Source: a candidate division WOR-3 bacterium (GTDB lineage Bacteria; Hydrothermota; Tepidihabitantia; Tepidihabitantales; JBDRVQ01). Taken from it: 48,388 nucleotides of DNA. Where the stretch lies: assembly GCA_039801905.1 (NCBI GenBank), contig JBDRVQ010000011.1, forward strand, positions 1-48,388, in the 5' to 3' direction. Shown here one piece after another: positions 1 to 48,388 of the stretch. The number at the start of each line of letters is the position of its first letter. Positions within the stretch are counted from its first letter, which is position 1. The notes below the pieces were generated by a model that worked only from the letters and a program-made list of their open reading frames with translations, had not been told where the DNA came from and did no database searches. The position numbers and the translations under genes were made by a program.

Positions 1-2
1 AT

Positions 3-1982
3 CCCCATCCCCAGAATGTGGGCACTGGTGCCCCTTCCGCAGTCATTTCGGTTGGGGCAACCGACAATAATGACAATATCGCCAGTTTCTCTTCCCGTGG
101 TCCGACAAGGGTTTGGGATACCGTTCCTCCCTGGTATGACTATTCACCTTACTTAATGGACCCCGATATCTGCGCCCCGGGTGTTAATATCCTTTCCACC
201 TATTATTCCAGTGACCAGAGTTATACCCAGATGTCCGGAACTTCCATGGCAACACCCCATCTGGCTGGGGTTTGCGCCTTAATGCTTTCCAAGAATCCCT
301 ATTTAACCCCGAGGCAGATTGATTCCATCTTAGAGCGGCATGCGGTTGTTGATTTGGGTGCTCCTGGTAAAGATACAGTCTTCGGCTCCGGAAGGGTTGA
401 TTGTAGTTTAGCAGTTGCCTTCACCCCACCACCAATCTCCCATGATGTTGGGGTTTTGGCAATTGTGGCACCAAACGGAATGATTGACTCTTTGACCCAA
501 ATCACTCCCGCCTGTACTGTCAAGAATTATGGTAACCAGCCGGAGAATTATTTAGTACGGATGAAGATTGGCAATTTCTATAACCAGACCGCAACCGTTT
601 CTGGTCATTCTCCGGGAACAGTGCTTTATCTAACCTTCCCGAGTTATTCTTCCTGGCCCAGAGGAACTTGGGCAGTCTCTTGCTCTACAGAACTTTCTGG
701 GGACCAGAATCCCAATAACGATAAGAGGACTTCGCAAATTTCAGTTCGGGTTCGGGATGTTGGTTGTTTTCAGATTACTTCGCCACCCAATCTTGTTGAT
801 TCCGGAACTTCTTATACCCCTTCTTGCAGTCTAAAGAATTATGGGACAACGACTGAGACCTATCCGGTTCGGTTTAAGATTGGTGATTTTTATAACGAAG
901 TTGCCACGGTCTCTAACCATTCTCCGGGACAAACACTCTATCTAACCTTTCCGTCCTATGCCAATTGGCCCAGGGGCAATTGGCCGGTCTCCTGTTCAAC
1001 GGAACTTAATAATGATTTAGTGCCAGGAAATGATAAGGAGACATCTTCGGTTTCGGTTCGGGTTTTGGATGTGGGAACAGTGATCATCACTTCACCCCGT
1101 TTAGTGGTTGATTCCGGTAGTATTGTCACTCCTGCCTGCACGGTCTATAATTACGGGAATCAGGTGGTCTCTTATGGAGTTCGGTTTAAGATTGGCAACT
1201 TTTATAACGAACTGGTTTCTGTTTCTAACCATAATCCACAGGAAAAGTTATACCTCACATTTCCAGAATGGGTTGCCAATCAGAGGGGAACTTGGGCGGT
1301 TTCTTGCTCTACGGAACTTGAGAACGACCTAAATCCGAATAATGATAAGAGGACAAGTAGTGTTTCGGTTTTAGTACGGGATGTTGGGGTGATTGCCCTT
1401 ATTTTGCCCGATACCCTTTCTGGCGGTGAACCTTTAACTCCAGCCTGTTCGGTTTATAACTTCGGGACAATCTCTGAGACCTATACCTGCCGGCTAAAAA
1501 TTGGTGGTTTTTATGACCGAAGGATAACAATTATCAACCATCCACCCCAGAGGGGATTGGCAGTGGTCTTTCCCCAACTCCTGCCCCCACCAGGAACGCA
1601 TATCGTGCGTTGTTCAACGGAATTAGTTGGAGATTTGATGCCGGAGAATAACCTCTTAATTGATTCCTTCTATGTGCCGACGGTTGCTCTAAAAGAAGAG
1701 ATGGTAGGAAGATTGGTTAAGCAACCCTTCTTAAAGGTTTCTCCTTCGCCATTCCGGGATGGAATCTTAATTTCCTTTGCCTTGCCTAATGAGGCTTTGG
1801 GAAAGATTGAGATTTATAATGGTTGTGGGGAACTGGTGAAATCCTTTAAGGTCTTTGGTTCTAACTCCTTATTCTGGGATGGCAGAGACGAAAAAGGGAA
1901 TAGCCTGCCCAAAGGAGTATACTTCTATCGGTTAGTAAGTGAGAGTTTCAAGACCACAACCAAGGCATTGAAGGTTGAGTAA
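3..1982 (+). CDS. Secreted subtilisin-like (S8) serine protease, 3' part
   Basis: The reading frame is open to the left window edge, so the gene begins upstream; the GTG at 18 is not a real start. The N-terminal part is the end of an S8 peptidase domain: the catalytic serine sits in GTSMATPHLAG, and the preceding strand (ICAPGVNILS) is typical of the family. The Asp and His of the triad are outside the window. Four tandem repeats of roughly 100 residues follow (each with a DVG start, a Y-G-N/T motif and W-CSTEL-N-N-D-K), resembling CARDB/Ig-like adhesion domains. The last ~80 residues (SPSPFRDG, then FWDGRDEKGN and LPKGVYFYRL) form a FlgD-like/type IX sorting domain, so the protein should be exported and surface-held or released. 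A second S8 protease with the same kind of tail lies at 37897-40695. Confidence 0.88.
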   Translation, partial: PHPQNVGTGAPSAVISVGATDNNDNIASFSSRGPTRVWDTVPPWYDYSPYLMDPDICAPGVNILSTYYSSDQSYTQMSGTSMATPHLAGVCALMLSKNPYLTPRQIDSILERHAVVDLGAPGKDTVFGSGRVDCSLAVAFTPPPISHDVGVLAIVAPNGMIDSLTQITPACTVKNYGNQPENYLVRMKIGNFYNQTATVSGHSPGTVLYLTFPSYSSWPRGTWAVSCSTELSGDQNPNNDKRTSQISVRVRDVGCFQITSPPNLVDSGTSYTPSCSLKNYGTTTETYPVRFKIGDFYNEVATVSNHSPGQTLYLTFPSYANWPRGNWPVSCSTELNNDLVPGNDKETSSVSVRVLDVGTVIITSPRLVVDSGSIVTPACTVYNYGNQVVSYGVRFKIGNFYNELVSVSNHNPQEKLYLTFPEWVANQRGTWAVSCSTELENDLNPNNDKRTSSVSVLVRDVGVIALILPDTLSGGEPLTPACSVYNFGTISETYTCRLKIGGFYDRRITIINHPPQRGLAVVFPQLLPPPGTHIVRCSTELVGDLMPENNLLIDSFYVPTVALKEEMVGRLVKQPFLKVSPSPFRDGILISFALPNEALGKIEIYNGCGELVKSFKVFGSNSLFWDGRDEKGNSLPKGVYFYRLVSESFKTTTKALKVE

Positions 1983-2112
1983 TAAGGGTTATATTTAAAG
2001 AGGATAGAGAAGGGCTATAAAGAAAAGATTAACTTTGCGGGAGAGATTAGGCTAAGTTAAAGACTTAAAGATCTTCCAACTCCCAAATTAGAATCTATCT
2101 CCCTCTTTATTG

Positions 2113-2374
2113 CGTCTTTTATTACTTTACCAATTAGACCGGAAATTAGGCGAATGATTAGACTTTCCTTTATTTTCTCAATTAGATTTGGAATTAGACC
2201 TCCATTTACCACTTTTATTATCCCTTCCTTTAGCCCGGAGGTTAGACCCTTAATTAAACCAGGGTTTAAACCGAAGTTTAGGTTTTCTATTAAACCAATA
2301 ATTAGACATTTAATTAAGCCCCCGATACCATCCCCTGTATGCTACACCCTTTTTTATAAAAAGAAATCTCCCCC
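2113..2374 (-). repeat. 12-nt-period array 1 with 61-nt conserved head
   Basis: On the plus strand, seventeen consecutive 12-nt units from 2113 to 2316 all end in TTA at exactly the same phase; the rest of each unit varies. Read on the minus strand the units are GGN-NTA-AT-like and one frame spells imperfect G-L-I-x tetrapeptides. The array starts from a head at 2314-2374 that matches 32381-32441 in the opposite orientation without gaps (53 of 61 bases by my count). The G-L-I-x frame has a TAG stop just before the head core and no credible start, so I do not call a protein. The plus-strand open frame at 2154-2381 (I-R/K-P-x tetrads) is the antisense of the same periodicity. The rest of 1983-2509 shows nothing else I recognise. 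Confidence 0.85.
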
Positions 2375-2509
2375 TTTCTGAACCCCCTTTATATTATTTA
2401 TTTCGCCCCTATAATAATAACGGAAATACCCCCCAAATTCCTGACACCAAAATTTCCTCTCAATTTCGGCAAATTTTTCAGTTTGGTACGATTTTTGCTA
2501 AATAATTAT

Positions 2510-4450
2510 CTACAATCCAAGTAAAAGGGCGATAAAAACCAAAATGATTATCGCCCCACCCAAAAATAGCCAGCCAATATAAGTAGTGAGAAGTCCACTA
2601 TGCAGTGCCTTAAACCCTTTAACAAAGACCCCAATGATGTTTTTGAGATGTTCATAGATGTCAAAGAACTTATTCTCGGCAATCCGATAGGTCTCATTAA
2701 GGAATTTTATTGATTTAACCGAATCGTAAAAGTAAGTGCCCGGAATCTTTGCCTCATCAATATCAATCACATCCGTTTTCGTCTGGCCACCATCCGGTAA
2801 GGTAACAACCGCCTCCGGCGCCGGTGAGATCAATTCGCCACCAACAAAAACCTGAGAGACCCTTGCCCTTTTCCCTGATTGGAAAAGACGGTAGAGGATA
2901 AAACCAAAGATTAAACCAAGAATGATAAGAATTGTCGGTCCGCCAGCCCAGAAAGCGGTAAATTGTATCCCCCCAACCTCTGTTAAACCGAGGATTGGTC
3001 CGATAAAATAGCGAATTGGTATCTGGACAAATATTCCAAAGATGAGGCAGAGGAAGGCTAAAATCACCATCGGCAGAGTCATACTCAAACCCACCTCTTT
3101 TACTAACGGTAAGTTCTTTGGTCTTTCGCCAAAAAAGACCGAATGTAAAACCTTTAAGAAAGAGGCGAGGGTCAAAACACTACCAAAAAGGGCAACCACT
3201 AAAAAGATGATAAAAGACCAGTTTGGCCCGTATCCCCCTTGGGAAAGTTCCAAAACCCCTTGGTAGATTAGATACTTGGAGAAAAAGCCATTTAATGGTG
3301 GCACTCCAGAAATGGCTAAGGCGGTAAAGAGGGTAGTAAAAAAGGTGAGAGGCATTGCTTTAGCCAAACCACCCAATCTCTCCAATTTCGTCTCCCCGGT
3401 TTCATATTCTACCGCACCGGCACTGAGGAAGAGACCGGTTTTATAAATGGCATTATTAATCATATGGAATAGCCCACCAATAATGCCAATTGGCACTCCG
3501 GTGCCAATCCCTAAGACCATATAGCCAACCTGACTGACCGCATGGTAAGAGAGGAGTTTCAATAAGTTCTTTTGCATCAAAGCCATCGCCACCGCGGCGA
3601 TAATGGTCAAAGAGCCTAAAGCCATCAAAAGAATTGAGATTGGGGAGTTGGGAATGACCGGGAAGAGATGAAGGGTAAGTCGCGCCAATAGGTAAATTCC
3701 TAAAAGTTTATCTAAAGAAGCGGGTAAAAGAGCCATTACCGGCACTGGAGCAAATTCCGCAGCATCCGGAATCCAGGTGTGGAAAGGAATTGATCCGGCT
3801 TTAGTTAAAGCCCCAACCAGAAATAATAAAAAGGCAATAATTGGTAATGTCCCTTGCAAAGGAATTCTTATCTCACTCATATTTAAAGTTCCGGTGAGAT
3901 GGTAGATGAGGGCGGTGCCGATGAGCATTAAGATGTCCGAACCACCAACCATCACCAATGCCTTATTCGCAGCCCTCTCTGAACCTGGTTTCCCTAAGGC
4001 GATTAAAAGATAGAGTAAGATTGCCACCCCTCCCCAGGCAAAGAGGAAAATGATAAGATTATCAGAAAGGATGGCTAAGGCACTGGCGGAGATTGTCCAG
4101 AGGAGATAGGTGTAATATTCCTTCACCCGGCTATTTTCTGCCATCTTCCTTATGGAGTAAATGGCAATTAAGAGACCGAAGAAGACGGTGGCGAGGAGGA
4201 TAAAACTGCGGAAAGGATCAGAGACTAAGGTAAATGCCAATTCCGGACCCGACCAAGCCGATTGAGGAAGGAGATACCAAACATAAGTCAATTTTCCGAA
4301 GGTGAATAGTACTAAAGTAAAAAGAAAAGAAGCCAAGAGAAGAAGAATGGTCATCGCTTCCCGCAGAAGCCTTCTCTTTTTAGGAATGAAGAGATTAACA
4401 AATCCCCCAATTAAAGGCAAAATGATGGGCAATAAGAGTAAGTCAGCCAT
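2510..4450 (-). CDS. NuoL/MrpA-like proton-conducting membrane transporter
   Basis: This 646-residue polytopic membrane protein belongs to the family of antiporter-like subunits of complex I, Mrp antiporters and energy-converting hydrogenases. It moves H+ or Na+ through the membrane. Around 14 or more hydrophobic segments are visible. The core motifs are present: a Lys/His-rich middle (KAGSIPFHTWIPDA), LLKLLSYHAVSQVGYM, and GVPPLNGFFSKYL. A soluble stretch near residues 530-600 precedes a final membrane helix, as in longer NuoL-type proteins. It is the last gene of the operon and its ATG overlaps the preceding stop at 4450. No quinone- or hydrogenase-module genes lie beside it, so the exact complex is unknown. 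NuoL, MrpA and HyfB-type names are all possible. Confidence 0.85.
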   Translation of the reverse strand: MADLLLLPIILPLIGGFVNLFIPKKRRLLREAMTILLLLASFLFTLVLFTFGKLTYVWYLLPQSAWSGPELAFTLVSDPFRSFILLATVFFGLLIAIYSIRKMAENSRVKEYYTYLLWTISASALAILSDNLIIFLFAWGGVAILLYLLIALGKPGSERAANKALVMVGGSDILMLIGTALIYHLTGTLNMSEIRIPLQGTLPIIAFLLFLVGALTKAGSIPFHTWIPDAAEFAPVPVMALLPASLDKLLGIYLLARLTLHLFPVIPNSPISILLMALGSLTIIAAVAMALMQKNLLKLLSYHAVSQVGYMVLGIGTGVPIGIIGGLFHMINNAIYKTGLFLSAGAVEYETGETKLERLGGLAKAMPLTFFTTLFTALAISGVPPLNGFFSKYLIYQGVLELSQGGYGPNWSFIIFLVVALFGSVLTLASFLKVLHSVFFGERPKNLPLVKEVGLSMTLPMVILAFLCLIFGIFVQIPIRYFIGPILGLTEVGGIQFTAFWAGGPTILIILGLIFGFILYRLFQSGKRARVSQVFVGGELISPAPEAVVTLPDGGQTKTDVIDIDEAKIPGTYFYDSVKSIKFLNETYRIAENKFFDIYEHLKNIIGVFVKGFKALHSGLLTTYIGWLFLGGAIIILVFIALLLGL

Positions 4451-5967
4451 TAGAAGCCTCCCTGACCAAATATCATATTAGCGTAATTGGTTCCATAGAG
4501 AACCGCCTGTTGGGCTAAATCCAAAAAGATATTTCTTACCCCCGGGAGAATCAAAACCCCGGATAAAAGAGAGAGGATAGAGAGAAGAATCAAAGGAGAA
4601 GTCATTCCTATCGGCACCTCTCTTATCCCGTTCAGATTCTCCGGGCGATTTCCCAAAAATACCCTTCTCTGCATCCGGATGAAAGAAGCCAAAGTTAAAA
4701 TCGCGGCTAACCCCGCAATACCGGCTAAGAGATATTGCTTTGCTGCAATCGCCGCCAGAATGAGAATCAACTTTGACCAGAAGCCATTAAAGGGGGGAAC
4801 TCCGGAGGCGGCAAATGTACCGATAAAGGCGGAAACTCCGGTCAGAGGCATCTTCCCTAAGAGCCCACCCAACTTCTCCATTCTCCTCGTCCCGGTCGCG
4901 TACTCAATCGCCCCGGAGTTAAAAAAGAGAAGGGACTTAAATACCGCATGGTTTAAGAGATGGAAGAGCCCACCCATAATGCCTAAGGGGGTTCCTAAAC
5001 CAAATCCCAAAAGGATATAACCAACCTGACTAATACTACAATAGGCTAAAAGGCGTTTGATGTCGTTCTGCCCCAATTGCAAAATCACCCCGATGAGCAT
5101 TGATAAACCCGCTAAGAAAAGTAGAATATTGGCAACAATGGGGTTCATCCCAAAGACATTGAAAAATACCCTAACCAACGCATAGACACCCAAAACCTTA
5201 ATCAAAACTCCGGAAAGGAGAGCGGAGATTGGTGCCGGGGCAGAAGGGTGAGCATCAGGCAGCCAGGCATGAAAAGGAATTAAAGCCGCCTTTATCCCAA
5301 AGCCGATGAGAAATAAGACCGAAGAGAAGAGAACAAAGGGTTTTGTGCCATTTCCGGTTATCACCCGGGAGATATCCGCCATATTTAAGGTCCCGGTAGC
5401 GGCATAAAGAAGGGCGATACTTAAAAGAATGGTTAAAGAGCCAATCTCCCCCATCACCATATACTTAAATCCCGCTTCCAACTCTTCCTGTCCGGTTCCA
5501 AAACTGACTAAGGCATAAGAGGCGATGGTAGCAATCTCTAAGAAGACAAAGAGGTTAAATAAATCACCCGTCAGAGTGACCCCAATCATTCCGGTAATCA
5601 TCAAAAAGAGGAGGGCATAAAACTTATGTTTGGCAGTAAATTTCTCCATATAGTTGATGGAAAAGATGGTTGCCATAAAACCAATGAAAGTAATCACTAA
5701 GAGGATGAGGGCACTGAGACCGTCAAGAACTAAAAGGATACCCAATGGTGGCCGCCAGCCACCCATAAAGTATAAGGAATGGTTCGGGCGGGCAATTTCT
5801 GTTAAGGCGAGAATTGAAAGGAGGAATAAAATCCCGGTGATAAAATTAGCGAAGATGTCGGAAAAGGACCGGGCTTGCTTTTTGAAAATTGAACCAAAGA
5901 GATAAATAAAAAATGCCGAAAATAAGGGTAAGACAACAAAAATTGGTAGCCACTGTGCGATGAGCAT
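4450..5967 (-). CDS. NuoN/MrpD-like proton-conducting membrane transporter
   Basis: A 505-residue membrane protein of the same Nuo/Mrp antiporter superfamily as its downstream neighbour. It carries LIPFHAWLPDAHPSAPAPISALLSG, followed by IKRLLAYCSISQVGYI and GVPPFNGFWSKLI, which are the conserved loop and helix motifs of MrpD/NuoN proteins. About 14 membrane helices are evident. It starts at the ATG at 5967, with GGAG 6 nt upstream just after the stop of the 48-residue gene. Pairing an N/D-type with an L/A-type subunit, without peripheral-arm genes, suggests an ion-pumping membrane arm whose redox partner is encoded elsewhere, or a simple cation/proton antiporter. Confidence 0.85.
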   Translation of the reverse strand: MLIAQWLPIFVVLPLFSAFFIYLFGSIFKKQARSFSDIFANFITGILFLLSILALTEIARPNHSLYFMGGWRPPLGILLVLDGLSALILLVITFIGFMATIFSINYMEKFTAKHKFYALLFLMITGMIGVTLTGDLFNLFVFLEIATIASYALVSFGTGQEELEAGFKYMVMGEIGSLTILLSIALLYAATGTLNMADISRVITGNGTKPFVLFSSVLFLIGFGIKAALIPFHAWLPDAHPSAPAPISALLSGVLIKVLGVYALVRVFFNVFGMNPIVANILLFLAGLSMLIGVILQLGQNDIKRLLAYCSISQVGYILLGFGLGTPLGIMGGLFHLLNHAVFKSLLFFNSGAIEYATGTRRMEKLGGLLGKMPLTGVSAFIGTFAASGVPPFNGFWSKLILILAAIAAKQYLLAGIAGLAAILTLASFIRMQRRVFLGNRPENLNGIREVPIGMTSPLILLSILSLLSGVLILPGVRNIFLDLAQQAVLYGTNYANMIFGQGGF

Positions 5968-5976
5968 AAGAACTCC

Positions 5977-6123
5977 TTAAAAAAAGAGAAAGAAAAGGAT
6001 AAAAAACCCAAAAAGACCAGCGAGTATAAGTAAAGGTAAAATCAGTTTACTCTGGGGCAGAGAGAATGGTAAACCACCATCCGGAGCCGTTTCTTTTTCT
6101 TCTAATTTCTTTTCTTTTAACAT
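5977..6123 (-). CDS. 48-residue membrane protein in antiporter operon
   Basis: This short gene fits exactly between the GcvH-like gene and the NuoN-like gene. It starts at an ATG with a good ribosome site (GGGAGG, 4 nt upstream) and ends with TAA 9 nt before the next ATG. The product has a charged N-terminus (MLKEKKLEEKE), a short linker (TAPDGGLPFSLPQSK) and a C-terminal stretch made almost only of Leu, Ile and Phe, long enough for one membrane helix. I do not recognise a family. Position suggests a small accessory subunit of the antiporter-like complex. Confidence 0.6.
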   Translation of the reverse strand: MLKEKKLEEKETAPDGGLPFSLPQSKLILPLLILAGLFGFFILFFLFF

Positions 6124-6134
6124 CTTTCCTCCCG

Positions 6135-7220
6135 TTATTTAAGATTTAAAAATCGCGCCGCTAATTTTTGCCAAGTCTTTCGCGAAATTTTTCCGCTAAA
6201 ATCCGAAATTAACTCTCCACCATCGCTAATCGTCACCTCGCATTCCTCTTTCAGAATTTCCTGCAACTGTTCCACTTCATCCCTTAACCACCGTTCCGCG
6301 GAACTTCCCCGCAAGAAATCCTTTAAGGTATCAACAAGCGCTTCGGGAAAGAGAGAAACTAACCAGCCTTTCTCGTAGGGGTCTTGAGAAAGAACCTCAG
6401 GTTTTGTGACGATCTCCTGGTTAACTTCTTTAATCTCTCCGGAAATGGGGGAAGAAAGACTGATGGAATAATTGCCAATTCGGAACTGACCGATACTTTC
6501 CTCCTGCTTTATTTTTTCCCCTTCCTTTGGTAAAGTGATTTCCGTAATGCCGTTAAGAATTTTACTTGCGAAGTCATCAATCCCTAACTTTATCGTTCCT
6601 TCTTTTTCAATCATCACCCAAAAGTGCTTGGGATGATAATAGAGATCAGAATGGAGAGCAAAACCAGAAACCTTTTTCATCTTCTCCCGCTTTGTCCTTC
6701 TTCTTAATAAAAGGGGATGGCTCTCCGCCAAATCGGAAATCATCTGGTCAACCGGACAATGCCAGCATTCATAATTATTAGAGCAAAGTTTATAAGACAA
6801 ATCCCCAGTAAGATAATAACGACACATCCTCTTTTCCCCGGGTAAACTTCGCAACTTCTCTAGTGCCTGGACAATCATCGGTTGTTCTCCGTAACCAGCT
6901 CCACTGATAAGGGCTTGGTCAAATTCGCAATTCTTACAGTCATAATTTCTGGTGCAGAGGCGATAAGAAACAACCCCCGCCTTCATCCAGATACACTCTT
7001 TCGTTTGACTCTCTTTCATAAAAACCTCCTCCTTTTTCGCTTCAACTTTAACAACTTCTTGGGTTTTTAAGTAAAACTGTTTATAAATCGAACATCTTTC
7101 CGGACACCCAACACAAGGGTCGTCTTTAACAAGGCTTGTCCTGGGAAGCATTTTCTTCACTGGATAAGCCTTACAATATCTTACTACAACCTCTTCTAAG
7201 AATGGGCATCTCTTTTTCAT
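6135..7220 (-). CDS. Cys-rich protein with GcvH-like domain
   Basis: The product (361 residues) has an N-terminal Cys-rich part (C36-x2-C39-x3-C43), then two modules with identical spacing, C-x12-C-x5-C-x2-C-x2-DQ, at about residues 76-102 and 133-159, and then a GcvH/biotinyl-lipoyl-like domain at about 186-300 (HPKHFWVMIE, LGIDDFASKILNG, SSPISGEIKEVN). The lysine that carries lipoate in true H proteins aligns with Asn250, so lipoylation is unlikely. The Cys modules could bind metal or Fe-S. I start at the ATG at 7220: the possible TTG start at 7250 is the -24 element of a sigma-54 promoter, whose predicted transcript begins about 3 nt before the ATG. It is the first gene of the antiporter operon; its role there is unknown. 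Confidence 0.75.
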   Translation of the reverse strand: MKKRCPFLEEVVVRYCKAYPVKKMLPRTSLVKDDPCVGCPERCSIYKQFYLKTQEVVKVEAKKEEVFMKESQTKECIWMKAGVVSYRLCTRNYDCKNCEFDQALISGAGYGEQPMIVQALEKLRSLPGEKRMCRYYLTGDLSYKLCSNNYECWHCPVDQMISDLAESHPLLLRRRTKREKMKKVSGFALHSDLYYHPKHFWVMIEKEGTIKLGIDDFASKILNGITEITLPKEGEKIKQEESIGQFRIGNYSISLSSPISGEIKEVNQEIVTKPEVLSQDPYEKGWLVSLFPEALVDTLKDFLRGSSAERWLRDEVEQLQEILKEECEVTISDGGELISDFSGKISRKTWQKLAARFLNLK

Positions 7221-7234
7221 AACATACTTATCAA

Positions 7235-7250
7235 GCAAATTTCGTGCCAA
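7235..7250 (-). promoter_or_regulatory. Sigma-54 (-24/-12) promoter
   Basis: On the minus strand the sequence reads TTGGCACGAAATTTGCTT, with GG and GC separated by exactly 10 nt, which is a near-consensus RpoN promoter. The predicted start of transcription (+1 near 7223) lies 3 nt before the ATG at 7220. A sigma-54-dependent response regulator gene lies directly upstream. Confidence 0.85.
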
Positions 7251-7320
7251 AATCTTTTTAACTTAAGTTTTTATCAATCAATAACTTATAAAAATAGGAA
7301 CCCTTCTTTATGTTTATTTT

Positions 7321-7336
7321 TGCAACATCTGTTGCA
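7321..7336. promoter_or_regulatory. Palindromic enhancer site (UAS) for the NtrC-type regulator
   Basis: TGCAACA-TC-TGTTGCA is a perfect inverted repeat centred about 105 nt upstream of the predicted sigma-54 start. This is the usual distance for an enhancer-binding protein. It lies between the regulator gene's stop and the promoter. That it is bound by this regulator is inference. Confidence 0.65.
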
Positions 7337-7339
7337 CTT

Positions 7340-8680
7340 TTAATCAATTTTTATATTATAATCCTTAATTTTCCGATACAAAGTGACCCGATTTATTCCT
7401 AAAATTTCAGCTGCCTGGCTAATATTACCTTTCATCTCCCTTAAAACCTTTTCAATATGCTCCTTCTCCACATCGCGCAGGGTCTTTCCGAAAGGTAAAT
7501 TTTTCTCCACACTTCTCGTAAATACCGAAGGCAGGGCTTCCGGGAGAATGATATCACCTTGAGTTATTACTACCGCGTGTTCAATAGCATTCTCCAATTC
7601 CCTGACATTTCCCGGCCAATCATAATCCAGCAAAAGATTCAATGCCTCCGGAGAAATTTTACTAACTCTCTTTCCAGTCGCCGCGGAAAACTTCTCTAAA
7701 AAATGTTGCACCAAAAGCGGGATATCTTCTTTCCTTTCTCTAAGGGGAGGAACTTTTATCGTAATGACATTGAGCCGATAGAATAAATCCTCACGGAATT
7801 TTCCCGCCGCCACTAATTCTTTTAAATCCCGATTGGTAGCGGCGATAATCCGCACATCAATTTTTATCGTTTCTGTTGAACCTAAACGACGGAACTCCCG
7901 TTCCTGTAAGAAGCGTAAAAGGTCAACCTGGGTCTTCAAACTGATATCGGCGATTTCATCTAAAAATAAAGTGCCCCCATCCGCCATTTCAATCTTTCCC
8001 TTTTTCCCGACCACTGCTCCGGTGAAGGCACCTTTTTCGTAACCAAAGAGTTCTGCCTCTAAAAGTGTTTCCGGGAGGGCACCACAGGCCAGGGGGATAA
8101 AAGGACCTTCTCTTCTCGGACTTTCCGAATGGATCGCCCGGGCAATCAACTCCTTTCCGGTTCCGGATTCCCCTTCAACTAAGACCGTGGACCGGGTTGG
8201 GGCAACGGTTTTTATCAACTCAAAAACCCTTTGCATCTTTGGACTTTTACCGATAATGTCGTGAAATTGATATTTTTGACTTAACTCCTTTCGGAGAATG
8301 ATATTTTCCTTCTTTAAGTTCTGGTGCTCAATAATCTTTCGGATAACCATTCCCAATTCTTCGGGATGGAACGGCTTAACGATATAATCATAGGCACCTT
8401 CCTTCATCGCCGCCACCGCGGTATCCACGGTCGCGTAGGCAGTAATGATAATCACCGGCACATCAAGATTTAATTTTTTCACAGCCCGTAACACCTCTAT
8501 CCCGTCCATCTTGGGCATCTTTAAGTCAACCAGCATCACGTTGAAAGATTCCTTTTGCACCAATTCCAATGCCTTAAAACCATCCTCCACCGCTACTACT
8601 TCATAGCCATCTTCTTTCAGCCAATCGGTTAGGGATTGGCGCATAATCTCTTCGTCATCAACGATAAGAATTTGGCTCAT
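7340..8680 (-). CDS. Sigma-54-dependent NtrC-family response regulator
   Basis: A 446-residue DNA-binding regulator. It has a receiver domain (D8-D9, phosphoacceptor D52 in LVDLKMP, K102 in VKPF), an AAA+ domain (Walker A GESGTGKE near 170, sigma-54-contacting GAFTGA at 217-222, Walker B near 238) and a C-terminal Fis-type helix-turn-helix (ISQAAEILGINRVTLYRKI). When phosphorylated it should open sigma-54 promoters. I start at the ATG at 8680, which has GGAGGAG just upstream and overlaps the archaemetzincin stop by 4 nt, rather than 63 nt earlier. The cognate kinase is two genes upstream in the same operon. The likely target is the sigma-54 promoter at 7235-7250. Confidence 0.93.
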   Translation of the reverse strand: MSQILIVDDEEIMRQSLTDWLKEDGYEVVAVEDGFKALELVQKESFNVMLVDLKMPKMDGIEVLRAVKKLNLDVPVIIITAYATVDTAVAAMKEGAYDYIVKPFHPEELGMVIRKIIEHQNLKKENIILRKELSQKYQFHDIIGKSPKMQRVFELIKTVAPTRSTVLVEGESGTGKELIARAIHSESPRREGPFIPLACGALPETLLEAELFGYEKGAFTGAVVGKKGKIEMADGGTLFLDEIADISLKTQVDLLRFLQEREFRRLGSTETIKIDVRIIAATNRDLKELVAAGKFREDLFYRLNVITIKVPPLRERKEDIPLLVQHFLEKFSAATGKRVSKISPEALNLLLDYDWPGNVRELENAIEHAVVITQGDIILPEALPSVFTRSVEKNLPFGKTLRDVEKEHIEKVLREMKGNISQAAEILGINRVTLYRKIKDYNIKID

Positions 8681-9243
8681 TTCTCCTCCCAACTTTTCCC
8701 TTCTAACTCTTTTATCATCTTCATTAAAAAGTCTTGGCAACAAGGACAGAAATGTTTAAGTTTCTGGTCAATCCCCCAGACATCCGGAGCGAATGCCATT
8801 ACGCATTCTTTAAGGGCACAATGGACCAAACCAAATGTGTGGCCTAGTTCGTGAATCGCCTCCTTCACCACCCGGGTTAAAAAAAGAGATGGGTTAGGTG
8901 GTAAAGTGTAGTATTCTGGACGGAGGCGGGCTAAAGAGATGACCGCACTCTTCCCTTTCAACTGTGCCTCCCCAAAGACAAAAGTTAAGACCGGGGTGCA
9001 GAGGTCAACTTCGGTAATCCCTAAGATTTTGAGGCTGTTCGGGGGAAGATGGTTAACAATCTCCTTTAAGATTTTACTTGAATAGTATTGACCCCGGCTT
9101 GGTTCAAAGGCATAAGCCGGGTTAGGGACCTCAGAGATGATTTTGGCGGGAAACGGATAAACCTCCTCTAAACCCTCTTTCACCGCGGCTAAAACTTCTC
9201 CTTCAATCTTGCCGATTGGCAATATGTAAATGATGCGGTTCAT
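8677..9243 (-). CDS. Archaemetzincin-type zinc metalloprotease
   Basis: A 188-residue cytosolic protein with the archaemetzincin signature HELGHTFGLVHC (131-142), which supplies three His zinc ligands and the catalytic Glu. It is followed by C147, the Met-turn residue M149 and the second zinc site CPCC (166-169). The family's physiological substrates are poorly known. The gene is embedded between a histidine kinase and its response regulator, overlapping both by 4 nt (ATGA). This argues for tightly linked synthesis and a role in the same signalling system, for example proteolytic control. That role is inference. Confidence 0.9.
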   Translation of the reverse strand: MNRIIYILPIGKIEGEVLAAVKEGLEEVYPFPAKIISEVPNPAYAFEPSRGQYYSSKILKEIVNHLPPNSLKILGITEVDLCTPVLTFVFGEAQLKGKSAVISLARLRPEYYTLPPNPSLFLTRVVKEAIHELGHTFGLVHCALKECVMAFAPDVWGIDQKLKHFCPCCQDFLMKMIKELEGKSWEEK

Positions 9244-11153
9244 TCAATACTCACCGGGAGGGAAATGGTAAAGATTGTCCCCTTATTCACCTCACTTTTC
9301 ACATTGATTTGTCCCCGATGCCGGCTCACAATCCCATAGACGACGGAAAGACCGAGACCAGTTCCTTTTGGTTTCGTGGTGAAGAAGGGGTCAAAGATGC
9401 GGGGCAGATTTTCCGGAGGAATTCCTTTTCCGGTATCGGCAAATTCAATCTCTACCATATTGTCTTTCCGCTGGGTGGTGATCGTCAACTTTCCTCCCTT
9501 CTCCATTGCCTCACAAGCGTTGATAATAATATTCATAAAGGTCTGCTGGAGTTGGGCGAAATCAGCGGTAATCTGAGGACAGGGACCATAATGTTTCTCC
9601 ACTTCAACGTTTTGGAGCCTTAACTTGTGGGCTAACAATTCTAAGGATTCATCTAAAACATGGTGGATATCAACCGGCTTGAGGTTGGGCTCCGATTGTC
9701 GGGCGAAGTCTAAGAGATTTCGGACAATCGTTCCACACCGCGCTGTCTCCTTTTCCATTATCGCCAAATACCTTTTCATCTCACCGTCTCCGGTATTACC
9801 CATTTTTGCTAACTTCTTTTGGATAAGTCGAATATAAGTGAGTATCCCCGCGATGGGATTATTTATCTCGTGAGCCACCCCGGCCGCTAATTGGCCCAAG
9901 GTTGCCAAACGTTCCGAACGCATCAACTGCTGGGAAGTTGCTTCTTTTAACTTCTCCTCTCGTTCCTTCAAGGAAGAAGCCATAAAGTTAAAACTCTCGC
10001 TCACCTCTCTCAACTCATCTTTTGTTTTCACCTCCACCCTTTGAGAGAAATCACCACGGGCAATCTGCCGCGAGGCAGAGATGATTTTCTTTAAGGGCAA
10101 GAGGATACTTCGGGCTAAAAGAAAAGAAACCAGTACCGCGATACTCACCCCAATCAACATAATACTGACAAAAGTCACTATCGCCTTCTTCTTCATATCA
10201 AAGAACTTTTCCGCCCGCAGTCCAACATAAAGAATCCCCACCGTCTTACCATTGATATTTCTTATTGGCTCGTAGGCGGTAATATACCAATCCTGGACGA
10301 CGAATGCCTGGTCGATAAAAGCTCTCCCTTTTTCTAAGACCTCGGTATAAACATTCTCTGCCACTCGGGTGCCAATTGCTCTTCTCCCATCCGGAAAACG
10401 GACATTGGTGGCAATCCGGACATCACCCTGAAAGATAGTGGCGGTGCCGATTTCTTTTCCCTTATAGACCTCACCCTTAAAGACCAAATCCTTTATCCTG
10501 TCAACAAGAAAATAATTCTGATTGAGAATTCTCCCTCCGTAGAGAGTTCCTAAAAATCTCCCATCCTGGGTAAAAATTGGGGCGCAGGCTAAAAGAAACA
10601 TCCCGGCATTTAATTTCCCACCCTCCTTTAACTTTGCCCGTGGTGTCGGAACAATCTCAATTTCCGCCAGTTGTACCAACTCCTCACTTTCCCTTAAAAT
10701 CTCTTCTCGGGGAATAATCGTTGTCGCCTGAGCTACTTCCTTCTTTTCCAACACCCATTTCACTAAATCATTATCCACCTTATCTCCGTACCTCTTCGGA
10801 TTCCGGGCACTAACTAAGACCCGACCCAAAGAATCGGTTAGAGTTAAGATATCAAGAAACTCCTCCCTTCTAATCTTTGCCAGTTCTAGTCCTATCGCTT
10901 TAAGATTTCCCCCCAAGATACCTTCTTGGAGAAAAAATCTTAAACTGGCGAACCGGATTACATCCTTAATATCCCCTAAATTTTCCTGGTAAATTTCCCG
11001 GGCAACATTTAAGTCCGATTTTACCTTACTCTGGGCTTGTTTCACAATCCCATCGGCGATGAAATGAATCCCAATCCAGATGGCTAAGGCACCGATCAAG
11101 GCAATCACTAAAAGAAAACTAAGAATAAATTTTCCTGTAATCCCAACGCGCAT
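9240..11153 (-). CDS. Membrane sensor histidine kinase (NtrB/ZraS-like)
   Basis: A 637-residue sensor. TM1 is at about 8-30, followed by a periplasmic Cache-like domain of about 280 residues that ends in ITAYEPIRNINGKTVGILYVG. TM2 is at about 324-346, then HAMP (LLARSILLPLKKI onward) and HisKA with the phosphoacceptor H428 in AAGVAHEINNPIAG. The HATPase domain has N-box IINACEAM, G1 DTGKGI and G2 GTGLGLSVVYGI. It should phosphorylate the NtrC-type regulator in response to a small periplasmic ligand. It starts at the ATG at 11153, 6 nt after a -10 box, so the message should be leaderless. The stop overlaps the archaemetzincin start. Confidence 0.92.
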   Translation of the reverse strand: MRVGITGKFILSFLLVIALIGALAIWIGIHFIADGIVKQAQSKVKSDLNVAREIYQENLGDIKDVIRFASLRFFLQEGILGGNLKAIGLELAKIRREEFLDILTLTDSLGRVLVSARNPKRYGDKVDNDLVKWVLEKKEVAQATTIIPREEILRESEELVQLAEIEIVPTPRAKLKEGGKLNAGMFLLACAPIFTQDGRFLGTLYGGRILNQNYFLVDRIKDLVFKGEVYKGKEIGTATIFQGDVRIATNVRFPDGRRAIGTRVAENVYTEVLEKGRAFIDQAFVVQDWYITAYEPIRNINGKTVGILYVGLRAEKFFDMKKKAIVTFVSIMLIGVSIAVLVSFLLARSILLPLKKIISASRQIARGDFSQRVEVKTKDELREVSESFNFMASSLKEREEKLKEATSQQLMRSERLATLGQLAAGVAHEINNPIAGILTYIRLIQKKLAKMGNTGDGEMKRYLAIMEKETARCGTIVRNLLDFARQSEPNLKPVDIHHVLDESLELLAHKLRLQNVEVEKHYGPCPQITADFAQLQQTFMNIIINACEAMEKGGKLTITTQRKDNMVEIEFADTGKGIPPENLPRIFDPFFTTKPKGTGLGLSVVYGIVSRHRGQINVKSEVNKGTIFTISLPVSIE

Positions 11154-11159
11154 TAAGTT

Positions 11160-11187
11160 ATTTTATGGAAAAAATCTTAATCGTCAA
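11160..11187 (-). promoter_or_regulatory. Promoter of the kinase-archaemetzincin-regulator operon
   Basis: On the minus strand TTGACG is followed after 16 nt by TAAAAT and, 6 nt later, by the ATG of the kinase gene. There is no room for a Shine-Dalgarno site, so a leaderless mRNA is predicted. Confidence 0.7.
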
Positions 11188-11257
11188 GAAAGAAAAATTG
11201 GGAAGCAAAGAGGGAATTAATTTGTTATTATGTATCTGTGAGGCTCAGAATTAAAGG

Positions 11258-14200
11258 CTAAGAGATGAGGGCGGAAATCTGGGCTAAGGTCTCCTCCTTT
11301 GTGTAATGTTTCAAAGTAATCGCACCCGAAGGACAAGCAGCAACACACGCCCCACACCCTTTACAGAGAACCGCTTCTACGGTCATCACCTTTTTTTCGC
11401 TATTAAAAACTAACGCCTGATAGGGACAGAGGCCTTCGCAGATATGGCAACCGGAGCATTGTTCTTCTTTAATCTCAGCCACAATCGGCTCCACTGTGAT
11501 CATATCCTTATTTAACAGGGCGATGACCGATGCCGCGGCTCCTTTTGCCTGGGCTACCGCATCCGGAATATCCTTCGGTCCCTGGCAGACCCCAGCTAAA
11601 TAGACACCATCAATGTTGGAATCAACCGGCCTTAATTTGGGATGCGCCTCCAAAAAGAATCGGTCCGGAGAGAGCGATAACTTCAAGATATTAGCTAAAT
11701 GTTTACTATCCGCCCTTGGCACTAAACCGGTACCCAAAACCACACAATCGGTCTTATGCTCAACCACTTCTCCCAGTAAGGTATCCTCCACTCGCACTAT
11801 CAACTTGTCTCCGTCTCGGTAAATTTCTGATGGATTCCCTCTTCGGTAGATTACTCCTTCCTGTTTCACCCGGTCGTAAAACTCTTCAAACCCTTTTCCG
11901 AATGCCCGGACATCCATATAAAAAACTGTAACCCGGGCATCCGGAATCCTCTCTTTTACCAAATGTGCCTGCTTGGCGATATACATACAGCAGACCCGAG
12001 AGCAATATTCATTGCCAATCTGCTTATCCCGGGAGCCGACGCAGTGGATAAAGGTAATATCTTTTGGTCGCTTTCCGTTAACAATAAACTCACCGCTGGT
12101 TGGTCCGGAGGCGGAGAGAAGTCTTTCCGCCTGCAAACCAGTTATCACTTCGGGATATTTACCAAAGCCAAATTCCGGCTTTAATGTGGCGTCAAATTCA
12201 TCATAGCCCGTGGCTAAAATAATTGCCCCAACCTCCAATTCCAAGACTTCGTCTTCCTGAGTAAAGTCAATCGCCTGTGGTTTACAGACCTTAACACATT
12301 CTTGACATTCGGAACAGACCGAACAATTTAGGCACCGCTTTGCTTCTCTTTTTGCCTCCTCTTCGGAAAAGCCCAATTCTACTTCGGAAAAATTTCTCCT
12401 TTCCCCGATTGAAATTTTCCGCATTGGGGTGCGCGAAATCTTAGGAAACCGCGCGTACTCTTCCTCCATAAATCGGACAATCTCCGGATTTGGTTTTGCC
12501 AAAGGCTTCGTCCCCGTCAAGTAGTTATCAATCGCTTCCGCTGCCTTCTTCCCCATCGCTACCGCTTCAATCACCGTTGCCGGTCCGGAGACCAAGTCCC
12601 CTCCGGCGAAAACTCCCTCTTGGGAGGTCATCAGGGTTTCGGAATCAACGACCAGTGTCCCTAAACGGGTCTTAGCAAAATTGGGCAAGAAAGAGAGGTC
12701 TGGGGTTTGACCAATCGCCGGAATTAAGATATCGCAATCTAAAAGGAATTCACTTCCAGGGATTGGGATGGGCCTGCGCCGACCTGTGGCATCTGGTTCC
12801 GCCAATTCCATCCTCTGACATTCAATCGCTCTTACTTTATTTGGTCCGATGATCTTCGTGGGCGCCGCTAAATAGATAATCTCCACCCCTTCCTTTTCTG
12901 CTTCTTCCCTTTCCCAAGGGTTAGCGGGCATTTCGTTTAAACTGCGGCGGTAAATTATCCGCACCTTCTTTGCCCCGAGGCGATAAGCGACCCTTGCCGC
13001 ATCAAATGCCGCATTCCCTCCACCGATGACACAAATAACCTTATCCTTTATCACCGGAGTAAAATCCATTAATTTCCGATTGACCGATTTTAAAAACTCA
13101 AGGCAGGAATAGACCCCTTCTAATTCCTCTCCTGGGATATTCAGTTTTAGGTCCTGATAGGCACCGGTTGCCAAAAATACCGCGGCGTAACCATCCCCGA
13201 ATAAATCTTCAATGGTAAAATCTTTACCTAATGTCATTTCGGTTTTTAACTCAATGCCGTGGGCTAAAATAAAATCAATATCCGCCCTGAGCGCCTCCCG
13301 AGGTAAACGAAATTCCGGAATCCCGGTAATAAGCATTCCACCCGGTTCGGAAAGTTTTTCAAAACAGGTTACCGGATAACCCCTCTTTGTTAAGAAATAG
13401 GCACAGGTGAGACCAGCCGGACCCGTTCCCACTATTGCTACTTTTTGGGATTTGGTCTTTGGCACCGGTTCGGGTAATTTCTTCCCACTTTTCCGCCAAT
13501 AGTCAGCGATAAATCGTTTTAAGGAAGCGATGGCGATGGGTGCATCTTTTCGGTTGCACTCCCCTTCGCAGGGATGATTACAGACCCGGCCGCAAACTGA
13601 GGCGAAAGGATTTGCCTCCCTTTCTAAGTTTAATGCCTCCTCATATTTTCCCGCGGCAATTAAGGCGATATAGCCGTGGGCGTTCACACCGGCCGGACAA
13701 CCTGCCCGACAGGGTGAAATCCCTTTCCGGTCAATTGTATAGACATTAGGGACCGCCTGAGGAAATGGCCGATAAATTGCGGTCCGCTTTCTCAACCCCA
13801 TATCAAATTCACTATCAACTCGGACCGGGCAGGCATATTCACAATCTTGGCAGGCGTTACAGAGTTGGGTTGAGACATATCGCGCCTTCCTTCTCACTCT
13901 TACCCGAAAATTCCCAATTGAACCGGAGACATCTTCCACTTCGGCATAGGTTAATAACTCAATATTTTTATTCCTTGCCACATCCACCATCTTGGGGGTT
14001 AAGATACAGGCGGCGCAGTCCAAAGTAGGAAAGGTCTTTTCCAATTGTGCCATCCGGCCACCAATGGAAGGCTCCTTTTCCACTAAATAGACCTTATAAC
14101 CAGCATCCGCAATATCCAATGCCGCTTGGATGCCACTAATCCCGCCACCAATCACCAATGCCGATTTTGTTACTGGCACCTCTTTGGGAACCAATGGTTC

Positions 14201-14593
14201 TAAGAAGATTGCCCGCATCACTGCACTTCTCACCAGATCCTTTGCCTTCTCGGTTGCCTCTTTTTTATCCTCATGAACCCAGGAACAATGCTCTCGGATA
14301 TTTGCCATCTCAAAGAGATAAGGATTTATCCCAACTTCAAAGATACAACCACGAAAGGTTGGTTCGTGCATTCTGGGAGAGCAAGAGGCAACCACAATCC
14401 GATTTAAGTTATACTCTTTAATATCCTTCTTGATTAAATCCTGGCCGGGGTCGGAACACATGTAGAGATAATCCCGGGCGATTACCACATTGGGCAGGTT
14501 TTTAGCAAACTCCGCAACCGCCTTCACATCAACGGTCTTGGAGATATTTACTCCGCAGTGACAAATATAAACACCAATTCTCGCTTCTGCCAT
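11258..14593 (-). CDS. hdrA: HdrA-like flavin/Fe-S subunit with inserted GltD-like NAD(P)H module
   Basis: About 1111 residues. The N-terminal HdrA part has CHCG, the FAD site GGGISGIQAALDIADAG and C-A-A-C in LDCAACILTPKM. At about 290-740 an entire GltD/NfnB-like module is inserted (CRAGCPAGVNAHGY, CGRVCNHPCEGECNR, VAIVGTGPAGLTCAYFL, CVIGGGNAAFDAARVA, FAGGDLVSG). The HdrA part then resumes with more Cys clusters (CLNCSVCSECQECVKVCKP) and ends with two [4Fe-4S] motifs (CSGCHICEGLCP, CKGCGACVAACP). It is likely the bifurcating core of a heterodisulfide-reductase-like complex that takes electrons from NAD(P)H. The partners are probably HdrC, HdrB and MvhD at 44412-46406. I start at 14593 because the ATG at 14602 overlaps the -10 box. 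Confidence 0.9.
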   Translation of the reverse strand: MAEARIGVYICHCGVNISKTVDVKAVAEFAKNLPNVVIARDYLYMCSDPGQDLIKKDIKEYNLNRIVVASCSPRMHEPTFRGCIFEVGINPYLFEMANIREHCSWVHEDKKEATEKAKDLVRSAVMRAIFLEPLVPKEVPVTKSALVIGGGISGIQAALDIADAGYKVYLVEKEPSIGGRMAQLEKTFPTLDCAACILTPKMVDVARNKNIELLTYAEVEDVSGSIGNFRVRVRRKARYVSTQLCNACQDCEYACPVRVDSEFDMGLRKRTAIYRPFPQAVPNVYTIDRKGISPCRAGCPAGVNAHGYIALIAAGKYEEALNLEREANPFASVCGRVCNHPCEGECNRKDAPIAIASLKRFIADYWRKSGKKLPEPVPKTKSQKVAIVGTGPAGLTCAYFLTKRGYPVTCFEKLSEPGGMLITGIPEFRLPREALRADIDFILAHGIELKTEMTLGKDFTIEDLFGDGYAAVFLATGAYQDLKLNIPGEELEGVYSCLEFLKSVNRKLMDFTPVIKDKVICVIGGGNAAFDAARVAYRLGAKKVRIIYRRSLNEMPANPWEREEAEKEGVEIIYLAAPTKIIGPNKVRAIECQRMELAEPDATGRRRPIPIPGSEFLLDCDILIPAIGQTPDLSFLPNFAKTRLGTLVVDSETLMTSQEGVFAGGDLVSGPATVIEAVAMGKKAAEAIDNYLTGTKPLAKPNPEIVRFMEEEYARFPKISRTPMRKISIGERRNFSEVELGFSEEEAKREAKRCLNCSVCSECQECVKVCKPQAIDFTQEDEVLELEVGAIILATGYDEFDATLKPEFGFGKYPEVITGLQAERLLSASGPTSGEFIVNGKRPKDITFIHCVGSRDKQIGNEYCSRVCCMYIAKQAHLVKERIPDARVTVFYMDVRAFGKGFEEFYDRVKQEGVIYRRGNPSEIYRDGDKLIVRVEDTLLGEVVEHKTDCVVLGTGLVPRADSKHLANILKLSLSPDRFFLEAHPKLRPVDSNIDGVYLAGVCQGPKDIPDAVAQAKGAAASVIALLNKDMITVEPIVAEIKEEQCSGCHICEGLCPYQALVFNSEKKVMTVEAVLCKGCGACVAACPSGAITLKHYTKEETLAQISALIS

Positions 14594-14600
14594 AGAAGGC

Positions 14601-14628
14601 ATTTTAATAAATTCTTTTCCTCTGTCAA
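14601..14628 (-). promoter_or_regulatory. Promoter of hdrA
   Basis: The minus strand reads TTGACA, 16 nt, TAAAAT, then 7 nt to the ATG at 14593. The ATG at 14602 shares bases with the -10 box and cannot be in the transcript. A leaderless message is predicted. Confidence 0.75.
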
Positions 14629-14636
14629 CTCAACTC

Positions 14637-15596
14637 TTATCCCCGACCACCGAAAAAGATATAAAACTGAAAATAAGGTCCGCTCAAATTGAGGTCGGGT
14701 CCGTTATTCATCTTCTGTCCAGTTTCGTATTCCCAAGATGATTTCCCAGGGAAGAAGATATAGCCACCTTTCAAACTGAAACCGATAAAAGAAATTGGAA
14801 AATCAAGAGAAAGACCCGGGGAGAGGGCAAAACCACCTTTTGTTATCTTCGCTCCAAAATTGGGATTTTTGATTAAATCTTCAAAATTGGTCGGGGGGAT
14901 TTTATTAGGCTTTAAGAAAAAGGTAAAACCACCGCCACCAATGCCCAAAAGGAACCGGGGATTAAAGAATTTAATGGTAATTGGGATATACCCCACTTCA
15001 AAGAAGCCGGCGCCGAAATCGGCATCAATTGCTAAACTATCGCTTGCCACACTCTGGGAACCACCAAAACCAAAACCACCAATCGTTATTTTCCCAACCT
15101 GTGCCCAACCGCCGCCCCCAAAACCAAAGTGCGTCTGGGAGAACTTACTGGAAAATTGATTTTGGGCGAGGACTTCGTTCACCTTATTGAAATTGAAAAT
15201 AGAAAGGGTGGGGGAGAAACCGCCAAAACCACCGCCTTGAATTCTACCTTTTTGGTTATGGCATTTTCCTTTTCCCAATCTCACGGAAAAAATCTTCTCT
15301 TCGTTTTCTCTTGCCACTTTTAATCTTAATAATCCATTCGCTTCTTTTTGACGGACGATCTCTGCCACCATTTCTATATTCTCTACCTTCTGGCCATCAA
15401 CCTCTAAGAGGATGTCACCAACAAGAATTCCTGCTTCCGCAGCTGGACTACCTTCCATCACCTCTTGCACCAAAATTTCTTTCTCCGATTCCGTAAGATG
15501 AAGACCGAGATGGACAGTTATACACCCTTGGCTAAAAATAATTTCTGGGAGAGTAAATATCCCCATAAAAATAAAGAGAAGATAAGGTCTTTTCAT
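14637..15596 (-). CDS. Exported PDZ-domain protein with Gly-rich, barrel-like C-terminus
   Basis: A 319-residue protein with a signal peptide (MKRPYLLFIFMGIFTLPEIIFSQG), then a PDZ domain at about 20-110 (LVQEVMEGSPAAEAGILVGDILLEVDGQKVENIE). The rest is rich in Gly and aromatic residues with alternating hydrophobic strands (GGGWAQVGKITIGGFGFGG, FEVGYIPITIKFF, FYIFFGGRG end), which suggests an outer-membrane or surface beta structure. No protease domain is present. I use the ATG at 15596, which has GGAGG 5 nt upstream and a leader of about 12 nt or more, instead of the longer frame from 15644, whose start lies on the -35 box. Function unknown; PDZ domains usually bind C-terminal peptides of other envelope proteins. 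Confidence 0.75.
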   Translation of the reverse strand: MKRPYLLFIFMGIFTLPEIIFSQGCITVHLGLHLTESEKEILVQEVMEGSPAAEAGILVGDILLEVDGQKVENIEMVAEIVRQKEANGLLRLKVARENEEKIFSVRLGKGKCHNQKGRIQGGGFGGFSPTLSIFNFNKVNEVLAQNQFSSKFSQTHFGFGGGGWAQVGKITIGGFGFGGSQSVASDSLAIDADFGAGFFEVGYIPITIKFFNPRFLLGIGGGGFTFFLKPNKIPPTNFEDLIKNPNFGAKITKGGFALSPGLSLDFPISFIGFSLKGGYIFFPGKSSWEYETGQKMNNGPDLNLSGPYFQFYIFFGGRG

Positions 15597-15615
15597 TTTT
15601 CCTCCAAAACTTTGT

Positions 15616-15644
15616 AATATAAATAATAATATCCATTCTGTCAA
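15616..15644 (-). promoter_or_regulatory. Promoter of the PDZ protein gene
   Basis: The minus strand reads TTGACA, 17 nt, TATATT, followed by a leader that contains a GGAGG ribosome site. It contrasts with the leaderless promoters nearby. Confidence 0.65.
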
Positions 15645-15647
15645 ATC

Positions 15648-15758
15648 CTAAAAATCTACTCCGGCATTTACACCATAAGGTTTGCGATTCGGGAATATTA
15701 GATACTCATAAGGAAGATTGGTAAAATCTATGACGCTACCGGCAGAAAAGAAAAGAGA
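15648..15758 (-). pseudogene. Relic of the 3' end of an outer-membrane barrel gene
   Basis: A 36-codon minus-strand frame closed by stops on both sides reads SLFFSAGSVIDFTN, then LPYEYLIFPNRKPYG and VNAGVDF before TAG. Ending in an aromatic residue after an alternating strand is typical of a last beta-barrel strand. There is no start codon or ribosome site. I infer a decayed gene end; chance coding cannot be excluded. Confidence 0.35.
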
Positions 15759-15830
15759 TTAAAAATGGGCGTATAATTCAAAAAACGGAAAAGGTAATTA
15801 AGAGATTTGATTCTAAATTAATAACTGTGC

Positions 15831-15875
15831 TTTAGGATAAACCTAAAAAATATGCGACATAAAAGTCGCTTTTTA
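15831..15875 (+). terminator. Tandem hairpins ending in a T run
   Basis: A stem TTTAGG/CCTAAA (15831-15847) is followed by GCGAC-ATAAAA-GTCGC (15854-15869) and five T. The second part has the form of a weak intrinsic terminator on the plus strand. No plus-strand gene ends here, so it may be a relic or the end of a small transcript. Confidence 0.35.
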
Positions 15876-16036
15876 ATAAGGGGGAGTTCTGTTTAGGTTC
15901 TTTATTTTCAATAACTTAATCAATTGGGGGCTAAATTTAAGTGAGCCCTACCACCGCCACCCCTACGACTTCCCCTCCCACCCATTAGCCGGGTTTTCGC
16001 TCGTCCTTTAAGGACCAATTCCTTTCGCGGTTAAGG

Positions 16037-16158
16037 GTCTAATCTTCTCACTGATCTCTTTCCCGAAAAAGGGTTTAATCTTCTCACCAATCTCTTCTCC
16101 CGGAAAAGATGTAAGAAAATCTCTAATCTATCGCCTAATCCCAGGACTAATTTTGGGA
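16037..16158 (+). repeat. 12-nt-period array 2 (divergent)
   Basis: Ten units can be laid out in 12-nt steps with CTA, TTA or GTA recurring in phase at 16039, 16075, 16111, 16123, 16135 and 16147. There is a higher-order 36-nt repeat (16037-16072 against 16073-16108). The plus-strand frame in phase reads G-L-I-F-S-L-I-S and later S-L-I-Y-R-L-I-P-G-L-I-L before TGA, the same G/S-L-I-x pattern as arrays 1 and 3, with a TAA stop upstream. The conserved head is not recognisable here. The flanking 15876-16036 is C-rich and unannotated. Confidence 0.55.
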
Positions 16159-16207
16159 GCGAAGTGACGGATAGTGAGGCATTCGGTTTTTGCTGGAAAA
16201 CTGGTTA

Positions 16208-16235
16208 TTGACAGGGATGGGTTATTATTTATAAT
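16208..16235 (+). promoter_or_regulatory. Promoter of rtcB
   Basis: TTGACA, 16 nt, TATAAT, then 6 nt to the ATG at 16242. It is consensus in both boxes, and the predicted transcript starts at or next to the A of the ATG. Confidence 0.85.
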
Positions 16236-16241
16236 ACTTCT

Positions 16242-17693
16242 ATGTGGAAAGGTCCTTTGGAGAAGATTGATAACTGGCGGTGGAAGATTCCCCAGAGTTA
16301 TAAGAAGGAGATGCGGGTGGAAGGTGTAATATATGCCTCCCCTGAGATGCTTGAGAAGATAAAGGAAGATATGGCTCCCGAACAAGTGGCAAATGTTGCC
16401 ACCCTGCCCGGAATCTTAAAATATTCCCTGGCGATGCCGGATATTCATTGGGGTTATGGTTTTGCTATCGGCGGTGTTGCCGGTTTCTCAATAAAAGAAG
16501 GGGTCATCTCTCCCGGCGGTGTCGGCTATGATATAAACTGTGGCGTGCGATTACTCCGCACCAACCTAACAAAGAAAGACATTACGGAAAAAATTTTGGA
16601 AGAACTGGTTAGGGCTATATTCTATAATGTTCCTTCTGGTGTTGGCTCAACCGGTAAAATTCGCATTTCCCAATCAGAAGTGAAAGAGGTCTTATATAAA
16701 GGCGCGAGATGGGCTTATGAGAAAGGTTTTGGCACAGAAAGGGATTTACGCTTCACGGAAGAAGAAGGGCAGATGAAAGGCGCCGACCCTGATAAAATCT
16801 CTAAACGAGCCTTAGAGAGGGGGGCACCACAATTGGGAACCTTGGGAGCAGGGAATCACTTCTTAGAAATCCAGGAGATTGAGGAAATCTATGACCAAGA
16901 GGCAGCGAAGGTCTTTAACTTAGAAAAGGGGATGATAACCGTTATGATTCACACCGGCAGCCGGGGACTTGGTTATCAGATTTGCGATGATAATGTTCGG
17001 GAATTGGGGAAGGCGGTCCAAAAGTATGGGATTTATTTGCCCGACCGGCAATTGGCTTGTGCCCCAATTGAATCGCCAGAAGGCAAGGCATATTTTTCCG
17101 CGATGGTCTGCGCGGCAAATTATGCCTGGGCAAATCGCCAGTGCATCACCCACTGGGTAAGGGAGGCATTCTCCCAGGTCTTTAAGAAAAAGGTTGAAGA
17201 TTTAGGCTTAGAATTAATATATGATGTTGCCCATAATATCGCCAAGTTTGAAAAACACTTGGTTAACGGTAAAGAGATGACAGTCTGTGTCCACCGGAAG
17301 GGAGCGACCCGTGCCTTTCCTCCTGGTCATCCTTCCCTTCCCGAAAAATACCGACCACTTGGCCAACCAGTTATCATTCCGGGTGATATGGGAACAAATT
17401 CCTATCTCTTATTAGGAACCCAAAGGGCGATGGAAGAGACCTTCGGCTCTACCTGTCATGGTGCCGGAAGGGTCTGGTCCCGCACCAAGGCATTAGAAGA
17501 GACAAGGCACAGAAATGTCGCTCAGGAATTAAAATCCAAAGGGATTTTAGTGATGGCAGCATCAAAAGAGGTTTTAAGGGAAGAAGTTCCGGATGCCTAT
17601 AAAGATGTCAATTTGGTGGTTGAGGTCTGCCATAATGCCGGCATCTCTAAGAAAGTCTGCCGGATGCGTCCCTTAGGAGTGGTGAAAGGTTAG
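16242..17693 (+). CDS. rtcB: RNA ligase RtcB
   Basis: A 483-residue member of the RtcB family, which joins RNA 2',3'-cyclic phosphate (or 3'-phosphate) ends to 5'-OH ends using GTP and Mn2+. It serves RNA repair and tRNA splicing. Visible signatures are GGVGYDINCGVRLLRTN (metal-binding Asp and Cys), GAGNHFLEIQ, HTGSRGLGYQI, VHRKGATRAFPPGHP and the guanylylated-His region STCHGAGRVWSR. The length is normal. It is transcribed alone from a leaderless promoter and converges with the cupin gene, with only 3 nt between the stop codons. No archease gene is adjacent. Confidence 0.95.
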   Translation: MWKGPLEKIDNWRWKIPQSYKKEMRVEGVIYASPEMLEKIKEDMAPEQVANVATLPGILKYSLAMPDIHWGYGFAIGGVAGFSIKEGVISPGGVGYDINCGVRLLRTNLTKKDITEKILEELVRAIFYNVPSGVGSTGKIRISQSEVKEVLYKGARWAYEKGFGTERDLRFTEEEGQMKGADPDKISKRALERGAPQLGTLGAGNHFLEIQEIEEIYDQEAAKVFNLEKGMITVMIHTGSRGLGYQICDDNVRELGKAVQKYGIYLPDRQLACAPIESPEGKAYFSAMVCAANYAWANRQCITHWVREAFSQVFKKKVEDLGLELIYDVAHNIAKFEKHLVNGKEMTVCVHRKGATRAFPPGHPSLPEKYRPLGQPVIIPGDMGTNSYLLLGTQRAMEETFGSTCHGAGRVWSRTKALEETRHRNVAQELKSKGILVMAASKEVLREEVPDAYKDVNLVVEVCHNAGISKKVCRMRPLGVVKG

Positions 17694-17696
17694 AGA

Positions 17697-18038
17697 CTAT
17701 TTCAAAATCGGGATAATACAGATAAACTTAAATGGTTCTTCTCTGGTATTTTCAAAGCTATGCTCCTCTCCGGCTTGGATAAATATCGCATCCCCTTCCC
17801 TTAAATCAAACTCTTTATCTCTTCCCTTTAACTTTCCGAAACCACTCACCACAAATATCTCGTGTTCAAAATCGTGCTGATGGAATGGAATCTTTTCCCC
17901 TTTTCTTTTAATCTCAAATAAGCGCATGGCAAAGTTCTTTGCCCCATCCTTTTCCGAGATGAGCCACCTTAAAGTTGCCTCGGCTCCTGGTACCATTGGC
18001 TTCTCTTCTCTTACTTCGGAATAATGGCGAACCAGCAT
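17697..18038 (-). CDS. Small cupin-domain protein
   Basis: A 113-residue single-domain cupin. The two conserved cupin motifs are visible: motif 1 (HQHDFEHEIFVVSGFGKLKG) with two His and one Glu for metal binding, and motif 2 (GDAIFIQAGEEHSFENT) with the last His. Such proteins bind a metal and a small ligand; some are isomerases or dioxygenases and some are sensors. The substrate cannot be told from sequence. It starts at the ATG at 18038, 5 nt after a consensus -10 box. Confidence 0.85.
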   Translation of the reverse strand: MLVRHYSEVREEKPMVPGAEATLRWLISEKDGAKNFAMRLFEIKRKGEKIPFHQHDFEHEIFVVSGFGKLKGRDKEFDLREGDAIFIQAGEEHSFENTREEPFKFICIIPILK

Positions 18039-18043
18039 AAGAG

Positions 18044-18071
18044 ATTATAAAAAGAAAATAACCCCTGTCAA
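18044..18071 (-). promoter_or_regulatory. Promoter of the cupin gene
   Basis: The minus strand reads TTGACA, 16 nt, TATAAT, 5 nt, ATG. Its -35 box lies 1 nt from the -35 box of the uvrC promoter on the other strand. Confidence 0.8.
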
Positions 18072-18072
18072 C

Positions 18073-18101
18073 TTGCCAAAATTTATTCCCTAATTTATAA
18101 T
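18073..18101 (+). promoter_or_regulatory. Promoter of uvrC
   Basis: TTGCCA, 17 nt, TATAAT, then 5 nt to the ATG at 18107. The geometry predicts a leaderless message and a back-to-back arrangement with the cupin promoter. Confidence 0.7.
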
Positions 18102-18106
18102 TCCTT

Positions 18107-19882
18107 ATGGACCTGGCAGAGAAGATAAAAGAGGCACCAACCCAACCTGGTGTCTATATCTTTAAGGATAAGCAGGGTAAGGCAATCTATATCGGTAAGG
18201 CAAGGAATTTAAGGGAGAGGTTAAAATCTTATCTTTCCCCTCCATTATCCCCAAGGCTGGAGACAATCCAAAGGAAGGCTTACGATTTAGATTTCATTGT
18301 CACCGACTCCGAAGTCTCCGCTTTGGTCTTAGAAGATAACCTAATCAAAATCAATAAGCCCCGGTATAATGTCCGGTTAAAGGACGATAAGAAATTCCCC
18401 TATCTCAAAATCACCATTAAAGAACAATACCCGAGAATCTATCCTACGAGAAACTTAAAACCAGATGGTTCAATCCTATTTGGTCCTTATACCTCAGCCC
18501 GTTCCTTAAAGACCGCCTTAAAGGCGGTAAAGAAGGTATTTAAAATTAGGACCTGTGCCAAGAAGATTCCTTCCGGAGAGAGACCTTGCCTCAACTACCA
18601 ATTGCACCGCTGTTTGGCACCCTGCCAGGGAAATATCCCAGAAGATTTTTATCGGGAAAGGACCGAAGAGGTGATTGCCTTTTTGACCGGGAAATCGGAC
18701 CGCTTGGAAAAGGAGATTGAGAAGAAGATGTGGGAGGCAGCGGAAAAGGAAAATTTTGAAAGGGCACAGGTTTTGCGCGACCAGTTATTTGCCTTACGGG
18801 AGATAAGAAAGAATCAGACCGTTGTCAGCAAAGATAGAAAGCGTAGGGATTTTATCGGCATCGCCCAGGAAGGAGAAACTGCCTGTGCGGTCATCTTTAA
18901 GGTCTCAGAAGGGAAATTGGCGGATAAAGAAGAATACATCTTTACCCTTCCCAAAGAGACTCCAAAAGAAGAGATTATTGAAACTATCCTCCGCTCCACT
19001 TATACCCATACCTATGATTTACCATCAGAGATTATCATCCCTTTTCCTATCCCCGAACCTCAGACCTTCCAAGCATTTATCTTAGAAAAGCGGGGGAGAT
19101 TGATTAAAATTAAGGTAGCAAAAAAGGGGGAAAATAGAAAATTATTGAAGTTAGCCGAAGAGAATGCCTTAATTAAGTTAAAAGAATCTTTACCGAAGAA
19201 GCGAATTCCTCATCCCAATCAGGAATTGGCAAAATACTTAAATTTGCCCAAAATCCCTTTGCGCATTGAAGGGGTTGATATCTCAAATATCTCAGGAAAA
19301 TATGCGACCGGCTCTATCGTTGTCTTTTTGGGTAATGAGCCAAAGAAGGATGAATATCGGAAGTTTCGGATTAAGACCCTCTCTTCTCCCAATGACTACG
19401 GAATGATGGAAGAGGTATTGAGAAGAAGGGTGAAGAGATTAGTTGAAGAGAAGAAACCCCTCCCGGATTTAGTTTTAGTTGATGGTGGCAAGGGACAATT
19501 GGGAGTGGCAAAGAAGGTCTATTCAGAAATTGATAAAGAAATTCCGGTTTTAGCCTTTGCCAAAAGGACTGATACCTTATACCTTCCTGACGGTCGGGAG
19601 GTTTCCATTCCGGCTTATTCTCCAGCCTTAAAACTCTTAAAGAGAATTCGGGATGCCGCCCATAACTTTGCCATTACCTATCATAAAAAATTAAGAAGCA
19701 AGGCGGTTAAGAAATCAATCTTGGACGAAATCCCCGGAATTGGAGAGAAGAGAAAGAAAGAACTCTTACTCTATTTTGGTAGTATAGAAAGGTTAAAGAG
19801 TGCAAGTATTGAAGATATTAAAAAGGTAAAGGGAATTGGCAAAACCTTCGCCGCAAAAATCTACGAGTATTTACACCGCTAA
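18107..19882 (+). CDS. uvrC: Excinuclease ABC subunit C
   Basis: A 591-residue UvrC, the nuclease that makes both incisions in nucleotide excision repair after UvrAB damage recognition. The GIY-YIG domain is at the N-terminus (GVYIFKDKQGKAIYIGKARNLRERL). A Cys cluster follows near 160-175 (CAKKIPSGERPCLNYQLHRCLAPC), then the UVR domain (EKENFERAQVLRDQL), the RNase H-like domain (GVDISNISG, LVDGGKGQLGVA) and two helix-hairpin-helix motifs at the C-terminus (LDEIPGIGEKRKKELL, KVKGIGKTFAAKI). It converges with accD with a 5-nt gap. Confidence 0.96.
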   Translation: MDLAEKIKEAPTQPGVYIFKDKQGKAIYIGKARNLRERLKSYLSPPLSPRLETIQRKAYDLDFIVTDSEVSALVLEDNLIKINKPRYNVRLKDDKKFPYLKITIKEQYPRIYPTRNLKPDGSILFGPYTSARSLKTALKAVKKVFKIRTCAKKIPSGERPCLNYQLHRCLAPCQGNIPEDFYRERTEEVIAFLTGKSDRLEKEIEKKMWEAAEKENFERAQVLRDQLFALREIRKNQTVVSKDRKRRDFIGIAQEGETACAVIFKVSEGKLADKEEYIFTLPKETPKEEIIETILRSTYTHTYDLPSEIIIPFPIPEPQTFQAFILEKRGRLIKIKVAKKGENRKLLKLAEENALIKLKESLPKKRIPHPNQELAKYLNLPKIPLRIEGVDISNISGKYATGSIVVFLGNEPKKDEYRKFRIKTLSSPNDYGMMEEVLRRRVKRLVEEKKPLPDLVLVDGGKGQLGVAKKVYSEIDKEIPVLAFAKRTDTLYLPDGREVSIPAYSPALKLLKRIRDAAHNFAITYHKKLRSKAVKKSILDEIPGIGEKRKKELLLYFGSIERLKSASIEDIKKVKGIGKTFAAKIYEYLHR

Positions 19883-19887
19883 AAATA

Positions 19888-20709
19888 TTAGGGATTTTTC
19901 TTTTCCTCATAATCCCAGATTAATGAGAGGAGGCGGCTTAAGGTTGATTTCAGTTCCTTTCTTGGCACAATCAGGTCAACAAAACCCTTCTCCAAGAGAA
20001 ATTCTGCCTTCTGGAAACCTTCGGGTAGTTTCTCCTTTATCGTCTCGGCAATCACCCTCGGTCCGGTAAAACCGAGCATCGCCCCAGGCTCAGCGATAAT
20101 TATATCGCCCAAAGAGGCAAAGGATGCCATCACCCCGGCATAGCAGGGGTTGACCAAAATTGAGATGTAAGGGATTCTCGCCTTATGGAGAAGGGTCAAA
20201 TGAATTGCCGTATTTGCCATCTGCACCAAGGAGAACATCCCCTCCTGCATCCGGGCACCACCAGAAGTGGCAACAATAATTAAAGGTAGTCTCTCCTCCA
20301 AAGCCAATTTTATAGAACGGCAAACCTTCTCACCCACCACTACCCCCATACTTCCACCCATAAAATTAAAATCCATCGCCCCAAAAACTACTTCCTTATT
20401 ATTAATCTTCCCTTTGGTATAGATATAACCTTCTTTCAGTCCAGACTTCTCTTCCGCCTCCACCAACTTCTCTTTATATTTCGGGAAGGTAAGGGGGTCA
20501 GAAGAAGTTAAGTTTGGGGAGAGGTCGGAATAAGTTAGGGGATTATCAAGGATGATGGAGAAATACTGTTTGGCACTAATCCGGAAATGATAGGCACAAC
20601 GGGGACAGACATAAAAGTTTCTCTCAATCGTCTTTTTATAATGAATCTCCTTACAACTTTCACATCTCAACCAGAGGCCATCAGGATAGTCTAATTTGGT
20701 AGTCTTCAT
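19888..20709 (-). CDS. accD: Acetyl-CoA carboxylase carboxyltransferase beta subunit
   Basis: A 273-residue AccD, half of the carboxyltransferase that passes CO2 from biotin to acetyl-CoA to make malonyl-CoA for fatty acid synthesis. The N-terminal zinc ribbon is complete (CESC and CPRC). The crotonase-like core includes FGAMDFNFMGGSMGVVVGEK, SGGARMQEGMFSLVQMA and GSLGDIIIAEPGAMLGF-like residues. Its ATG at 20709 overlaps the stop of the MEMO/AMMECR1 gene by 4 nt. accA is not in the window. Confidence 0.95.
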   Translation of the reverse strand: MKTTKLDYPDGLWLRCESCKEIHYKKTIERNFYVCPRCAYHFRISAKQYFSIILDNPLTYSDLSPNLTSSDPLTFPKYKEKLVEAEEKSGLKEGYIYTKGKINNKEVVFGAMDFNFMGGSMGVVVGEKVCRSIKLALEERLPLIIVATSGGARMQEGMFSLVQMANTAIHLTLLHKARIPYISILVNPCYAGVMASFASLGDIIIAEPGAMLGFTGPRVIAETIKEKLPEGFQKAEFLLEKGFVDLIVPRKELKSTLSRLLSLIWDYEEKKNP

Positions 20710-22169
20710 TCTTTAATTATTTGACCGGTGAAGATATAAATCTCGGTTCTCTTATCCTTCCAGGCCGATGGCTCAAGGCCGGCTTTCAAACAGGTGTGAT
20801 TCAAAAATTGCTCCCGGTTCCAATTATTCTCAGTTGCCACTTGGGGCAAGAGAAGCCCAGAATAGAAACCCTTCCGGATATAAATCCCGTGTTTGCCAAC
20901 AATAATCTCCTTCACATCGGAGATTCTTCTTAGGGGGGAGAGGACCGTAATCTCAATCTCAATGTCTTTCAACTCCTCAGGCCGCACCGGAGGAAATCTT
21001 GGGTCTTCGGTTGCGGAGTTAATCGTCATTGTTTTTACCGCCTTATATAATGGCTCCACCCCTTGGATATAACCGATGCAACCCCTCAAATCCCCTTTCT
21101 TTTTTAAGGTGACAAAGACCCCCCTCTTCTCTTTTAATTTTTCACTAAAAGGACTAAATTCTGGAACCTTCTCTCCTTTAATATATTTCTCCAAAGTCGT
21201 CCGGGCAATTTTTAATAACTCTTTACCATCTTCGGCGCTCAAATCTTTCTCCTCTTCCTCTTGGTAAAAGATAAAGGAGGCATAGCCAACACAATAACCA
21301 CCCTTTATTCCCATCACCTCATTAGAATTGGTCCTTTTCAAGAGTTTTGCCTCTCTTATCCCCAATTCTTTAAGGGTCAAAAGGAGAGAGACCACCGGAA
21401 AACCACCGCAAGCCTGCGCCTCCTCAGAAATAAGGGCATCGTATAAACCCTTGGGGTCAAACCTCTCAATATAACCAATGGTTATCTTATCCCGGGCAAG
21501 ACATTCCTCATAAGAATAGCCATGATAGAGGTCGGTTGAAGCCAAAAGTAAAACATTCTTATCCTTTATGATTTTTGCCAAATTTTTGGCAAAGGTCTCA
21601 CACTCCTGCCAACTGGGGAAAAGCATCATAATCGGGAGAATCTTAAAATTCCTTAAAACCGTCTGCAAAAATGGGATCTGCACCTCTAAGGAATGTTCCC
21701 GGCTGTGAGCCGAAGGCATATCCTTGGCTAAGGGTATCTTCTCCATTATCTCCCTTGCCAAAGCCTCATCAATTTCCACTTCGCCCAGAGGGGTTTGCCA
21801 TTTCCCCTGAGCATAAAGGGCAAAACCAGAAAAATTAGCCCCGTGGGAAGGACCAAGAAGGATTACCGTCTGATAGTCCCGCCCGGTAATTGCCTTATAG
21901 GCATAAGCGGCAACCTCTCCAGAATAATCGTAGCCAGCGTGGGGGACTAAAATTCCCCAAATCTTCCCTTCCCCTACTGGTGGTTGCGCCCGGTTGAGAA
22001 GGGAAGTAACCTTTTCTTTTAACTCCCCAAAATCCCCGGGATAAAACTGTCCCGCCACACAAGGTCTGCGCATCCTACCCTCCTTAGCACAGAATAGATA
22101 CGGCACTAATAAGGCAAAGAAAAAGAGAAAAGAAGAGGTCTTCTTCTTTTGCCTTATTATCTGTGCCAT
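20706..22169 (-). CDS. MEMO-AMMECR1 fusion (AmmeMemoRadiSam proteins B and A), possibly exported
   Basis: The first domain (about residues 33-300) is a MEMO1-like, dioxygenase-fold protein (RRPCVAGQFYPG, LVPHAGYDYSGEVAAYAY, LLGPSHGANF, STDLYHGYSY). The second (about 305-487) is an AMMECR1 domain (GVFVTLKKKGDLRGCIGY, NSATEDPRFPPV). The two are normally encoded beside a radical SAM protein, which is not seen here. The start is ambiguous. From 22169 the protein gains a convincing signal peptide (RQKKK, a hydrophobic run, then a Cys), but no ribosome site is visible. An internal ATG at 22073 (MRRPCVAG) has a strong AAGGAGGG 5 nt upstream. Both forms may be made. Biochemical role unknown. Confidence 0.82.
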   Translation of the reverse strand: MAQIIRQKKKTSSFLFFFALLVPYLFCAKEGRMRRPCVAGQFYPGDFGELKEKVTSLLNRAQPPVGEGKIWGILVPHAGYDYSGEVAAYAYKAITGRDYQTVILLGPSHGANFSGFALYAQGKWQTPLGEVEIDEALAREIMEKIPLAKDMPSAHSREHSLEVQIPFLQTVLRNFKILPIMMLFPSWQECETFAKNLAKIIKDKNVLLLASTDLYHGYSYEECLARDKITIGYIERFDPKGLYDALISEEAQACGGFPVVSLLLTLKELGIREAKLLKRTNSNEVMGIKGGYCVGYASFIFYQEEEEKDLSAEDGKELLKIARTTLEKYIKGEKVPEFSPFSEKLKEKRGVFVTLKKKGDLRGCIGYIQGVEPLYKAVKTMTINSATEDPRFPPVRPEELKDIEIEITVLSPLRRISDVKEIIVGKHGIYIRKGFYSGLLLPQVATENNWNREQFLNHTCLKAGLEPSAWKDKRTEIYIFTGQIIKE

Positions 22170-22185
22170 TAGGAATCAAATACGC

Positions 22186-22467
22186 TCATCCCTTCAAAAT
22201 TTTTTCTAAATGATTTTTCGCCTCCTTTAAGTCGGGGTTCAATTCTAAGGCACGGCGATACATCTCTTGCGCCTTATCCTTCTCATTTTTCATCTCAAAA
22301 ATTAATCCCAGGGTATAAAGGACCCGGGCATCCAGTTTAATCGCCAGTGCCTTTTCTAATAACTTCTGTGCCTCATCGTAATTATTATTGAGGAAATAGA
22401 ATTCCCCCTCCTCTAAAAGTTCACAAAAATATTCTTCTTTTGGTTTTTCCTCATCCTTCTTTTTCAT
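22186..22467 (-). CDS. Small TPR-repeat protein
   Basis: A 93-residue protein with a charged N-terminus and about two tetratricopeptide repeats (YFLNNNYDEAQKLLEKALAI and LIFEMKNEKDKAQEMYRRALELNPD). Such repeats bind partner proteins. There is no signal peptide, so it is cytosolic. The ATG overlaps the TrkA-like gene's stop by 4 nt, so the two are co-translated. The specific partner is unknown. Confidence 0.75.
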   Translation of the reverse strand: MKKKDEEKPKEEYFCELLEEGEFYFLNNNYDEAQKLLEKALAIKLDARVLYTLGLIFEMKNEKDKAQEMYRRALELNPDLKEAKNHLEKILKG

Positions 22468-23153
22468 AACTTACTCACCCTCTCTAAATCCTCATATTTA
22501 CCCAAAAGGACCAAGATATCATTCTCCAAAACTTCATCATCCGCTCCCGGACCAATTATCACCTCCTCCTTAAAATCGGGCACCCCATTTTCGCTAAAAA
22601 ATACCTTCTTTCTCCGGATGGCAATAACCGAAACCCGGTAATCCCGGCGGAGGTGGATATCTCGTAAGGGGCGGTTCCAAAACTCCTTTGGCGCCACCAC
22701 TTCAACCACTGAATATTCGGGCGAGACCTCAATGATATCAAAGATCCGGGGGGAGGTGAAAGAACTGGCTAACCGGAGGGCGGTATCCTTCTCCGGATTG
22801 ATAATCTTCGTCGCCCCTAACTTTTCTAAGATCTTGCCGTGGATAGGAATTATCTCCTTCACGATTATCTCCTTCACCCCCAGTTCTTTCAAAAGCATTG
22901 TGATTAAGATGGAAGAAGAGATATTCTGACCGACCGAGACGATAGCGCAGTCCACATCCCCAATTCCGGCATCCCTTAAAGCCTTTTCGTCGGTCGCATC
23001 CATCACAAAGGCTCCAGCCGCACTCTCAGCGAATTCGTTAATCTTTTCTTCGTTCTGGTCAATGATAATCACCTCAAAGCCCTTCTCAATTAAAGCCCTC
23101 GCAATCTGGGAACCAAACCTTCCCAGACCGATCACCGCAAAGGTCTTTGGCAT
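22464..23153 (-). CDS. TrkA/KtrA-like K+ channel regulatory (RCK) protein
   Basis: A 229-residue protein with one RCK_N Rossmann domain (VIGLGRFGSQIARALIEKGFEVIIIDQ, with acidic D at the end of strand 2) and one RCK_C domain from about 140 (DEVLENDILVLLGKYEDLERV). These cytosolic subunits gate K+ transporters in response to NAD(H) or nucleotides. The single-module length fits KtrA/TrkA of Ktr-type systems. No membrane partner (TrkH/KtrB) is in the window. It leads an operon with the TPR, MEMO/AMMECR1 and accD genes. The ATG follows a likely -10 (TAACCT) by 7 nt. Confidence 0.88.
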   Translation of the reverse strand: MPKTFAVIGLGRFGSQIARALIEKGFEVIIIDQNEEKINEFAESAAGAFVMDATDEKALRDAGIGDVDCAIVSVGQNISSSILITMLLKELGVKEIIVKEIIPIHGKILEKLGATKIINPEKDTALRLASSFTSPRIFDIIEVSPEYSVVEVVAPKEFWNRPLRDIHLRRDYRVSVIAIRRKKVFFSENGVPDFKEEVIIGPGADDEVLENDILVLLGKYEDLERVSKL

Positions 23154-23160
23154 ATATTAA

Positions 23161-23217
23161 AGGTTAACGGAAAAGGGGATAAAGTCAAGTTGACTTTAAT
23201 CTGATTTTTATTATTAT
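23161..23217. promoter_or_regulatory. Divergent promoters sharing a palindromic -35 region
   Basis: AAAGTCAA-G-TTGACTTT (23181-23197) is a perfect palindrome around one base and supplies TTGACT in both directions. Rightward, TATTAT follows at 23212-23217 after 16 nt and the ATG of the PorV-like gene comes 5 nt later. Leftward, TAACCT (23161-23166) follows after 16 nt, and the ATG of the TrkA-like gene comes 7 nt later. The palindrome could also be an operator. Confidence 0.6.
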
Positions 23218-23222
23218 ATCTT

Positions 23223-24065
23223 ATGTTTGCGATAGTAATCTTCCTTTGGGCAAGTGCTGGGTTTGAGTGGCTCGCCTTACCAACCAATGCCCGGGAGGCC
23301 GCCTTGGCTTATTCCGCTTTGCCTTCCCCCTTTTTCCCCGGCTTTATCTCCAATCCTGCCGGTAGCGCCGGTGACCTAATAAATATCAACTATACCAATT
23401 ACCTGGCAGGCATCCAATATGGTTCGCTCTCTTACCTTAAATCTTCCTACGGCGGAAATCTCTCTTATTTCACTAGCGGGCAGATAAAAAAGATGTCCGA
23501 AACGGGTGAGAGTTTAGGTTATTTCTCACTATCTTCTTTCCTTTTAACCCTGACCGCTGCCAAAAAGGTTCTACCGCTCATTTCCATAGGCAGTAATCTC
23601 AAACTCCTTTATACCACCTGCGACACCTTCCATGTGACCGGCATCGGCTTTGACCTCGGAGGAATTCTTTCTCCTCCTCGGGCAAAACTTGGCTTTCTAT
23701 TAAAAAATTTGGGCTTTGCCTTCAACCCATTCTCTCAGGAAAAGGATAAATTCCCCTTAACCATCCGCCTTGATGGTAGTTATCTCATCTTTAATAATCT
23801 GGAAATCTCTTCGGGATTAGAAAAATTTTCCACCTATCCCATCACCTTTAACCTTGGCTTGGAAGGCAATATCAAAGACCTCCTCTTTTTGCGGGCGAGT
23901 TATTCCTCATTAAAGAACGACTTAAAAATTAGCGGCAGCGATCTCTTAGCCAATTTTGCCTTTGGTCTCTCCTTAAAAAAATCACCCCTCCGTCTTGATT
24001 ACTCCTTCTCTCCTTTTCCCAATTTAGGTAATACCCACTTCTTCTCTTTGACCTTTACCCGCTGA
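23223..24065 (+). CDS. PorV/UPF0164-like outer-membrane barrel protein
   Basis: A 280-residue exported protein. A short signal peptide (MFAIVIFLWASAG) leads to LALPTNAREAALAYSALPSP and the conserved NPAG, the hallmark of the PorV/UPF0164 family. Alternating beta strands follow throughout, ending in the barrel-like FSLTFTR. PorV proteins shuttle type IX secretion cargo to the cell surface. Three exported proteins in this window end in matching sorting domains, so a role in that pathway is plausible. It is transcribed from a leaderless promoter and followed after 9 nt by the nuclease gene. Confidence 0.75.
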   Translation: MFAIVIFLWASAGFEWLALPTNAREAALAYSALPSPFFPGFISNPAGSAGDLININYTNYLAGIQYGSLSYLKSSYGGNLSYFTSGQIKKMSETGESLGYFSLSSFLLTLTAAKKVLPLISIGSNLKLLYTTCDTFHVTGIGFDLGGILSPPRAKLGFLLKNLGFAFNPFSQEKDKFPLTIRLDGSYLIFNNLEISSGLEKFSTYPITFNLGLEGNIKDLLFLRASYSSLKNDLKISGSDLLANFAFGLSLKKSPLRLDYSFSPFPNLGNTHFFSLTFTR

Positions 24066-24074
24066 TTTTTGCTA

Positions 24075-25019
24075 ATGAAGAAGACCTTTGTTAAAGATCT
24101 AAAAAAGGATGAGGAGGTAGAGGATATCTTCTTCATCTTGAGCCGAAGCGAAAGGAAGACAAAAGAAGATAAACCTTTTCTCCATTTCCGCCTTCAGGAT
24201 AAGACCGGCATTATTGGCGGTCGGGTATTTGAAGGGATTGAGCGTTACGCCGAAATCAAAGAGAAGACCTTTGCCTTAGTGAAAGGAAAAGTTGATGAAT
24301 ACCGAGATGAGTTAGGAATTATCATCAGGGAATTGAAACCGGTGGAGAAAGGAGAAATCAACCAGGAGGATTTTTTAAGAAAAAGCGAAAAGGATTTGGA
24401 CCAGATGCTAAAGGAGTTGAAGGATTACTTCCCGACGATTGACCATCCTTTCCTTCGGCAGTTGTTAGAATCTTTCTTCTCCGATAGCGCCTTTTCGGAA
24501 AAGTTCAAATTGGCACCCGCGGCCAAGATGGCACATCAGGCTTATCTCGGGGGACTTTTAGAACACACCTTATCCGTAGTGAAAATCTGTTGGGCGGTAA
24601 GGGAAATCTACGCCACCGAACTAAACCTTCCCCTTCTTTTAACCGGTGCCATCCTCCACGATATCGGTAAGATTAGGGAATACGAATTTGATATTACCGT
24701 TGACATCTCAACCGAGGGGAGGTTAATTGGCCATATCATCCTGGGCTATGAGATGGTGAAAGAGAGGATAGAGAAAATTGAAGACTTCCCCGAAGAGTTA
24801 AAAAATAAACTTTTACATCTCATCCTCTCCTCCCACGGCGAGATTGATTATGGTTCTCCGGTGAAGCCCAAAATCCCTGAGGCAATCTTTCTTTACCACA
24901 TTGATAACCTTGATGCCAAAATGGCGATGGTTCAGGATTTGAAAGAAGAGACGAAAAAAGAAGGAAAAGATTGGAGCAAATACCATCACTTATTAGAGAC
25001 CCATATCTATTTTGGCTAA
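24075..25019 (+). CDS. YhaM-like 3'-5' exoribonuclease (OB-fold plus HD domain)
   Basis: A 314-residue protein. An N-terminal OB-fold nucleic-acid-binding domain (about 1-90: FLHFRLQDKTGIIGGRVFEG) precedes an HD phosphohydrolase domain (GGLLEHTLSVVKICW, then GAILHDIGKIREYEF). This is the YhaM architecture, an Mn2+-dependent 3'-5' exoribonuclease and exodeoxyribonuclease. I use the ATG at 24075; a TTG two codons upstream is also possible. No ribosome site is clear. It sits between the PorV-like gene and rsmG, and its end overlaps the rsmG start. Confidence 0.85.
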   Translation: MKKTFVKDLKKDEEVEDIFFILSRSERKTKEDKPFLHFRLQDKTGIIGGRVFEGIERYAEIKEKTFALVKGKVDEYRDELGIIIRELKPVEKGEINQEDFLRKSEKDLDQMLKELKDYFPTIDHPFLRQLLESFFSDSAFSEKFKLAPAAKMAHQAYLGGLLEHTLSVVKICWAVREIYATELNLPLLLTGAILHDIGKIREYEFDITVDISTEGRLIGHIILGYEMVKERIEKIEDFPEELKNKLLHLILSSHGEIDYGSPVKPKIPEAIFLYHIDNLDAKMAMVQDLKEETKKEGKDWSKYHHLLETHIYFG

Positions 25020-25662
25020 AGAGATTCCCTTTGAGCGTTTCCGGCGCCTCGCAGAAAAGTTAGGCTTAAAAATTGACGAATCCGCCCAAGAGAAATTTAA
25101 GACCTACCATTCCTTACTCTTAGAATGGGGAGGAAAGATAAACCTCTACTCCCAAAATGACCGGCAACGGCTCCTCTCCTACCACTTCTTAGATTCAATT
25201 TTACCCTTAAAACTTCTCCCCGAAGAGAAAGGGCTTCTATTAGCCGATATCGGTTCGGGTGCTGGTTTTCCGGCAATCCCAATTAAAATTATGCGACCGG
25301 ACCTAAAACTCCTCCTCTTTGAAGCGAGGAAGAAAAAAGCGCTATTCCTCTTTTATGTGATAAAAACCATTAACCTTTCCGATACCACCGTGATTGATAG
25401 AAGGGTTGAAGATTGGGAAGGAGAGAAATTTGATATCGCTACGATTCGCCTTTTGGGTGATATCAAAGATACTATCCCCTTAATTGCCCCCCACCTAAAA
25501 GAGAAAGCGCAAATTTTCTTCTATAAAGGTAGCCAGTGGGAAAAAGAGTTAAAAGAGGGAGAAAGGGTTCTCAAAAAGTTTAACCTCTCTCTTTTAGAAA
25601 CTCATACCTTCCACCTCTCCCACCTAAAACTAACCCGCCGGATTCTAATCTTGCAAAAGTAA
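25012..25662 (+). CDS. rsmG: 16S rRNA m7G527 methyltransferase
   Basis: A 216-residue RsmG (GidB) that methylates N7 of G527 in 16S rRNA. Visible family motifs are LLLEWGGKINLYSQNDRQRLLSYHFLDSI-type N-terminal helices, the SAM site LLADIGSGAGFPAIPIKI and the catalytic-domain VEDWEG region. It starts at TTG (25012) inside the end of the upstream gene; no ATG fits the family N-terminus. The last 49 nt before the end are duplicated at 32246-32294, 6.6 kb away. Confidence 0.92.
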   Translation: MAKEIPFERFRRLAEKLGLKIDESAQEKFKTYHSLLLEWGGKINLYSQNDRQRLLSYHFLDSILPLKLLPEEKGLLLADIGSGAGFPAIPIKIMRPDLKLLLFEARKKKALFLFYVIKTINLSDTTVIDRRVEDWEGEKFDIATIRLLGDIKDTIPLIAPHLKEKAQIFFYKGSQWEKELKEGERVLKKFNLSLLETHTFHLSHLKLTRRILILQK

Positions 25663-25749
25663 AATCTACCCAAACTGGACCTTTTTGAAGAATAAAAAAT
25701 TTTAACCAGGGGACAATTTCTAAATTTTTCCTTATTCCCTTTGTTAGCA

Positions 25750-26652
25750 TTAAAAATAAGTAAATAAGTAACCGAAAATTAGTGATAAAAGAGCTACTAA
25801 GGAAATATAAATAATAAACACCTTTAAGCCAAATTCTTTTTTTATTAGGAGCATTGTCCCATAGCTTGTAATCGGACCCGTCATTAATAGCACCATACCG
25901 GCACCGATATTTAAACCTTGGTATAAAAAAACAGCTACCAGGGGAACAGAGGCGGTGGCACAGATATACATTAATAAACCAAAGATTATAGCAAATGGAT
26001 AGCTATAAGGACCGCTCAGATACTTCTTAATTAAGATTCCAATCGGGGAAACAGTTGCGACAATCACTGCTAAGATTATCCCAATTATCAATTCCAATCC
26101 AATCTCTTTTGGTAAGTCAATAAAACTATATGTTAAAATAGAAATTAGTTTCTTTTTAAAACCTGTTTGGTGATGCATACGAAGAAGATAGGAAGCTTTT
26201 TCTTCGCACATCGGACAAAGATCGTTTTCGCCCCCTATCTTCTTTTCTACCTTTAAGAGATTACCAATAACTCCAATAATAATCCCCATAAGAATCACTG
26301 ATAAACATAAATAAATCGTAAATTTTAGTCCAAGAAGTTGATAAGTTATTAAGATAGAGGAAATTGAGGTGGCAGGCGTTGTCACCAAAAATGCTAAAAT
26401 TGAACCCAAAGGCATCCCTTTCTTCTTAAAACCAACTGCTACTGGTAAAGAGCCAAAACAACATAGAGGTAAAATAATCCCTATTAGAGATACCCTTAAT
26501 AAGGTCCAGAAGTCCTTTTCCCCAAGATACTTATTTACTAAATTTTGAGGAATTAATTCATAAATAATTCCGCTTAATAAAAAACCTAATAAAAGGGAGG
26601 GAATGATCTCAAGGCCATACTGCTTTAAATTAAATAAAAATATTGAAATCAT
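25750..26652 (-). CDS. Permease of the SO_0444/ArsP (DUF318) type
   Basis: A 300-residue membrane protein with about eight helices in two halves. Each half carries the family's conserved loop: PLCCFGSLPVAVGFKKKGMPLGSILAFLVTTPATS in the first and CATASVPLVAVFLYQGL-GAGMVLLMTGPITS in the second. A central cytosolic loop has CPMCEEK and HH residues that could bind metal. Relatives export metals (Cu/Zn) or organoarsenicals; which substrate applies here is unknown. It is the last gene of the Rrf2-led cluster and overlaps the ABC ATPase gene by 4 nt. Confidence 0.82.
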   Translation of the reverse strand: MISIFLFNLKQYGLEIIPSLLLGFLLSGIIYELIPQNLVNKYLGEKDFWTLLRVSLIGIILPLCCFGSLPVAVGFKKKGMPLGSILAFLVTTPATSISSILITYQLLGLKFTIYLCLSVILMGIIIGVIGNLLKVEKKIGGENDLCPMCEEKASYLLRMHHQTGFKKKLISILTYSFIDLPKEIGLELIIGIILAVIVATVSPIGILIKKYLSGPYSYPFAIIFGLLMYICATASVPLVAVFLYQGLNIGAGMVLLMTGPITSYGTMLLIKKEFGLKVFIIYISLVALLSLIFGYLFTYF

Positions 26653-27320
26653 ATCATCTTCCCGTCTCTTAGAATTATCTTCCTAACATTAAATTTGCTT
26701 ATCAATTCCCAATTGTGAGTAACGACAATTAAAGTATATCCTTCTTTTGAAAGAGTTTCAAAGATTTTAAAGATATTGAACGCATTTTCCGAATCTAAAT
26801 TTCCGGTTGGTTCATCAGCAAAGATGATTAAAGGTTCAATAATTAACGCCCGGGCGATTGCCACTCTTTGCATCTCTCCGCCACTTAATTGAGAAGGACG
26901 ATGTTTTAGGCGGTGAATTAAAGAAAGTTTCTCGGTAATTTCATTGATCTTTTCTCGGTTAATTTTTTTCTTATTAAAATGAAAGGGTAAAATAATATTC
27001 TCATAAATAGTGAGATTAGGAAAAAGGAGAAAATTTTGAAAAATAAATCCAACATATTTACTTCTAATTTTTTGTAATTCCTTTTCTTTCATTAAAGAAA
27101 TATCTTTATTTAAAAAGATTATTCTGCCACTGGTTGGTTTATCAAATCCACTCAATAGGTTTAATAAAGTTGTCTTTCCGGAGCCAGAAGGTCCCAGGAC
27201 GCCAATAAGTTCTCCTTTTTTTATTGTCAAATCAATATCTTTTAAAGCCCATACCCTCTCTTCTCCTCTTAAATAAATTTTGTTTAATTTTTCCGTTTTG
27301 AGAATAATTTCATTATTCAT
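26649..27320 (-). CDS. ABC transporter ATP-binding protein (LolD/MacB type)
   Basis: A 223-residue ATPase. Walker A is [12 protein letters not shown], the Q-loop lies in [14 protein letters not shown], the signature is [15 protein letters not shown], Walker B is [14 protein letters not shown] and the switch His is in VVTHN. The subfamily works with FtsX-like permeases such as MacB, LolCE and FtsX. It overlaps the downstream stop/start of both neighbours and follows its FtsX-like partner gene directly. Confidence 0.93.
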
Positions 27321-28476
27321 CGCTACTCCTAATCGTTTCCATTGGTCTTAGACTGATTGCCTTTAAAATTGGATAGATACTCGCCAGAATAGCAATTGTT
27401 AAAGAATAAAGAAAGATGGTAGCAGCAATTTTCCAATCAAAATTAAATTCAATCTTTTTGGGGGAATGGGTAACAATTCCTTTGATAAAGGTTTCAATAA
27501 ATTTGTTTCCGCTAATAGTTAAAACTATTCCTAAAAGAGCACCAAGAATTATTAATATTAAGGTTTCTAAAAAAAGTAATTTTATTATATCCCAGTTATT
27601 TGCACCAACCACTTTTAACAAACCAATTTCTCTCCTTCTTTCAAATACCGAAATTAACATTGTATTAATTACTCCTAAACTACTAATAAATAATGCTAAA
27701 ATAATAATTGTAAAAATTAAAGAATTAGCTTGACCAATAAGGTTTAAAATGGTTCCCAAAACTTGCGTCATTGTCACAATTTGTAAATCTGGGATTTCTT
27801 CCAACTTTTTTATCACCCCATCGATCTTTTCTAAATCTTTTACTTTAATCCCGATCGCAGTTATTAGGTTCTCTTTGTTAAATATTCTTTGAACTTCTTT
27901 TAATGGCAGAAAATAAGAACCGTCATCTTGGCCACCGGTATATTCCAAAATGCCAACCACTTGGTAAACTTTATCAATCTTCCTAAAATAGATTTCGTCG
28001 CCAACAGCCAGTTTTTCTTGAAAAGCAACATCGCTTCCAACAATTATCTTGTCATTTTCGTTATTTTCAAAGAATCTTCCTTTAACCCTCCAATATTTTT
28101 TCACTTTTTGAAAACTTTCAATATCAACACCGTAAATAATGCTTATTCGGTCATCTTCCACCATTTGGGCAAGAAAAATTGGTGTAGCAATCTCTATCTC
28201 CGGTATCTTTTTAACAACCTCTAAATCTTCTTCTTTTAAATATTTAGGAATTATACCTCCGTGAACAATTAAAGAGGCTGCTTCGTAGGGGCAACCTTTG
28301 GGCACCGCTAACATATGAACGCCGAGGAGGTCAAGTTCCTTAAATAAAGAATTTTTGTATCCCTGATTGAAAGTTAATAAAGAAAAAAGTAAAAAAATAG
28401 CAATAGCGATACCGAAAATTGTGAGCAAAGTTCTTATTTTTCTTCTTAAAAGATTTTTAATAATCAAAATAAGCAT
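27313..28476 (-). CDS. FtsX/MacB-like ABC transporter permease
   Basis: A 387-residue permease. One N-terminal helix (IRTLLTIFGIAIAIFLLFSLLTF) is followed by a large periplasmic MacB_PCD domain (about 45-240). Three C-terminal helices form the FtsX domain (ISSLGVINTMLISVFERRREIGLLKVVGANNWDII). Proteins of this type do mechanotransmission rather than classical transport, extracting lipoproteins, peptides or siderophores from the periplasm side. Four Cys are few, so no redox role is evident. It overlaps the ATPase gene by 8 nt. Confidence 0.9.
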   Translation of the reverse strand: MLILIIKNLLRRKIRTLLTIFGIAIAIFLLFSLLTFNQGYKNSLFKELDLLGVHMLAVPKGCPYEAASLIVHGGIIPKYLKEEDLEVVKKIPEIEIATPIFLAQMVEDDRISIIYGVDIESFQKVKKYWRVKGRFFENNENDKIIVGSDVAFQEKLAVGDEIYFRKIDKVYQVVGILEYTGGQDDGSYFLPLKEVQRIFNKENLITAIGIKVKDLEKIDGVIKKLEEIPDLQIVTMTQVLGTILNLIGQANSLIFTIIILALFISSLGVINTMLISVFERRREIGLLKVVGANNWDIIKLLFLETLILIILGALLGIVLTISGNKFIETFIKGIVTHSPKKIEFNFDWKIAATIFLYSLTIAILASIYPILKAISLRPMETIRSSDE

Positions 28477-28477
28477 A

Positions 28478-28828
28478 TTATTTAAATTTTACCCCCTTAC
28501 CGATAATTACCGGTTCGCCATTTTTTATTTCCAGTTTACCATAGACAATTACTTCTTTACCAATTCTCTGGGGGATAGCAAATTGAGAAGGCGCCAAATC
28601 CACATAGATTTGGCCAGTTTCGTCTTTAATAAAAAGCCAGCAACCGCTCCCACATTCGGCAACAATTTTACCGGTAATTAAAATATCTTTATTTTGATAT
28701 TCTTTTGGCGAATTAAGTATCTCTTTAATCGGAATGGGCGAAAGGTTTTGGGGTATTTCTTTCCCGTATCTATCTTTCACTTTACAAGAAAGTAATAAAG
28801 TAATAATTAAAGGTATTAATTTCTTCAT
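28478..28828 (-). CDS. OB-fold lipoprotein (DUF4920-like)
   Basis: A 116-residue protein with a lipoprotein signal (MKKLIPLIITLLLSC; Cys15 as lipidation site), then a small OB-fold domain: PIPIKEILNSPKEYQNKDILITGKI, the motif ECGSGCWLFIKD, and GKEVIVYGKLEI. The C-x3-GCW motif is conserved in DUF4920-type proteins and may be redox- or metal-active. It faces the periplasm beside the MacB-like permease's periplasmic domain, with which it could interact. Function is unknown. Confidence 0.7.
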   Translation of the reverse strand: MKKLIPLIITLLLSCKVKDRYGKEIPQNLSPIPIKEILNSPKEYQNKDILITGKIVAECGSGCWLFIKDETGQIYVDLAPSQFAIPQRIGKEVIVYGKLEIKNGEPVIIGKGVKFK

Positions 28829-29361
28829 TTTTCCTCCCCTAAAATTTTATAAATAATTAACATCTTTTTCACGGAAAAAGCGATCGCCTTTGATGCCTTT
28901 TCAGCCTCTTTTATGGGTTTAATTGTTTTATTTATTTCAAGGGTATCTTGAAAACTTTTACCAATAAATTGGTTTAAAAAATTTTCACTTCGCAATTCTT
29001 TACTTTTTATCTCCCGGTCCCTTTGGATTAAAACTTTTTGAACTCTATTTAAAGTATCCAAACCAATAACTACTTCAATTGCTCCGTATTGCCCTTTTTC
29101 CGTATGGGTAAGAACTGTGCCAATTCTTTTTTTACCCAGAAAAATTTGATAAAAAGTGAATTCCGTCTCATCGGGATCTAATTCCTTATTAATAAATTTC
29201 TCAATTTTTTCTTTTTCTTTCTTATCATATCTTCTGATAATACTTTTATAACCTGTTGCCTTAGGGAAAATTTTTTTAATATCCTTATCCGGATTACGCC
29301 AGACACAAACACCAGCAAAAAGGATTTCGGTTGTTAGTAAAAATAAAGATACCTTTTTCAT
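28825..29361 (-). CDS. Exported FMN-binding-domain-like protein without flavinylation Thr
   Basis: A 178-residue protein with a signal peptide (MKKVSLFLLTTEILFAGVCVW). The central and C-terminal parts match an FMN_bind-like domain (QYGAIEVVIGLDTLNRVQKVLIQRDREIKSKELRSENFLNQFIGKS). In flavinylated members a S/T-G-A-T-x-T motif carries FMN on Thr. Here the aligned stretch is EAEKASKAIAFSV, with Lys in the Thr position, so covalent FMN is unlikely. No ApbE gene is in the window. It overlaps both neighbours by 4 nt. Confidence 0.7.
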   Translation of the reverse strand: MKKVSLFLLTTEILFAGVCVWRNPDKDIKKIFPKATGYKSIIRRYDKKEKEKIEKFINKELDPDETEFTFYQIFLGKKRIGTVLTHTEKGQYGAIEVVIGLDTLNRVQKVLIQRDREIKSKELRSENFLNQFIGKSFQDTLEINKTIKPIKEAEKASKAIAFSVKKMLIIYKILGEEK

Positions 29362-30140
29362 ATTTTAAAATTCCCTTGGATTATCGGTCTAAATTCCTCT
29401 TTTAGCAAATAATTAACTCCTAATTTTAACTCTAAAAATTTCCAATTTTTTGTTAATTCCAAATTAAAATTATTCTTCTCCCAATACTTATAACCAAGTT
29501 TTGTTTCTAATTCCCAAATCGGAATAAAAGTGATTATTAAAAATACCCCCTTCGCTTTATTTAAAGCATAAACCAATTCACTTTTGAAATCAAAAATGAG
29601 ATAAATAAAGTTGAGATCCAAGGCGATGAACTTCTCTTTCTCCTTTAAGAAAGTAACCCCTAATTTGCCTCTTTCTTTATCTAAGCCCAACCTCAAAGTA
29701 AAAATTGGATCTCTTAATTCCCAATCTTTAAAGGAATAATTAAAATCAAAAAGAAAATCTTCTATGTAACCCGAAAAAGAAGTGCCAATGTTTTTCTTAT
29801 AACCTAAGGCATCTTCATATAAGGGTTGAAAAAGAATAAAATGAGTATCATAATATTTTAAAAGAGAAAAGGGAATATCAAATCGACCCATCTGCAAATT
29901 TAAATTTCCCATCGGACTTTTCAAGTAAAAATATTCATCCCCATAGTGATGCCAGAAATGGGAGCTAAAATTAGCGGTAAAAGGAATTTGAAAAAAGATT
30001 ATCAGTCGGTCAAAATCTTCTCCCAAAACGAATCGGAAATCAATCTCCGAGCCGTGGAGATAAAGTTCTTTTTCCATACGCCAGGTAAAATAGCCATCAA
30101 TTTCATAAGAAAAGTTAAACAATAAAAATAGTAAAATCAT
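29358..30140 (-). CDS. Putative outer-membrane barrel protein of the Rrf2-led cluster
   Basis: A 260-residue protein with a short hydrophobic start (MILLFLLFNFSYEIDG) and then alternating aromatic/charged strands to the end (LDLNFIYLIFDFKSELVYAL, LETKLGYKYWEKNNFNLELTKNWKFLELKLGVNY). It has almost no Cys and the composition of a small porin or barrel. I do not recognise a family. The position in a polycistronic unit with periplasmic redox-like and export genes suggests the outer-membrane part of one envelope-spanning system. Confidence 0.6.
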   Translation of the reverse strand: MILLFLLFNFSYEIDGYFTWRMEKELYLHGSEIDFRFVLGEDFDRLIIFFQIPFTANFSSHFWHHYGDEYFYLKSPMGNLNLQMGRFDIPFSLLKYYDTHFILFQPLYEDALGYKKNIGTSFSGYIEDFLFDFNYSFKDWELRDPIFTLRLGLDKERGKLGVTFLKEKEKFIALDLNFIYLIFDFKSELVYALNKAKGVFLIITFIPIWELETKLGYKYWEKNNFNLELTKNWKFLELKLGVNYLLKEEFRPIIQGNFKI

Positions 30141-30691
30141 AAATATTTTAATATCTCTTTAATTATTAAAAATATCTCTCTTGGATTTTCTCCCAATATA
30201 ACAAACAAAGGCTCTTTCCCTAAACCCGCCGTTTCATAAAATATTTGAGGGATCTCTTGGAACTTTTTGTAGAGATAAGCAATTTTCCAAGGCATTGATT
30301 CTTTATCTTTTGCTTGGTATTTTTCCGGTTCCCTTTTTCTCTCAATCACACCGATTTTTATCTTTCTTCCCTGAACCACCTTTTTAACTATTTTTAATAT
30401 CTCTTTATCAAATTTAAAATTGATGGCGGAGCGATATCTTGGGTTATACTTTCTCACCATTAATAATAAACGAGCAAGATGATCAGAGGCACCAAATTTT
30501 ATCCTTCCGGCAGGATAGGGTTTATTATTAACGATTGTTATCCGGCCATCGACCCCAGCAATATCTTTTATATTCTTCGCTTTCTTCTTAGCGTAAACAA
30601 AATTTGTTCTCACTTCTGGTATTAAAAGAGTAAACTTCTTTTCCCTTTTTAGTTTGTTGACCTGATTTTCTAATTCCTTTATCACATTCAT
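30137..30691 (-). CDS. thiN: Stand-alone ThiN-type thiamine-phosphate synthase
   Basis: A 184-residue protein. An N-terminal helix (about 1-25) precedes a ThiN domain: LIPEVRTNFVYAKKKAKNIKDIAGVDGRI, GRIKFGASDHLARLLLMVRKYNPRYRSAINFKFD, and METAGLGKEP-like YETAGLGKEPLFVILG. ThiN couples HMP-PP with THZ-P to thiamine phosphate in archaea and some bacteria, often fused to ThiD. Related ThiN domains also act as ligand-binding parts of regulators. No other thiamine gene is adjacent, so a non-thiamine role is possible. It overlaps both neighbours by 4 nt. Confidence 0.75.
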   Translation of the reverse strand: MNVIKELENQVNKLKREKKFTLLIPEVRTNFVYAKKKAKNIKDIAGVDGRITIVNNKPYPAGRIKFGASDHLARLLLMVRKYNPRYRSAINFKFDKEILKIVKKVVQGRKIKIGVIERKREPEKYQAKDKESMPWKIAYLYKKFQEIPQIFYETAGLGKEPLFVILGENPREIFLIIKEILKYL

Positions 30692-31704
30692 AAAGTGCTA
30701 AAATAGGCATCCCAAAAGGGGTCCACTTTTACGGGCAGAAGTTTCTCTTCTTTTCCATCTTTTCTTATAAAAATCCGTTCTTTCTCAATCACCTCACCAA
30801 TCTCCCAACCCAAAATTCCATTCTCTCTCAACTCATTTATTAAACCACCTACCTTTTCTTTTGCCACCGTAATCACCAATGTTCCTTCACTTATGGAAAT
30901 TAAAGGGTCAATCTTAAAATAATCGCAAATCACTTTCACTTCTTCTAAAACGGGGATTTTCTCTTCATAAACTATTACCCCTGCCTTACTGGCTTCAGCA
31001 ATCTCGTAGATTCCATTTAGCAGACCGCCCTCGGTAGCATCATGCATCGCATGGGCATACTTTCTGGAAATCAACGCGTCCTTCACCACTGTCATTTCCC
31101 AAATTAATCCCTTTGCCTTATCAATAAGTTCCCGGCCGATAACCTTTTTTAACTTTTCTTCTGCCTGATAGGCTAAAATCCCAGTCGCTTCAATTGCCGG
31201 ACCTTTAGTAATCACTATCCTATCACCAATTTTAGCATTACTGGCTGGTGTCAACTCCTCCTTTTTTCCAATGCCAAATATCGTGCAACCACCATTTAGA
31301 GGGTAGGCGATTCCGGGATAAACGCCGGTATGCCCACCGATGATTGAAATCCCTAATTTCTCACATTCCGAAGAAACCTGTTGCCACACTGCTTCTAAGA
31401 TTTTTATATCTGTCTTTGGGGGTAAAAGAAGCGAAATGGTCATATATTCCGGTTTTACCCCTAAAACTGCGACATCACTAGCACAAATATGAACAATTGC
31501 CCAACCGAAAAAGGGCATTATTACCGGCATACCAAAAGTTGGGTCACAAGCAACAACCATAACTTTTTTTTCGTCAATCTCTACTACCCCAGCGTCAACT
31601 CCATGCATCGGCTTGATAATTACTCTTCGATCAATTTTCCCTAAATTAGGGAAAATAATTCTCTTAAAAATATCGCGATCAATTTTCCCAATCTTTGGCA
31701 ACAT
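30688..31704 (-). CDS. AIR synthase/HypE-related ATP-binding protein
   Basis: A 338-residue protein of the PurM/HypE/ThiL/SelD fold. It has the N-terminal Gly/Asp-rich part (HGVDAGVVEIDEKKVMVVACDPTFGMP), the core motif IVHICASDVAVLGVKPEYM, SIIGGHTGVYPG and the C-terminal AHAMHDATEGGLLNGIYEIAEAS. This group is close to HypE-like AIR synthase-related proteins of archaea; the reaction is unknown, though the fold usually activates an amide or carbamoyl group with ATP. The HypE C-terminal cysteine tail is absent here. It lies 2 nt after the Rrf2 gene and overlaps thiN. Confidence 0.8.
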   Translation of the reverse strand: MLPKIGKIDRDIFKRIIFPNLGKIDRRVIIKPMHGVDAGVVEIDEKKVMVVACDPTFGMPVIMPFFGWAIVHICASDVAVLGVKPEYMTISLLLPPKTDIKILEAVWQQVSSECEKLGISIIGGHTGVYPGIAYPLNGGCTIFGIGKKEELTPASNAKIGDRIVITKGPAIEATGILAYQAEEKLKKVIGRELIDKAKGLIWEMTVVKDALISRKYAHAMHDATEGGLLNGIYEIAEASKAGVIVYEEKIPVLEEVKVICDYFKIDPLISISEGTLVITVAKEKVGGLINELRENGILGWEIGEVIEKERIFIRKDGKEEKLLPVKVDPFWDAYFSTL

Positions 31705-31706
31705 AA

Positions 31707-32114
31707 TTACCCCTCCCTATTTATTAAATCTTTTAATGTCAATCGGTTAAGAATTTTTTTCCAATTTTCACTCAACAATTGCCATAATCCCCTCGCTTCA
31801 CAATATTTTGCCCTCTTACAAACTTGGGGATTTACTACACAGTTAACTAAATAGATTTCCCCGTCAAGGGCCTTAAAAATATCTAACAATTTAATCTTAT
31901 TTAGTTGATAAGAAAGCAAATACCCACCTTCCTTCCCCCTAACGCTCCTTACTAAACCAGCCCGTAAAAGAAGACTGATAATCTTTTCCGCATACTTAAT
32001 GGGAATTTGCTCTCCTTTGGCAATTCTTCTCAACGGTATTGGGCCCTTTTGGTAATTTTTTCCCATATTCACCATCAATCGCAATCCGTAACGCAAAGTC
32101 GTCGTGGCTTTCAT
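31707..32114 (-). CDS. Rrf2-family transcriptional regulator
   Basis: A 135-residue winged-helix regulator (TTLRYGLRLMVNMG, then PIPLRRIAKGEQIPIKYAEKIISLLLRAGLVRSVRGKEGGYLLS). Three cysteines in the expected region (C-x6-C-x5-C: NCVVNPQVCKRAKYC) could bind an Fe-S cluster, as in IscR and NsrR. It heads the nine-gene cluster and has an inverted repeat over its own promoter at 32120-32139, so autoregulation in response to Fe-S status, NO or redox stress is likely. Confidence 0.9.
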   Translation of the reverse strand: MKATTTLRYGLRLMVNMGKNYQKGPIPLRRIAKGEQIPIKYAEKIISLLLRAGLVRSVRGKEGGYLLSYQLNKIKLLDIFKALDGEIYLVNCVVNPQVCKRAKYCEARGLWQLLSENWKKILNRLTLKDLINREG

Positions 32115-32119
32115 TTTCT

Positions 32120-32164
32120 ACTATTCCTATCTAAATAGTATAATTAAAAGAGATAAAAAGTCAA
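32120..32164 (-). promoter_or_regulatory. Promoter and candidate Rrf2 operator
   Basis: The minus strand reads TTGACT (32159-32164), 16 nt, TATACT (32137-32142). An inverted repeat ACTATT-8 nt-AATAGT (32120-32139) overlaps the -10 box and the start of transcription, where a repressor would block initiation. The Rrf2 gene starts at 32114. Confidence 0.65.
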
Positions 32165-32245
32165 TAGGGTTCTTTCTCCATTTTAATTAAATTTGATTTT
32201 GGAGTAGATTTTCGGTAGAAGATATAATATCTCCTTTCAGGGGAT

Positions 32246-32312
32246 TCATACCTTCCACCTCTCCCACCTGAAACTGACCCGCCGGATTCTAATCATCCAG
32301 AAAAACGGTTGA
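32246..32312 (+). pseudogene. Copy of the rsmG 3' end
   Basis: Positions 32246-32294 match 25602-25650 at 47 of 49 bases. Both differences are Leu codon third positions (CTA to CTG), so the peptide THTFHLSHLKLTRR is unchanged. The frame continues to a TGA at 32310-32312. Upstream sequence is unrelated. It is a gene fragment left by duplication or transfer. Confidence 0.8.
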
Positions 32313-32336
32313 CATTTTCTAAAGTTACCTTATAAT
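32309..32336 (+). promoter_or_regulatory. Consensus promoter reading into array 3
   Basis: TTGACA, 16 nt, TATAAT: a full consensus match with the spacing used throughout this window. The predicted start is near 32343, about 40 nt before the conserved head of the array. No protein gene lies downstream on this strand before nrdD, which is on the opposite strand. Confidence 0.75.
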
Positions 32337-32380
32337 AAAGATAATAAAATAAACTAAATAAATTTACTCGCCCTTCAAAA

Positions 32381-32650
32381 GGGAGGGGTTTATTTTTATA
32401 AAAAGGGGTATACCATACAGGGGATGGTATCGGAGGCTTAAAAAGGGGTTTAATAAGAGGCTTAATCAGAAATCTAATTAGGATGATAATAGAAGATATA
32501 CAAGAGGGGATAATAAAGATGGTAATTAATGGGATAATTGGTGGTCTAATCTGAGAGGTAATAATAGGGATAATAGAAGGGATAAAAGAGGGTATAATTG
32601 AAAGGATAATTTGGGAGATAATTGAAGGTCTAAATGACCACTTAATTTCA
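32381..32650 (+). repeat. 12-nt-period array 3 with conserved head and own promoter
   Basis: The 61-nt head (32381-32441) begins with GGGAGGGG and matches the head of array 1 without gaps. From 32438 to 32644, eighteen consecutive units carry NTA at exact 12-nt steps (for example 32438, 32450, 32462, 32474), mostly within G-G-N-N-T-A-A-T. The in-phase frame spells G-L-I-R, G-I-I-E, E-I-I-E tetrads but is closed by a TAA before the head and a TGA near 32551, and it has no normal start. The array ends about 18 nt past the nrdD stop. It could be a transcribed RNA, a decayed gene or a mobile element remnant. Confidence 0.85.
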
Positions 32651-32667
32651 AGTCTCTTTGGGATAAT

Positions 32668-35106
32668 CTATAAAACTCTATCTCCCACCCGAAATCTATC
32701 CTTCAACTCCTGCTTCTTCCCTTTATTCCAGGCAGAGACCCGAGAGAAATAGCCGGTCACCCGGGTGGCATGGTCAACATTAGAGGATAGACAGTAGGGA
32801 CATCTCTCCCTTAATCCCCGGGATGTGCGAAAACAATTATTACAAGTAGTAAATTCTGGGGAGAAGGCAATCTGGGCATTTCTCGTATCAAGGAATGTCT
32901 TCTTCACAAATTGGGCGATTGATTCCTTAGAAGGTCTCGCCTCACCGAGCCAGATATGGGTCAAAGCCCCAGCCTCAATCATATCGTGAAACTTCCCTTC
33001 TTTATAAACCCTCTCTAAGGGGGGGATGGGCTTACTGATATTAAGATAGGTGGAATTTGTGTAATAGACACTTCCGGAATGCAAATCTCCCTTCACCACC
33101 TTTTTCGCCTCTTTGGGAAAATCTTCTAAGTCAAGCCGGGCAAGGCGATAGGCAGTAGATTCCGCTGGTGTCTGCTCTAAGACAAAATGCATATTATACT
33201 CTCTTGCGTAGCGCTTCGCCTCCTGATTTAAGAAGGCGATAACCTTCAATCCGAACTTAAAAGCCTTCTCGTCTTCGTCCAATTCCTTTCCCAAATGGTA
33301 TTGGACCATCTCGTTCAAACCGAGCATCCCGATAAGGTAAGTCACCCGATACATCCGAAGGTATGGTTCGCCATCCCTTTCCATTGCCAATAATGCCAAT
33401 GGCCCGTTTTCTTTTAGGGCAAGGAGTTTTTCAATAAATTTCTTTTTGGCAAAATGCGCCTTAACCGCCAAGGAGAGAAGCCGGGATAGTTCACTGAATA
33501 ACTTCTCATCGGAATGGCGCGCTAGGTAGGCAATCCGGGGTAAATTCAAGGTCACATTCTGTAAGGCACAATACCGCATCTTCCAGGGGGTTTGGGCATC
33601 CGCCAAATCTTTTGGTCCCAATTTGAAGGAGAGCCGACAGCATTCGGAAATCTTCGCGGTATTCCCCCGGTCAAAGACAAAATAGGTATTGCCCATTAGA
33701 GAAGCACATTCCGAGATATGGAGTAAAAACTTCTCACTATCCTTTTCTGAGAAGAAGTCGTCGGTGATATGAACTAAGGGCTTGGGGAAGAAGAAAGGTC
33801 TCTTCGTCCCATCCCCTTCCATATAAATATCAAAAATTGCCCAGAGGAACTTTTTCGCTAAATGGGCATAATCTTTATACTTCTTTCCAGTATACTTTCC
33901 CCCAGGTCCAATCGCCGGAGTATTAGCAAAATGCTTGGGTACTTCCCAATATAAATTCAAATCGGAAAAGATTGCCTGTCCTCCCCGCGCCACATTCTGC
34001 TGGGAATATTCAAAGATTAACATCTGAGCCAACTGATGGAGTTCTCTTTTGGACATCCCTTCTAAGAAAGGAGCAAAGAAGATATTGACCGCATCCCAAC
34101 CAATCGCCCCGGCAAAGTGTCCCTGGAGGGCGCAGGAGAATTTTACCATATGGGCTAAAAGGGTTTCGGGATGTTTTGCCGGCCGGGCGATTGATAAGGC
34201 ACCGGGCAAGGAAAGGCCAAACTTCTTCACAAACTCAATTGACTGTCCCGAGCAGTAAGGTCGGTTGATAAATCCTAAATCGTGGAGATGAATCTCCCCT
34301 TTACTATGTGCCTCTCCCACATCGCGCGGGAAGACAACCTCTAAGGCAAACTGCTTATTAATCGCTTCCGCTAAGGTTAAATTTATCGCTTCTGGGGAAT
34401 GGGGAGTATTGGCATTCTCATTATTTCTTTCGGTCATTATCCGCTCCACATCATAAAGGGGTAGTCCGAGCCGGGCGTGCCTTCTCCTCACCTCCAAAAG
34501 ACCCCTCTCAATCAATTTGGCATTGACCAATTCCCGAATCAAAGAAGTTGTTAGGGGCTTGACATTAGCGAGAAGGATAGTATCTTCCACCTCCCGGGCA
34601 ATCTTCTCCGCTAATTCCTCCCCCAATTCGGTCTCCCGCACTAAAGCGGCAACAATCTTCTGCCGGTCCCAGGACTTTATCTCCTCTTCGGAGGTCTGAA
34701 CAAATAGGGCAACATCGGTCGCCTCCCGGGCCAGTGCCCTCTTCTTTCTCAAAATCCTCCTCTTCTCTCGGTAGAGAATATAAGCCTTAGCGGTTTTGGC
34801 GTGTCCCTCTTCAATCAAAATTTTCTCCACCGCATCCTGAATCTCTTCTACCTCTGGGACACAATATCCCTTTTTCTGATAGAGATACTCAATCACCTTC
34901 TTGGTTAATCTCTCAGCCAATTTATAATTTCTTCCCCCAACCGCCTTTGCCGCCTTAAAAATTGCCTTAGTAATCTTTTCCGGATTAAACTCCTCAATCT
35001 TCTTATTCCTCTTTCGGACATAACGGAAATAGGGATAAACTATACCGGGTGGGGAAACGATTGACTTCTCAGCAATGGCAACTGAAGAATTATTTCTCCG
35101 TTCCAT
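32668..35106 (-). CDS. nrdD: Anaerobic ribonucleoside-triphosphate reductase (class III)
   Basis: An 812-residue oxygen-sensitive reductase making dNTPs with a glycyl radical. Two ATP-cone-like regulatory regions occupy about the first 170 residues (RKRNKKIEEFNPEKITKAIFKAAKAV, then KSWDRQKIVAALVRETEL). The catalytic barrel includes EVVFPRDVGEAHSKGEIHLHDL. The C-terminus has a zinc site (CNNC, CPYC) and the radical-loop motif RVTGYFSRVSAWNKGK. I start at the ATG at 35106 (GGAGG 6 nt upstream), not 108 nt earlier inside nrdR. It overlaps the end of nrdR by 17 nt. The activase NrdG is not in the window. Confidence 0.95.
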   Translation of the reverse strand: MERRNNSSVAIAEKSIVSPPGIVYPYFRYVRKRNKKIEEFNPEKITKAIFKAAKAVGGRNYKLAERLTKKVIEYLYQKKGYCVPEVEEIQDAVEKILIEEGHAKTAKAYILYREKRRILRKKRALAREATDVALFVQTSEEEIKSWDRQKIVAALVRETELGEELAEKIAREVEDTILLANVKPLTTSLIRELVNAKLIERGLLEVRRRHARLGLPLYDVERIMTERNNENANTPHSPEAINLTLAEAINKQFALEVVFPRDVGEAHSKGEIHLHDLGFINRPYCSGQSIEFVKKFGLSLPGALSIARPAKHPETLLAHMVKFSCALQGHFAGAIGWDAVNIFFAPFLEGMSKRELHQLAQMLIFEYSQQNVARGGQAIFSDLNLYWEVPKHFANTPAIGPGGKYTGKKYKDYAHLAKKFLWAIFDIYMEGDGTKRPFFFPKPLVHITDDFFSEKDSEKFLLHISECASLMGNTYFVFDRGNTAKISECCRLSFKLGPKDLADAQTPWKMRYCALQNVTLNLPRIAYLARHSDEKLFSELSRLLSLAVKAHFAKKKFIEKLLALKENGPLALLAMERDGEPYLRMYRVTYLIGMLGLNEMVQYHLGKELDEDEKAFKFGLKVIAFLNQEAKRYAREYNMHFVLEQTPAESTAYRLARLDLEDFPKEAKKVVKGDLHSGSVYYTNSTYLNISKPIPPLERVYKEGKFHDMIEAGALTHIWLGEARPSKESIAQFVKKTFLDTRNAQIAFSPEFTTCNNCFRTSRGLRERCPYCLSSNVDHATRVTGYFSRVSAWNKGKKQELKDRFRVGDRVL

Positions 35107-35572
35107 CTTTTCCTCCCATTTTTCTCTTTTTAATCTCTTGCAATTCCTCTTGGAATTGCTCAATATTCTCAAATTTTTTATAGACCGAGGCGAAACGGAC
35201 ATAGGCGACCTCATCTAATTTTAAGAGGCGCTCTAAGACCATCTCACCCAACTCCTTTGATTCAATTTCTAACTTATATTCATCCGCCAACTCCTTCTCA
35301 ATAGAGTTAACCAGGTTCTCAACCATCTCCCGGGAGATTGGTCTTTTCCGACAGGCAAGAAGGATTCCTGAGATTAACTTATCCCTCTCATAAGGTTCGC
35401 GCCGGCCGTCACTCTTTACCACCATAATCGGCACCTCTTCAATATATTCAAAAGTAGTAAACCTTTTGCCACAGGAAGAACATTCCCGCCGGCGCCTAAT
35501 CGCCTTACCATCTAAAACTACTCGAGAATCAATCACCTTATCTTCATCCATTCCGCAATTCGGACACTTCAT
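35090..35572 (-). CDS. nrdR: Ribonucleotide reductase repressor NrdR
   Basis: A 160-residue NrdR. The zinc ribbon is complete (CPNCG and CSSCGKRF) and an ATP-cone follows (VVKSDGRREPYERDKLISGILLACRKR). NrdR senses ATP/dATP and represses nrd genes by binding paired NrdR boxes. Here it leads the operon with nrdD, and boxes lie over its own promoter, so it represses both itself and nrdD. The leader of about 30 nt has an AGGTGA ribosome site. Confidence 0.96.
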   Translation of the reverse strand: MKCPNCGMDEDKVIDSRVVLDGKAIRRRRECSSCGKRFTTFEYIEEVPIMVVKSDGRREPYERDKLISGILLACRKRPISREMVENLVNSIEKELADEYKLEIESKELGEMVLERLLKLDEVAYVRFASVYKKFENIEQFQEELQEIKKRKMGGKDGTEK

Positions 35573-35601
35573 CTTATCACCTATATTTTGTATTACCTTA
35601 T

Positions 35602-35672
35602 ATTATAATACAATATATTGAAAAGTCAATATCAATATATTGCGTCCTTTTTTATTTTAATACAAGATATTG
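35602..35672 (-). promoter_or_regulatory. nrdR-nrdD promoter with three NrdR boxes
   Basis: The minus strand has TTGACT (35624-35629), 16 nt, TATAAT (35602-35607). Three NrdR-box-like palindromes surround it: ATACAATATATTGAAA (35608-35623, exactly filling the spacer), CAATATATTG (35633-35642) and CAAGATATTG (35663-35672). Centre spacings of about 22 and 30 nt are near two and three helical turns, which suits cooperative NrdR binding. Confidence 0.85.
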
Positions 35673-35677
35673 GAAAG

Positions 35678-36247
35678 TCAGATTGGGTTAATTTTCCAGA
35701 TTGTGAAGTGTTGCTCCGGTAAGAAATCAAAATCCTTTTCCAAAAGATATCCCGCCTCGCTCATTTCTTTTATTATTTTCTTCTTTGGCAGGTAATGCCT
35801 AAATAAACTACGAAAACTGAAAAACTTGCCTCTTTTATATTCAATGATCACCACCCGGCCATCCGCTCGGAGAAATTGTTTTAAGTTCTTAAAATATTCT
35901 ATCCGGTTGGGCAGGTGGTGGGTAACATTCCGCATAAATATTAAATCTAAACTCTTTTCCGGTAAATCCAATTTATCCCCAACCAAGACCGGAGTTATAT
36001 TATTCAAACCTTTCTCTTTGGTATTCTCTTCAATAAATTTTAAAAATTCTTGATTTATATCAAGGGCATAAACCCTTCCCTTTTCCCCAACTGTCTCGGC
36101 AAACCGAAAAGAAAAATAGCCGCCTCCCGCCCCAAGGTCCAACACAACTTGTCCGGGTTTTAACGCAATTGCCTCTAACACCTCATCCGGCTTATTTTTG
36201 AAATCTCCTGCCTTTCGGTTCAACTCTTGCGCCTTAAGACTTTTCAT
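35678..36247 (-). CDS. Class I SAM-dependent methyltransferase
   Basis: A 189-residue methyltransferase with motif I VLDLGAGGGYFSFRFAE, an acidic residue at the end of strand 2 (VYALDIN), and the later motifs LDLIFMRNVTHHLP and RADGRVVIIEY. It is close to the UbiE/small arsenite-methyltransferase-like group in general layout, but the Cys residues of ArsM are absent. The substrate is unknown. It starts at ATG 36247, 5 nt after a -10 box. The last bases lie next to the nrd regulatory region. Confidence 0.85.
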   Translation of the reverse strand: MKSLKAQELNRKAGDFKNKPDEVLEAIALKPGQVVLDLGAGGGYFSFRFAETVGEKGRVYALDINQEFLKFIEENTKEKGLNNITPVLVGDKLDLPEKSLDLIFMRNVTHHLPNRIEYFKNLKQFLRADGRVVIIEYKRGKFFSFRSLFRHYLPKKKIIKEMSEAGYLLEKDFDFLPEQHFTIWKINPI

Positions 36248-36252
36248 CTTTT

Positions 36253-36280
36253 ATTTTAGTTAAAATAGATTAAAAAGCAA
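36253..36280 (-). promoter_or_regulatory. Promoter of the methyltransferase gene
   Basis: The minus strand reads TTGCTT, 16 nt, TAAAAT, then 5 nt to the ATG. The match is weaker than others but the geometry is identical. Confidence 0.5.
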
Positions 36281-36492
36281 GAAGAAGTAAAAAACTATCA
36301 CCGAGAAGAGAAATCTGTAAGAAATTTAACAATTTACAAAACAGTAAAGAGGAGGAAATTGAAACATCTCCGATATTGGGTGATTTAGGAAAGTCGGTTG
36401 GCTTCAAATTAGTTGATGTGATTGAACACGGCTTATCAAAAGCCGATAAGGGAAAGATTGGTGTAGAAGATATCCTCGTCTTCCAAAAATAA
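36274..36492 (+). pseudogene. Open fragment resembling a gene 3' end
   Basis: A stop-to-stop frame of 72 codons without an ATG. Its second half looks protein-like (SPILGDLGKSVGFKLVDVIE, then HGLSKADKGKIGVEDILVF). I do not recognise it. The region is AT-rich and next to a broken restriction-modification locus, so it may be another remnant. The stretch 36493-36623 holds a possible promoter (TTGACA near 36580) and nothing else I can name. Confidence 0.3.
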
Positions 36493-36623
36493 GAGGATAA
36501 TCTGACATTTTCCCATTTCGGCTATTTTCGTCCCGGATTTTTCCAAATGATTTCCGATTTCTCTTTCCAACTTAACCCCTTGACAAACATTGGATTTTTT
36601 GTACCTTCCCTAAGAAAATATTT

Positions 36624-36749
36624 ATGGCTGATTTAACATTTATCACTAAAGAGCCAAGTAAAAATCTCAAGGAAATTGGCCAACTTGTTTATCAACTTCA
36701 TAATTTAACCGAGAAAGAAATAAAAATTGTTGAAGGATGTAGACTATGA
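36624..36749 (+). pseudogene. Remnant of a type II DNA methyltransferase C-terminus
   Basis: A 41-codon frame starting at ATG and ending in TGA that overlaps the next ATG (ATGA). Its end, QLVYQLHNLTEKEIKIVEG, matches the characteristic C-terminus of TaqI/Eco57I-like adenine DNA methyltransferases (L-Y-x-L-T-E-E-E-I-x-I-V-E). All catalytic motifs are missing, so the modification enzyme has been deleted down to its tail. Confidence 0.6.
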
Positions 36750-37555
36750 ACAGTAAAGCTAAATACTTCTATGTGATGGTAACAGATTGGGAAGACCATT
36801 GGGATAAAATAGATTATACTTATTATACAAAATCAATCATTCGCTTTGATGAATCCGAAATACAAAACGATGTACCAACACTCTTTGTAAAAAGAGACAA
36901 GAAAAGTAAAGAAATCCAACATATATTTAAAGGTTCAATTTCGGAAATAAAAAAAGAAGGGGGAAAAGTACATTTTAAAGTGAATAGGGAAAGAGAATTA
37001 TTACTTAGCGAAGTACCTTCCAATATTCCTGTAGAGAGTGGGTGGTATAGGTATGAAGGAGATTTGGAAGAGCGTGAAGATTTATATCCACCGTTTTTTA
37101 GAAATCTCAGAACCACTGATAATTGGGAAGAGTTCGAAAATAAAGTATATTGGCTTTTAAAACTTATTGGGATTACAACGATAATCAAATATCCAAGAAA
37201 AAAGCAGGCAGGCTTACCGGACGGTATCTTTAAAATCAAGAATCTAGTTGTAATTTACGATGCGACATTGTCTGATACCGAAAACAAAAAAGAGCAGATA
37301 TTAAATTATGTAAATCGCTTAAAGAGCGACCGATTAGAAGTGTCGGATAAAGAAAATTGGGATATAAGAAATTATTCAAGACAAGTTTGGTTAATTACGA
37401 GGAAAGAAAACACAAGAAAGGATAAAGTTGAGGAGAATGTCCAAGTAAAAATAGTATCCATTGATTCACTTTTAAAACTCTATAAAAAACGGCTAATAGA
37501 AATTGAAAAGGAAGAGGATTTAGCGGAACTCGTGAAAAAAATAGAGACTTTGTAA
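36746..37555 (+). CDS. Putative restriction endonuclease, orphan
   Basis: A 269-residue soluble protein. The central part has a PD-(D/E)xK-like pattern: EEFENKVYWLLKLIGI, then QAGLPDGIFKIKNLVVIYDAT, where D and the hydrophobic strand are present but the E-x-K pair reads D-A-T. The immediate ATGA overlap with a DNA-methyltransferase tail supports a restriction partner. Codon use is more AT-rich than the flanks, which suits transfer. With no methyltransferase beside it, the enzyme may be inactive or protected by a methylase elsewhere. The match is by pattern, so the call is moderate. Confidence 0.55.
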   Translation: MNSKAKYFYVMVTDWEDHWDKIDYTYYTKSIIRFDESEIQNDVPTLFVKRDKKSKEIQHIFKGSISEIKKEGGKVHFKVNRERELLLSEVPSNIPVESGWYRYEGDLEEREDLYPPFFRNLRTTDNWEEFENKVYWLLKLIGITTIIKYPRKKQAGLPDGIFKIKNLVVIYDATLSDTENKKEQILNYVNRLKSDRLEVSDKENWDIRNYSRQVWLITRKENTRKDKVEENVQVKIVSIDSLLKLYKKRLIEIEKEEDLAELVKKIETL

Positions 37556-37668
37556 ATTCTTGACGGATACGATGGATATACTCTTAATTTAAATTATTTT
37601 GGTGAGAAATGGTTTAATGTTAAAATCCGGCGAATAAAGAGTCTATTAAAAATAAATTTAGAAAGGTA
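37556..37668 (+). pseudogene. In-frame open extension after the endonuclease stop
   Basis: After the TAA at 37553-37555 the same frame stays open for 37 codons (ILDGYDGYTLNLNYFGEKWF, then NVKIRRIKSLLK) to TAG/TAA near 37668. It may be the tail of a once longer protein or chance in AT-rich DNA. Confidence 0.2.
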
Positions 37669-37729
37669 AGGATAAAAAAGACATCTTCCAATTTTCACCT
37701 GAAAATATCAGATCGTATTGCAAAATTAA

Positions 37730-37802
37730 CTCCCCGGGCAGGACTCGAACCTGCAACCTTGTGGTTAACAGCCACCTGCTCCACCGATTGAGCTACCGGG
37801 GA
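37730..37802 (-). tRNA. tRNA-Asn (GTT)
   Basis: A 73-nt cloverleaf on the minus strand. The acceptor is TCCCCGG/CCGGGGA with discriminator G, the T-loop is GGTTCGAGTCC, and the anticodon loop CTGTTAA carries GTT. CCA is not encoded. Confidence 0.95.
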
Positions 37803-37810
37803 AGCAATCT

Positions 37811-37838
37811 ATTATAAAAAATTATTATTAGGTGTCAA
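37811..37838 (-). promoter_or_regulatory. Promoter of tRNA-Asn
   Basis: The minus strand reads TTGACA, 16 nt, TATAAT, then 8 nt to the mature tRNA 5' end, so the primary transcript would have almost no 5' leader. Confidence 0.75.
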
Positions 37839-37896
37839 GGATTGGTCTGGATATAAAGGGTAAATTTATAATTTGGTTCGTTATGTTTTTTAAGTC

Positions 37897-40695
37897 TTAG
37901 CGTAATAAAACAAATTTCTTTACACTCCTGCCAAAACCAGTGCGCAAGAGAATTAAATAAAGCCCGGAAGCGCAGAAATTCCCTTTCTTATCTTTCCCGT
38001 CCCAAAAGAGTCCATAGTTTTCCAACTCTTCCTTTCCGGTATATCGCCCGGGTGGTATCTTCTTCCTTATCTCCTTCTCCATCACCAACTTTCCCCTAAG
38101 GTCATAAATCCGGATGTTCACAAAATAACTCAGATTCCGTAAAAGGATTGGAAAATAGACCTTCTCCTGTTTTCCCAAAATAAAAGGTTGGGGATAGATA
38201 TCGCCAATCTCATCTTTCTCATAGGAAGGAAGGGTTGAAGGATAGACTTTTAATAAGGAATCAATATTGGGAATACCATAGCCAAAGATGGAATCGGGAG
38301 TATTCCGACTGGCAGTGGAAAATAAGGCATTTCTTAAACTGTCAACATTCCAATTGGGATGGGCTTCTAATGCCAAAGCACAGAGACCGGCAACCAAGGC
38401 GGTAGCCGCGGAAGTACCGGTTGAGTATTCATAATAGCCATCGGCATAGGGACAGGCAACAATCGCATCAACGGATAGGGCAACCAAATCCGGTTTTATC
38501 CGACCATCAACCGTTGGGCCGGTGCCGCTTCCCGACCAAGGGGTAGAATCCCTCTTTATCCCCCCAATCGTTAAGACACCTTCTGCATCACCCGGAGCAA
38601 CGAGATAGGTTTTAGGCCAGGGATGGGTTAAAGAATCCCTTCCCCGATTGCCCATCGCGGTGACGATTACCAAACCCCGCTTGGCAGCGATACCTGCGGC
38701 AATTGAGGTGACCGCTGTTTTGCCATCAAAATCGCTATCGGTATACCAGCCCCGATAACCCAAGGAACTTGAGATGATATCCGCGCCGTTCGCCTCTGCC
38801 CATTCCAAACCCTTCACCCAATTATCTTCTTCAATTAGAAACTCGTAATTGATTCCGGTCTTGGTTGCCAGTTTCTCGGTCTTTGCCACAATCAATTGAC
38901 AACCCGGAGCGACGCCAATCAGATTCCCTCTTGAATAACCGGCAATCAGAGAAGCCATCCTCGTTCCGTGGTGAGGTTGCTCCGCATAATCCTCACCCGG
39001 TTCGTAGTCGGTATCATCATCCCCTTTCTTTTGGTAAGAAATTAAAATATCGCCCTTATAATTTAAGATATTGGGTGAATAGAGAAAACCAGAAGTATCA
39101 ATAGGCAAAACTGACCAATCTTCCCAATTAGAAGATTTACAAAATTCAATCTTTCCCTCTCGTTCCAAAAGGAGATAAAGGGTATCAGAATAAGAGAAGG
39201 AGAAATCACCTAACCAAGAAAGATTCTCTAAGATTATCTTCTCTTCCTCCCAATTTCCTAAAAGGTATTTCTTAAAAAGAAGAGATTGTAAAGGGATTGG
39301 TGAATATCTCTTGGCAAAGAGGAGAATTGTCTCCCCGAGAGCGTATCCTCTAATCTGAGAGCAGTTTTCAGAGAAAGGAGAAGTTCTTTCTGTAAAGGTA
39401 TTACCATTATCTTCGGAATGGAAATAGTAGACCTTACCCGTTTTTAAGCCTAAGGCGAAGAGGTGAATATTAGAACCATTCGCCACACCAGTAAATTCCT
39501 TCACCTTTTCCGGAATAATACCTACTAATCTCGCATCCTGCCAAATGACGGAATCCGCTAAATTTTCACCGACCTTTATCTTAATTACCGAATCGGGATT
39601 GGTGAAGAAGAGGAATACCTTTTCGCCATTAGAGAGAATAAATGGCTTTCTTCCATTTTCTACACTCCGGACCGGTTTTAATATCCCATTTTCAAAATAA
39701 CCAAAGAAGATATTAAGATTTCTCCTTTCGTCATAATCCGCTCCTTGCAGGGTAAAAAAGGTCCGGAGGTAATTGCCATAGGTAAGGCTTAGGTCGTGAA
39801 GGACAACATTGGGCAAATCAATCATCCCCGGAAGACTCCAACTATATCCATTGAAGAAGGAATAGAAGAGAGCCCTTTTCGGATAGTTGAGGTAAAGGGT
39901 ATCGGCAATAAAGAGAAGGATGGGTAGCGTATCGCCGGTAGAAAGAAAGAGATAACCAATCTCCGGGTCTTCAATCTGCTTAAAGTTCTTTATCCGGGTC
40001 GTCTCGGGTAGAAAATCTCTGCTTCTTTTAGCAAAATAGAAATCGGAACCAGCCAAAAAGTCATGCTCCTTAAAGACCTTTAGATTTTCAACCGCACTGT
40101 GCACCGTTGTATCCTCTGGACCAGACCTTTTCCTTTTCAATCCGGTATCCAAAATCCCAATCTTCACATTGGAACCATAGATCCCCTTTTCGTGCGCCTT
40201 ATTTATCCCGAGCATCGCAATCTGCTGATAGGACATCCCGTAGATGACACTATCATCTCCTAAGACCCTTTCTCCTTCCTGAATAGAGAATGTCTTCATC
40301 GCCACCGGTTTAATATCATAGACAAAGGGTAAAGAATAGATTTCGGGTAAGATTGATTTATCAATCTCAAAACTTGCCGCATTGAGCCAATTGGAGATAT
40401 TCCTTAGTCTGCCACCCCGGGCGACAATCTCATTGATATATCCTTCAAAGACCGGTAGGTCAAAGAAGTTATAAGGTTCACCCATCCTTTGGAGTCTCTT
40501 TTCCAATACCTCAATTGGTAAATCACAAGAGAAATTTTCTAAAATCTTTTCGTATTCTCTCTCGGTCCGAAAACCTTTATCGGTGAAGAAGACCCAAACC
40601 AGATTATTAGGAATTTCGGGCAAAGAGCTCTTTATCGGCTCCCGGTAAAAAGGGAAGGCAAAGAGATAAAGAGGGAAAAGAAAAAAGATTTTCAT
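37897..40695 (-). CDS. Exported S8 protease with propeller-like insertion in the catalytic domain
   Basis: A 932-residue protein with signal peptide (MKIFFLFPLYLFAFPF), a prodomain-like region (about 20-150), and a subtilisin domain. The catalytic residues are D183 (GILDTGLK), H576 (HHGTRMASLIAG), oxyanion N683 (AMGNRG) and S762 (GTSAATALVAG). About 390 residues separate Asp and His instead of the usual few dozen. The insertion has repeated beta motifs, including an Asp-box-like SEDNGNTF, which suggests a sialidase-type propeller. The last ~90 residues are a FlgD-like/type IX sorting domain (GLFWDGKDKKGN, ASGLYLILLRTG). The start has a GGGAG ribosome site. It follows the 101-residue gene by 9 nt. 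Confidence 0.9.
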   Translation of the reverse strand: MKIFFLFPLYLFAFPFYREPIKSSLPEIPNNLVWVFFTDKGFRTEREYEKILENFSCDLPIEVLEKRLQRMGEPYNFFDLPVFEGYINEIVARGGRLRNISNWLNAASFEIDKSILPEIYSLPFVYDIKPVAMKTFSIQEGERVLGDDSVIYGMSYQQIAMLGINKAHEKGIYGSNVKIGILDTGLKRKRSGPEDTTVHSAVENLKVFKEHDFLAGSDFYFAKRSRDFLPETTRIKNFKQIEDPEIGYLFLSTGDTLPILLFIADTLYLNYPKRALFYSFFNGYSWSLPGMIDLPNVVLHDLSLTYGNYLRTFFTLQGADYDERRNLNIFFGYFENGILKPVRSVENGRKPFILSNGEKVFLFFTNPDSVIKIKVGENLADSVIWQDARLVGIIPEKVKEFTGVANGSNIHLFALGLKTGKVYYFHSEDNGNTFTERTSPFSENCSQIRGYALGETILLFAKRYSPIPLQSLLFKKYLLGNWEEEKIILENLSWLGDFSFSYSDTLYLLLEREGKIEFCKSSNWEDWSVLPIDTSGFLYSPNILNYKGDILISYQKKGDDDTDYEPGEDYAEQPHHGTRMASLIAGYSRGNLIGVAPGCQLIVAKTEKLATKTGINYEFLIEEDNWVKGLEWAEANGADIISSSLGYRGWYTDSDFDGKTAVTSIAAGIAAKRGLVIVTAMGNRGRDSLTHPWPKTYLVAPGDAEGVLTIGGIKRDSTPWSGSGTGPTVDGRIKPDLVALSVDAIVACPYADGYYEYSTGTSAATALVAGLCALALEAHPNWNVDSLRNALFSTASRNTPDSIFGYGIPNIDSLLKVYPSTLPSYEKDEIGDIYPQPFILGKQEKVYFPILLRNLSYFVNIRIYDLRGKLVMEKEIRKKIPPGRYTGKEELENYGLFWDGKDKKGNFCASGLYLILLRTGFGRSVKKFVLLR

Positions 40696-40704
40696 CTTTT
40701 CTCC

Positions 40705-41010
40705 CTAAATCCTTGGGGTAAAAAGTCTTGACATTTGGGTAATGCCGCTCACAAGCATCGCAATGAGAAAGATAAGGCAGATGACGATGTTGATGATCCC
40801 CAAGATGAGACAGATTTTGCCAATCCTTTTGGCAGAGGGAGTCTTCCCAGCGTTTTGCAGGATGAGTCCAAAGATGATGCCGAATAAGGGATAGATTAAA
40901 GACATAATATAAAAGATGGTGACGGAGTATAAATAGATGACATCAATGAAGGCATTTATCCTTTCGGTATCAAACTTCTTCTCTTCCACAACCTTTTCCG
41001 TTTCGTTCAT
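40705..41010 (-). CDS. Small two-helix membrane protein
   Basis: A 101-residue protein with a charged N-terminus (MNETEKVVEEKKFDTERIN) and two or three hydrophobic segments (VTIFYIMSLIYPLFGIIFGLIL and ICLILGIINIVICLIFLIAM), resembling DUF4190-type small membrane proteins. The ATG lies 9 nt after the 3' end of tRNA-Lys, with no ribosome site, so it seems to be transcribed from the tRNA operon. After tRNA processing the message would have almost no leader. Function unknown. Confidence 0.65.
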   Translation of the reverse strand: MNETEKVVEEKKFDTERINAFIDVIYLYSVTIFYIMSLIYPLFGIIFGLILQNAGKTPSAKRIGKICLILGIINIVICLIFLIAMLVSGITQMSRLFTPRI

Positions 41011-41019
41011 TTTATCTTA

Positions 41020-41092
41020 TACCCCGCGCAGGAGTTGAACCTGCAACCCACGGATTAAGAATCCGTTGCTCTGCCAATTGAGCTAGCGGGGC
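41020..41092 (-). tRNA. tRNA-Lys (CTT)
   Basis: A 73-nt cloverleaf. Acceptor GCCCCGC pairs with GCGGGGT (G-U at 1-72), discriminator A. The anticodon stem ACGGA/TCCGT encloses TTCTTAA, giving CTT. It is the last tRNA of a five-gene cluster. Confidence 0.95.
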
Positions 41093-41095
41093 AAA

Positions 41096-41169
41096 TGCGC
41101 CCGGCGCGACTCGAACGCGCAGCCTACGGGTTCGAAGCCCGGCGCTCTCTCCAATTGAGCTACGGGCGC
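41096..41169 (-). tRNA. tRNA-Arg (TCG)
   Basis: A 74-nt cloverleaf. Acceptor GCGCCCG/CGGGCGC with discriminator A. The anticodon loop CTTCGAA gives TCG. Only 3 nt separate it from tRNA-Lys. Confidence 0.93.
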
Positions 41170-41172
41170 CAG

Positions 41173-41245
41173 GGTGAGTGACGGGATTTGAACCCGCAAC
41201 CACTGGAGCCACAGTCCAGCGCTCTACCATTGAGCTACACTCACC
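41173..41245 (-). tRNA. tRNA-His (GTG)
   Basis: Acceptor GTGAGTG/CACTCAC with the encoded G at -1 opposite C73, as in bacterial tRNA-His. The anticodon stem CTGGA/TCCAG encloses CTGTGGC, giving GTG. Confidence 0.95.
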
Positions 41246-41250
41246 ACCTG

Positions 41251-41324
<74 letters not shown>

Positions 41325-41325
41325 A

Positions 41326-41400
41326 TCGGGGAGACTGGATTTGAACCAGCGACCCCCGCGTCCCAAGCGCGGTGCGCTATCCGGGCTGCGCTACTCCCCG
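41326..41400 (-). tRNA. tRNA-Pro (TGG)
   Basis: A 75-nt cloverleaf. Acceptor CGGGGAG/CTCCCCG with discriminator A. The anticodon stem CCGCG/CGCGG encloses CTTGGGA, giving TGG. It is the first gene of the tRNA cluster, 7 nt after a promoter. Confidence 0.95.
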
Positions 41401-41407
41401 TTTCTTT

Positions 41408-41435
41408 ATCATAACCAATTCTTCTCTTGTGTCAA
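41408..41435 (-). promoter_or_regulatory. Promoter of the tRNA cluster
   Basis: The minus strand reads TTGACA, 16 nt, TATGAT, then 7 nt to the mature 5' end of tRNA-Pro. It likely drives the five tRNAs and perhaps the two downstream protein genes. Confidence 0.75.
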
Positions 41436-41467
41436 GGAGTCCCTAAAATAGAAATTAGGGACAAAAA

Positions 41468-42379
41468 CTATCTCGCAATCACTAACTTCTTCTCTTCTTG
41501 GAAATCCTTTCCTTTGATCCGGAAAAGATAGACCCCCGCCGGTAGTTCTTTTAACCGAAAACAACCATCCTTTCTTCTTTCTGAATATACCAATTTCCCA
41601 AAGTGATTATAAACTCTTAGTTCTACCATCTCTCCTTTTGCCAGACAATTGACCTCTATCCCATCTCTACTCGGATTGGGCAGAAAAGACAATTGTCCTC
41701 TCCCCTTCTTAATACCCTCTCGAATATCGGTTCCTCCGGTCCATTTCACCACTGCTCGGATATTCCAATTACGGTCGGTCCAAAAAGGTGGGTCGGTCAA
41801 TTGGTGCCAGAGGGTTTCTAAGGTCGGGATAGAAATAAATCCGCCCCGGGTTGGTACAATTGGTCCTAAGTCAAGGGTTAGGGGATAATAGTTTGCCGAA
41901 TGCCAGACGGTAATTGTTGTCCAGAAGTCCCTGCCCGCAGGAACGATAACCGGTCGGGGAAGATTGGCGCGCTTCCAGACATATTGCCCACCACTATTGG
42001 TGCGAAAGGAATCAATGATTGGTCCGGGTTGCAATTCGGTCCTTTGGTCTCTAATATAAACAATCGCTAAGTCTGCGGGGTCGGTGAGATAGAATAATAC
42101 CGCCAGGATGATTAAACTCTCCGGCGCGGTAAACCGAACCCCACCGGCATAACAGTAAGTTCCTCTAATGTTAACTCCCCGGTCGGGCTCCGCATCATAA
42201 TGAAGGGTCTCTTCATCTTCGGAAAAGTCATTCGGCCCGAGAAGATATTCATCCGGAGTGAGGAAAGAAATTGGTAAAGAGTAAGACGAACTGAGATGCA
42301 AAACCTTCTCTTTTTCCACTCCCTGGGCATTGAAAACCAACCCCAAGAGAAAGAAAAGGGTGATTAAATTTCTTATCAT
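41468..42379 (-). CDS. Exported protein with C-terminal sorting domain
   Basis: A 303-residue protein with a signal peptide (MIRNLITLFFLLGLVFNAQG). The middle is a beta-rich domain of unknown kind (GTYCYAGGVRFTAPESLIILAV, FWTTITVWHSANYYPLTLDLG, FWTDRNWNIRAVVKW). The last ~75 residues (SFLPNPSRDGIEV, LRVYNHFGKLVYS, LPAGVYLFRIKG) are a classic type IX/A sorting domain. The start has a GGGGGGAG ribosome site. It follows the SurA-like chaperone gene by 12 nt, so it may be one of its clients. The catalytic role, if any, is unknown. Confidence 0.75.
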   Translation of the reverse strand: MIRNLITLFFLLGLVFNAQGVEKEKVLHLSSSYSLPISFLTPDEYLLGPNDFSEDEETLHYDAEPDRGVNIRGTYCYAGGVRFTAPESLIILAVLFYLTDPADLAIVYIRDQRTELQPGPIIDSFRTNSGGQYVWKRANLPRPVIVPAGRDFWTTITVWHSANYYPLTLDLGPIVPTRGGFISIPTLETLWHQLTDPPFWTDRNWNIRAVVKWTGGTDIREGIKKGRGQLSFLPNPSRDGIEVNCLAKGEMVELRVYNHFGKLVYSERRKDGCFRLKELPAGVYLFRIKGKDFQEEKKLVIAR

Positions 42380-42391
42380 ATCTCCCCCCTT

Positions 42392-44182
42392 CTATTCCAT
42401 TCTTCCGCCACTTGCTCGGAAGTCTTTCACCTCAGGTATTTTAGTAAACTCATAAAAAATCTGCTCGGTAAAAGAGTTTACCCGATTCCTTAAAAAACTT
42501 TCCCAATCAAATTTCTCGCCTTCTTTCCTTTCCTCTTTCCCTTCGCTGAGAATGATAAATGCTGCCCAATCGGTGATGATTAAAGGCGCCAACTCCCCGG
42601 GTTCTAAGGCATAGACAGCACCGGCAAATTCCGGTCCTTCGGTCTGCCGGCAGATTTGAAAAGAATTAAATTCCTTAGTCTGGTATTCTAAACTCTCCTC
42701 CTTTGCCACCTCTTCTAAGGAGCGTCTTAAAAGAACCTTATCGTAAACCTTCTGCGCATACTCTTCCAGTTTCTTTTTATCTTTCTCCCTCTTTACTCGA
42801 AACTCTATCACATTCTTCACTTGCTCAAAAGGTCGGTATTGAGCCTTCTCTAATTTTTCCAGATGGAAGATGTAATATTCATTTTCCCAGCCCCTTAATG
42901 GTTGGGAAACTGAGCCGGGTTTAGAGTTAAAGGCAAACCATTCCAATTGGCTGGGACTGGCTAATCTGGGCCAGGAAAGCCCCCTTCCCTTAACTAAGGG
43001 GGGTAAAGGAATGGGAAAGAGGCCATAACTTTTGGCTACGGTATCAAAACCATCAACCCCTGCCTTTTCAATAAAGGTGCGCATTGAATCGTAAATCGCT
43101 GCCAAGGTAGAAGAAGAGAGTTTAATTCGGGATGTAATCCTCTTTATCTTTACACTATCCTTTTCCACCTGTTCTACCTTAATAATTTGATAAGTATCAC
43201 CCCGCTGGAAGATATTGGAAAACTTATTGACCGGAACCCCTTTAATTATTCTTGTCAGATTGGTATCAATCTGGGAAAATTTGAGCCAGAAGGAGAATGT
43301 ATCCTGTGGATTATCACCGAAATCCATTACCGTTAAGACAAAATCCTCCCCACCCTGCAGTTGCCGGTAGGCATCTTCAATCGCCTTTTTTGCCTCTTCG
43401 GAATCTGCCGGTGAGATTCTTACCGGGAAGACCAAACATTTCAGAGTGGCAGAAGGTTTAATCTCAAAATCCTTTTTATTTTTCTCATAATAATCCCTCA
43501 ACTCCTTCTCAGTCGGTTTTTCCTCGGAAGAAGAAAATTTCTGGAGGCTGATTTTAATGTAGGAGACCCGGACCTTCTTATTATCTAAACTCGCCCTCTC
43601 TTCCACTTCGCCGCTCGTTACCCGAAAGGATGACTTGACATCAATCCGGAATTTCTCCTTCGGCAGAACTTCAAATAATTCCCGGGCATAAAGGGTAAAG
43701 TATTCCTGATTCTCTCGACTTTGCAGTAAAGCCAGATATTTTTGGTAATCAAAATTACCCGCGGAATCTCTCAATTCCGGTCTTTCCAATAATTCCTGAG
43801 GGGGATTTGCCTTCATTATCTCATAAATCTCTTGCCCGGTTACTGTGATCCCGGCTTTCTTTAAGACCTCTTCCCAGTTTTTTTCTTGGACCAGATACTG
43901 CCAGGTCTGATTTTCCAATGCCAACCTCTCCTCTTCGGAAATATCCTTAGCATTCTTTTCTCTTAGGGTTCGGTATAAAAGATAGTTATAGGCATTCTGG
44001 TATTCGGTGAAGGTAACTGGTTTCTTCCCCACATAACCCAAGATCCCTTTTTGTAAAGGCGAGCGACTGAATCTTCCCGCGCGCAATAGTTGCCAGACCT
44101 CAGAAAGTAAAAAACCACCGACAAAGGCAAAGGCGACAATAAACATTATCACCTTAACTCTCTTTCGTAATTTAGAAATCAT
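42392..44182 (-). CDS. SurA/PpiD-like periplasmic chaperone (PPIase family)
   Basis: About 596 residues. One N-terminal membrane helix (KVIMFIVAFAFVGGFLLSEVW) is followed by a SurA_N-type helical region (KPVTFTEYQNAYNYLL, VTGQEIYEIMKANPPQELLERPELRDSAGNFDYQKYLALL) and parvulin-like segments (about 240-340 and 400-540), of which none shows a full PpiC motif clearly. This is the PpiD plan: a membrane-anchored chaperone facing the periplasm that helps secreted proteins fold. I start at the ATG at 44182 because the alternative TTG at 44215 is part of the -35 box. Confidence 0.82.
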   Translation of the reverse strand: MISKLRKRVKVIMFIVAFAFVGGFLLSEVWQLLRAGRFSRSPLQKGILGYVGKKPVTFTEYQNAYNYLLYRTLREKNAKDISEEERLALENQTWQYLVQEKNWEEVLKKAGITVTGQEIYEIMKANPPQELLERPELRDSAGNFDYQKYLALLQSRENQEYFTLYARELFEVLPKEKFRIDVKSSFRVTSGEVEERASLDNKKVRVSYIKISLQKFSSSEEKPTEKELRDYYEKNKKDFEIKPSATLKCLVFPVRISPADSEEAKKAIEDAYRQLQGGEDFVLTVMDFGDNPQDTFSFWLKFSQIDTNLTRIIKGVPVNKFSNIFQRGDTYQIIKVEQVEKDSVKIKRITSRIKLSSSTLAAIYDSMRTFIEKAGVDGFDTVAKSYGLFPIPLPPLVKGRGLSWPRLASPSQLEWFAFNSKPGSVSQPLRGWENEYYIFHLEKLEKAQYRPFEQVKNVIEFRVKREKDKKKLEEYAQKVYDKVLLRRSLEEVAKEESLEYQTKEFNSFQICRQTEGPEFAGAVYALEPGELAPLIITDWAAFIILSEGKEERKEGEKFDWESFLRNRVNSFTEQIFYEFTKIPEVKDFRASGGRME

Positions 44183-44187
44183 AACCC

Positions 44188-44215
44188 ATTTTATCCAATT
44201 TCTCCCAAAAGTCAA
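44188..44215 (-). promoter_or_regulatory. Promoter of the SurA/PpiD-like gene
   Basis: The minus strand reads TTGACT, 16 nt, TAAAAT, then 5 nt to the ATG. A perfect hairpin/palindrome TATGGAT-TTA-ATCCATA lies just upstream at 44221-44237 and could be an operator. Confidence 0.7.
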
Positions 44216-44298
44216 CCCGCTATGGATTTAATCCATAAGGATTTTATAAAAGGCTTCCGCCCTAATTCCAAAGTAAAATAAAAATGTAAAAATTACGA

Positions 44299-44352
44299 AA
44301 CCACAGATTCTCACGAGATTAAAAGAGAAAAATCTATGGTAATCTTGTGGTT
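44299..44352. repeat. Imperfect palindromic repeat element
   Basis: AACCACAGATT at 44299-44309 pairs with AATCTTGTGGTT at 44341-44352 apart from one bulged base. The interior again has ACAGATT/AATCT-like parts. From memory it resembles the dispersed CCACAGATT-type palindromic repeats found in many bacterial genomes. Only one copy is in this window. Confidence 0.5.
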
Positions 44353-44374
44353 AAAAAATGAATTATGATGGCAA

Positions 44375-44402
44375 TTGACTTTGGCAAAAATTTATCTATA
44401 AT
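44375..44402 (+). promoter_or_regulatory. Promoter of the hdrC operon
   Basis: TTGACT, 16 nt, TATAAT, then 9 nt to the ATG at 44412. No ribosome site fits between, so a leader of about 3 nt at most is predicted. Confidence 0.8.
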
Positions 44403-44411
44403 AGATTTTTT

Positions 44412-44795
44412 ATGAATAAGACATTAAGTGAGATTGAAGAGAAAAGCGGGCAAGTAATCTCCGCTTGTATCCAGTGCGGACGGTGTTCTGCCGCTTGTCC
44501 TTTAAGCAAATTTATGGACCTACCACCGCGCACTACTATTTTCTTTCTTCAAATTGGTGAAATAGAAAAAGTTTTTTCAACTCGCGGTTTCTGGTTTTGT
44601 GCCTCTTGTCTTTCCTGTGGCGTCCGTTGTCCCAAAGAGATTGACTACTATAAAATTGCCGATGCTTTGAGGCAGATCTATTTAATGAATAATAAAACCG
44701 AGCCCATCGTCTCTCCGGACAATCTTAATAAAGAGATTTTAGAAGAAGCACCCCAGCAGTTATTCATCTCCGCCTTTCGGAAATGGACGAAATAA
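44412..44795 (+). CDS. hdrC: HdrC-like heterodisulfide reductase subunit
   Basis: A 127-residue Fe-S protein with two [4Fe-4S] motifs: CIQCGRCSAACPL and CASCLSCGVRCPK. The size and spacing fit HdrC, which passes electrons from HdrA clusters to HdrB. It is the first gene of a four-gene unit. No heterodisulfide is expected in a bacterium without methanogenesis, so the substrate of the complex is unknown; other thiol-disulfide or ferredoxin/NAD couples are possible. Confidence 0.9.
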   Translation: MNKTLSEIEEKSGQVISACIQCGRCSAACPLSKFMDLPPRTTIFFLQIGEIEKVFSTRGFWFCASCLSCGVRCPKEIDYYKIADALRQIYLMNNKTEPIVSPDNLNKEILEEAPQQLFISAFRKWTK

Positions 44796-44819
44796 GATTG
44801 AAAATTTGGGAGGAAAGGT

Positions 44820-45167
44820 ATGCTTATCACTAAAATCTTTTTTAGCAAATTACCATCTTTTACTTTAACTTTTAGCCTCTTCGGTATTTGCTATACCATA
44901 CCAACCGGTGTCTGGCTAATTCTAACCTTTTTAAGAAAATGGCGGAAAGGGAAAGAAGGAACTTGGCTTTATCTCTTACTTTTCGGGGCTACCCTTTTCG
45001 GCGTTATTGACCATCTCTGGAACGGTGAAGTCTTCCTCATCGGCGAAAACCCCTTAAAAGACATCGCCTTGGGTATAGTAATTACCCTATCGGTATTTGC
45101 CGTTTGGGGAATAATGGTCTTTGTCCACCGGAAAAAGGCTACCTTGGCGAAGAAGTCGGTAAACTGA
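44820..45167 (+). CDS. Small membrane protein in the Hdr operon
   Basis: A 115-residue protein with about three membrane helices (FTLTFSLFGICYTIPTGVWLIL, WLYLLLFGATLFGVIDHLW, IALGIVITLSVFAVWGIMVFV) and a basic loop between them. A strong ribosome site (GGAGG) precedes the ATG. It has no Cys pair or His pairs typical of a cytochrome b. Its stop overlaps the hdrB start (TGATG). It could tether the soluble Hdr proteins to the membrane. I do not recognise a family. Confidence 0.7.
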   Translation: MLITKIFFSKLPSFTLTFSLFGICYTIPTGVWLILTFLRKWRKGKEGTWLYLLLFGATLFGVIDHLWNGEVFLIGENPLKDIALGIVITLSVFAVWGIMVFVHRKKATLAKKSVN

Positions 45168-46018
45168 TGAAGGAATTTCCCTATTATCCTGGTTGTACCT
45201 TATATACCAAAGCCAAAGGTTTAGATTTATCCCTCCGGTTAATCTCAGAAAAATTGGGTTTCCGCCTAAAAGAACTCACCACCTGGAATTGCTGCGGGGC
45301 AATCTATAACGAAGTAGAAAATGATATCACCGCGCACATCGCCCCTTTAAGAAACTTAATTCAAGCCAAAAAGGAAGGGGGGGATAAATTAGTAACGACC
45401 TGTGCCGCCTGCTACAATGTCTTAAAGCGGAGTCAGAGTTTTGTCTTCTTGGAGAATAATCCGGAGATAAAAAAAAGAGTTTCTGCCTATCTGGAAGATG
45501 AGATTGGTGATTATAAAGGAGATATTGAAATCCTCCACTACTTGGAACTCTTAAAGCAGGAGATTGGTTTTGAGCGGTTAAAGAACGGCAAGAAATTAAA
45601 TGGCTTAAAGGTCGGCTGCTATTACGGTTGTCTTTTGACCCGCCCGCCCAAGGTCTTAAAATTTCCCTTAGGGATAATGGAAGAACTATTTTCCCTTCTG
45701 GGCGCCGAAATCGTTGAATCTCCCTTTCGGGAATATTGTTGCGGTGGTTATACTTTACTAATTAGTAAAGAAGGAACCCGGGAGTGTGTGGCGAAAATCT
45801 TAAATAGTTTTTCTGATGCCGAAGTGATTATCACCTCCTGTCCCTTATGCCTTTACAACCTTGACAAATTCCAAGATGGTCCAAACCGACCAATTCTCTA
45901 TTTCAGCCAACTCTTAGGAGTTCTTTTTGACCTAAAAGAAGAAGTTTTGAACTTCCAAAACCATTTTGTTGACCCCAGACCAATCTTAGAAAAGAGGGGG
46001 CTTTATGGAAAAGTTTGA
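45167..46018 (+). CDS. hdrB: HdrB-like catalytic subunit
   Basis: A 283-residue protein with two CCG domains. The first has C-x-x-C in the start (YYPGCTLYTKA), NCCGA and TTCAACYN; the second has GCYYGCLL, EYCCGG and TSCPLCLYN. In HdrB these bind two non-cubane [4Fe-4S] clusters at the disulfide-reducing site. I start at the ATG at 45167, which overlaps the upstream stop, rather than 63 nt earlier. The end overlaps mvhD by 14 nt. Confidence 0.92.
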   Translation: MKEFPYYPGCTLYTKAKGLDLSLRLISEKLGFRLKELTTWNCCGAIYNEVENDITAHIAPLRNLIQAKKEGGDKLVTTCAACYNVLKRSQSFVFLENNPEIKKRVSAYLEDEIGDYKGDIEILHYLELLKQEIGFERLKNGKKLNGLKVGCYYGCLLTRPPKVLKFPLGIMEELFSLLGAEIVESPFREYCCGGYTLLISKEGTRECVAKILNSFSDAEVIITSCPLCLYNLDKFQDGPNRPILYFSQLLGVLFDLKEEVLNFQNHFVDPRPILEKRGLYGKV

Positions 46019-46406
46019 ACCAAAGTTAATTGGCTTTCTTTGCAACTGGTGCAGTTATGCGGGGGCTGATTTAGCGGGCACCTCCCGAATATCTTATCCA
46101 CCCAATCTACGCGTTATCCGGGTGATGTGTTCCGGTTATGTTGACCCCCAATTTGTCTTAAAGGCATTCGCCTTAGGTTTTGATGGTGTTCTGATTGGTG
46201 GTTGCCATCCGGGTGATTGCCATTATCAAACCGGAAATTATAAAACCCTGCGCCGGATGAAACTCTTAAAGAAACTATTAAAGCAACTGGGGATTGAAGA
46301 AGAGAGGTTAAGGGTGGAATGGGTCTCCGCCTCTGAGGGTAAGAGGTTCGCGGAGGTGGTTAGTGATTTTACCGAAAAGATAAGAAGTCTCGGACCATTA
46401 AAATAA
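46005..46406 (+). CDS. mvhD: MvhD-like [2Fe-2S] subunit
   Basis: A 133-residue protein of the methyl-viologen-reducing hydrogenase delta subunit family: FLCNWCSYAGADLAG, VRVMCSGYVDPQFVLKAF-like residues, and VLIGGCHPGDCHYQTGN. Conserved Cys residues hold a [2Fe-2S] cluster that links HdrA to an electron donor. No hydrogenase large or small subunit is near, so the donor is probably the NAD(P)H module inside HdrA at 11258-14593, a formate dehydrogenase or a remote hydrogenase. Confidence 0.93.
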   Translation: MEKFEPKLIGFLCNWCSYAGADLAGTSRISYPPNLRVIRVMCSGYVDPQFVLKAFALGFDGVLIGGCHPGDCHYQTGNYKTLRRMKLLKKLLKQLGIEEERLRVEWVSASEGKRFAEVVSDFTEKIRSLGPLK

Positions 46407-46435
46407 CTCTTTTCCCTTAAACTGGCAAAAATTAT

Positions 46436-47191
46436 ATGAGAAAAAACTTAATCCTTCTCACTAATGATGATGGCATCTTTTCTTCTGGTTTATCTCTTCT
46501 TTATCAGATAGTTAAAGATTTAGCCCCAACTCGGGTTTTTTCCCCCCTTACCAATCAGTCCGCCGCCAGTCATTCCTTCACTTTAAGAAAGCCAATAAAG
46601 GTTTGCCGAATGAAGAAGAATTGGTTTGGAGTAGAAGGGACGCCAACCGATTGTGTTCTGGTTGCCTATCATGGACTTTTACGCAAAAGAATAAGTTTGG
46701 TCATCTCTGGGATCAACGACTCTCCCAATCTCGGTGAGGATGTCTTATATTCCGGGACAGTGGCGGCGGCGATTGAAGGGACAATTTTGGGTATCCCATC
46801 ATTTGCCTTATCGGTATTAGATAAAAACTCTCTCCCACCTACCCAAAAGATAAAAAGTTTTATCACCTCTTTAACCCGAGACCTCTTAAAAAATGGGTTG
46901 CCGAAAAAGACCCTATTAAATATCAATATCCCCGCCCAAGAGATAAAAGGGATAAAGATAACAACCTTGGGCAAAAGAATCTATCGGGATATGGCGATTG
47001 AAACGAAAAACGAGAAGAATGAAATCTGTTATATCATTGATGGTTCAATGGACTACCAACCGCATCGGGGAACGGATTTTGAAGCGGTCTATTCCGGTTA
47101 TATCTCCATCACCCCTCTCCATCTGGATATGACCCACTACCAAGAACTAAAAACCTACGAAAGAAGATTTAAGAAGATTATTAAATTCTAA
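46436..47191 (+). CDS. surE: 5'/3'-nucleotidase SurE
   Basis: A 251-residue SurE, a metal-dependent phosphatase acting on nucleoside monophosphates and related phosphates. The family motifs are complete: LLTNDDGIFSSGL (metal-binding DD), VFSPLTNQSAASHSFT, GTPTDCV, SGINDSPNLGEDVLYSGTVAAA and the C-terminal TDFEAVYSGYISITPL. The length is normal. It lies 30 nt after mvhD on the same strand with no clear ribosome site. Confidence 0.95.
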   Translation: MRKNLILLTNDDGIFSSGLSLLYQIVKDLAPTRVFSPLTNQSAASHSFTLRKPIKVCRMKKNWFGVEGTPTDCVLVAYHGLLRKRISLVISGINDSPNLGEDVLYSGTVAAAIEGTILGIPSFALSVLDKNSLPPTQKIKSFITSLTRDLLKNGLPKKTLLNINIPAQEIKGIKITTLGKRIYRDMAIETKNEKNEICYIIDGSMDYQPHRGTDFEAVYSGYISITPLHLDMTHYQELKTYERRFKKIIKF

Positions 47192-47205
47192 CTTAGATTA
47201 TCCGC

Positions 47206-47233
47206 TTGACTTTCTAAAAAAAGTTGTTATAAT
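47206..47233 (+). promoter_or_regulatory. Promoter of the surface-protein gene
   Basis: TTGACT, 16 nt, TATAAT. The predicted start is near 47240, leaving a leader of about 190 nt, unlike the leaderless units elsewhere. Confidence 0.8.
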
Positions 47234-47239
47234 AAATAA

Positions 47240-47400
47240 ACCAAGGTTAACCTTGGTGAAGAGATAATGAGAGAGATGATAGAGAAGGGAAAAGAAAAAA
47301 AATTTTACCCATTCTTTTTCTACCAGTGGACCAGATTTTGGGGCACTGGTCTACTGGTTAATTTTTGCCCCGGTTCCCTTTCTACGGCGGGGGAAAGGGA
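47240..47400 (+). promoter_or_regulatory. Structured mRNA leader with candidate pseudoknot
   Basis: The leader begins with a perfect 18-nt palindrome (ACCAAGGTTAACCTTGGT, 47240-47257). A 13-bp stem pairs ACCAGTGGACCAG (47322-47334) with CTGGTCTACTGGT (47346-47358), with one G-U pair. Its loop GGGGCA (47340-47345) is complementary to TGCCCC (47366-47371), which gives an H-type pseudoknot. A T-rich run (47359-47366) follows the first stem as in an attenuator. A third stem TCCCTTTC/GAAAGGGA (47375-47400) precedes the GGAGG ribosome site near 47419. Confidence 0.55.
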
Positions 47401-47429
47401 GTCAAAAAAACCCGCCTTGGAGGTAAACT

Positions 47430-48388
47430 ATGGTTAAACGCATCACCTTAACGATCGCAGTCGCCTTTTTGTTTGCGATTGCCATTGAGGTCCCTGGTCT
47501 AATCAATTACCAGGGGAAATTGACCAACGCCTCAGGACAGCCTCAGCAGGGAACTTTCAATATGGTCTTCTCCATCTACGATACAGAGACCGGTGGTAGC
47601 GCCTTATGGGAAGAGACCCAGAGTGTGACTACTGATGCCCAAGGACTTTTCAATGTCCTCTTGGGTAGTGTCAACCCACCGGTTGTTATTCCCGAAGGAC
47701 CGGATTGCTACTTAGAGATCACAGTGGAAGGAACTACTTTAACGCCGAGGCAGAGGATTGTCTCCAATGGTTATTCCTATTATGCCCAGACCGCAGAAGA
47801 TGCCAATAAACTCGGTGGCATTGCTGCTGGTAATTATGCGGTTCTGCCGATTGAGACCGATGAGATTCAAGATGGTGCGGTAACAAATGCCAAAATCGCC
47901 GACAATGCGATAACTTCTGATAAAATTCAAGATGGACAAATCTTCAATGATGACTTAGCGGACAATGCGGTAACGACCGGAAAGATTCTTGATGGGACAA
48001 TCCAAATGGCTGACCTTAGTTTCACCCCAGCCACAAGACCACTCTCCCCTGGTGTCTCAACCGCCGAGATTCAGGACAATGCGGTAACTTCGGCAAAGAT
48101 TCAGGATGGCACAATCACCACTGCGGATATTGCTGCCAATGCCATTCACACTGTTGCCCAATCCTATCAGAACCCACCATATTACACCTGGACTCTTACC
48201 ACCTCCTGGCAGACAATTCCTTCTTATCCCGTTTCCCTCACCTTCACAACCACTGGTGGTCCTCTTCTCATAAATGTCTCAATCAACGGCATCGCCCAAG
48301 GTTATACCACTTACCCAATGGACTTTATTGTTGGACTCTTCCGAGCCGGAACTCTAATCGCTTCAGCGCGAAGTCATGCCGCTTATAT
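47430..48388 (+). CDS. Exported surface protein with tail-fibre-like repeats, 5' part
   Basis: The frame runs from the ATG at 47430 (GGAGG 6 nt upstream) off the right edge; 319 codons are visible. After a signal peptide (MVKRITLTIAVAFLFAIAIE) comes a conserved start domain (VPGLINYQGKLTNASGQPQQ, then FSIYDTETGG and WEETQSVTTDAQGLFNVLLG). Then come repeats of the form D-N/G-A-V-T-x-x-K-I-x-D-G/N (about residues 145-235), as seen in phage tail fibres and bacterial surface stalks, where they build trimeric or beta-helical rods. A beta domain begins at about 240. Its C-terminus is outside the window. Confidence 0.85.
   Translation, partial: MVKRITLTIAVAFLFAIAIEVPGLINYQGKLTNASGQPQQGTFNMVFSIYDTETGGSALWEETQSVTTDAQGLFNVLLGSVNPPVVIPEGPDCYLEITVEGTTLTPRQRIVSNGYSYYAQTAEDANKLGGIAAGNYAVLPIETDEIQDGAVTNAKIADNAITSDKIQDGQIFNDDLADNAVTTGKILDGTIQMADLSFTPATRPLSPGVSTAEIQDNAVTSAKIQDGTITTADIAANAIHTVAQSYQNPPYYTWTLTTSWQTIPSYPVSLTFTTTGGPLLINVSINGIAQGYTTYPMDFIVGLFRAGTLIASARSHAAY

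Follow-up and report, generated by a model that had tools for sequence, protein, structure and literature searches.

Dispersed 12-bp-phased arrays and homologues of Adnaviria coat proteins in a candidate division WOR-3 bacterium

Organisation of the array locus and its copies

The window analysed here is a stretch of 48,388 nucleotides from a candidate division WOR-3 bacterium (contig JBDRVQ010000011.1; C11 in our genome scan). Its plus strand carries an array of short units, referred to as array 3, together with several upstream parts. A sigma-70-type promoter (TTGACA-16-TATAAT; 32309..32336), which agrees with the consensus at 12 of 12 positions, is followed by a leader of the AAACTAAATAA type (32343..32381) that recurs in promoter-bearing copies described below, and by a conserved head (32382..32434) with a mean pairwise identity of 88% across copies. 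The array itself (32435..32650) comprises 18 units of 12 bp with the consensus RRTYTAATNNRR, and 17 of the 18 units contain an in-phase TAA. The initial annotation had reported a full-consensus promoter aimed at the array, a GGGAGGGG run, a 61-nt head and the 18-unit array, all of which lie where it had placed them, and had correctly noted that the repeat frame is without a usable start codon. A second copy is located on the minus strand of the window and consists of a left module (GTGTCAGGAATTTGGGGGGTATTTCCG; 2421..2449), a head (2321..2373) and a 12-bp array of 17 units (2117..2320); the genes orfA and orfB, which are found in complete elements (see below), are missing from it.

Two further repeats were observed in the window. 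A 78-nt direct repeat (81%) connects positions 32225-32302 with 25581-25658. The copy at 25581 is the 3' end of an rsmG-like gene, and a tail-like fragment thus lies directly before the promoter of array 3. At 16022-16108, just upstream of an ORF at 16242, there is a 36-bp tandem duplication of the AAGGGTCTAATCTTCTCACC type, the period of which is a multiple of 12.

The whole genome (1,695,716 bp in 58 contigs) was scanned with position weight matrices for the head and the array. This revealed 56 heads and 64 arrays, corresponding to approximately 66 dispersed elements. When only ORFs of 150 aa or more are counted as genes, 55 of the 56 head copies are intergenic. A search with the head DNA in 100 relatives returned a single weak match that resembles a chance hit. 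Of the 56 head copies, 10 have the 12/12 promoter at a distance of 91-96 nt before the anchor, and it was found in none of 217 control windows; one or two further copies have a near-perfect version. That ten copies have this promoter in common indicates that it is real and shared, and makes a transcript from array 3 plausible. The proposal that array 3 is a transcription unit of its own is partly supported by a promoter conserved here and in at least nine paralogues, but it does not extend to the approximately 45 of 56 head copies from which the promoter is missing.

Most of the remaining copies have a different upstream part, namely the left module GTGTCAGAAATTGGGGGGTATTTCCGTATTTATTATAGAGGG followed by remnants of reading frames, and the promoter-type copies are devoid of this module. 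Complete elements, with a total length of about 1.25 kb, are present on contigs C1, C40 and C48. They contain, in this order, the left module, which is a probable promoter, orfA, orfB, the head and 17-18 units of exactly 12 bp. The left module is fused straight to the array in two deletion copies, while a solitary orfA on contig C4 (51460-51831, minus strand; L292) has retained the left module and has no array. The neighbours of this solitary gene are an M15-peptidase-like ORF and an HTH-like ORF. Several arrays (contigs C3, C10, C16, C26, C27 and C31) continue into a shared module with a hairpin (GGCGGGTGC...GCACCCGCC) and AAAGGAGA. The same module also holds a small, very basic ORF (MSIFLKISKKSRVKRNRREQKRRRRLLQK...), which may represent a third gene in an extended form of the element.

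OrfA and OrfB resemble coat proteins of archaeal viruses

The complete elements encode OrfA (122-124 aa) and OrfB (111-121 aa) in adjacent genes, which on contig C1 span positions 86347-87053. According to a profile comparison of their sequences, the two proteins are paralogues (hhalign, E=1.4e-4, probability 53%). Comparison of the C1 and C48 copies gave a dN of 0.11 and a dS of 0.52 for OrfA and values of 0.18 and 0.62 for OrfB. The resulting dN/dS ratios of about 0.2-0.3 indicate that both genes are protein-coding and under purifying selection. Relatives of OrfA were detected in all 27 genomes of the same order, with two to at least 17 copies each, and almost nowhere else among the 246 genomes searched; OrfB-type matches occur in 23 of the 27.

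The best four matches of a PDB search with a profile of 31 family members were all coat proteins of Adnaviria, namely 3j9x of SIRV2 (1.7e-5), 6wq0 of SSRV1 (3.3e-5) and two entries of AFV1, 5w7g_A and 3fbz (7e-4 each). Of the 31 members, 21 match the Pfam family PF12193 (Sulf_coat_C; Sulfolobus virus coat protein C terminal), with a best value of 1e-6. Among 147 genomes of the phylum, 11 passed the curated cut-off of this Pfam family, including genomes of the same order with family members and one that owes this to a contaminating rudivirus contig; none of 14 controls did. Direct alignment of the family with seven rudivirus-type coat proteins using hhalign yielded 97.9% and an E-value of 3.8e-13 over 115 aligned columns. 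In the reverse search, in which the viral profile was compared with 4490 ORFs from this genome and the relatives' loci, family members occupied ranks 1-8, with the orfA product of contig C4 nearest to the viral profile (E=2.6e-6). At the level of sequence profiles, we therefore regard the homology of the OrfA/OrfB family to the major coat proteins of Adnaviria as established. The viral proteins are built from a helical arm at the N terminus and a four-helix bundle at the C terminus.

The contaminating contig (L352; G146:C173) was rejected as a bacterial locus, since its strong PF12193 match belongs to a rudivirus contig in a bacterial bin. The coat protein encoded there is 36% identical to that of SMRV1 and adjoins a glycosyltransferase-like ORF; its presence in a bin of the same phylum is probably due to contamination.

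In the relatives, the coat-like genes occur singly or in pairs amid ordinary host genes, and other viral genes were not found nearby. The neighbours include genes which we take to code for, e.g., nucleoside diphosphate kinase and aldehyde dehydrogenase. Viral genes beside the coat gene, as expected of a virus or provirus, were likewise not found in the full element of two genes, and neither IMG/VR nor a phage collection searched with tblastn contained relatives of OrfA or OrfB.

The 12-bp register is conserved in otherwise divergent arrays

In an ungapped alignment of 41 array copies, T-A-A recurs every 12 nt over 17-18 units with a conservation of 94-97%. The other positions vary widely; only a bias towards purines and a T directly following the TAA (71%) stand out among them. 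Across 56 copies, an in-phase TAA is present in 841 of 952 units and two of its three letters in 74 more. Counted by phase, TAA occurs 822 times in phase and at most 98 times in any other. As 521 different units were found among 697, near-identical repeats are absent and only TAA recurs, so that these loci do not qualify as CRISPR arrays. The description of array 3 as a repeat is consequently accurate for its 18 steps of 12 nt and inaccurate for the units themselves, which have only TAA and a purine pair in common.

The remaining unit positions are approximately 43% identical between copies and thus near saturation. Even pairs of arrays that are less than 40% identical outside the TAA show 94% identity at the TAA. 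In 53 of the 56 copies, phase, unit number and TAA are all preserved. The number of units hardly departs from 17-18, and indels that break the register are very rare. Together with the conservation of TAA, this nearly fixed length and the rarity of such indels show strong selection on the 12-bp register.

The pattern of conservation does not resemble that of a protein-coding tandem repeat, in which third codon positions should be the most variable and stops should be avoided. Whichever usable frame is considered, some of the invariant letters fall on third codon positions, and the array was therefore rejected as a protein in any of the six frames. Stops in the frame that would encode the LI dipeptide are not depleted (44 compared to 52 in shuffled columns) and interrupt this plus-strand frame in 28 of the 41 copies. 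The copies have no conserved start codon, and TAA/TTA itself creates stops in some frames. Translation from a rare start, which the initial annotation had offered as one of two options, is rejected because of these invariant third positions and undepleted stops.

The period matches the footprint of the viral coat proteins

In AFV1, each coat heterodimer is associated with 12 bp of DNA, as in SIRV (PMC5517147), and in PFV2 two paralogous coat proteins form a heterodimer that, together with 12 bp of A-form DNA, makes up the asymmetric unit (PMC7189273). By analogy, the array period matches the footprint expected for the protein family that the full element encodes, and the array DNA may be wrapped in a similar manner. 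A shared footprint predicts that 12-bp arrays should also be present near family genes elsewhere, which was tested in other genomes. A lag-12 array was detected at 20 of 57 family loci, nearly all of them in the same order, compared to 0-4 loci for other lags and a background of 2 in 300 array-free pieces, which were taken from this genome rather than from that of each relative. At the other 37 loci, a detectable array is absent within approximately 1.5 kb. The 10-14-kb surroundings of seven family loci contained 12-bp arrays in four cases, never more than about 2.5 kb away from the coat-like gene. Arrays of the relatives lie either upstream or downstream of this gene, and the units of different genomes have completely different sequences (TCANTCGGCAN, GTGANCC..., GGTAGACGGTCT, GACTCGGGGGCA and others). 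The same period hence recurs beside family genes with different units, which fits a structural repeat and not the common descent of one sequence.

The lag test revealed no such 12-bp array in eight rudivirus genomes, which indicates that the viral coat proteins do not need one. Apparent 12-bp arrays at rudivirus termini disappeared with the lag statistic; 8-bp repeats in SRV and SBRV1 had produced this artefact. Sulfolobales Mexican rudivirus 1 (SMRV1; 25-205 and 445-620) has a terminal repeat in which CCGAAAGT and TTTCAGT recur at spacings divisible by 12 bp; this isolated, weak case is not significant by the lag test. Among the matches listed for the exact pattern of TAA every 12 nt in the genome collection, most were simple or coding repeats. 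Two candidates were discarded: the repeat of a WOR-3 match (L109) is coding and no coat-like gene accompanies it, and the array at L319 is GC-rich with a period of 24 bp and lacks a convincing gene.

Proposed function and alternative explanations

We consider it fairly probable that head and array form a cis-acting loading track, a stretch of DNA on which coat-like proteins would assemble into a nucleoprotein filament, with the ability to bind DNA inferred from the homology and the matching period. The head would mark the site or nucleate the filament, and each 12-bp unit would hold one coat-like dimer, the TAA setting the register. Approximately 18 dimers over 216 bp would thus build a short nucleoprotein filament, possibly on A-form DNA. 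Full elements would supply OrfA and OrfB, and copies without these genes, such as array 3, would be served in trans. The filament could be used for packaging or spread of the element, for chromosome structure or for control of the element's own expression. Points against the loading track are the 37 loci of relatives at which no array was detected, the lack of such arrays in the tested rudivirus genomes and the conserved TAA itself, as the latter implies a sequence preference, unlike the viral coat proteins, which package whole genomes.

In an unlikely alternative, the array would be one terminus of a transposable element, and its period would derive from a transposition protein, either OrfA/OrfB or that of another element, which binds it repeatedly. 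It would account for copies that are dispersed and nearly all intergenic and for internal-deletion derivatives that retain left module and array. However, OrfA and OrfB resemble coat proteins and not transposases, the ends are ragged, neither terminal inverted repeats nor target duplications were recognised, and the left module is missing from the promoter-type copies. MITEs and other non-autonomous dispersed repeats are comparable in being multicopy, intergenic deletion derivatives of a coding element, and differ in that no terminal inverted repeats or transposase were recognised here and the long phased array is strongly constrained.

Slightly less probable, in our estimation, is a small RNA gene: the transcript of head and array would display 18 UAA motifs at intervals of 12 nt for recognition by an RNA-binding protein, which might be OrfA/OrfB. 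The fixed distance of the promoter in ten copies speaks for such a gene, and an orfA-orfB message from full copies would have head and array at its 3' end. The majority of head copies have no promoter, however, and an alifold analysis of 29 non-redundant copies revealed no consensus structure for the array and only a weak fold for the head. A non-coding RNA, the other option of the initial annotation, is for these reasons not supported as the general function. In addition, the arrays of relatives are also found upstream of the gene, a position for which an RNA cotranscribed with it would not account. At gathering score, Rfam detected six tRNAs in the window and nothing else. A Rho-dependent terminator on the minus strand, suggested by the YC spacing, was rejected as it leaves the invariant TTA unexplained.

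It is very improbable that the arrays are a functionless minisatellite spread by slippage and gene conversion: tandem 12-bp units in many copies would be expected of one, but phase, unit number and TAA persist down to unit identities of about 43%, and the same period occurs with other sequences beside homologous genes in relatives. A tetrapeptide-repeat protein with an unusual start (xLIx on the plus strand or PxIK on the minus strand) is the least credible explanation in view of the conserved third positions, the interrupted LI frame and the lack of a conserved start, even if one antisense frame of the 41 arrays contains 23 stops compared to 42 expected from column shuffles (approximately 4 standard deviations) and some copies are open throughout.

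The loading track can be compared with several known systems. Members of Adnaviria (Rudiviridae, Lipothrixviridae, Tristromaviridae) have homologous coat proteins of approximately 120-135 aa, which in AFV1 and PFV2 also form a paralogous pair, and their 12 bp per coat dimer equal the array period. In contrast, the elements described here reside in bacterial chromosomes between host genes with no viral genes nearby and possess dedicated 12-bp-phased arrays, which the tested rudivirus genomes do not. The protein p6 of phage phi29 is a multimer that bends DNA every 12 bp into a right-handed superhelix and relies on bendability. It has the 12-bp phasing in common with our arrays, whereas the protein is unrelated and a fixed triplet is found here. 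The TubR-tubC centromeres of plasmids consist of few, nearly identical 12-bp iterons on which a nucleoprotein filament is formed, with a GTPase as partner. They are similar in their arrays of units of about 12 bp, whereas our elements have degenerate units and approximately 66 copies. Indels of 12 bp have been reported from rudi- and lipothrixvirus genomes (PMC4390879), and the arrays may be related to them.

Conclusions

We agree with the initial annotation that this is an undescribed system. The coat-protein family was previously thought to be confined to archaeal viruses, and no description of bacterial members was found in a search of open-access papers. With somewhat less confidence than even, we propose that a bacterial order possesses its own branch of the Adnaviria coat proteins outside of viruses, which would build A-form DNA filaments at dedicated 12-bp-phased loci, either as minimal selfish elements that both coat and mobilise their DNA or as host chromatin. 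A multicopy bacterial coat family together with DNA that has the 12-bp footprint of the coat bears on the origin of Adnaviria. If the proposal is true, the hallmark protein of Adnaviria has a bacterial branch or origin, and these elements would offer a sequence-programmed system to study A-form DNA filaments.
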